A stretch of DNA of 34,029 nt from an uncultured Selenomonadales bacterium. Lineage in GTDB: Bacteria; Bacillota; Negativicutes; Acidaminococcales; Acidaminococcaceae. Below the pieces are notes generated by a model that had not been told where the DNA came from, made no database searches, and saw nothing but the letters and a program-made list of their open reading frames with translations. The position numbers were made by a program, and so were the translations under genes. Of the stretch, positions 1 through 34,029 are shown piece after piece. Each line of letters begins with the position of its first letter. Position 1 is the stretch's first letter. The stretch lies in assembly GCA_900315925.1 (NCBI GenBank), contig ONAV01000014.1:1-34029 (forward strand), given 5' to 3'.

Positions 1-953
1 TCCAGCGCCCGTCCGTCCGGACGGATCTTGTCCACCGCGATGGTGCGGCGCACGATTTTCTTAACCAGCTTCTGGGTAATATAGGCAACGTCGGTGCCGT
101 TTTCCGGATATTTTTCGATAAACGCTTCCGCAATTTCTTTCTTCACGCGGTCCACGTTTTCTTCGCGCTGCAGTTTGTTGGCGTCCATGAGAGCCGCTTT
201 CAGTTTTTCAGCGCCGAACTCTTCGATTTCTTTTACCAGTTCTTCCGGCGGATTGTATTTGGGCACTTCCATTTTCGGTTTGCCGATTTCAGCCTGGATG
301 CCGCTGATAAATTCGCAGATCTTTTTAATGTTCTCATGAGCAAAGAAAATCGCGTCCAGCATTTCCTGCTCGGAGATTTCCTTGCAACCGGCTTCTACCA
401 TCAGGATGGCATCCGTGGTTCCGGCTACCGCCAGGTTCAGGCGGCTCACCTTGAACTGTTCCACAGTCGGGTTGACGATGTACTGCCCGTCAATCAGACC
501 GACGCGCACGCCGGCGATGGGTCCTTCAAACGGAATATCGGATACGCACAAAGCAGCGGAAGCACCGATCATGCCCGGGATATCCGGCGCATTGTCCGGA
601 TCTACGGAAACCGCAGTGGCAACAATCTGCACATCATTCCGGTACCCGTCCGGGAACATGGGACGGATAGGACGGTCAATCAGACGGCTGGTCAGTACCG
701 CATGGGTGCTGGGACGGCCTTCCCGTTTGATAAAGCCTCCCGGGATTTTGCCTACCGCGTACATTTTTTCTTCGAAATCAACAGTCAGCGGGAAGAAATC
801 CACGCCTTCACGAGGGGTCTTGGTACCGGTAGCGGCAACAACTACAACCGTGTCGCCATAACGCACCAGCAGACCGCCGTTGGCCTGTTTGCAGACTTCG
901 CCGAATTCCAGCGTCAGAGGTCTGCCGCCCAGGTCCATTGTGTAACTCTTCAT
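1..953 (-). CDS. pnp: Polyribonucleotide nucleotidyltransferase (PNPase), 5' part only
   Basis: PNPase is a phosphorolytic 3'-to-5' exoribonuclease that degrades mRNA in the cytoplasm. The visible part is about 317 codons and runs off the left edge, so the catalytic second RNase PH domain and the KH and S1 domains are outside. What is seen is the first RNase PH-like domain, with family-typical stretches such as LEFGEVCKQANGG, GVDFFPLTVDFEEKMYAVG, GGFIKREGRPS, SRLIDRPIRPMFP and LNLAVAGT, followed by the start of the helical linker domain (KLQREENVDRVKKEIAE). Two adjacent ATG codons occur at 956 and 953. I chose 953 because the GGAGG at 961-965 is then 7 nt away; 956 would leave only 4 nt. It has its own promoter (1000-1028) and is separated from the upstream peptidase gene by a terminator. 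The usual rpsO neighbour is not in view. Confidence 0.96.
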   Translation of the reverse strand, partial: MKSYTMDLGGRPLTLEFGEVCKQANGGLLVRYGDTVVVVAATGTKTPREGVDFFPLTVDFEEKMYAVGKIPGGFIKREGRPSTHAVLTSRLIDRPIRPMFPDGYRNDVQIVATAVSVDPDNAPDIPGMIGASAALCVSDIPFEGPIAGVRVGLIDGQYIVNPTVEQFKVSRLNLAVAGTTDAILMVEAGCKEISEQEMLDAIFFAHENIKKICEFISGIQAEIGKPKMEVPKYNPPEELVKEIEEFGAEKLKAALMDANKLQREENVDRVKKEIAEAFIEKYPENGTDVAYITQKLVKKIVRRTIAVDKIRPDGRAL

Positions 954-999
954 CATTTTTCCTCCTATACTCTTACACTTTCTCTTACCTTTGCTATAT

Positions 1000-1028
1000 A
1001 TTATAAAGTTTGTTACAGTTTTGGTCAA
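1000..1028 (-). promoter_or_regulatory. Sigma-A-type promoter of pnp
   Basis: Read on the minus strand, -35 TTGACC (1023-1028), a 17-nt spacer and a perfect -10 TATAAT (1000-1005). It lies just after the upstream gene's terminator and gives a leader of about 40 nt for pnp. Confidence 0.85.
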
Positions 1029-1038
1029 CTATAAAATG

Positions 1039-1102
1039 AAAAAAATATCAGGAAAAGATTTCGCAAAACCCTACACGGTGTTTTGCTCATAACTTTTCCT
1101 GA
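1039..1102 (-). terminator. Long-stem terminator after the M16 peptidase gene
   Basis: On the minus strand an outer stem TCAGGAAAAG / CTTTTCCTGA (1048-1057 with 1093-1102) encloses an inner stem of GCAAAAC type. It is followed by a run of seven T (1039-1045). It sits between the peptidase stop and the pnp promoter. Confidence 0.8.
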
Positions 1103-1130
1103 CACATTTGTTTCCGTATATAGTACTTGC

Positions 1131-4049
1131 TTACTGTTTTAAAATTTTGTTAAACTCTTCCCTGTTTTCTTCGATGGCCTGCTGTCCCCCGACGACGCAG
1201 ATGTAATTGTCCGCCAGCACGCTCCGGATCATTTTGGCCAGCTCTTTTATATCGGCCAGCGTAACTCCCAGAATTTCGTCGCGGGTCTTCTGCCGGTCAG
1301 CATCCGTAACGGCCAGAAGTTCCTGCATGGCAGCACGGGAAACTTTCAGTGAATTGGTCAGCGGCACATCAACTCCGCTCATAGTGCCGATGACATATTT
1401 GGTCATTTCCCTGTCAGTGAGTTCCAACTGTTCCAGCCAGTCCGGCAACATACGAAAAGCTTCCAGACTGTTTTTGAGCTGCGGATCGCGATAGGTAGAA
1501 AAATACATGACGCCGTTTCGGTCAAACACCGCATTAGCTCCATAGGCTCCGCCCTGTACACGGATTTTGGTCCACAGGTATTCGTAGCGAAGCATGGTTG
1601 CCAGTACCAGCATGCTTCCGCTGTACGCGTAACCGTGTTTGTGATAATCGCCACCGGCCAGTACATACTGTACCTTACCCGGTGTAACGATAGCTTCATT
1701 TGTTTCCGGCGCAGGGAGATATTTTGCATCTTTTCCGGCCGCTTCACTGCTGTCCGGTAAAGACTCCGCAAACGCCAAGGCCATTTCGCGCACAGTTCCC
1801 CTGTCAGATACATCACAGCTATAGCTTAGGAGGTATTGCGCTTTATTGAAGAAAACAGGTAACAATTTCCGTAGTGTACTAATTACCTGGTCTGCTTCGG
1901 TTTCAAAATGGTCCGACAGCTTTTTAACAAACTGGTAATAACTGTAATAGTCCTGCTCCGTCACCCGGGCTTTAGCGGAAAAATAGGAAGCCAGCCGTAC
2001 GGTCGCCACAGCCTGACCCTTGGCAAAGAATGTGTTATCCCAGTCCGTTTTAATCTGGTCTACCAGTTCTTGCATACGGATTTTATCTTCAAATTGCGTA
2101 TGTGATGTCATCGCACTCAAAATTTTGAAAAGTTCCGGAAGCTTGGCAGTCAGGCATTTGGCCGCCAGGGAAAATTTCACAGTATAATCGTTGCAGTCAC
2201 TGTCTTTGCTCAATGCTTCCATCTGGAAAGAAATACCACCGGTGTACATATCCGTATATTTGGCCAGTTCCGCATAGGAATACTCTTCCGTATTCAATTT
2301 GCCCAGTACATCGCTGAGCAGGTTGCAGTACGGCAACAGTTCCGGACTGATACCAGTCATGTCGAAATACCAGTTCAGGTATGTAACCTTATTAGTAGGA
2401 AGCGCCTGATAAAGCAGGGTCCCTCCCTCCACGGTTTCCTTTTCCACTTTCAGCATTTCCGTTTCTTTCCTGATATCCGTCCGTTCCAGCAACGGAATAG
2501 AAGACAGCGCTTCTTCGGAATCCGGTGTAGCCTGGCGTTGATGCAGTTCCGCACACTCTGCCGCATACTGCTCCAACAGGTTCCGGTCCATGGTTTCTTT
2601 TACTGTTTCCAGTTTCTTCGCCAGTTCCGCCTGCTCCCGTTCTTCTTTTCCCTGTTCCGGAACCAATGTCAGAATGACACGGTGTGTATTATCCAGCAGG
2701 TTGGTCTCAATCAGCGTTTCATAATAGTTGGTATGTACGGAATCCCGAAGTTCCTTCAACATCTGTTCGTATTTCAGGCTGCTCAACGGATCCATATCAT
2801 AAATCCACGAATCCATAACAGAGAGACCGTAGATCAATCCTTTGGGATAGGTTCCGAAGTCCGCTTCCCGCAGCTTGAACTCCGCGCTGTTCAGCGAAGC
2901 TTCCAGCAGCTCCTTGTCAATTCCTTCCATGGAAATCTTCTGCAGATTATGATACAGTGCCTTCACAAAAGCGTCTTTCTGCTCCGGCTCGCTGCCACTG
3001 GCGCGAACAGAGAAAATATTCTGCAGCATGCTGCCGCTTATGCTGCCGGAAATATCTTTGGCAACGCCACTGTCAAGCAAAGCACGGCGCAACGGCGCGC
3101 CTTCTGATTCCAACAGCACATTTTCCAGCAGGCGTAACGCCATGATTGTTTTCTGATCCCGCATATCCCCTGCTACGATCTGTACTTCATGAAAAGTCAT
3201 ACCTTCTGTTGGCGCGCCTTCGGGTACCGGATAGGCCCCTTCGAATTCCGCCGTTTTCAACAACGGCTGCTGTAACGGAATTTCAGAATGAACCGTTCCC
3301 TTTTTCGGGAACGCTTTCAGATAAGAATCCAGATGAGTCAGCGTTTCTTCAATGTTCATATTCCCATACAGGTAGATATAAGAGTTTTCCGGACTGTAAT
3401 AGGTCTTATGGAAGCGGATAAAATCTTCCTGGGTCAGTTCCGGAATCGCAGAAGGTAACCCGCCAGATTCAAACCGGTAGGTAGTATCCGGAAATAAAAT
3501 TTTCTTTCCGTAATATTCCAGATAGGAATCCGGAGAAGAATACACACCTTTCATCTCATTGTAGACAACACCATTGTACTGCAGCGGATCATCGGCATTT
3601 TCCAGTTCATAATGCCATCCTTCCTGCTTCAGGGTAAATTTATTTTCATAAATCAGCGGATAAAACACCGCGTCCAGATACACATCCATCAGATTATGAA
3701 AATCTTTGTCATTGCGGCTGGCCACCGGGTACACGGTCTTATCCGGATACGTCATAGCATTCAAAAAAGTATTAAGGGAACCCTTCACCAGTTCCACAAA
3801 CGGTTCCTTTAAATGATACTTACGGGAACCGCACAGTACGGAATGCTCCAGAATATGGGCCACTCCGGTATCATCAAAAGGAGGCGTACGGAAGCCAATG
3901 GTAAATACTTTGTTGTCATCCTCATTGGCAAGATATAACAGACGCGCACCACTTACCACATGCTCCATAAGATATGCCGTCGAATCCACTTCTTTAATAA
4001 AATCACTTTTACAAATACGAAACCCGCAATACATTTTTCCTGTTTCCAC
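1131..4049 (-). CDS. M16C family zinc metallopeptidase, presequence-protease (PreP/Cym1) like
   Basis: This is a 972-residue inverzincin, the usual length for the M16C PreP group, which degrades oligopeptides inside a closed two-half chamber. The inverted zinc motif HILEH is at residues 65-69 and the third zinc ligand is the Glu of VVYNEMKG at about 165. The second half is the non-catalytic domain; the late stretch GGAYGANAVFDRNGVMYFSTYRDPQL is typical of the C-terminal M16 domain. No signal peptide is visible, so it is probably cytoplasmic. The start is GTG at 4049: TAAGGAG (4058-4064) is 8 nt upstream, better than the next ATG at 4034, which has only a weak GGA in front of it. The gene appears monocistronic, with a long spacer upstream and a terminator downstream. 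Physiological substrates are not known from sequence. Confidence 0.93.
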   Translation of the reverse strand: METGKMYCGFRICKSDFIKEVDSTAYLMEHVVSGARLLYLANEDDNKVFTIGFRTPPFDDTGVAHILEHSVLCGSRKYHLKEPFVELVKGSLNTFLNAMTYPDKTVYPVASRNDKDFHNLMDVYLDAVFYPLIYENKFTLKQEGWHYELENADDPLQYNGVVYNEMKGVYSSPDSYLEYYGKKILFPDTTYRFESGGLPSAIPELTQEDFIRFHKTYYSPENSYIYLYGNMNIEETLTHLDSYLKAFPKKGTVHSEIPLQQPLLKTAEFEGAYPVPEGAPTEGMTFHEVQIVAGDMRDQKTIMALRLLENVLLESEGAPLRRALLDSGVAKDISGSISGSMLQNIFSVRASGSEPEQKDAFVKALYHNLQKISMEGIDKELLEASLNSAEFKLREADFGTYPKGLIYGLSVMDSWIYDMDPLSSLKYEQMLKELRDSVHTNYYETLIETNLLDNTHRVILTLVPEQGKEEREQAELAKKLETVKETMDRNLLEQYAAECAELHQRQATPDSEEALSSIPLLERTDIRKETEMLKVEKETVEGGTLLYQALPTNKVTYLNWYFDMTGISPELLPYCNLLSDVLGKLNTEEYSYAELAKYTDMYTGGISFQMEALSKDSDCNDYTVKFSLAAKCLTAKLPELFKILSAMTSHTQFEDKIRMQELVDQIKTDWDNTFFAKGQAVATVRLASYFSAKARVTEQDYYSYYQFVKKLSDHFETEADQVISTLRKLLPVFFNKAQYLLSYSCDVSDRGTVREMALAFAESLPDSSEAAGKDAKYLPAPETNEAIVTPGKVQYVLAGGDYHKHGYAYSGSMLVLATMLRYEYLWTKIRVQGGAYGANAVFDRNGVMYFSTYRDPQLKNSLEAFRMLPDWLEQLELTDREMTKYVIGTMSGVDVPLTNSLKVSRAAMQELLAVTDADRQKTRDEILGVTLADIKELAKMIRSVLADNYICVVGGQQAIEENREEFNKILKQ

Positions 4050-4158
4050 TATTCTTACTCCTTACTTATGATAAATGATTCGTAGTGATATTATAAAAGA
4101 CAGAACTTATCCGGTTAGCTGCAAACCAGAAAACCTTACTCTTTCACTTCCATAATTA

Positions 4159-4181
4159 TTTCACACCAAAACATTGTGAAA
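4159..4181. promoter_or_regulatory. Inverted repeat in the divergent intergenic region
   Basis: TTTCACA (4159-4165), 9 nt, then TGTGAAA (4175-4181) form a perfect 7-bp inverted repeat. It lies in the 318-nt spacer between the M16 peptidase and the divergent RHH gene. The half-sites point the opposite way from CRP or Rex boxes, so I do not assign a regulator. Apart from this and the RHH promoter/operator I see only A+T-rich sequence here, including a TATAAT upstream of the peptidase start without a good -35. Confidence 0.35.
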
Positions 4182-4285
4182 GATATTTTATATTTTACCA
4201 CACTTTACACCGTAAAACAAAAGGCCGGACCGCAGAAGTCATGTTTTTGCAAAGAATTCACAAAAACATTTTTTAGTTATATCTA

Positions 4286-4314
4286 TTGATTAAATGCCAT
4301 TTGTAACGTATAAT
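4286..4314 (+). promoter_or_regulatory. Promoter of the RHH regulator gene
   Basis: -35 TTGATT (4286-4291), a 17-nt spacer and a perfect -10 TATAAT (4309-4314). The predicted start site at about 4321 falls right at the edge of the inverted repeat 4324-4344. Confidence 0.85.
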
Positions 4315-4323
4315 TTAGATAAC

Positions 4324-4344
4324 ATGACATTGAACTGATGTCAT
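4324..4344. promoter_or_regulatory. Candidate autoregulatory operator of the RHH gene
   Basis: ATGACAT (4324-4330), 7 nt, then ATGTCAT (4338-4344) form a perfect 7-bp inverted repeat. It begins about 10 nt downstream of the -10 box and 24 nt before the start codon of the RHH gene. RHH proteins bind as dimers of dimers to short repeated sites, often their own operators. Autoregulation here is inference. The same sequence could also fold as a small hairpin in the leader. Confidence 0.5.
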
Positions 4345-4367
4345 TCTTACAGGGGGAGGTATTTTCT

Positions 4368-4658
4368 ATGGCTTCTATTGATCAATATCGTTTTACATTA
4401 CGCATTCATCCGCTGATTATGGAGAAGATGAAATATATTGCAGAAACAAACGGCCGCTCCGTAAATAAAGAAATTGAGCAGATTTTAAAATGGGTCATCA
4501 GTGATTACGAAAACAAACGGGGGCGCATCCATATTGAAGAAAAGAATCAGCCCGGTTTCCGGGATGCCCGTTCCGATAAAGAAGAATCCCATCGTCCGGA
4601 AGAACAGAACAGCATGCGCAGCAAGCCCATCAGTTCGGCTTTTTTTAAATCTAAATGA
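4368..4658 (+). CDS. Small ribbon-helix-helix (Arc-type) DNA-binding protein
   Basis: A 96-residue protein. Residues 7-13 (YRFTLRI) read as the DNA-contacting beta strand, then helix A (about 14-29), the turn NGRSVN and helix B (KEIEQILKWVISDYE, about 34-48), which is the Arc/MetJ/CopG layout. Residues 50-96 are a charged, probably disordered tail unlike classic Arc. An upstream in-frame ATG at 4338 is rejected because it lies inside the inverted repeat. ATG 4368 has GGGGGAGG (4352-4359) 8 nt before it. The gene is an isolated plus-strand unit with its own promoter, operator candidate and terminator. No toxin gene adjoins it (the next feature is rnpB), so it is not obviously an antitoxin. Its target genes are unknown. 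Confidence 0.85.
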   Translation: MASIDQYRFTLRIHPLIMEKMKYIAETNGRSVNKEIEQILKWVISDYENKRGRIHIEEKNQPGFRDARSDKEESHRPEEQNSMRSKPISSAFFKSK

Positions 4659-4706
4659 AACGGAACAGTCTTTCCCGCTTGTTAATTAACTCCATACATT
4701 AATTCT

Positions 4707-4732
4707 ACGGCTGCCGTCTGGCAGCCGTTTTT
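4707..4732 (+). terminator. Terminator of the RHH gene
   Basis: Perfect 9-bp stem ACGGCTGCC / GGCAGCCGT (4707-4715 with 4720-4728), a GTCT loop and a T-rich tail. Confidence 0.9.
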
Positions 4733-4754
4733 ATATGGAATCTCAGTCCCGAAA

Positions 4755-4788
4755 CAAAAAAGGGAAACCGCGGTTACGCAGTTTCCCT
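4755..4788 (-). terminator. Terminator of rnpB
   Basis: On the minus strand AGGGAAAC / GTTTCCCT (4761-4768 with 4781-4788) forms the stem, followed by a run of six T (4756-4761). Confidence 0.85.
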
Positions 4789-4797
4789 GTTATATGC

Positions 4798-5166
4798 GAG
4801 GTGAGTGTTCAATAAGCCGAGTTCTGTTCCGACAAGCGGTGGCAATCATTTATCTATTCCTGCGATTACTCGCAAGATACAGCGACACAACCCGGAAGGT
4901 TCAGCGGGCCGCTTCATCCCTTCCCTATTTGGTCTTACTCCGAATGGGGTTTACCAAGCCAAGTAATTACTTACTTGCTGGTGCGCTCTTACCGCACCGT
5001 TCCACCCTTACCAGATAAATCTGGCGGTACACTTTTCTGTGGCACTATCCCTAAGGTTTCCCTCGCCGGACGTTATCCGGCATTCCGCCCTATGGAGCTC
5101 GGACTTTCCTCACCGCCTGCAAATCCGAAAATTCACAGGCGCCGCGATTGCCTTTCACACTCACGT
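4798..5166 (-). ncRNA. rnpB: RNase P RNA (catalytic subunit)
   Basis: The RNA matures tRNA 5' ends. On the minus strand it shows the universal bacterial RNase P cores: GAGGAAAGTCCGAGCTCC near the 5' end, AGGGATAGTGCCACAGAAA in the middle and AACAGAACTCGGCTTA near the 3' end. The terminal helix P1 pairs 5157-5164 with 4801-4808, which fixes the ends to within a few bases and gives about 365 nt. A perfectly placed promoter (5171-5199) starts transcription at the 5' end of P1, and a terminator follows the 3' end. Short reading frames on either strand here are not genes. Confidence 0.96.
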
Positions 5167-5170
5167 GTGT

Positions 5171-5199
5171 ATCGTAGCATAAGGAAATTTGCTTGTCAA
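5171..5199 (-). promoter_or_regulatory. Promoter of rnpB
   Basis: Minus strand: perfect -35 TTGACA (5194-5199), a 17-nt spacer and -10 TACGAT (5171-5176). The start site is predicted at about 5164-5166, the 5' end of RNase P RNA. Confidence 0.85.
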
Positions 5200-5305
5200 G
5201 ACGGTTTGGAATATTTCAAAGTTTCGCCAAAGTTTTGCCAAAATTTAACAACAAAGTCTGGTGTGCAAACGATACTGCAACGTTTCATCGCAGTAAACAA
5301 ATGAT

Positions 5306-6226
5306 TCACTTCACCATCAGGTAGCGCTTCATCATATTGTTGTATTCCCAGGCCGATTTACTTTCTTTTACGTCAAACTGGTTCATAATGGAGTTCACTT
5401 CATCCGCATAGTGAACAATAAACGCTTCTTTAGTGGCGCAGGCCATAGGCGAACCTTTTTCCTGGTCGCCGTGATGGGACAGAATGATATGCTCCAGCTG
5501 TTGCAGCGCCGCAGCTGGCATTTTCAGTTCCATCGCGGCTTCCCGTACCATCAGCACAGACATGGTGATGTGCCCCAGCAGCCGGCCTTCCGTGGTATAA
5601 GGAAAACCCATGCCGGAAGAAATTTCTTTGACTTTTCCGATATCGTGCAACAGAGCGCCTGCCGTAATCAGGTCTTTATCTGTATTGCCAATGGCCTCTG
5701 CCATGGCAAGAGCCAGTTCAGTCACATCCACCGAGTGCTGCAGCAACCCACCCAAATAGGCATGATGCAGCTTCATACCCGCAGGATTCTTGCAGAATTC
5801 TTCATAAAACGAACCGCTGAATATTTTCTTCAGCAGCGTACGCAGACTGGGCGTCTTCACGCCGTTGACCAGCATTTCCAGTTTGTTTTTATAGACGGCC
5901 ATATCAAAACCGCCGGTAGGAACCAGATTGGAAATATCGTCCTCCGGCATAATATTGTCCAGCTTCTGTATCACTACCTGCAGCGCCAGCGTGGACGAGT
6001 ATTTGACAATGTCCACCGGACCGGAAATCATAAACGCTTTGGGCGCGTCCAGGTCACGCAGCCGGTTTACTATATCCCGGTCAAACGCGATGAACTGGAT
6101 TTTTCCGCTGTTATCTTCCACCGTCCCTCTGGCAAACACACCTCCGTTGGAAGAGTTGCCCACTTTCTGCAGGCGCAACAGCACCGCCTGGGTGATCCGT
6201 TCCCCCGCTTTTATATTTTCAATCAT
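5306..6226 (-). CDS. yhaM: 3'-5' exoribonuclease YhaM family (OB fold + HD domain)
   Basis: 306 residues, near the usual length of YhaM/CBF1 nucleases (about 310), which trim single-stranded 3' ends of RNA and DNA with Mn2+. Residues about 10-95 form an OB-fold nucleic-acid-binding domain (VFARGTVEDNSGKIQFIAFD). Residues about 150-290 form the HD phosphohydrolase domain, with metal ligands expected in KLHHAYLGGLLQHSV, the HD pair in AGALLHDIGKVKE, GRLLGHI and LSHHGDQE. The start ATG at 6226 has a GAGGCGA-type site upstream. It lies 112 nt downstream of the nif3-like gene on the same strand, so shared transcription is possible. No clear terminator follows; 5200-5305 is A+T-rich spacer. Confidence 0.93.
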   Translation of the reverse strand: MIENIKAGERITQAVLLRLQKVGNSSNGGVFARGTVEDNSGKIQFIAFDRDIVNRLRDLDAPKAFMISGPVDIVKYSSTLALQVVIQKLDNIMPEDDISNLVPTGGFDMAVYKNKLEMLVNGVKTPSLRTLLKKIFSGSFYEEFCKNPAGMKLHHAYLGGLLQHSVDVTELALAMAEAIGNTDKDLITAGALLHDIGKVKEISSGMGFPYTTEGRLLGHITMSVLMVREAAMELKMPAAALQQLEHIILSHHGDQEKGSPMACATKEAFIVHYADEVNSIMNQFDVKESKSAWEYNNMMKRYLMVK

Positions 6227-6338
6227 TCGTATCGCCTCTTTACCTTTTACCTTTATATGTTATCGGCTTACGCATTGCGTTTAAGCCTGAAATTTCAAAC
6301 CATCCTGACTATTTCCTTACCGAAACTGCTCCCTTAAC

Positions 6339-7130
6339 TTACACAATTTGCATCAGTTTTGTTTCTTTTGCCACCAGTACCTTCGCCGTGTAACCTTCCC
6401 GGCTCAGCCGCAGGGCCAGCCGGTCTGCCAGCTCGTTCACCACAGGCAGTTCCGTCCCCTGATGGGTGGCGTCAATCAGGTTGATATGTTTTCCTTTTGC
6501 ATCCTGTGCGTCATGATATTTCACGTCGCCTGTCACATACGTATCCGCACCGGCCTCCGCAGCACAATCCAGAAAATCCATCCCACTGCCGCCGCATACA
6601 GCGACCTTATGTACCGGACGGTCTGCCGGGATAACTGTCACATGGTTTAGTTTCAAAACACTTTTTACTTTTTCAGCAAAAGCAGTTATATCCATCGGTT
6701 GTTTCAGAACACCGATACGTCCGATGCCTTCCAGTGTATCGTCGCCGGAAAAACCATTCACATTTTCCAGTTCCAAAAGAGTTGCCAGCACATCATTTAC
6801 CCCGCCGGCCACACTGTCCAGATTCGTGTGGGCACTGAAGACTGCAATATCCTGCCGCGCCGCTTCCAGCAGCAATGTGGTACGCCAGTCCAAATCAGTC
6901 AGCTTCTTAATGCCGTGAAAAATAGCCGGATGGTGTGTTACGATAATATCTGCGTGGAGCTGCGCAGCCTGTTCCAGCACTTCTGCGGAAAAATCCAACG
7001 CACATAAAATCACCCGCACTTCTTTTTCACACCGGCCAACCTGCAGTCCCACGTTATCCCAGTCCTCCGCCAGACGTGCCGGCGCCATTTCGCTCATAAT
7101 CTTAACAATATCTTTTACTAAAATAAACAT
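6339..7130 (-). CDS. Nif3-like dinuclear metal centre protein (YqfO/YbgI family)
   Basis: 263 residues, the short form without the central PII-like insert of the longer Gram-positive YqfO proteins. Family metal-site motifs are visible: VTHHPAIFHGIKKL near residue 65, SAHTNLDSVAGGVND near 100, VCGGSGMDF in the second half and DATHQGTE near the C-terminus. The family forms hexameric rings with a dinuclear metal site. It is often annotated as GTP cyclohydrolase I type 2, but its physiological activity remains unclear, so I leave the reaction open. It follows trmK by 50 nt on the same strand, the conserved Firmicutes trmK-nif3 pairing (yqfN-yqfO). GAGGAA lies upstream of ATG 7130. Confidence 0.93.
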   Translation of the reverse strand: MFILVKDIVKIMSEMAPARLAEDWDNVGLQVGRCEKEVRVILCALDFSAEVLEQAAQLHADIIVTHHPAIFHGIKKLTDLDWRTTLLLEAARQDIAVFSAHTNLDSVAGGVNDVLATLLELENVNGFSGDDTLEGIGRIGVLKQPMDITAFAEKVKSVLKLNHVTVIPADRPVHKVAVCGGSGMDFLDCAAEAGADTYVTGDVKYHDAQDAKGKHINLIDATHQGTELPVVNELADRLALRLSREGYTAKVLVAKETKLMQIV

Positions 7131-7180
7131 TGCAGTTCCTCTTCTTTAAATAAACTTGAAGAAAAAAAGTTCCTCAAATA

Positions 7181-7882
7181 TTATAACGATTTATTTATCA
7201 GTGCGTCAACTTTCACAAGCATGTTTTTCATATCCTTATATTTATCACTGTTCATTGCTACAGAGCTGACTTCCATCTGCTGCAATAAACGGCGGTAATG
7301 TTCCGATTTTTCTTGTATAAATTCCTGCCATAACGCAGGTTTCTTTTCCATTATACAGGGACCCAGTTCCTCTTCAATCGCAGATAATTTTTGTTTTTTC
7401 TCCGTATGAATTGCTTTGATGATTACATATATGTGACCATTTTCTTTGCAGAGAGCCTCGTCCGCAATACGATATCCGTGCTGTACCAGCCACCGGCGCA
7501 ACAGGTTTGCCGCATTCATCGGCTGAAGAACAAAGGTTTCTACGGTTGCAGCAACCCCCGGAGCTTCTTCCAGAATACTGACAATCGTCGCACCGCCCAT
7601 TCCGGCAATTACAACCGCTTCCGCTTCCCCGACGTGCAGTCCCTGCAGTCCCGGTGCAGTACGGATTTCCATTTGACCAAACAGATTGTATTTGTTTTTG
7701 GTTTCACCAGCTGCCCGACAAGGTCCTTCCGCAATGTCAGAAGCAATCACATGCTGACACTGCCCTGACAGTGCCAGATACGCAGGCACATATCCATGAT
7801 CTGTACCGATATCAGCCATCGTTTGACACAAGGGAACCATGGAAGCCACTGTTTTCAGCCGTTCACCAATATGAATCATCAT
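7181..7882 (-). CDS. trmK: tRNA (adenine(22)-N(1))-methyltransferase TrmK
   Basis: TrmK methylates N1 of adenine 22 in the D-arm of bacterial tRNAs using S-adenosylmethionine. The SAM-binding motif is MADIGTDHGYVPAYLA near residue 25. Other family stretches are VIASDIAEGPCRAA, VVIAGMGGATIVSILEE and VLQPMNAANLLRRWL. The C-terminal 70 residues form the usual helical, coiled-coil-prone domain. A longer frame with a TTG start at 7894 exists. I prefer ATG 7882 or 7879 because GGAG (7886-7889) then lies 3 or 6 nt upstream; 7879 has the better spacing. It is separated from the upstream HU gene by a terminator and lies 50 nt before the nif3-like gene. Confidence 0.92.
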   Translation of the reverse strand: MMIHIGERLKTVASMVPLCQTMADIGTDHGYVPAYLALSGQCQHVIASDIAEGPCRAAGETKNKYNLFGQMEIRTAPGLQGLHVGEAEAVVIAGMGGATIVSILEEAPGVAATVETFVLQPMNAANLLRRWLVQHGYRIADEALCKENGHIYVIIKAIHTEKKQKLSAIEEELGPCIMEKKPALWQEFIQEKSEHYRRLLQQMEVSSVAMNSDKYKDMKNMLVKVDALINKSL

Positions 7883-7965
7883 TTTCTCCGTCAATATAAT
7901 AATTCAACAAAATCTTTGTCTATCCATCTGTCAGATATGCATTAACTTCTATGCAGTACGTTACA

Positions 7966-7999
7966 TAAAAACGGTCTGCCTGTATAACAGACAGACCGT
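7966..7999 (-). terminator. Terminator downstream of HU
   Basis: Stem ACGGTCTG / CAGACCGT (7971-7978 with 7992-7999), extended by an inner CTG/CAG after one mismatch. On the minus strand it is followed by TTTTTATG. It ends HU transcription before trmK. Confidence 0.8.
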
Positions 8000-8013
8000 T
8001 CGGGAAACAGAAC

Positions 8014-8322
8014 TTATTTCTTAACTTTTTTAGCTTTTTTTGCCGGTTTGGCATTAACTGCTTCCTTAAAAGCCTTGCCTGCTTTGAAAGCGGGAACAGT
8101 AGCAGCAGCAATCTTGATTGCAGCGCCGGTCTGCGGATTCTTGCCGGTACGGGCAGCGCGTTCACGAGCTTCGAAAGTACCAAAACCAATCAGCTGTACT
8201 TTGCCTTTCTGAGCAACTTCTTCAACAACAGCTTCAGTAAAGGCTTTCAATGCTTTTTCAACGTCTTTCTGAGACAATCCAGATGCTGCAGCAGCTGCTA
8301 CAATAAGTTCTTTTTTGTTCAT
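8014..8322 (-). CDS. hup: HU-family nucleoid protein with lysine-rich C-terminal tail
   Basis: 102 residues against about 90 for ordinary HU. Residues 1-90 are a canonical HU fold: MNKKELI start, GFGTFEARERAARTGKNPQTG in the DNA-gripping arm region, PAFKAGKAFKEAVN at the end. Residues 91-102 add an extra basic tail, AKPAKKAKKVKK, resembling histone H1-type or mycobacterial HU tails. HU dimers bend and compact DNA and here presumably form the main nucleoid protein. A strong GGAG site precedes ATG 8322 and a promoter is visible at 8384-8412. The gene is monocistronic, between that promoter and the terminator at 7966-7999. The tail composition is shared with the sigma factor extension encoded nearby. 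Confidence 0.96.
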   Translation of the reverse strand: MNKKELIVAAAAASGLSQKDVEKALKAFTEAVVEEVAQKGKVQLIGFGTFEARERAARTGKNPQTGAAIKIAAATVPAFKAGKAFKEAVNAKPAKKAKKVKK

Positions 8323-8383
8323 CGTAAAATCTCCTTTTTATAAAAAAATATTAAGATGCTTGTCTTCTCCTGCATCTATGATT

Positions 8384-8412
8384 ATAATACCAGTGTTTAT
8401 CAGCATTGGCAA
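8384..8412 (-). promoter_or_regulatory. Promoter of the HU gene
   Basis: Minus strand: -35 TTGCCA (8407-8412), a 17-nt spacer and -10 TATTAT (8384-8389). The leader is about 55 nt. Confidence 0.7.
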
Positions 8413-8478
8413 GCCCAATTTAGCATTTTTCCGTGATTTTTCACATTTTTTCGTTAAATTTTTGATTTACAGATTAGC

Positions 8479-8507
8479 TTGACACCAACGTGAAGTTCGG
8501 GTAAAAT
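8479..8507 (+). promoter_or_regulatory. Promoter of the tRNA gene
   Basis: Perfect -35 TTGACA (8479-8484), a 17-nt spacer and -10 TAAAAT (8502-8507). The start site is predicted about 14 nt before the tRNA 5' end. Confidence 0.85.
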
Positions 8508-8527
8508 AATTGTTGTTGAAAAACTAC

Positions 8528-8605
8528 GGGCCTATAGCTCAGCTGGTCCAGAGCCGGCGGCTCATAACCGCTTGGTCGTAGGTTCGAATCCTACTAGGCC
8601 CACCA
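8528..8605 (+). tRNA. tRNA with CAU anticodon, probably tRNA-Ile2 (lysidine type)
   Basis: A full cloverleaf of 78 nt including the encoded CCA. Acceptor stem GGGCCTA (8528-8534) pairs with TAGGCCC (8595-8601), the D stem is GCTC/GAGC, the anticodon stem is GGCGG/CCGCT, the loop CTCATAA has anticodon CAT at 8563-8565, the T stem is GTAGG/CCTAC and the T loop is TTCGAAT. A CAU anticodon can be initiator Met, elongator Met or Ile2. The G1-C72 pair argues against initiator. The C4-G69 and C5-G68 pairs, the CTCATAA loop and the TGGTC variable loop resemble known Ile2 tRNAs, whose C34 is changed to lysidine by TilS. The Ile2 assignment is inference from these features. Confidence 0.9.
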
Positions 8606-8675
8606 TTCTGCAGACTGTTCAAAATTTTATATACAGAACGCAAGAGTGTGAATCATAAATTCCTTGCGGCAAAAC

Positions 8676-8716
8676 AAAAAAGAGCCTACCTCGCTAAAGG
8701 ATAGGCTTATTTTTTT
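8676..8716. terminator. Bidirectional terminator between the tRNA and rpoD
   Basis: Stem AGCCTACC / GG(A)TAGGCT (8683-8690 with 8699-8707) has a T-run on the plus strand (8707-8716) for the tRNA. It also has an A-run at 8676-8681, giving six T on the minus strand for rpoD. Confidence 0.85.
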
Positions 8717-8723
8717 GAGGATA

Positions 8724-8764
8724 AACCCGCTTCAGAAAAACTATCTGAAGCGGGTTCGTTTTTT
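8724..8764 (+). terminator. Second, tandem terminator hairpin
   Basis: Perfect 12-bp stem AACCCGCTTCAG / CTGAAGCGGGTT (8724-8735 with 8745-8756), with a T-run after it on the plus strand (8759-8764). It backs up the first hairpin and blocks tRNA readthrough into the antisense of rpoD. Confidence 0.85.
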
Positions 8765-8799
8765 AACTGAAACGTGTCGTGTTTACTTTTTAAAACAGT

Positions 8800-11520
8800 T
8801 TACATTCTTGGTTTCTTGTCGGTATCTTCATCTGTATCAGCCACAAAGGCACGTAACTGGCTGCTGCGTTTACTGCGCAGCCTGCGCAATGCTTTGGCTT
8901 CAATCTGACGGATACGTTCACGGGTAACGCCAAAATGCTGACCCACTTCTTCCAGCGTACGCTGCCGTCCGTCATTTAGGCCAAACCGAAGCTCCAGTAC
9001 TTCTCTTTCACGACTGCTTAATGTGTCGAGTACTTCGTTCAATTTTTCACGTAACAGCGAAAAAGATGCTGCATCTGCCGGAGCCGGAGCATCATGGTCT
9101 TCGATAAAGTCGCCCAGATGGGAATCTTCTTCTTCTCCAATCGGTGTCTCCAGAGAAACGGGTTCCTGGGCAATTTTCATGATTTCTCTCACCCGGTCTT
9201 CCGTGGTCTCCATCAGTTCCGCAATTTCCCGCGGAGTCGGTTCACGCCCTAATTCCTGTAACAGCTGACGGGATACGCGAATCAGCTTATTGATGGTTTC
9301 CACCATATGCACCGGAATACGAATGGTCCTGGCCTGATCGGCAATGGCACGTGTAATAGCCTGACGAATCCACCAGGTTGCATACGTACTGAACTTAAAG
9401 CCCTTATTATAATCAAACTTTTCAACAGCTTTAATCAGTCCCAGGTTTCCTTCCTGAATCAGATCCAAAAATAACATGCCGCGTCCCACATACCGTTTGG
9501 CAATACTTACGACCAGACGGAGATTTGCTTCTGAAAGGAAACGCTTTGCTTCATTTCCCTGCCGCTTAATCTCTTCCAGTAAAGCCGAAAACTGTGATTT
9601 TATTTCCACGAGACGCTGCGCGTTCTTTTTATCTGTCCTGTACACTTTGCTTTTGGGGCTGATCGTTTCCAAACGCGTATTGATCCACGCCTCGGATGCA
9701 GCAATCAGCTTGCTGATCTCATTCAGATTATGCGGTTCAGGCTCGTTGTCCTCTTCCCGTTCCGGGCATTCCTTTTCCCAATCCGCACATTTCAGCTTTT
9801 CGTCTTCCAACAAGCTGATGAAACGGCCACGCTCATTCTTCGTAAACTGGGCGGTATCTGCGACAAAATCCGCAACACTGTATTTTTCACCGCTTTTCTG
9901 TTTTTCACTAAACTTACGGAACGCAACAGGAATAGAGCGCATATCTGTAATGGCTTGTTCTGTTGCTAACAGATCGTTTAACTTCTGAAAAGCGTCTTCG
10001 AATTCCTTTTTCGTTTTAAATTTTAAAGGTTCATCCGATTTTTTATGGGCCTTACCAATCCGTTCAATCTGTTTGCTTTTATCCATGCGCTTGGCCAGCT
10101 CTATTTCGTCTTCACTCTGCAACAGAGGAACACGGCCAATTTCTTTCAGGTACATGCGCACAGGATCATCAATGTTAACGCCGTCGGGTACAGTCATAGA
10201 AGATGCAATTTCAGCTTCGGTAATTTCTTCCGCTTCTTTCTCTGCCTCTTCATCTTCAGCCGGCGGTAACAATGTGTCCTCATCTTCATCCTGCGGATAA
10301 ATAATATTGATTCCCTTACTCTGCAGATACTCCATCATAAAATCAATCGCTTCCGCAGAATTTACAGATGGAGGAAGGGTATCGTTCACTTCACTGTCCG
10401 AAAGAATATTGCTGTTCGCTTTCGCACGGGACTCCAATTCCAACAGTTTTTCTACAGGAAAACCTGCAGGCATCAGGGCAAGCAGTTCTTCACTTGCTTC
10501 TAATACCGGTTGTAATGCTTCAAAGCTTTCTGCTTTTTGCTTTTCAGGTTCTGCCAGCTCATTTTTATTTTTCTGTTTTAATGCCTGCTTATCTGCAGCA
10601 GAACTGTTTTTGGGCGCACTTATCTTTTTCTCAGCAGCCGGTTCTTTTGCAGAAGGCTTATTTACCGCTTTCTTCCTGTTCTGACCTACATTTGCTACCG
10701 AATTTATCTCGTCGTTATCTGTTACTTTTGCTGCTGCCTTTTTCGCAGCTGCTTTCGTTTCCCTGACAACTTTTACTTCCGCTTTTTCGGCGTCTGTCGT
10801 CTTAGTTTCCGGTTCGGCATTTATCTTTTTGGATTCAGTTTTAGTAATCGCTTCCAACTTCGCTACAGGTTTTTTAGCGGAATTTGCTGTAGATTTTTTG
10901 GTTGCGACAGCTTTAACCGCAGACTTCTTATCTTCTACTTTAACTGCCGGTTTCTTGACTTCTTTAAGCGCAGGTTTCTTTTCTTCGGCTTTAACTTCCG
11001 GCTTCTTTACTTCTTTAGCTGCAGATTTCTTTACTTCCTGTTTAACTGTAGGTTTCTTAGTTTCTTTACCTGCAGTTTTCTTTTCTTCTACTTTAACTGC
11101 CGGTTTCTTTGCTTCTTTACCTGCAGATTTCTTTACGGGTTCCGGCTTGGCAGCAGACTGCTTTGCGTCCTTCGGTTTAACCTGAAGCTTTTCCGAAATC
11201 TTTTTATCAGTCTCAACCTTTTTCGTCGTTGCTTTTTTTGCCTGCTTTTTAGCCTCTTCCGGTTTGGTTTCTGCAATACCTGCAGGTTTTTTTGCTTTAA
11301 CAACAGGTTTCTTCACATCAGGTTTGGCTGAAATCTTTGCAGGTTCCTTCTTCGCGGTCTTTTCCGGCATCTTTTTGGATATTACATCCGCTGCGGGTTT
11401 TACAGCCGCCTTCTTTGCTTTGCCATCCTGTTTTACCGCTTTTTTCGGTTTCACTGCAATCGTTTCTTCTGCAATTTCCATATTCAGTTTTTTGTTAGAT
11501 TTCTTCTTGTTAGTTGCCAT
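8800..11520 (-). CDS. rpoD: Primary sigma factor RpoD/SigA with giant Lys/Ala-rich N-terminal extension
   Basis: 906 residues, against about 370 in B. subtilis SigA and 613 in E. coli. Residues 1 to about 350 are a low-complexity Lys/Ala/Glu/Pro/Val extension with 17-residue tandem repeats at 130-197. Residues about 355-410 resemble region 1.1. An acidic linker (about 410-450) follows, and region 1.2 ([17 protein letters not shown]) is at 451-467. Residues about 480-655 form a large insert in the position of the sigma-70 non-conserved region. Region 2 (about 656-740) includes [17 protein letters not shown] of 2.3-2.4, region 3 is at about 745-800, and region 4.2 ([20 protein letters not shown]) at about 855-880. 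It directs housekeeping transcription. Its ATG overlaps the end of dnaG by 11 nt, the classic macromolecular-synthesis pairing, and GAGGGAAG lies 13 nt upstream inside dnaG. All core regions look intact. Confidence 0.96.
10930..11133 (-). repeat. 51-bp tandem repeats inside rpoD
   Basis: Four consecutive 17-residue units, of form KKSAxKExKKPxVKxEE, occupy residues 130-146, 147-163, 164-180 and 181-197. A degenerate fifth unit begins at 198. At DNA level these are 51-bp units that differ by scattered substitutions. Lysine makes up 34 of residues 101-200. Confidence 0.85.
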
Positions 11521-13306
11521 ACAGATTTGTAATCTTCCCTCTTAACTCATTGCATATTTTTATCTCTTCATGAAATCTAGGATCATTCATGCTTGCATAC
11601 GTATCTGCAAGGCGCCTGTGATCCTCATAGGCACGCTGTAAAAAATTCTGCTGCATCTTACGGATACAGTCGTCCGCAATCCGCTTCCGGTCTTCTTCAT
11701 CGGTTGCAAAATCTTCTCCAGCCAAAATTCTTGCGGTTTCCGTATTGATATCTGCGTCACCAGCTGCAAACAAGCTCTCTTTGACCATGGAAAAATCAGC
11801 GTTTTCCAATTTGCAAATTTTTTCATAGATGCTCTGACGGACAGGCGACACAAAACCAATCTGCTGTAAGATTTCCCTGTAAAAATCTATCATGCCGGAA
11901 TACCGGAAGAATAACAATAACAAATTACTTTCTGCCTGCTCCAGTACGCTGGGAACCGGTTGCGAATATTGCCCGAAAGTTTGGGGAACCGTATTGTTGC
12001 GGAGCGGACGCGCTACAGCCTTTTTCCTGTATTCCCCCCTGATCAGGCCTTCGTCGATGACCAGTTGCTGCGCCAGGAACTTTATGTACCCGGCAGCTTC
12101 TATCTCTGTACTGCACTCCTGCAGGTACGGAATTATATTCGACACACATTGAACTTTTCCTGCCAGATCCGAAACATTATTTTTTGAAATCGTGTAACGG
12201 ATCTGAAATTCTGTGCCATTCCACGCATTTTTTACCAGGTTTTCAAAGGCGTCTCTGCCAACATGACGGACATATTCATCCGGATCCTTGCCTTCCGGCA
12301 CATTCAGCACCCGGACCGAAAGTCCCGCTTTTTTGGCAATACTGACCGCCCGTACCGCATTGCGCCGTCCCGCGTCATCACTGTCATAAGCAAACACAAC
12401 ATTCTCTGTAATACGGTGAAGCAGTTTCGCATGCTGCTCGCTAAACGCAGTCCCCAAGGAAGCTACAACCCGGTTAATTCCGGCTGCATGAAGGCTGATG
12501 GCATCCATGTAGCCTTCCACGATAATCGCTTCCTTCGCTTCACGAATCGGCTTGAGGGCCACATCCAGGCCAAACAAGGTCTCCCGTTTCTGAAAGATAT
12601 CGGTTTCACCTGTATTCAAATACTTTGGCAGACCGTCGTCCATCACGCGGCCACCGAAAGCAATCACTTTTCCCCGCGGATCCTTGATAGGAATCATCAC
12701 CCGGTTGACAAAAAAATCGCTGTAATGACCGTTCTTATTCCGTATCAGCCCTGCAGCAGCAAGCTGTTCCAACGTACAGCCTTTTTTCACCATGTTCGTC
12801 TGCAGCGCATTAAAAGACGGCTGGGAAAAGCCCAGGGAAAAGCGTTCAATAATCGTATCGGTAATCCCTCTGTTATGAAAATAATCCAGCGCTGCTAATC
12901 CGGCTTTTGTTTTATGCAGGCATGCAGAAAAATAACGACAGGCCAAATCGTTAACCCGGTACATGTCTTTTCGTTTTTCTTCCCTGCGGACATCAGCCGC
13001 CGTCCGATGCGATTCGGGAATGGGGATATTGGCACGCGCAGCCAGCGATTTGACCGCTTCCGGGAAGGTGCTGTTCTCTATTTTCTGTACAAAGGTAAAT
13101 ACATCTCCCCCGGTATGACAACCGTAACAGTAAAAAAACTGTCGTTCCTTATCCACACTGAATGAAGGTGTCTTTTCCCCGTGAAACGGACAGCAGGCCC
13201 AATAGTAACGCCCTTTTTTCTGCAGCGAGATGTAACCGCCAATAACATCGACGATATCAGAGCTGTCTTTTACCTGTTTTTTAAAATCTTCATACTGCTG
13301 ATCCAT
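11510..13306 (-). CDS. dnaG: DNA primase DnaG
   Basis: About 598 residues, the standard length. DnaG makes RNA primers at the replication fork and is recruited by the DnaB helicase. The N-terminal CHC2 zinc-binding domain carries CCPFH near residue 40 and CYGC near 61. The TOPRIM catalytic core shows [12 protein letters not shown] (about 260-271) and [13 protein letters not shown] (about 305-317). The C-terminal part (about 440-598) is the variable helicase-binding domain. Either TTG 13309 or ATG 13306 could start the protein. AAGGAA (13317-13322) is 7 or 10 nt away respectively; I give the ATG. rpoD follows with an 11-nt overlap. I see no convincing promoter in 13310-13421. Confidence 0.96.
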
Positions 13307-13401
13307 CAATCGTAGGTTCCTTATTATCGAATTTCAATTACTTATTCTATATTTCAAAAAAAAATCCTCTTTTTTCAAGCAAAAACACTTGACACGTTAG
13401 T

Positions 13402-13421
13402 TTAAGGAAACACTGATTAAT
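13402..13421. repeat. Copy 1 of a 20-bp dispersed intergenic repeat
   Basis: TTAAGGAAACACTGATTAAT here is identical to 25173-25192. It lies directly beside the dgt terminator in the 241-nt dgt-dnaG spacer. Only the half-site is present here, without the mirror half seen at the second copy. Confidence 0.7.
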
Positions 13422-13457
13422 AAAAAACGTAAGCGACTGTTTTGTATTCAGTCGCTT
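13422..13457 (-). terminator. Terminator of the ccpN-ppsR-dgt operon
   Basis: Perfect 9-bp stem AAGCGACTG / CAGTCGCTT (13431-13439 with 13449-13457). On the minus strand it is followed by a run of six T (13423-13428). Confidence 0.85.
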
Positions 13458-13547
13458 ATCCGCTGCTCCTGTTATGAAATTCAATAAGAGTCTTTCATCA
13501 ATATCTCTATTATAAAAAACAAGGATTAATTGTATCAAACGTTTTCC

Positions 13548-14537
13548 TTATTCGCTGACCTTTGGCACAAAGTGCTGATTGAACATCCTGACAGCGCTTA
13601 AATCTGTCAGCCCTGCCACATAATCCACAATCGCGGTCATTTTGCCAAAGCGGTCAAAATTCAACTGAACATCTTCCGGAAGCAGCTGCGGCTCCTTTTC
13701 ATACATATCCAGCAGACTCATGATCACGTGCTCTGCTTTCTGGTGTTCTTTTTCCAGTGCAGGGCATTCGTACACGTAAGCAAACATAAAGTCGCGGAAC
13801 TCCTCTACCGCTTCGTCATAATACGAATCTAAAATTATTTTATCTTTACCGGCAGAGCATTCAACGATATTGTGAACCAGTATGTCCAGAATCTGGGAAG
13901 GCTGTGTTCCCAAACGCATGGCTACAATCCCCGGCAGTTTATCAGGACCGGCCAGCCCGACCCGGATACTGTCATCCAAATCGGAACACAAATAGCAGAT
14001 ACGGTCGCACCGGCGTACAATAGCGCCTTCCAGTGTACCCGGGAGTTTTTCCCCGGTATGACACAAGATGGCGTCCTGCACTTCCGCAGTCAGATTCAGA
14101 CCTCGTCCCTGCCGGCCATAATACGTAACCACCCGGATACTTTGCTCGTTATGTGTAAAATGACCCGTATATTTATTGATAGCCCGCTCCCCGGCATGAC
14201 CAAAAGGCGTATGTCCCAGATCATGACCCAGTGCGGCAGCTTCAATCATATCTTCATTCAGTCGCAACGCACGGCCGATCGTACGGGAAATCTGTGAGAC
14301 CTCCATGCTGTGGGTCAGACGGGTGCGATAATGATCGCCCGGTGACAGATAGACCTGGGTTTTATGCTTCAGGGACCGGAACGCTTTACTGTGGATAATA
14401 CGGTCCCGATCCCGCTGGAACGCAGTGCGCAAATCATCCTGCGGCTCCTCCGACAGACGGTGGGAAGCTGCGCTCTTGCAGGCCCAGGGCATCAGATTTT
14501 TCTGTTCCAGCCCTTCTGTATATTCTCGAACATTCAT
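13548..14537 (-). CDS. dgt: dGTP triphosphohydrolase-like HD protein
   Basis: 329 residues. This is the deoxynucleoside triphosphate triphosphohydrolase family, which cleaves dNTPs to deoxynucleosides and tripolyphosphate and so affects dNTP pools. The HD-type metal site is visible: RTRLTHSMEVSQISR near residue 75, then AAALGHDLGHTPFGHAGE near 105, and FTHNEQSIRV and a downstream Asp-rich segment (CSDLDDSI). The gene sits 18 nt after ppsR and ends with its own terminator, so it closes the ccpN-ppsR-dgt unit. The start is uncertain: AAGGAG (14552-14557) is 14 nt from ATG 14537, but 8 nt from an in-frame CTG at 14543. A CTG start adding two residues is therefore possible. Substrate preference among dNTPs cannot be read from sequence. 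Confidence 0.92.
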   Translation of the reverse strand: MNVREYTEGLEQKNLMPWACKSAASHRLSEEPQDDLRTAFQRDRDRIIHSKAFRSLKHKTQVYLSPGDHYRTRLTHSMEVSQISRTIGRALRLNEDMIEAAALGHDLGHTPFGHAGERAINKYTGHFTHNEQSIRVVTYYGRQGRGLNLTAEVQDAILCHTGEKLPGTLEGAIVRRCDRICYLCSDLDDSIRVGLAGPDKLPGIVAMRLGTQPSQILDILVHNIVECSAGKDKIILDSYYDEAVEEFRDFMFAYVYECPALEKEHQKAEHVIMSLLDMYEKEPQLLPEDVQLNFDRFGKMTAIVDYVAGLTDLSAVRMFNQHFVPKVSE

Positions 14538-14555
14538 AATCAGTATAACTGCTCC

Positions 14556-15380
14556 TTACCGGCGGGCTGCATTATTCTTATAATAATAATCCAGAATAAT
14601 ACCGGCAGTCTCTTCAATCGCACGATTCGACACATTGATAATCATACAGTGCACCCGCCGCATGATACCTTTGGCATAGTCCAGTTCTTCATTGATGCGA
14701 TCCACATCTGCATAGGTAGCATCTTCAGAAAGTCCCATTGCTTTCAGACGGGTCATACGGATATCGGTCAGTTTGTACGGATCGATCAGGAGACCGATAA
14801 TTTTATGATGCGGTACCTTGAACAGTTCCGGCGGGGGAACAACTTCCGGTACTAAGGGGACATTAGCTACTTTAAGCTGTTTATGAGCCAGGTACATGGA
14901 CAACGGCGTTTTAGATGTGCGCGATACACCGATAATAACGATATCCGCCTTTAAAAGGCCCAACGGATTTTTACCATCGTCATACTTAACCGCAAATTCT
15001 ACCGCTTCTACACGTTTGAAATATTCATGGTCCAGCGCATGAATCAGTCCCGCCTGGTTTTTGGGAAGCAATCCGGAATTCTTCTGGATGGCCCGCAACA
15101 TAGGACCCAGAACATCAACCACCTGTATCTGCAATTCCACAGCTCTGTCCGCAAGATGTTCACGAAGGCGCGGGTTTACAATCGTATAACACACCACGGC
15201 CTTATGTCGTGCAGCTTCTTCCAGTGCTTCGTCAATCTGTTCCTTATTATTTATATAGGGAACCCTTATCACATCAAACTTTGTTTCCGTAAACTGGCTG
15301 ACCGTTGCCTTAATGACAGACTCCGCCGTTCCGCCAATTGAATCTGACAATGCGTAGATAATCGGGTTGCTTTCAGTCAT
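14556..15380 (-). CDS. ppsR: Pyruvate, phosphate dikinase regulatory protein (DUF299, bifunctional kinase/pyrophosphorylase)
   Basis: 274 residues, normal for the family. These proteins switch pyruvate phosphate dikinase (or PEP synthase) off and on, using ADP-dependent phosphorylation and Pi-dependent dephosphorylation of a threonine. The P-loop-like motif GVSRTSKTPLSMYLA is at about 150-165. The N-terminal stretch IYALSDSIGGTAE and the C-terminal EELDYAKGIMRR are family-typical. The start ATG overlaps the end of ccpN by 8 nt, so the two are translationally coupled. The ccpN-ppsR pairing matches B. subtilis yqzB-yqfL and ties this protein to gluconeogenic control. The target dikinase gene is not in the window. 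Confidence 0.93.
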   Translation of the reverse strand: MTESNPIIYALSDSIGGTAESVIKATVSQFTETKFDVIRVPYINNKEQIDEALEEAARHKAVVCYTIVNPRLREHLADRAVELQIQVVDVLGPMLRAIQKNSGLLPKNQAGLIHALDHEYFKRVEAVEFAVKYDDGKNPLGLLKADIVIIGVSRTSKTPLSMYLAHKQLKVANVPLVPEVVPPPELFKVPHHKIIGLLIDPYKLTDIRMTRLKAMGLSEDATYADVDRINEELDYAKGIMRRVHCMIINVSNRAIEETAGIILDYYYKNNAARR

Positions 15381-16071
15381 GATGACTCACTTCCCTTCCC
15401 TCTGCAATATCAACAAACAGCCTTGTAAAATTCGTTTTGGTAATCCGGCCTACAATCTCATAGTCTTTTGTTTTTTTATCGACACAACGAACCACGGGAA
15501 GGCTGTCGATTTGATTATCAATAACCTTCCTTGCCGCAGCAGCTACCGTCGTATCGGGAAAAACCATAACCATTTTAGAAAGCGGTGTCATCGCCATGAC
15601 GACAGGTATCGTCTTCATATCACCATTACTGTTAGTAGCCAGTTTCAGAAGATCTTTACGTGAAACAACACCAACCAACAGGTTTCTCTCATCCACGACA
15701 TAGACCGAGCCAACATCGGCTACAAACATGCTGATTATAGCATCATATGCACTTTTTGAATTTTTGATTACGACCGGCGATGACTGGATATCTGATACCA
15801 AAATAACAGAAACCTCTTCCGTCAGTAATCCCAGCGTACTTTTACCATTAAAGAAATAGCCGACTTTGGGACGTGCGTCAATCACGCCGCTCATGACCAA
15901 AATGGCCAAATCGGATCGCAATGCTGCCCTTGTCACATTTAATTTATCCGCAATGTGCTGTCCTGTAATAGGACCTTCCAGCCTGACAATTTCCGCAATT
16001 TGTTTCTGTCTAGATGTTAAGCCTATTTTACTCAGTCCTTTCAAGCGCAATGCGCAACCCGGTCTCCCCAA
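15373..16071 (-). CDS. ccpN: CcpN-type transcriptional repressor (HTH + two CBS domains)
   Basis: Up to 232 residues. The N-terminal winged HTH reads LTSRQKQIAEIV through GPITGQHIADKLNVTRAALRSDLAIL (about 17-60). Two CBS domains follow (about 80-145 and 150-220), for example VGSVYVVDERNLLVGVVSRKDLL and DSLPVV. CcpN represses gluconeogenic genes in the presence of glucose, sensing nucleotides through the CBS pair. The order and ppsR overlap match the B. subtilis locus. The start is unclear: the first possible codon is TTG 16071 with no good ribosome site, and in-frame TTG codons also occur at 16050 and 16044. B. subtilis CcpN begins close to LNKRQEQ, so the first 10-15 residues here may not be translated. 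Confidence 0.9.
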   Translation of the reverse strand: MGRPGCALRLKGLSKIGLTSRQKQIAEIVRLEGPITGQHIADKLNVTRAALRSDLAILVMSGVIDARPKVGYFFNGKSTLGLLTEEVSVILVSDIQSSPVVIKNSKSAYDAIISMFVADVGSVYVVDERNLLVGVVSRKDLLKLATNSNGDMKTIPVVMAMTPLSKMVMVFPDTTVAAAARKVIDNQIDSLPVVRCVDKKTKDYEIVGRITKTNFTRLFVDIAEGREVSHHD

Positions 16072-16162
16072 CTTTAATAACTATAGTACTGTACATTTTT
16101 TAAGCTTCAGAATACATATAAGACACTATAATATCCATGCACCAGCTATTTAATATACACTA

Positions 16163-16191
16163 ATTATAGTATTATTTTTCTGTTTTGTAAA
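16163..16191 (-). promoter_or_regulatory. Promoter of the ccpN-ppsR-dgt operon
   Basis: Minus strand: -35 TTTACA (16186-16191), a 17-nt spacer and a perfect -10 TATAAT (16163-16168). It lies immediately after the metK stop codon, leaving a leader of about 85 nt before ccpN. Confidence 0.75.
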
Positions 16192-16198
16192 GAAACTG

Positions 16199-17377
16199 CT
16201 AAATTCCGGCCTGTTCTTTTAATGCTGCAGCTTTATCAGTGTGTTCCCACGGAACGTCGATATCGGTCCGCCCCATATGTCCGTAAGCAGCAGTCTGTTT
16301 GTAAATAGGACGGCGCAGATCCATGCTGCGGATAATACCCGTCGGGCTTAAGGAGAAGTTTTTGCGTACCAGTTCCGCAATCTTGTCGTCTGCAATGACG
16401 CCAGTACCAAAGGTATCCACCAAAACAGAAACAGGCTGCGCTACACCGATTGCATACGCCAACTGGATCTCACAACGTTTTGCCAGTCCTGCCGCCACAA
16501 TATTCTTCGCCACATAACGTGCCGCGTACGCAGCGGAACGGTCCACCTTGGAAGGATCCTTACCGCTGAACGCGCCGCCGCCATGACGGGCCATACCGCC
16601 ATAGGTATCCACAATAATTTTACGTCCTGTCAGACCGCTGTCCCCCTGGGGACCGCCAATCACAAAACGGCCGGTGGGATTGATAAAGTATTTGGTATTT
16701 TCATCCAGCAGTTCTGCAGGTACCACTTCCTTGATAACCAGTTCAATCATATCCTTGCGGATCTGTTCCTGGGTCGCATCGGGATCATGCTGGGTGGAGA
16801 TGACAACGGTATCCACACGCACCGGTTTTTCATCTTCATATTCTACCGTTACCTGGGTTTTTCCGTCAGGACGCAAATAGGTCAACGTTTTGTTCTTTCG
16901 AACTTCGGTAAGCCTGCGTGCCAGTTTGTGGGCCAGGGAAATCGGCAGCGGCATCAGTTCCGGTGTTTCATCACAGGCATAGCCGAACATCATGCCCTGA
17001 TCACCGGCGCCGGCTTCGTCTTCCGCAGCGGAACCTTCTTTTGCTTCCTTAGATTTATCTACGCCCATAGCAATATCACTTGACTGTTCGTCAATGGAAA
17101 TCAACACACCGCAGGTAGAACCATCAAAACCATATTTTGCCCTGTCATAGCCGATACCCAACACTGTTTCTCTGGCAATTTTGGGAATATCCACAAAACA
17201 GGTCGTCGAAATTTCACCTACGATATGGATCTGACCGGTAGCTACTACGGTTTCACAGGCAACCCTTCCATTAGGGTCTTCCGCTAAAATTGCATCCAGG
17301 ATCGCATCCGAAATCTGATCGGCAATTTTATCCGGATGTCCTTCCGTAACGGATTCAGAAGTAAATAATTTGCGCAT
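16199..17377 (-). CDS. metK: S-adenosylmethionine synthetase
   Basis: 392 residues, full length. MetK makes SAM from ATP and methionine. Signature motifs are present: [16 protein letters not shown] near residue 14, [12 protein letters not shown] near 120 and [22 protein letters not shown] near 265. It works in the cytoplasm as a tetramer. AAGGAAAGGAGC lies just before ATG 17377. Expression is under the SAM-I riboswitch and terminator at 17396-17552, so high SAM should shut the gene off. No rho-independent terminator is visible after the stop; the ccpN promoter lies immediately downstream. Confidence 0.98.
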
Positions 17378-17395
17378 TTTTATGCTCCTTTCCTT

Positions 17396-17430
17396 AAAAA
17401 AAGATGCCCTCGCACATGTGAGAGCATCTT
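17396..17430 (-). terminator. Riboswitch-controlled intrinsic terminator before metK
   Basis: AAGATGC pairs with GCATCTT (17401-17407 with 17424-17430), with further pairs CTC/GAG inside and an ACAT loop. Seven T follow on the minus strand (17396-17402). The 3' P1 strand of the riboswitch (17445-17450) lies 15 nt upstream. Confidence 0.9.
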
Positions 17431-17442
17431 AAAAATATTATG

Positions 17443-17552
17443 ATCTCATCTTGCGATTTCTCGTAAGGACTTAGCACCGTTTGACAATCTTGCAATTGCA
17501 ATGGTTGCTGCGGCTTCACTGGGCCAGTTCCCTCCACCGCTCGTGATGAGCT
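17443..17552 (-). promoter_or_regulatory. SAM-I (S-box) riboswitch aptamer controlling metK
   Basis: On the minus strand the S-box core is clear: GAGCGGTGGAGGGAACTGG, GGCCCAGTGAAGCCGCAGCAACC, then GGTGCTAAGTCC. P1 is formed by CTCATC (17545-17550) and GATGAG (17445-17450). Sequence downstream folds into the terminator at 17396-17430. SAM binding stabilises P1 and is expected to favour termination. Confidence 0.95.
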
Positions 17553-17571
17553 TTATTTAATTATCGTAACT

Positions 17572-17599
17572 ATTATAACAGAAATTTTTAGCAATGCAA
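17572..17599 (-). promoter_or_regulatory. Promoter of the metK transcript
   Basis: Minus strand: -35 TTGCAT (17594-17599), a 16-nt spacer and a perfect -10 TATAAT (17572-17577), placed just upstream of the riboswitch. Confidence 0.75.
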
Positions 17600-17695
17600 C
17601 CGTTTCACAGTAATTTCACAGCAGAAATGTTTTTCCGGTTTCAAAAAACAATTAACAATAAGCAAAAAATTAAAACAGTAACACTCTCAAACAGA

Positions 17696-18898
17696 TCAAT
17701 GCCGTTTTGCCATCACACGGTCCAGCAGGATGGAAGCGACCTCATCTTTGGAAAGAATCTCCAGTGCTTCCACCGTTCCGTCCGGATACAAAAACTTGAC
17801 AATGTTGGTATCCGTATTGAAGCCGGCGCCTTTCAGCGAAACATCATTGGCAACGATCATATCCAGATTTTTCTTTTTCACTTTATTCGCCGCATTCTCC
17901 AGCAGGTTTTGCGTTTCCGCCGCAAATCCCACTAAAAACTGTTGCTTTTTCATACCGCCCAGTGTTTTCAAGATATCAGGATTTTGATCCATCACGATGG
18001 TCATTCCGTCTTCCGGGTGAATTTTTTTGATTTTCTGATCCGCTACAGAGCGCGGCTTAAAATCAGCAACCGCGGCAGCTTTGATCACAATATCCGTATC
18101 CGGATACACGGCAAGACAGGCATCCAGCATCTGCTGCGTCGTTTCCACCCGAACTACTTTCGCATAGGGCGGCGGCGTCAAAGCGGAAGGACCTGTGATC
18201 AACGTCACGTCCGCACCCCGCAACAAAGCCTGTCTGGCGATGGAGTAGCCCATCTTTCCACTGCTCCGGTTCCCTACAAAGCGCACCGGATCAATCGGTT
18301 CACGGGTACCGGCCGCTGTAACCATTACTTTCAGGCCACGCATATCGCCTTCCCGCTGTGCCAGAAAGCGCTCAAGATACGCAATGATTTCCGGAACTTC
18401 CGGCAGACGGCCGGCGCCGGATGTACCGCAGGCCAGTTCCCCGCTGGCGGGTTCCATAACGGTAATTCCCCTGCTGACCAGTGTTTTCAGGTTATCCTGA
18501 GTAGCAGTATTCTCATACATGCCCGTATTCATAGCCGGACATACGATTTTCGGGCAGGAAGCTGCGAGGAGTACCGTACTTAGCAAATCATCAGCCAGAC
18601 CGCAGGCCATTTTAGCAAGAATATTCGCGGTAGCCGGCGCCACCAGGAGCAGGTCCCCCCAGTTTGCCAGGGCAATGTGCTCTACGTTAAATTCATCCCG
18701 TCCGTCCCACATGGTAACGGCACACTTGTGCCCGCTGATTTCAGCAAAAAGCAACGGGGAAACGAATTTCGCCGCATGCTCCGTCATGACAACACGAACC
18801 TCGGCTCCCTGTTTCCGCAGCTTGCTGACAAGGTCAACCGCTTTAAAAATGGCAATACCGCCTGTTACGCCAAGAACAATCTTTTTCCCTTTCAGCAT
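17696..18898 (-). CDS. coaBC: Bifunctional phosphopantothenoylcysteine decarboxylase / phosphopantothenate-cysteine ligase
   Basis: 400 residues; catalyses two steps of coenzyme A synthesis. The N-terminal CoaC flavoprotein half (1 to about 180) shows VTGGIAIFKA, the catalytic-His segment NVEHIALANWGD, the PAMNTGMYENTA motif and the flexible-flap Cys in ELACGTSGAGRLPEVPEI. The C-terminal CoaB half (about 185-400) shows VTAAGTREPIDPVRFVGNRS, KAAAVADFKP and KIKK. The frame extends to 18949, but ATG 18898 is the start: GGAG (18907-18910) is 8 nt upstream, and the longer version would overlap rpoZ. It is the last gene of the yicC-remA-gmk-rpoZ operon, 13 nt after rpoZ. 17600-17695 holds no visible terminator. 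Confidence 0.96.
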   Translation of the reverse strand: MLKGKKIVLGVTGGIAIFKAVDLVSKLRKQGAEVRVVMTEHAAKFVSPLLFAEISGHKCAVTMWDGRDEFNVEHIALANWGDLLLVAPATANILAKMACGLADDLLSTVLLAASCPKIVCPAMNTGMYENTATQDNLKTLVSRGITVMEPASGELACGTSGAGRLPEVPEIIAYLERFLAQREGDMRGLKVMVTAAGTREPIDPVRFVGNRSSGKMGYSIARQALLRGADVTLITGPSALTPPPYAKVVRVETTQQMLDACLAVYPDTDIVIKAAAVADFKPRSVADQKIKKIHPEDGMTIVMDQNPDILKTLGGMKKQQFLVGFAAETQNLLENAANKVKKKNLDMIVANDVSLKGAGFNTDTNIVKFLYPDGTVEALEILSKDEVASILLDRVMAKRH

Positions 18899-18911
18899 AA
18901 TCATTGCTCCA

Positions 18912-19100
18912 TTACTTTTTACGGGTATAGGTAATTTTTTTCTCGCCAACTTCCTTCAATGCGATGCTGACCTCTTTTCCGGGAAGAGACTGCCCCGGTT
19001 TTGTCAGTTCACGCGCACGTTTGGCAGCCAGTATAGCCAGAGTATACTTACTGTCAACCATTGTTGCCAGTTTATCAATTGAGGGACTCACCATGCTCAT
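18912..19100 (-). CDS. rpoZ: RNA polymerase omega subunit
   Basis: 62 residues, typical of short Firmicutes omega. The conserved [18 protein letters not shown] core for beta' binding occupies residues 17-34. GGAGG (19108-19112) is 7 nt before ATG 19100. It lies between gmk and coaBC in the conserved order. Confidence 0.93.
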
Positions 19101-19126
19101 AATTTTGCCTCCTGAAAATCAAATAA

Positions 19127-19759
19127 TTATTTTTCTGTATTCTGTAACATCTTATCAACCAAAAAATAGGTACGTCCAGCACGATAGCGTTCCGCTTCCA
19201 GCAATGTCAAAACACGCTTCGTTGCTTTTTCTGCCACATCATTGACGATAATATAATCGTACTCGCTGGCATAGCTCAGTTCGCTGGTTGCCGCTTTCAG
19301 GCGCTTTTCAATTACTTCTTCCGCATCCGTACCGCGTTTATAGATACGGGCGCGCAATTCTTCCAACGAGGGCGGCACCACAAAAATAAAAACGCCGTCA
19401 GGAAAAACCTTTTTAATCTGAAGCGCACCCTGGATATCAATTTCCAGCAAAACATCTTTGCCTTCATTCAGCAAATTCATTACGTAAGGCTTCGGCGTAC
19501 CGTAATAATTACCGTAAACCTGGGCGTATTCCAGCAGTTCGCCCCGGAATATCATGTCCTTTACCTGGGCAACGGTTTTAAAAAAATAATCCCGGCCGTC
19601 CACTTCCCCTTCTCTGGGTTCCCGTGTCGTAACGGAAACCGAATAGGAAAGCTCCGGCAGTTCTTTACGCAACAGACTGCATATCGTTCCTTTCCCGGCG
19701 CCGCTGGGTCCGGATACGACAAGCAACAGTCCCTGTGGTTTATCTGACTTGTTTTTCAT
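19127..19759 (-). CDS. gmk: Guanylate kinase
   Basis: 210 residues; phosphorylates GMP to GDP with ATP in purine nucleotide synthesis. The P-loop is [12 protein letters not shown] (about 14-25). GMP-binding residues lie in the [21 protein letters not shown] segment (about 40-60), and the lid lies at about 140-165. Its ATG overlaps the stop of remA by 4 nt (ATGA), indicating translational coupling. It precedes rpoZ by 26 nt. Confidence 0.97.
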
Positions 19760-20019
19760 TGTGGCTCCATCTCCTCCGTATCCGGATTAAACCGATTTGC
19801 GACTGTTTCCGGCTGTATCGCCGACAAGATTACATGGCTGCTGTCGGTGATGATAACAGCGCGTGTCTTTCTGCCATACGTGGCATCAATCAGCAGCCCT
19901 TTATCCCTCGCTTCCGAAATAACCCGTTTGACCGGCGCTGATTCCGGACTGATCACCGCAATGATGCGATTGGCAGAAACCATATTGCCAAAACCGATAT
20001 TGATCAACTGAATACTCAT
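19756..20019 (-). CDS. remA: RemA-family DNA-binding regulator (DUF370)
   Basis: 87 residues. Matches RemA/YlzA proteins: [29 protein letters not shown], then [22 protein letters not shown], with NRF near the C-terminus. RemA in B. subtilis activates biofilm matrix and osmoprotection genes and forms ring-shaped oligomers. In a diderm anaerobe the regulon is unknown. The gene sits between yicC (18 nt) and gmk (4-nt overlap), a conserved Firmicutes position. GGAG precedes ATG 20019. Confidence 0.93.
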
Positions 20020-20037
20020 ACCTGCTCCTGTTCTACA

Positions 20038-20937
20038 TTATTCAATATTCTGGACCTGCTCCCGTATCTTTTCAATTTCGGCCTTTACGTCCACCACAAT
20101 TTTTGCCAGTTCAAAATCATTGGCTTTCGATGCAATGGTATTGGCTTCCCGGTTAAACTCCTGAACGAGAAAGTCCAGCTTGCGCCCAACCGGCTGGCCG
20201 GCATCTAAAATAACCCGGAACTGCCGGATGTGACTCTTCAGCCGCACAATTTCCTCTGTAATCGCTACCCGGTCTGCAAAAATGGCAACTTCCTGCAGTA
20301 CACGGTCCGGATCCGCCGTAATCTTTTTATCCGCCAGTAAAGCATCCAGCCGTTCGTTCAGCTTAGCCTGATACTCTGCTACCACCTGCGGAGAACGTTT
20401 TTCAATTTCCAGCACATTGCGTTCAATCAACTCCAACCGTTTATAGAAGTCTGCCGCAATATTATTGCCTTCTGCCTCCCGCATGGCCACCAGCGCTTCC
20501 ACCGCCTGGTCCACAGCCTGTTTAATCTTAGGCCAGTAAGCGTCGCAATCAAACAGTCCCTCTTTTGCTGTAATCACTTCCGGGCAACGCGCCAGATACA
20601 AAATTTCTGCCTGCTCACTGATGGACGGAGACGGGATGCCAATCGCCTTCCCTACCTCCTGCAGTGCATTGTGATAGGCTGCCGCCAGCGCTTTATCAAC
20701 AGTCACATTCACCGCGCCCTGATCCGTGTACCTGGCAGTCACAAAAACATCAATACGGCCTCTGGATACAGAAGCTAAAATCGTTTTCCGGATCTTGTCT
20801 TCCAACGGATTCAGAAAATGCGGCAAACGGATTGCCGTTTCATTATAGCGGTGGTTGACAGACTTGATTTCAATCGTAACAGAAAAGTTTTCCTCTTCAT
20901 AACATCCCCGGCCAAAGCCGGTCATGCTTTTAACCAT
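20038..20937 (-). CDS. yicC: YicC/YloC-family endoribonuclease
   Basis: 299 residues, normal for the family. The MVKSMTGFGRG start, IEIKSVNHRYNE near residue 22 and the C-terminal LDFLVQEFNREANTIASKAND near 255 are diagnostic. Family members have been described as endoribonucleases that affect small-RNA turnover; which RNAs are cut here is unknown. GGAGG is 8 nt before ATG 20937. It lies 17 nt after the unknown exported-protein gene and starts the conserved yicC-remA-gmk-rpoZ-coaBC block. Confidence 0.94.
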   Translation of the reverse strand: MVKSMTGFGRGCYEEENFSVTIEIKSVNHRYNETAIRLPHFLNPLEDKIRKTILASVSRGRIDVFVTARYTDQGAVNVTVDKALAAAYHNALQEVGKAIGIPSPSISEQAEILYLARCPEVITAKEGLFDCDAYWPKIKQAVDQAVEALVAMREAEGNNIAADFYKRLELIERNVLEIEKRSPQVVAEYQAKLNERLDALLADKKITADPDRVLQEVAIFADRVAITEEIVRLKSHIRQFRVILDAGQPVGRKLDFLVQEFNREANTIASKANDFELAKIVVDVKAEIEKIREQVQNIE

Positions 20938-20954
20938 TGTGTGGTCCTCCCATC

Positions 20955-21641
20955 TTAGCGGATTGATGCCGGATCCACATCAAAGCGGCGTTCTCCGCAA
21001 TATTTGTCAGAAATTAAAATGGAATACCGCTGTGACGGGTTAAACTGTGAACTGTCAAAATAAAACTGCATTTCAAGAACAGCAATTTTTTCTGTGTTTG
21101 CCTTGTTCTCTTCTTTTTTTTCATTCCTTGTCAGCTGTTTTCCGTCATCGGGTTGCGATCCGTTATTACCTTTTTCCTGCTTTGTAACACGGTTGATCAT
21201 CTCGTGATGTAAATACGTGGATGCATACGGCGCCAGCACGGTTTTATCCTGTACCAGTTTCACCGAATACTCTCCTTCCTGCAAAACAACAGGCGTATTC
21301 AGTCTTGCCCCGATCAGGGTAATTCCCTCATACTCCTGAATTGCTTTTCTGATTTCTGCCAGTTCCGGTACCCGCGAGTTTTCCACCTTATCCCGGGCAT
21401 GAATCGCGGCCAGCAAATACGGCGTATACACAAAAATCGTTTCATTCTGCCGGTAGGGGTTTTTCAAAGAGCGTTCCGGAATAAGCCAGGGATTGGTCAG
21501 CTGATACAGCGTTTGCTTATCCTGCTTGCTGGCAACTCCGTACTGGATTGCTTTCATCATATTTTCATCTGTCATGGGAGTCAGTGCAAAACACTGTGCC
21601 ACAAAGCTGCAAAATAAGAGCGTAAGGAAAACTTTTTTCAT
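20955..21641 (-). CDS. Unknown exported protein heading the yicC operon
   Basis: 228 residues; I do not recognise a family. Residues 1-20 form a signal peptide (KKVFLTLLFCSFVAQCFA, predicted cut after Ala 19 or 20) with no lipobox, so it is probably periplasmic or released. The mature part is a mixed alpha/beta-looking domain. Residues about 155-185 are a polar Lys/Glu/Asn linker (TKQEKGNNGSQPDDGK...), and a C-terminal segment ends RRFDVDPASIR. Two Cys remain in the full sequence outside the leader region at most, so extensive disulphides are unlikely. GGAGG precedes ATG 21641 and a promoter lies at 21713-21741. It is apparently co-transcribed with yicC 17 nt downstream, an odd partner for a set of cytoplasmic housekeeping genes. 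Confidence 0.75.
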   Translation of the reverse strand: MKKVFLTLLFCSFVAQCFALTPMTDENMMKAIQYGVASKQDKQTLYQLTNPWLIPERSLKNPYRQNETIFVYTPYLLAAIHARDKVENSRVPELAEIRKAIQEYEGITLIGARLNTPVVLQEGEYSVKLVQDKTVLAPYASTYLHHEMINRVTKQEKGNNGSQPDDGKQLTRNEKKEENKANTEKIAVLEMQFYFDSSQFNPSQRYSILISDKYCGERRFDVDPASIR

Positions 21642-21712
21642 ACCGATTCCTCCGAAAGATATTTTGAACGAAATATGATATACTTGATAATAAATACAGA
21701 AACTGTACCGAT

Positions 21713-21741
21713 ATTATAAACCATTGTGGAAATGAACGCAA
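21713..21741 (-). promoter_or_regulatory. Promoter of the exported-protein-yicC-remA-gmk-rpoZ-coaBC operon
   Basis: Minus strand: -35 TTGCGT (21736-21741), a 17-nt spacer and a perfect -10 TATAAT (21713-21718). The leader is about 65 nt. A plus-strand promoter for rqcH must also be in this 140-nt region, but I cannot pick one with confidence. Confidence 0.65.
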
Positions 21742-21781
21742 CCAAACAGTCAAATAAATTAAAGAAAAAGGAAGATACATT

Positions 21782-23533
21782 ATGAATTTGGAAGGTATTA
21801 CGTTACATTCACTGACAGCGTATCTGAAACAGGAAGTCACAGGAAGCCGGATTTACAAAATCGGAATGCCGTCAAATCATATGGTGTATTTTTCCCTGAA
21901 AAGGGAATCTGACACAATTCGTTTTATTATAGATGTCAACCCTGCCTCTCCCGCCATCCGGCTTACAACCGAAGCGCCGGACAATCCGCAGGAGCCTCCG
22001 GCTTTCTGCATGCTGCTGCGCAAACATCTGGAAGAAGGAAGAATTACCCGGATCCGTCAATATGGACTGGACCGTGTGATCGAACTGGAAATCAGCCTGT
22101 TAGGAAGAAGCAGTCAGATCCTTACAAAACAAATTATCATTGAACTCACAGGCAAAAACGCCAATCTGATTTTTGCGGAAAACGGAAAGATTCTGGACAG
22201 CCTGAAACATGTCAGCCCTTATATGAACTCCGTTCGTGTAATCCAGCCCGGATATGCCTATAACCCGCCGCCCCCACAGTCAGGTCTGGATATTTTGACC
22301 GAGTCCCCGGAAGCAATTGTTGCTGCCATACCCGATGAAGTGACCAGTTCTTTATGGAAGCAGCTGGTCAAAACAACCACCGGTATTGGCAAAGCTTCCG
22401 CTTTACAGCTGCTGTTGGCCGCAAACATTCCGTTAAATGCTACCTACCTTACACCCATGGACCGAAACCGTCTGATTTCCGTAATTACTGATTTACAAAA
22501 AAATCTAACAGATAATAATGCGGCGCAATCATTTACTGCCATTATCACCAAACGTAATCAGTGCCAGACCATTTTTCCTTACGAGATTACTTATGTTCCG
22601 GAAGACTGCCATTCTGAAATTTTCTCCGATATTAATGAAGCATTATGTTATGCAGCCCGGTTACAGCCGGCAAAACTTCCCGAGCAGGAAGTATTACAGA
22701 AAACAATTCAGTCCGAGTTACGAAAAACCGATAAAAAAATCAGCGTTTTGCAACAGGAGCTGTCCCTTTCCAACGATGCGGAAAGGTACCGTGTCATGGC
22801 CGACAGCCTGATGGCTGCACTGTATCAGATTCAAAAGGGAGCCGCTTCCTGCACGATTCCCAATATTTATGACGGCACGTCTCTTCCGGTAGCCTTGTCT
22901 CCCATACTGACCCCCGCTGAAAACGCACAGAAGTATTACAAAAAATACAATAAACTGAAACGGGCCCAGGAAGAAATCGCTATCCAGTTAGCCGAGACAA
23001 AGGAGATGCAGAACTATCTGGGGAGTGTGGAAGAAAGTCTGCATTTCGCAACCACGAGACAGGAAACGGAAGAGATTAAGGAAGAACTGCAAAAAGCAGG
23101 CATCCTTCCAGTTCCCAAACGAAAAACACCAATCTCTATCAAATCATCCCCTGTTCAAATTATATTTTCTGAGTCAACAACAATTTACATCGGCAAAAAC
23201 AATCGCCAAAATGAAGAAGTTACTTTCAAAATCGGTTCAGGCAACGATCTTTGGCTGCATGTACAGAAAATACCCGGCAGCCACGTATTACTGAAAACCA
23301 CCCTGCCCGAACCGGAACCGCAAGCGTTGGAAGCCGCCGTACAATTGGCCGCCTGGTTCAGCAAGGCCCGCGGCAGCAGCCAGATTCCCGTAGACTGTGT
23401 GCTCCGGCGTCATGTGAAAAAACCATCCGGTTCCAAACCGGGTTTTGTCATATTTACAAATCAAAAGACATTCTATACCACGCCGGACGAGGAATATATC
23501 AACCGCTTATTACAAAAGAACAAGGCGAAATGA
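21782..23533 (+). CDS. rqcH: Rqc2-homologue RqcH (NFACT family; FbpA/YloA)
   Basis: 583 residues. RqcH binds stalled, peptidyl-tRNA-obstructed 50S subunits and directs C-terminal alanine tailing in ribosome-associated quality control. NFACT-N is at about 1-180 and includes the functional Asp97-Arg98 pair in YGLDRVIELE, matching the DR motif needed for RqcH activity. Helix-hairpin-helix and coiled-coil parts lie at about 200-440 (QSELRKTDKKISVLQQELSL; NKLKRAQEEIAIQLAETKE). NFACT-R is at about 450-583 (GSGNDLWLHVQKIPGSHVLLKT). Older names call it fibronectin-binding protein. AAAGGAAG precedes ATG 21782. It is the only long plus-strand gene here, divergent from the yicC operon, as in many Firmicutes. 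Confidence 0.95.
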   Translation: MNLEGITLHSLTAYLKQEVTGSRIYKIGMPSNHMVYFSLKRESDTIRFIIDVNPASPAIRLTTEAPDNPQEPPAFCMLLRKHLEEGRITRIRQYGLDRVIELEISLLGRSSQILTKQIIIELTGKNANLIFAENGKILDSLKHVSPYMNSVRVIQPGYAYNPPPPQSGLDILTESPEAIVAAIPDEVTSSLWKQLVKTTTGIGKASALQLLLAANIPLNATYLTPMDRNRLISVITDLQKNLTDNNAAQSFTAIITKRNQCQTIFPYEITYVPEDCHSEIFSDINEALCYAARLQPAKLPEQEVLQKTIQSELRKTDKKISVLQQELSLSNDAERYRVMADSLMAALYQIQKGAASCTIPNIYDGTSLPVALSPILTPAENAQKYYKKYNKLKRAQEEIAIQLAETKEMQNYLGSVEESLHFATTRQETEEIKEELQKAGILPVPKRKTPISIKSSPVQIIFSESTTIYIGKNNRQNEEVTFKIGSGNDLWLHVQKIPGSHVLLKTTLPEPEPQALEAAVQLAAWFSKARGSSQIPVDCVLRRHVKKPSGSKPGFVIFTNQKTFYTTPDEEYINRLLQKNKAK

Positions 23534-23632
23534 TTATCCAAAATAATGTCATCTAACTGAAATGATTCAACACGATCCAATCCATGCAAATCGCCCTTAA
23601 TATGGTAAATATCATTTTTCAGCAGGAAGAAT

Positions 23633-23679
23633 AAAATACCGCAGCATTCAGAAAAAACTGAATCCCTGCGGTATTTTTT
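23633..23679. terminator. Bidirectional terminator between rqcH and the lipoprotein gene
   Basis: Outer stem AAAATACCGCAG / CTGCGGTATTTT (23633-23644 with 23666-23677), with an inner ATTCAG / CTGAAT stem and T-rich tails in both directions. It serves both convergent genes. The 99 bases from the rqcH stop to the hairpin show no gene I can support. Confidence 0.85.
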
Positions 23680-23694
23680 CATCTGAAACACAAC

Positions 23695-24498
23695 TTAATG
23701 TTTGGCTACAATTAACCTCGTCAGTTTTCCGTCCGTTAATTGCATAAACTGGTTATATTCATGCTTATGATCAGGCGTAGGATCGTACCGCATAATGATA
23801 AACTTTGGATCGGTACGATCGTCCAACGAAGCAAGTTTGCCTTTGTAACATTCCAGCACTTCTGCCTTTGTCATGCCAATCTGAATTCCGCTTCCCGTCT
23901 TGTACCCATTTCCGGTCATATAATACGCATCCGGTCCATAGGACGGCGGCAACGGTTTTCCATCGGTTTCACCATGATCCCTGATTTCGTTGAACACAAG
24001 ACCGGAATACTTAAATTCTGTTAAGCCGGCGGTCTGCTTCTTCTCAATCGGTTCTCCCAGTATCACCGCAATTTCTTTCCAGCGGCATCCGATGCCGACA
24101 CCCATCACAGCATCGCCTTTAATTTTTGGAGCAACAGCAGCTTTCATCCATTCTACATGATCCTGTTTCAATGTTTTACGTAATTCTTCAGTTTCAGATT
24201 TAAATTTGGCGTCCGCCTTTCCATACTTTTCGCCCAATTCTTTCAGCCTGTTGTCTATTTGTTCCAAACCAGCTTTGTGTTTGTGTGCTAACTCATCGAT
24301 TGCTGCGTCCAGCGCCTTTCCTTCCAAACCTTCCGGAATTTTAATCAGTTGAACCTGTTTCAGTTCATCCAAAATCTGCGCTTTTTCCTTATTATATTTT
24401 TCTTCTTCCCCACAACCCGTAACAAACATTGCTGCCGTAATCAGAAAAAACATACATAAAAACAACAGCCTGCGACGGGATCCTTGCAAACAATTCAT
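23695..24498 (-). CDS. Unknown lipoprotein with coiled coil and BamE/SmpA-like C-terminal half
   Basis: About 267 residues. The signal peptide ends in a lipobox (MFVTGC), so Cys about 31 would be lipidated. Residues about 35-110 are strongly helical and charged, likely a coiled coil (KYNKEKAQILDELKQ ... EELRKTLKQDH). The second half contains two segments of the form G-I-G/M-(x)-E-(x)-LG/YKG: GVGIGCRWKEIAVILGEP and IQIGMTKAEVLECYKG. These resemble the short helix motif of the SmpA/OmlA/BamE fold, though the match is only suggestive. The frame continues upstream to 24573, but ATG 24498 is chosen because AAAGG lies 9 nt before it and the signal peptide starts there. No partner outer-membrane assembly gene is nearby. 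It lies 129 nt after the 133-residue membrane-associated gene on the same strand. Confidence 0.75.
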   Translation of the reverse strand: MNCLQGSRRRLLFLCMFFLITAAMFVTGCGEEEKYNKEKAQILDELKQVQLIKIPEGLEGKALDAAIDELAHKHKAGLEQIDNRLKELGEKYGKADAKFKSETEELRKTLKQDHVEWMKAAVAPKIKGDAVMGVGIGCRWKEIAVILGEPIEKKQTAGLTEFKYSGLVFNEIRDHGETDGKPLPPSYGPDAYYMTGNGYKTGSGIQIGMTKAEVLECYKGKLASLDDRTDPKFIIMRYDPTPDHKHEYNQFMQLTDGKLTRLIVAKH

Positions 24499-24627
24499 TT
24501 GTTCCAACCTTTCAGGATCAATCCGGAAGCTCTGCCAAACCCGTTTGCCCATGTATCTGCAACAAGCATACAAACAAAGAAAAGCAGAATGTTCCCTTAA
24601 AAAATATAAATCAGAATGACCTTCCGT

Positions 24628-25029
24628 TTATACCTCTTCTCCTGAAGGAGCTGCTTTATGCGGCATCAGGTTTACCCATTTCACAAACTCATCCTGATCC
24701 AGCTGTACCACAAACCGTAATCCATTTTCCATCTGGGCAGCCACCACGTGCCAGGTTTTGTTGTCCCCGCCAAGAATCGCGCCGGCCAAAGCACCCAACG
24801 GGCCAAAAATAGCCAGTCCTACGATACCCCAGCCAAGGCTGAACTTCTTTTCGTTTTCCTGCGTCACTTCTTCATAAAACGAAATATTGTCTTTAATGCC
24901 GATTTTCTCTGAAGAAAAAATACCGGTAGAAACATTTAACACAAAATCATTGTTTAACAAACCCGGAGTTATCAGTTCAGCCTTAACCTCTTCCTGCTGA
25001 CTGTCCGTACCGCCTAAATATTTTGCCAT
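24628..25029 (-). CDS. Unknown small protein with one glycine-rich hydrophobic segment
   Basis: 133 residues, not recognised. It has no signal peptide. A single hydrophobic glycine-rich stretch at about 67-88 (GIVGLAIFGPLGALAGAILGG) could insert in a membrane or form a glycine-zipper helix. The flanks are polar: an N-terminal half rich in beta-type residues (NNDFVLNVSTGIFSSEKIGI), and a C-terminal half with WHVVAAQMENGLRFVVQLDQDEF resembling a small beta domain. AAAGGAGG lies 7-8 nt before ATG 25029, a strong site. It may be transcribed with the downstream lipoprotein gene. The spacer 25030-25172 holds A+T-rich sequence with TATAAT-like stretches but no unambiguous promoter. Confidence 0.75.
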   Translation of the reverse strand: MAKYLGGTDSQQEEVKAELITPGLLNNDFVLNVSTGIFSSEKIGIKDNISFYEEVTQENEKKFSLGWGIVGLAIFGPLGALAGAILGGDNKTWHVVAAQMENGLRFVVQLDQDEFVKWVNLMPHKAAPSGEEV

Positions 25030-25172
25030 ATCGGATTATCCTCCTTTACTTCCCTACATTGAGTTCATTATTTTAATCTTATTTTATGCTCTTGCTATAG
25101 CGATATTATTATAACATTATCAAACAGTTAATATCTTGACTTTTATGTGAAAAGATTTTTGAAAACCGGATG

Positions 25173-25206
25173 TTAAGGAAACACTGATTAATCAGCGTTT
25201 CCTTAA
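25173..25206. repeat. 34-bp near-perfect palindrome, copy 2 of the dispersed repeat
   Basis: TTAAGGAAAC, A, CTGATTAATCAG, C, GTTTCCTTAA: a palindrome broken only by one A/C position on each side. Bases 25173-25192 are identical to 13402-13421. The permease stop codon (25203-25205, minus) lies inside the right arm. No T-run follows on the minus strand, so it is not a typical terminator. Confidence 0.8.
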
Positions 25207-26852
25207 ACGCTGACATCTTCGTTATGCGTGAGCCGGAAGAAAATCAGTAACGAAACAATGGAAGTCAGGGTCAGAATGGTCGAATAGGCAGCTGCGTTGC
25301 CGAAATTGCTGCGGATGACTTCCGCGTAAATCGCAACCGTCAGGGTGCTGGTACTGCTGGTATACAAAATGATGCTGGAACTTAATTCACTGATCAGGGT
25401 GATCCAACTCATGATTGCGCCGGCTAAAACACCCGGAAGCATCATAGGTACCATGATCTTACGGAAAGATTTAAACTCGCTGGCGCCCAGACTGACTGCC
25501 GCTTCTTCCACACTGGGAGAAATCTGGGAAATAATTGCCGTGCTTGAACGGATCGTATAAGGCATACGCCGAATCGTCAGGGAAATGATGATAATCAGAG
25601 CGGTACCGGACAAGACCAACACCCCTGAATTGAAGCCCGACAGCAATGCAATACCTAACACAGAACCCGGAATAATATACGGGAACATGGTCAGCGTATC
25701 CAGGATATTTGTAAGCAAAGAAGGTTTACGTGCAGTAAGATACGAAATCAGGATACCCAAAACAACGACAATTCCGATTGCGCAAATACCGAAAGCATAG
25801 GTATTAAAAATAGAAATATTGTCTTTGGAGAACAGCGTATTCTCATAATTCATAAAAGAAAACTTTCCGGTATAAACCGCGCCGCCTACGGTTTCCAGGA
25901 AAGAAGTGAAAATAACCGTCAGCTGCGGAAGCATGGCAATAAACGCCACTCCGTATACAAACAAATACGCAAAAAACTTCTGGCTTCCTTTTGCATACAC
26001 CGGCTGCATGGGCTTTAACGCCGTCATAGCGTAAGAATAATGTTTTGCCATCATACGCTGCAGGAAGAATAGGAACAACGTAATGACAACTACAATCACG
26101 CACAAGGCCGCCGCGAAATGATCGTCCGTACTGACTTCTCCCATGAACTGCGTGTAAATCAGGACCGGGAACGTTTTAAATCCCTCCCCAATCAGCATAG
26201 GCGTGCCAAAATCGGAGAATACCCTCATAAAGACCAAAAGCGAACCTGCCAGCAATGAAGGCATAACCAGCGGAAGGATGATCCGGGTCACACGCTGGAA
26301 GGCATTGCAGCCCAGGCTTTCCGCCGCTTCATTTAAGGAACTGTCCAAATTTTTCAAAGCGCCGGAAACATACATGTAAATCAGCGGAAACGACTGCAGC
26401 GAAAAGACCAGGACAATGCCTGCAAACCCGTAAATGCCGCCGAACTGGATACCAAAAAGACTGTTAATTAACTGCGTAATAAAACCATTGCGTCCCAGCA
26501 GCTGGATCCATGCATACGCACCGATAAAAGGCGGTGACAAATACGAAATGACAATTAAAATATTGACATATTTGCTGTAAGGTATTTTAAAGCTGCGGAG
26601 TACATACGCCATAGGCAAACCGATAATGGCTGCCAGCAGCGTGGCGCAAACCGTTACCTTGAAACTGTTGACCAACGTGCTCCAATAAAACTTGCGGCCA
26701 AAAAACTTAGTAAAATAATCAAAGGTCAGCGCATGTGTTTCCGGATCCACTACACTCTGATACATAATTAAAAATAGCGGATACACGACAAACAAAAGGA
26801 AAAAGCATAATATTACCAATGTAAATCCAGTCCAGATGTTTGGCTTCTTCAT
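25203..26852 (-). CDS. ABC importer permease, two fused inner-membrane domains (FbpB type)
   Basis: 549 residues with about 12 hydrophobic segments. Each half carries the ATPase-docking EAA loop: EAAESLGCNAFQRVTRIILP at 175-194 and EAAVSLGASEFKSFRKIMVP at 450-469. This double-domain form is characteristic of ferric-iron (FbpB/SfuB) permeases and their relatives for phosphonates, thiamine and polyamines. Substrate identity cannot be fixed from the permease. The ATG overlaps the stop of the ATPase gene by 4 nt, indicating translational coupling, and it is the last gene of the operon. Its stop codon lies within the 34-bp palindrome 25173-25206. Confidence 0.93.
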   Translation of the reverse strand: MKKPNIWTGFTLVILCFFLLFVVYPLFLIMYQSVVDPETHALTFDYFTKFFGRKFYWSTLVNSFKVTVCATLLAAIIGLPMAYVLRSFKIPYSKYVNILIVISYLSPPFIGAYAWIQLLGRNGFITQLINSLFGIQFGGIYGFAGIVLVFSLQSFPLIYMYVSGALKNLDSSLNEAAESLGCNAFQRVTRIILPLVMPSLLAGSLLVFMRVFSDFGTPMLIGEGFKTFPVLIYTQFMGEVSTDDHFAAALCVIVVVITLFLFFLQRMMAKHYSYAMTALKPMQPVYAKGSQKFFAYLFVYGVAFIAMLPQLTVIFTSFLETVGGAVYTGKFSFMNYENTLFSKDNISIFNTYAFGICAIGIVVVLGILISYLTARKPSLLTNILDTLTMFPYIIPGSVLGIALLSGFNSGVLVLSGTALIIIISLTIRRMPYTIRSSTAIISQISPSVEEAAVSLGASEFKSFRKIMVPMMLPGVLAGAIMSWITLISELSSSIILYTSSTSTLTVAIYAEVIRSNFGNAAAYSTILTLTSIVSLLIFFRLTHNEDVSV

Positions 26853-28003
26853 GCGTCTTCACCACCAATTCGCCTGCCATTTATGTCTTCTGTCTGAATA
26901 ATCAGCGAGCGCATTCCATCCTCTGTAAATACATTGATGCGTTCTGCTTCAACACGCAATTTAACAGCAGTATGATTCGGAATGATCCGTCCCACGTCAG
27001 AAGGCGTAATCACTTCCACTTCCTGTCCGTCGGACATGGTCAGGAAGTAATGGGTAGAAATGCCCAGGAATACGCTGTAATTCACAACCGCGTCCAGGCC
27101 TTCCCCATCCATGTGTACCGTAAACTCTTCCGGACGGACTGCAACCGTTACAGGGATATCTGCCGTTCCACAGACGGCAGCATATTCGGAAACAGCTGCA
27201 GCATCCAGCGTCTGCATGGGCACCTGGTATTTTCCGAAGGAAAGAACCTGCTGCGCCCCGTTTTTCCGGATAACCGCTTTAAAAATATTTGACAGGCCAA
27301 TAAATGTAGATACAAAACGATTGGCCGGTCGTTGATAAATATATTGCGGCGATCCTACCTGCTGGATGACGCCGTCATGCATTACGGCAATACGGTCCGA
27401 AACCGCCAGGGCCTCTTCCTGGTCGTGGGTCACATACACTGTGGTAATGCCGACCTGCTGCTGAATGTTTTTGATTGCATTCCGCATTTCCACCCGCAGT
27501 TTTGCATCCAGGTTAGATAACGGTTCGTCCATCAGAAGAACCTGGGGATGAATCACAATCGCCCTGGCCAGTGCAACACGCTGCTGCTGACCACCGGAAA
27601 GCTGTGTAGGCATACGGTCTTTCAAGTGCCCAATCTTAACTACATCCAAAATCTCAACAACAGACTTTTCAATTTCTGCCGCCGGAACCTTCCGCTGCTT
27701 CAAGCCAAAAGCCACATTATCGAAAACGGACATATGGGGAAAGATGGCATAATTCTGGAACACCATGCCCATATTCCGCTTGTTGACGGGAATATCATTG
27801 ATTACGTTACCATCGACTTTAATCGTTCCGCCTTCAATGGAATTAAAGCCGATGATCATACGCAATAACGTTGTTTTCCCGCAACCGGAGGGACCTAATA
27901 ACGTAAAAAATTCTCCCGGATGGATTTTCAGAGATAACCCGTTGATTACGGTTGTATCCTCATATTTTTTAATTACATTATCAACATCAATTGAAACGCT
28001 CAT
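26849..28003 (-). CDS. ABC importer ATP-binding protein (FbpC/PotA-type) with TOBE domain
   Basis: 384 residues. Walker A GPSGCGKT at 37-44, Q-loop VFQNYAIFPH near 81, signature LSGGQQQRVALARA at 135-148, Walker B VLLMDEP at 155-161 and the switch His of VYVTHDQ at 193. Residues about 235-384 form the C-terminal regulatory TOBE-like domain (VAVRPEEFTVH ... AERINVF). The frame extends to 28045, but ATG 28003 is the start: AAGGAG (28011-28016) lies 7 nt upstream, and the longer reading would include the hairpin region. It powers import by the fused permease with the lipoprotein receptor encoded upstream. Confidence 0.94.
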   Translation of the reverse strand: MSVSIDVDNVIKKYEDTTVINGLSLKIHPGEFFTLLGPSGCGKTTLLRMIIGFNSIEGGTIKVDGNVINDIPVNKRNMGMVFQNYAIFPHMSVFDNVAFGLKQRKVPAAEIEKSVVEILDVVKIGHLKDRMPTQLSGGQQQRVALARAIVIHPQVLLMDEPLSNLDAKLRVEMRNAIKNIQQQVGITTVYVTHDQEEALAVSDRIAVMHDGVIQQVGSPQYIYQRPANRFVSTFIGLSNIFKAVIRKNGAQQVLSFGKYQVPMQTLDAAAVSEYAAVCGTADIPVTVAVRPEEFTVHMDGEGLDAVVNYSVFLGISTHYFLTMSDGQEVEVITPSDVGRIIPNHTAVKLRVEAERINVFTEDGMRSLIIQTEDINGRRIGGEDA

Positions 28004-28026
28004 CACCATTCTCCTTACCATAAATA

Positions 28027-28059
28027 CAAAATGGCGCCAATTCATATATTGGCGCCATT
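28027..28059 (-). terminator. Intercistronic hairpin between receptor and ATPase genes (partial terminator)
   Basis: Perfect 12-bp stem AATGGCGCCAAT / ATTGGCGCCATT (28030-28041 with 28048-28059) with a 6-nt loop. On the minus strand it is followed by only TTTTGTATTT. In importer operons such hairpins often protect or terminate the abundant receptor mRNA while letting some transcripts pass. That role is inferred here. Confidence 0.7.
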
Positions 28060-28119
28060 CATAGCTTCAGCACAAATTGATTACGGAATGACCCCGCAGT
28101 TCCTTATGCCGTTTTACAA

Positions 28120-29169
28120 CTACATGGATTTTTCCAGATGTTTGGTAAATTCCTTGGTGAATTTTTCTTTGTTTTCGGAAACCCACTTTTCATTAAATTT
28201 CGGAGCAATTTTGATCTTGCTGGCCGGCGTCATATAGTCTGCCAGTTTGGCATTCTTACGAAGCGGACGAACCGTTAACGTGGTTCCAACCAGATTCTGG
28301 ATCTTGTCGCTCAGCATATAATCAACGAACTTCTTTGCATTTTCAGGATGCTTGCAGTTTTTGATAATCTGTACAGACTGGGGAGCGTACAAAGCGCCTT
28401 CTTTCGGGAACACAACTTCAACCGGAGCGCCGCTCTTAACCAACGTAGCTGCCGGATCTTCCCAGGTCAGACCTACAATATATTCTCCGCCTGCCACACC
28501 TTTATAAACCTGGCTGGAGCTGTTCATCATCTTGCCGTTCAGCTGTTTCAGGAATTTATCACAATAATCCCAGGCTTCTTTGCTGAACGGATCCCCGTTG
28601 CCCATATCATACAGCATAACAACCAGAGACTGGAACGCAGAAGAAGAGTTTACCGGGTCTCCGAAAGCAATTTTGTCTTTCAACGCCGGATTCAGCAGAT
28701 CGCCGAACCCTTCAATCTTCATATCGCCTTTCATCTTCTTATTTACAATCATAACTGTCGGATCAGAAAATGCCGGTGTGAAAAGTTTTGTTGTATTACG
28801 GAATTCCTCCATCATGTTCGGATCTTCTTTGGAAACATATTCCATGAAAAGTTCTTTTTTGGAAGCTAACATGGCTTCACTGCCGGCCCACAATACATCT
28901 CCCAGCGGGTTCGCTTTTTCGGAAGCTACACGCTTCACAACTTCACCCGTACCGGCAACGACTACATTCACTTTAATTCCTGTATCTTTTTCGAAGTTTT
29001 TGATTACCGCATTATTCAGGCTTTCACTGCGGGCAGTATATACTGTCAGTTCTTTTGCCGCATTATCCGCTTTCGGACCTTCAGCTTTTTTATCACCGCC
29101 GCCGCAACCGCTGAACAACATGGACAGTGACAATACTGCTGTTGCTAAAAATGCTACTGATTTTTTCAT
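28120..29169 (-). CDS. Substrate-binding lipoprotein of the ABC importer (iron/AEP-type, ligand unknown)
   Basis: 349 residues. The lipoprotein signal ends in LFSGC, with Cys 22 as the modified residue, followed by a short Gly/Lys linker. The mature domain starts KELTVYTARSESLNNAVIKNFEKDTGIKVNVV, the hallmark of the family that binds ferric iron, 2-aminoethylphosphonate, thiamine or similar. Further stretches GEYIVGLTWEDPAATLVKSGAPVEVVFP and DYMLSDKIQNLV fit the family. The paired Tyr ligands typical of FbpA iron binders are not apparent where expected, so iron is only one option. GGGAGGA lies before ATG 29169. It heads the operon under the promoter 29239-29267 and operator candidate 29200-29228. 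Confidence 0.92.
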   Translation of the reverse strand: MKKSVAFLATAVLSLSMLFSGCGGGDKKAEGPKADNAAKELTVYTARSESLNNAVIKNFEKDTGIKVNVVVAGTGEVVKRVASEKANPLGDVLWAGSEAMLASKKELFMEYVSKEDPNMMEEFRNTTKLFTPAFSDPTVMIVNKKMKGDMKIEGFGDLLNPALKDKIAFGDPVNSSSAFQSLVVMLYDMGNGDPFSKEAWDYCDKFLKQLNGKMMNSSSQVYKGVAGGEYIVGLTWEDPAATLVKSGAPVEVVFPKEGALYAPQSVQIIKNCKHPENAKKFVDYMLSDKIQNLVGTTLTVRPLRKNAKLADYMTPASKIKIAPKFNEKWVSENKEKFTKEFTKHLEKSM

Positions 29170-29199
29170 GTTCTCTTCCTCCCATTTTTAACAAGCATT

Positions 29200-29228
29200 C
29201 TAAACAAACATATTAAATGATTGTTTAG
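29200..29228. promoter_or_regulatory. Operator candidate of the ABC importer operon
   Basis: CTAAACAA (29200-29207), 13 nt, then TTGTTTAG (29221-29228) form a perfect 8-bp inverted repeat in the leader. It lies just past the predicted start site (-10 at 29239-29244), a position suited to repression. It is not a Fur-box match. Bound protein unknown. Confidence 0.5.
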
Positions 29229-29238
29229 CTACAAAATA

Positions 29239-29267
29239 ATTATAACACTTCATATTGAATATCTCAA
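29239..29267 (-). promoter_or_regulatory. Promoter of the ABC importer operon
   Basis: Minus strand: -35 TTGAGA (29262-29267), a 17-nt spacer and a perfect -10 TATAAT (29239-29244). Confidence 0.85.
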
Positions 29268-29279
29268 ATACAAATTCCG

Positions 29280-29314
29280 ATAAAAACAACCTGTATCTCC
29301 TTACGAAATACAGG
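29280..29314 (-). terminator. Terminator of the nitroreductase gene
   Basis: On the minus strand CCTGTAT / ATACAGG (29290-29296 with 29308-29314) forms the stem, with the T-rich tail TTGTTTTTA. It begins 10 nt after the stop codon. Confidence 0.8.
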
Positions 29315-29324
29315 CTGCTGTTTT

Positions 29325-30146
29325 CTACTCCTTAAATTCACATTTCAGATGCTGGCGTTCCGGCATCAGCTTATACTTAACCCGTGGATAGCCTACCATC
29401 ATACATCCCACCAGTTTCTGTTTGGGATGAATCCCAACCAGATCCAGTAACGGTTGATAGCCGGCAATACCGCAGGCCTGAATGAACCCGGCAATTGTCG
29501 TTCCCAAGCCAACAGCCGGCGCAAACAGCTCTGCATAAGCCAGACATTGCTCGCTGTTGCTGACACCGGTCACATTCAGACGCCTGGTTGATACAAAGAT
29601 GAGCATCGGTGCATTACGCCCGATAATGTCCACCTTCTTTTCATGAAACGTATGCAGCACGGCTTTAAAATACCGTTTATTGACCGTTCCTTTTTCTACT
29701 TCTTCGGCCATCCAGCAAGCGGTCGCCTTACGAATCGCAGCCAGCGTGTCCGGATTGGATATGACCGTAAAATACATGCTCTGGCTGTTACCCGCAGTGG
29801 GCGCATAGCGGCAGATATTCAACAGTTTTAAAACATCCTCCTGTTTTGGCGGCTGCGGTTTAAACAGTCGCACACTGCGACGGGAACGGAGAAAATCGTA
29901 GGCCTGCTGTTCCGAAATTACAGAAGCAGGAACCGGGACCATTTCTTCCCGTGGCGTATATTTATTATCCATAGCGCCTGTAGGACAGATCGCAACGCAA
30001 TGACCGCAACTCATACAACCGCGGTCCACATGACATTCCGGACCGTTCTCTCCCATATCCAGAATACAGGCCGGGCAATCTGCCACACACAGCCCGCACT
30101 TTACACATTTATTCCGATCAACTCTTATTAAATCTAACACCGGCAC
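29325..30146 (-). CDS. Ferredoxin-nitroreductase fusion protein
   Basis: 273 residues. Residues about 8-62 are a 2x[4Fe-4S] ferredoxin domain with CVKCGLCVADCPAC and CMSCGHCVAICP. Residues about 85-255 are an FMN-dependent nitroreductase domain: RRSVRLFKPQPP near 90, APTAGNSQSMYFTVI near 115 and an FAPAVGLGTTIAG flavin-site segment. Such fusions pass electrons from ferredoxin-type donors to an unknown acceptor and are common in anaerobes. The start is GTG at 30146 with GGAGGG 8 nt upstream. The gene is monocistronic with its own promoter (30220-30248) and terminator. Substrate not predictable. Confidence 0.92.
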   Translation of the reverse strand: MPVLDLIRVDRNKCVKCGLCVADCPACILDMGENGPECHVDRGCMSCGHCVAICPTGAMDNKYTPREEMVPVPASVISEQQAYDFLRSRRSVRLFKPQPPKQEDVLKLLNICRYAPTAGNSQSMYFTVISNPDTLAAIRKATACWMAEEVEKGTVNKRYFKAVLHTFHEKKVDIIGRNAPMLIFVSTRRLNVTGVSNSEQCLAYAELFAPAVGLGTTIAGFIQACGIAGYQPLLDLVGIHPKQKLVGCMMVGYPRVKYKLMPERQHLKCEFKE

Positions 30147-30219
30147 TCTACCAGCCCTCCAGATAAAATGTATTCTCTGCGTTCTTCCACTTTTAATTCA
30201 GGATAAAACGATATTATGT

Positions 30220-30248
30220 ATTATATCACATCTCAGAAAAAATGCGAA
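30220..30248 (-). promoter_or_regulatory. Promoter of the nitroreductase gene
   Basis: Minus strand: -35 TTCGCA (30243-30248), a 17-nt spacer and a perfect -10 TATAAT (30220-30225). The -35 is weak (4 of 6). Confidence 0.6.
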
Positions 30249-30442
30249 TTCTTTTCGTCAACCTCATCCAGAAACGAATTGTTAATAACATGTATCTTCA
30301 GGTCGGACAACTTCGCCAGGCGGACATTGCGTCCGGTCAGTTTAGTGACCGGAAAATTTTCGTCAGACCAGTGATGGCGCGGGTTTGGAACCTGCTCTCT
30401 GTTATATAATATAGACAGTCTATTTGTTTGTCTCTTTGTAAC
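30233..30442 (-). pseudogene. Orphan coding-like frame without start, possible gene remnant
   Basis: Read on the minus strand, a 69-codon frame opens after a TAA at 30443-30445 and ends at TGA 30233-30235. It has no ATG, GTG or TTG near its 5' end and no ribosome site. Its translation looks protein-like rather than random (NREQVPNPRHHWSDENF, VTKLTGRNVRLAKLSDLKI, VINNSFLDEVDEK), with codon use like neighbouring genes. I do not recognise a family. It could be the 3' end of a decayed gene. It fills most of the 438-nt gap between the nitroreductase and YbjN-like genes. A CCGGTCA/TGACCGG hairpin (30333-30352) lies within it. Low confidence that it was ever a gene. Confidence 0.3.
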
Positions 30443-30521
30443 TTAACTTACCAGCATTCTATTGTTTGTTCGAGAGAGCTGCCACTGCACCGTGCCGCAA
30501 AATCTGACCAAAAGGGACAAA

Positions 30522-30555
30522 TAAAACAGTCGTGGAAATTTAACTCCACGACTGT
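30522..30555 (-). terminator. Terminator of the adhesin-YbjN-like unit
   Basis: Perfect 11-bp stem ACAGTCGTGGA / TCCACGACTGT (30526-30536 with 30545-30555). On the minus strand it continues into TTTTATTTG. Confidence 0.85.
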
Positions 30556-30584
30556 CAGCATAGATATTTTCTTGCTGTGAAAAT

Positions 30585-31016
30585 TTATCTCCAAACTACT
30601 TTCATGATATTACGATAATTTTCATCCAGGTAATTGATGATTACACTGAATAACTGATACACTTCGTTCCCGTCCAACTTATCCTTATCTGTAACCAGGC
30701 AGACGTCAAGCATCAGGTCGCCCCGTTCATCAAAGAACAGTTTAAACGGTTTGTACATCATATTTTGCCCGTTAACCATCTTCAGAAGATCCGCAGCATT
30801 TTCGTCTTTCAAAGCCTGTGGCGCAATCTGTACACGGATGATGGAAAAAATACTGTCATCAATAATTACTATGGTCGGAAGCTGCTGTCCTTCTACCCCG
30901 AGAAAAGACCGGAACACAACGGTATGTTGTTCATTCCCTTCAAGCTCTTCCATCTGGAAAACCTTAATCTTCTGGTCCTCCAAAAATGCATTGAATTGTT
31001 CAGCTTTGTTGTTCAT
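30585..31016 (-). CDS. YbjN-like protein (type III secretion chaperone-like fold), unknown role
   Basis: About 143 residues. The pattern of an N-terminal helix (AEQFNAFLEDQ), a five-strand central part (HTVVFRSFLG, QLPTIVIIDDSIFSIIRVQI), a helix (DLLKMVNGQN), strands (YKPFKLFFDERGDLMLDVCLV) and a long C-terminal helix (VYQLFSVIINYLDENYRNIMKV) matches the YbjN / type III secretion chaperone-like class. No signal peptide, so cytoplasmic. An upstream in-frame ATG at 31031 is rejected: it lacks a ribosome site, whereas ATG 31016 has GGAGG 8 nt before it. It begins 20 nt after the stop of the giant repeat protein and is followed by a terminator, so the two very likely share an mRNA. A role in handling the exoprotein is inference; general regulatory roles are also known for YbjN proteins. 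Confidence 0.75.
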   Translation of the reverse strand: MNNKAEQFNAFLEDQKIKVFQMEELEGNEQHTVVFRSFLGVEGQQLPTIVIIDDSIFSIIRVQIAPQALKDENAADLLKMVNGQNMMYKPFKLFFDERGDLMLDVCLVTDKDKLDGNEVYQLFSVIINYLDENYRNIMKVVWR

Positions 31017-31036
31017 GTTACATTCCTCCATTCGTT

Positions 31037-34029
31037 TTAATTTTCAACAACATATTTATCTTCCTTGTTATCTTCTGCAAAACCCTCATAGTAAATTAAC
31101 CCGTAACGGTCAAAATAAACCAATCCAGTCCCCATCGGGAACCACCTGTCAAGCATGTTCTGCATGGTATCTGCTACACTTATGTTATCCGTGTCCAAGT
31201 ACCTGTACCCGTTGGAATTAATCAGTTTTTCGTAACGGCTTCGTACGTTTCCTTCTTCACTCAAGTCAACATACAGCCACCGCCTGTCACTGTACGACCC
31301 GCTGAACCAGTCGTTCAGGTGATCCTGGGGACGGTTTTCAGAAGTGTCATTGAAATAACTGATGATTGTTCTGTCAAAATTGTTCATATTGCCATACAGC
31401 CCTACACGAACCTTATTATTAGCAAAACGCATATTATCCAGCGCATATACCTTGCTTGCACGGAAGTTTCCTTCTGCCACATAGATACTGCCTGTATTTG
31501 ACCAAACCTGCGGCATAATTGTACCGCCAGACGCACTGACAGAATTGATTGTAATATCATCACTTGCCTGTCCGCGTGTAGCACCCTGTGTAAAGACAAC
31601 CAGCGCAGACCCTCCGTTTTTGGCCTTCACCGTTCCTACAGAAATATAATTGCCTCCCAATGCTACATCAGAAACTCCGCCGGTTGCATTGGCCCGGACA
31701 GTTCCAAGAGATGAACCGATACTGTTATCACCCATAAAGATTGAGACATTCGATGCATCGACAAGCGCTATATTCGTATCGCCTTTGCCTGTTTCCGTAC
31801 GGATGGATTGATCCGATATAATGCTGTCAGCCTGAAGATTCCCGGTACCAATCTGTATTGTAACATCATTCTTCGCCTGCGCTGAAGCAAAGTTAATATC
31901 ACCCCGTTTGGCCGCAAGAGAAACATTCCCCGCAGCGTTCACACGGCTCGCCGTAATGTTTCCTGTATCCGTCTCTGCGCTGACATTTCCTGCACTGTCT
32001 ACGGCTCTGTCGAAATATATGTTTCCCTGTGATGTGGTCTTCACATCAAGATTCAATGCAGCCTTAATCTCATCGGTAACGTGGATATCTCCGTTTGTAC
32101 CCTGAAGTTCCACACTGCGAGCGGAATCAATTATCCCATTATGATCAAAAATAATCAGGCGGCCATCCTCTCCTTCTGCAAAATGTTTATTCGCTACAGA
32201 CAGGTAAATATCCTCCTCTTTGGTAGATGTTTTTCCGTAAATATAGATTTTTCCATCATCTGTCACAAGACTGATATTTTTATTTGCCGTTACGGTATCT
32301 TCTGTAGGACCGTTATCACCGATGATAATATCGCCCTGACCGGCGTGGGCCTGGATGTTTCCTTCCTGCGCTGTAACAGTATTATCGATTGAGATATCGC
32401 CCTGAACCGTGTTGAACAGTACAGAATCTGCAGCCGTAACCTTATTTCCGATGTTGATATCGCCTGTACCCGTTTCCATTTGAACCGACTTCCCGGCAGT
32501 GACATCATGACCCACATCGATATCCCCGTTGGTAGTTGCCAGCGCAACCGTACCTTTCACATCAATATCCGTATCAAAGTAGAGGCTGCCCTGTCCTTCC
32601 ACGTTTGCTGTCAGGTCATCGCCGGAGGATACACGGTCTGAAATATGCAAATCGCCTTCGCCGCCGTTGAGATGTACTGAATTTCCGGCTTCCACTCTGC
32701 CGTTATGATTAATAATAATGTTCATGCCGTCAGCGCCGAGCTTATAGCCATCTGATTTTGCAGAAAGTGTAACATCACCATTTTTAGAACTGGTTTTGCC
32801 ACTGACTTCAATCTTGCCGAGCTCCGTAGCAAGCGTTACATCCCCAGCTGCCGTTACAGTCTCTTCATTCTCTCCGTTGTCACCGATGTGAATATTACCG
32901 TTGCCAGTGGTTACACTGATAGCGCCAAGTTCGGATTTCACTTCTTTATCCACGTTAATGTTGCCGGATCCACTTTCTAAGGAAATATCCTGTTTGGCAG
33001 TGACAGCAGCGCCAACTTCGATTTTGCCTTCAGCAACATTCGCTGTGATAGTGCCATCCGTACGCAGATTATCATCAAAATAGAGGCTTCCTTTATCTTT
33101 AATCGAAGCATTGACATTACGTTTTGCCGTTATATCATCCGTGATATGGATATCACCGTTACGGCCCTCCAACGTAATATCCCGACCAGAAGCAACCTGT
33201 CCGTACTGCCCGATGATAAAGACTCTTTCCGGATTTGAATCATTATAGCTGGCAGCAGCGGCTTTCATAGTAATGTCGCCGCCATCATCTGTCGAAGTTC
33301 TTCCGTAAACTTTTATCTGACCCTGCACTGTAACCAGGAAAATATTTTCCTTCGCGGTTACAGTTTCATCGGAAGGTTGGTTAATCCCTATCACAATGTC
33401 TCCGTTACCGTTTTCAACATCAATATTGGTTGACTTAATGGACTTAAGGATATCAATGACACCCTCTCCGGTTTTAATCATAACAGAACCAGCCGTATTT
33501 CCTGCTGTTGCACCAATGCTTCCGTTCGCAGATACCGTTTTCTGTCCGCTATCCTCTTCACTATCAACAAATGTGCCAACGTAAATGTCTCCCTTTGTGG
33601 TTTCCAGCAGAACGTCCTTATTCGCACCAACCGTAATGTCTCCGCTAACAAGGATATGACTCGTTGTGGTGGTTGCACCGGTTCCTTCAGTTGCTCCGGT
33701 TCCGGCTGTCACCTTCACGTTACCTGTAGAGGCAGTAATTCCGGCACCAATCGTTATATCTTCTTTTGCTGTCGCTATAATATCGCCTGCCTGGGATATT
33801 ACTTCATCATTCACCGACACAGCAGCATTCTTACTCAACAACGTTACATCGTTCTTCGCTGTTACATCTGCACCAATCGTCAAGTTCCCCTGAGCCGTTG
33901 CGGTTACGTTGCCTGCCTGGGATGTTACTACCGATTCAATGTCTATCAGTCCTTTTTCACTGTTAAGGCCTACATCACCAGACGCTGTTACTGCACCCCG
34001 AACGTAAATCGCTTCTTCTCCATTTGCTA
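31037..34029 (-). CDS. Giant filamentous-hemagglutinin-like repeat protein, C-terminal part
   Basis: At least 997 codons, open to the right window edge, so the N-terminus (signal and any secretion domain) is outside. Nearly the whole visible part is short repeats of about 18-20 residues with Gly-Asp/Asn turns and alternating hydrophobics (for example GDIDVGHDVTAGKSVQMETGTG), as expected of a right-handed beta-helix like FHA/TpsA exoproteins. Three longer super-repeats occur (31904-33409). The last roughly 200 residues leave the repeat pattern: aromatic and charged, containing NRPQDHLNDWFSGSYSDRRWLYVDL and ending FDRYGLIYYEGFAEDNKEDKYVVEN-like sequence. There is no C-terminal autotransporter barrel or LPXTG motif. 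Two-partner secretion across an outer membrane is the likely route; no TpsB partner is visible. A start at TTG 33883 is rejected because the frame continues upstream in repeat sequence. The YbjN-like gene follows after 20 nt. Confidence 0.88.
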   Translation of the reverse strand, partial: ANGEEAIYVRGAVTASGDVGLNSEKGLIDIESVVTSQAGNVTATAQGNLTIGADVTAKNDVTLLSKNAAVSVNDEVISQAGDIIATAKEDITIGAGITASTGNVKVTAGTGATEGTGATTTTSHILVSGDITVGANKDVLLETTKGDIYVGTFVDSEEDSGQKTVSANGSIGATAGNTAGSVMIKTGEGVIDILKSIKSTNIDVENGNGDIVIGINQPSDETVTAKENIFLVTVQGQIKVYGRTSTDDGGDITMKAAAASYNDSNPERVFIIGQYGQVASGRDITLEGRNGDIHITDDITAKRNVNASIKDKGSLYFDDNLRTDGTITANVAEGKIEVGAAVTAKQDISLESGSGNINVDKEVKSELGAISVTTGNGNIHIGDNGENEETVTAAGDVTLATELGKIEVSGKTSSKNGDVTLSAKSDGYKLGADGMNIIINHNGRVEAGNSVHLNGGEGDLHISDRVSSGDDLTANVEGQGSLYFDTDIDVKGTVALATTNGDIDVGHDVTAGKSVQMETGTGDINIGNKVTAADSVLFNTVQGDISIDNTVTAQEGNIQAHAGQGDIIIGDNGPTEDTVTANKNISLVTDDGKIYIYGKTSTKEEDIYLSVANKHFAEGEDGRLIIFDHNGIIDSARSVELQGTNGDIHVTDEIKAALNLDVKTTSQGNIYFDRAVDSAGNVSAETDTGNITASRVNAAGNVSLAAKRGDINFASAQAKNDVTIQIGTGNLQADSIISDQSIRTETGKGDTNIALVDASNVSIFMGDNSIGSSLGTVRANATGGVSDVALGGNYISVGTVKAKNGGSALVVFTQGATRGQASDDITINSVSASGGTIMPQVWSNTGSIYVAEGNFRASKVYALDNMRFANNKVRVGLYGNMNNFDRTIISYFNDTSENRPQDHLNDWFSGSYSDRRWLYVDLSEEGNVRSRYEKLINSNGYRYLDTDNISVADTMQNMLDRWFPMGTGLVYFDRYGLIYYEGFAEDNKEDKYVVEN
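31904..33409 (-). repeat. Three super-repeats of about 150-190 residues in the adhesin-like protein
   Basis: Unit A 32906-33409, unit B 32342-32905 and unit C 31904-32341. Each starts G-N/Q-G-D/N-I-x-IG, then has E/D-TVTA, GKI-x-(V/I)-(S/Y)GKTS or its variant, a polar stretch, IIxxxG, GDIHI-TD or GDLHISD, and G(S/N)(L/I)YFD. The order of motifs is kept in all three, with low sequence identity elsewhere. Unit boundaries are approximate. Confidence 0.7.

Follow-up and report, generated by a model that had tools for sequence, protein, structure and literature searches.

A primary sigma factor with a lysine-rich N-terminal tail and an insert between regions 1.2 and 2 in a Succiniclasticum-like rumen bacterium

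The rpoD gene of the window (the whole stretch of 34,029 nucleotides analysed here) occupies positions 8800-11520 on the minus strand and encodes a primary sigma factor of 906 amino acids, as the initial annotation had it. Outside the order, RpoD frames are usually 370-395 residues long among the matches listed. Where do the additional residues come from and what might they do? We give about an even chance to an explanation in which two segments were added separately, in evolution, to an ordinary housekeeping sigma factor, as judged from sequence comparison.

The rpoD locus and its host

All five Pfam sigma regions are present in order, each above its curated cut-off: region 1.1, canonical and acidic (PF03979, residues 358-432, positions 10225-10449), region 1.2 (residues 452-480, 10081-10167), region 2 (residues 664-732, 9325-9531), region 3 (residues 741-817, 9070-9300) and region 4 (residues 830-882, 8875-9033), all on the minus strand. 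The core regions are therefore intact, as first proposed. The protein scores 384.9 bits with TIGR02393, the RpoD C-terminal equivalog-domain model (cut-off 354). Its two best model matches, the full-length RpoD equivalogs NF006666 (540.4 for a cut-off of 572 bits) and NF004208 (521.4 for 555 bits), remain below cut-off, a shortfall probably due to the added segments. The RpoD assignment is made because of the region order and TIGR02393, and not from the full-length models. The window protein shares with Group 1 sigmas (RpoD/SigA) regions 1.1, 1.2, 2, 3 and 4, the dnaG-rpoD gene order and a TIGR02393 score above cut-off. It differs from them by a lysine-rich arm of about 350 residues and by 172 extra residues in the spacer between regions 1.2 and 2. 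A C-terminal tail of 11 residues plus stop (8800-8835, minus strand), which includes Asp/Glu and Lys, follows region 4 in the window only; the other 12 members of the genus stop after FVAD or FVxD.

The dnaG gene (11510-13309, minus strand; identified from its open reading frame, Pfam and NCBIfam) lies directly upstream. The end of dnaG overlaps the rpoD start (11510-11520), an arrangement conserved in every genus genome where rpoD was matched, 13 in all (11 bases in 10 of them and 14 in 3), that may reflect translational coupling. Among named organisms, Succiniclasticum ruminis DSM 9236 is closest (86% in the best-matching segment). The host is a Succiniclasticum-like rumen bacterium of the Acidaminococcaceae, in agreement with the earlier placement in the Negativicutes. 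The gene was matched in 13 of the 14 genus genomes, always in a long frame (715-932 residues); G004, the genome without a match, is 73% complete. Family-wide, 55 of 59 genomes gave a match, and of the 45 matches from beyond the genus, 30 have frames of 530-600 residues.

The transcription terminator Rho was above the model cut-off in none of 61 genomes (the host and 60 relatives), while 8 of 14 control genomes scored above it. The weak matches to the Rho model are probably ATPase relatives.

The insert between regions 1.2 and 2

The insert covers residues 480-657 (9550-10083, minus strand). Region 1.2 is separated from region 2 by 214 residues, compared with 42 in ordinary Firmicutes, hence the 172 extra residues; the initial estimate was 175. 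The history of this segment was traced on a tree of the core regions (90 sequences, 272 columns, insert and tail excluded). The 52 rows with a spacer of 190-400 residues fall on one side of a single branch (support 100/96), and this clade was recovered in 100% of 200 bootstrap trees, although by the program's own note the bootstrap was close to, but short of, convergence. Six of an original 96 rows (L115, L169, L170, L196, L198 and L199) had been dropped. L198 and L199 have short spacers (54 residues) and fell as long branches inside the insert group in a first quick tree, while L169 and L170, divergent paralogues with a similar spacer, fell far outside it. When all 96 rows are retained and any spacer above 120 residues is counted, the quick tree needs 5 changes. 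Carriers are the Acidaminococcales (families f1, f124, f125 and f126) together with families f143, f145 and f147. A profile of the Acidaminococcales inserts matches those of f147, f145 and f143 with E values of 1.7e-9, 1.1e-10 and 5.3e-13. The insert thus apparently arose once, before the Acidaminococcales split from a few neighbouring Negativicutes families. Anaerovibrio-type RpoD proteins (L093, L095, L125, L129, L187 and L188) also have a long spacer (145-148 residues), in which profile comparison detected no similarity to the Acidaminococcales insert.

The paralogues L169 and L170 (genomes G046 and G050, genus g15) represent a second, divergent RpoD in frames of 600-634 residues with a similar insert. 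By eye, the N-terminus of the L170 protein seems region-1.1-like.

What was the source of the insert? Profiles built from 38 inserts and from 100 region 1.1 sequences align along 59 columns (score 31.5, E 4e-5; hhalign E values here refer to a single comparison and not to a database). The controls score lower: at most 14.2 for 200 column shuffles, 11.3 for the reversed profile and at most 18.0 for 16 DnaG windows taken from the same genomes as the inserts. The f147 profile, built from two sequences, contains four successive region 1.1 matches (E 1.4e-7, 3.7e-6, 2.7e-5 and 1.1e-4). PF03979 itself matches the L182 insert (genome G390) above cut-off in three stretches (E 8e-10). Of the six sequences in that scan only L182 has such a match, the inserts of its sister L181 and of the window giving none, and PF03979 is not among the 25 of 49 families listed for 22 inserts in another scan. 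A custom region 1.1 HMM identified two copies in the L181 insert, three in L182 and a single match in L177 and in L193/L089. The signal weakens in other comparisons. A 35-sequence insert profile compared with region 1.1 from outside the Acidaminococcales reached a score of 23.6 (E 1.2e-3, probability 19%), the insert profile found no match in E. coli region 1.1 alone (E 0.27), and the profile of the 13 genus inserts gave none with region 1.1 (E 0.16-0.18), while matching the f147 insert (E 1.4e-4). Of 71 individual inserts, 12 scored with the HMM above the 95th percentile of 1,420 shuffles, where about 4 are expected, some of them outside the expected position.

These comparisons indicate that the insert family carries a region-1.1-like module, with up to four tandem copies in f147. 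It seems that the insert derives from an additional region 1.1, the gatekeeper domain of the sigma factor. For the window this descent is proposed because of the family link through f147, and not from its own sequence alone. Its putative module, a strongly diverged set of three helices, lies at 9751-9957 (minus strand). Additional region 1.1 matches are also found more widely: 13 of 199 genomes in a phylum sample have more than one at E <= 0.01, and at least one of these extra matches lies in a separate frame of 517 residues (G169).

AlphaFold predicts a confident, all-helical structure for the window insert (184 residues, pLDDT 87.4). Modelled separately, the 69-residue module forms three helices (9-22, 28-34 and 40-52; pLDDT 85.0), which in the insert are embedded between long helices. 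Fold searches returned no region 1.1 structure; the long helices dominate two of them, and the third covered 36 chains without region 1.1, so that this outcome does not speak against such a fold. A PDB sequence search with the insert profile gave an unrelated best hit (E 0.13).

The initial annotation had noted that proteobacterial sigma-70 has a non-conserved region at this place, which B. subtilis SigA lacks. In E. coli this region is helical and sits on the sigma-2/beta-prime face. The insert could accordingly be a proteobacterial-type non-conserved region, retained or acquired in the Negativicutes and unrelated to region 1.1. The position between regions 1.2 and 2.1 and the long helices of the model are as this alternative would have it, the NF004208 (PRK05658) alignment, which pairs residues 518-893 with profile positions 259-629, takes in part of the insert, and the genus profile taken alone lacks a region 1.1 match. 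However, PF04546 is absent from the listed hits for the scanned inserts at E <= 10 (in one scan, 25 of 49 families), and no similarity to the non-conserved region of E. coli was detected by hhalign (E 0.24), though a single sequence makes this a weak test. Moreover, several relatives show the region 1.1 signal, and the core-only tree unites the insert-bearing rows in one clade, with spacers of mostly 42 residues around it. We regard the proteobacterial-type origin as improbable. In the insert family the resemblance to region 1.1 shows at the profile level and, above the Pfam cut-off, in the L182 insert itself; the module differs in lying between regions 1.2 and 2, and in the window it has diverged beyond direct recognition. 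The insert may occupy the same sigma-2/beta-prime face as the E. coli region, where it could tune core binding and promoter escape.

The lysine-rich tail

About 350 residues precede region 1.1 in the window protein. Residues 1-341 (10498-11520, minus strand) form a Lys/Ala/Glu/Pro/Val-rich extension whose low complexity ends near residue 350. It consists of 28% Lys, 17% Ala, 11% Glu, 9% Val, 7% Pro and 1% Arg, with a net charge of +48 and a single Phe, Trp, Tyr or Cys in all, which bears out the composition first described. A 51-bp (17-residue) tandem repeat is present in 4.4 copies (10911-11134, minus strand). The tail resembles the H1-like KPAA tails of Pseudomonas AlgP and PhaF in being Lys/Ala/Pro-rich, net basic and repeat-built. 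It differs from them in its location at the N-terminus of a sigma factor, its 11% Glu, its 17-residue unit and the near absence of KPAA: the window protein has one such motif, the 13 genus members have 0-4, and no tandem KPAA units were found in the window tail. The original label "histone-like" therefore holds for the H1-like basic composition, but the glutamate content makes the tail a net-positive polyampholyte and not a pure KPAA tail.

All 13 genus members carry the tail, with 23-30% Lys, 0-4% Arg and 17-27% Ala. Measured to a point 110 residues ahead of region 1.2, it is 166 to 371 residues long. Across the genus, tails therefore differ in sequence and length but keep their composition. 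The tail is thus not the isolated oddity that it first seemed to be.

Could translation simply start near residue 350, the upstream frame being fortuitous? An in-frame ATG does occur at residue 350, just before region 1.1, but it is preceded only by GAAGAA, with no clear ribosome site. The annotated ATG is kept in 13/13 genus genomes, as is an N-terminal M-[AV]-[AT] block with a Lys-rich segment behind it, and the residues past the dnaG overlap are largely conserved. A similar GA-rich stretch precedes the ATG in all 13; since the DnaG C-terminus is encoded there too, this conservation does not count as independent evidence. Frames 2 and 3 of the extension are interrupted by stops in every genome, while the coding frame is open. 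In five pairwise DNA alignments of the tail, built without reference to codons, every one of the 31 gaps has a length divisible by three, and changes are most frequent at third codon positions in each of the five. The conserved ATG, the open frame and the in-frame gaps led us to reject the downstream start, which had been raised at the outset and which now seems extremely improbable; the tail looks really translated. It is probably disordered. Frame length was abandoned as proof of a tail in other genomes, and tails were called by composition because the beginning of some long frames, such as L027, appears to be non-coding.

Similar Lys-rich tails occur in the Selenomonadaceae (346 residues in L122 and 328 in L183; also L184 and L191), in Anaerovibrio, in Acidaminococcus (short), in L088, L167 and others. 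In the rest of the family a long tail is mostly absent. On the core tree the tail requires 6 changes when at least 40 residues are demanded, and 5 when the minimum is set at 100 or at 150. These stricter labels miss L155, which has a tail with 25% Lys as well. A first labelling (33 of 96 rows, 8 changes; 32 of 90 rows, 7 changes) was discarded because it counted L195 by mistake: the N-terminus of that protein carries a tandem region 1.1 and no Lys tail. Lys-rich tails thus appear to have been gained or lost at least five to six times in the Negativicutes, gain and loss being indistinguishable on this tree. On the 90 core sequences, the mapping across Negativicutes that was initially called for gives a single clade for the insert and repeated change for the tail.

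Other N-terminal additions are also found. Genus g5 has an acidic extension on RpoD (L153 and L154, genomes G025 and G026), E/A-rich with a net charge of -34 in L153. In genus g283 of family f2 (L195 and L196, genomes G468 and G484), region 1.1 is tandemly duplicated at the RpoD N-terminus.

A genome-wide fashion for Lys/Ala/Pro tails was considered and finds no support so far. A search of the host genome with the extension as query returned only the extension itself, and the 209,519 bases scanned (window included, of 2.56 Mb) contain one other Lys-rich open reading frame, L232 (G000:C48), a 406-residue frame with a Lys-rich low-complexity stretch. The IF2 proteins of three genus genomes (L225, on G000:C23, L226 and L228) carry instead a long N-terminal N/Q/R/G-rich repeat of the FNRQGQ type.

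A gene for the DNA-binding protein HU with a Lys-rich tail (KPAKKAKKVKK) lies at 8014-8322 (minus strand), directly after rpoD, an arrangement seen in 8 of the 13 genus genomes. A motif scan did not find it at the other 5 genus loci or at 26 further loci, some with short flanks. Pairing of the tail with an adjacent HU gene is not required, because HU follows rpoD in 8/13 genomes whereas the tail is present in 13/13.

Possible roles and known systems

RpoD carries a net charge of +1 to +32 in all 13 genus members, compared with -9 to -52 in 11 of the 13 relatives tabulated. The two positive relatives, L122 (+42) and L183 (+14), are both K-tailed. In the genus, region 1.1 and its linker have a net charge of -20 to -22. 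The Lys arm may therefore be electrostatic, counterbalancing the acidic charge of region 1.1 and pairing in exchange with that region and with DNA. Such an arm would raise the non-specific DNA affinity of the holoenzyme, keep it near DNA and ease the displacement of region 1.1, and it would grow and shrink by repeats. The analogy comes from two findings: low-complexity regions of prokaryotic DNA-binding proteins are enriched for lysine (PMC6821194), and KPAA peptides of AlgP bind DNA (PMC9239181). The latter paper reports DNA binding for H1-like KPAA tails in general, the PhaF tail being thought to tether granules to the nucleoid. Taken as a whole, the explanation that combines a single-origin insert bearing a region-1.1-like module with a repeat-built electrostatic arm is, in our estimate, evenly balanced between right and wrong.

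A serious rival to the electrostatic arm is that the tail is a near-neutral product of tandem-repeat slippage at a tolerant N-terminus, limited only by solubility and charge and serving no specific role. The tandem repeat itself, the 166-371 range of lengths inside one genus and the lack of a long tail in most of the family outside it all agree with neutral expansion. So does relaxed constraint: where the cores are most alike (four pairs), the extension has a pN/pS of 0.29-0.45, the insert one of 0.10-0.20 and regions 2-4 one of at most 0.01, and among the 14 pairs listed the more distant ones reach 0.56 (tail) and 0.72 (insert). These values come from a protein-guided alignment of repeats and are probably biased downwards. 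However, pN/pS stays below 1, the first residues are conserved, the Lys and Arg contents are held in 13/13 members during sequence turnover, and the tail changed repeatedly on the tree. We consider a neutral tail possible, though rather less than probable.

Another alternative is suggested by the Actinobacteria, where long N-terminal extensions on housekeeping sigmas are known already. As suggested for Streptomyces HrdB, the extension could be autoinhibitory and relieved by proteolysis or Lys modification. According to PMC9205884, an N-terminally truncated HrdB of Streptomyces coelicolor raised initiation at several promoters; the extension thus appears inhibitory in vitro, and a negative role was suggested. 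For mycobacterial SigA, PMC10011835 states that the N-terminal region is disordered, matters for function and is phosphorylated. Disorder of the window tail would be a shared property, as is the presence of a long extension on the housekeeping sigma. These proteins belong to a distant phylum, their extensions probably have an independent origin, and the mycobacterial one measures about 225 aa in the same paper, while those of Succiniclasticum reach about 370 residues and are repeat-built and Lys-rich. An autoinhibitory role by analogy seems unlikely to us. More tentatively, and with only a modest chance of being right, region 1.1 may duplicate as a module: in one Negativicutes lineage its extra copies, up to four in tandem, would have entered the spacer between regions 1.2 and 2 and given the polymerase several DNA-mimic gatekeepers, with the Lys arm of Succiniclasticum as their electrostatic counterweight.

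In the open-access literature (titles and the beginnings of abstracts, subscription papers and preprints lying outside this scope), we recognised no report on extensions of primary sigma factors in Negativicutes and, within the same scope, none of region 1.1 copies in the non-conserved region. As far as these searches go, both the recurrent Lys-rich tails in Negativicutes and the spacer insert of apparently single origin, whose region-1.1-like module occurs up to four times, are new. Returning to the two-addition explanation, the insert clade may be a case in which the source of an insert between regions 1.2 and 2 can be read, namely a region-1.1-like domain present in one to four copies. The recurrent Lys tails of the Negativicutes would provide a natural length series in which sigma charge can be related to DNA search and open-complex formation.
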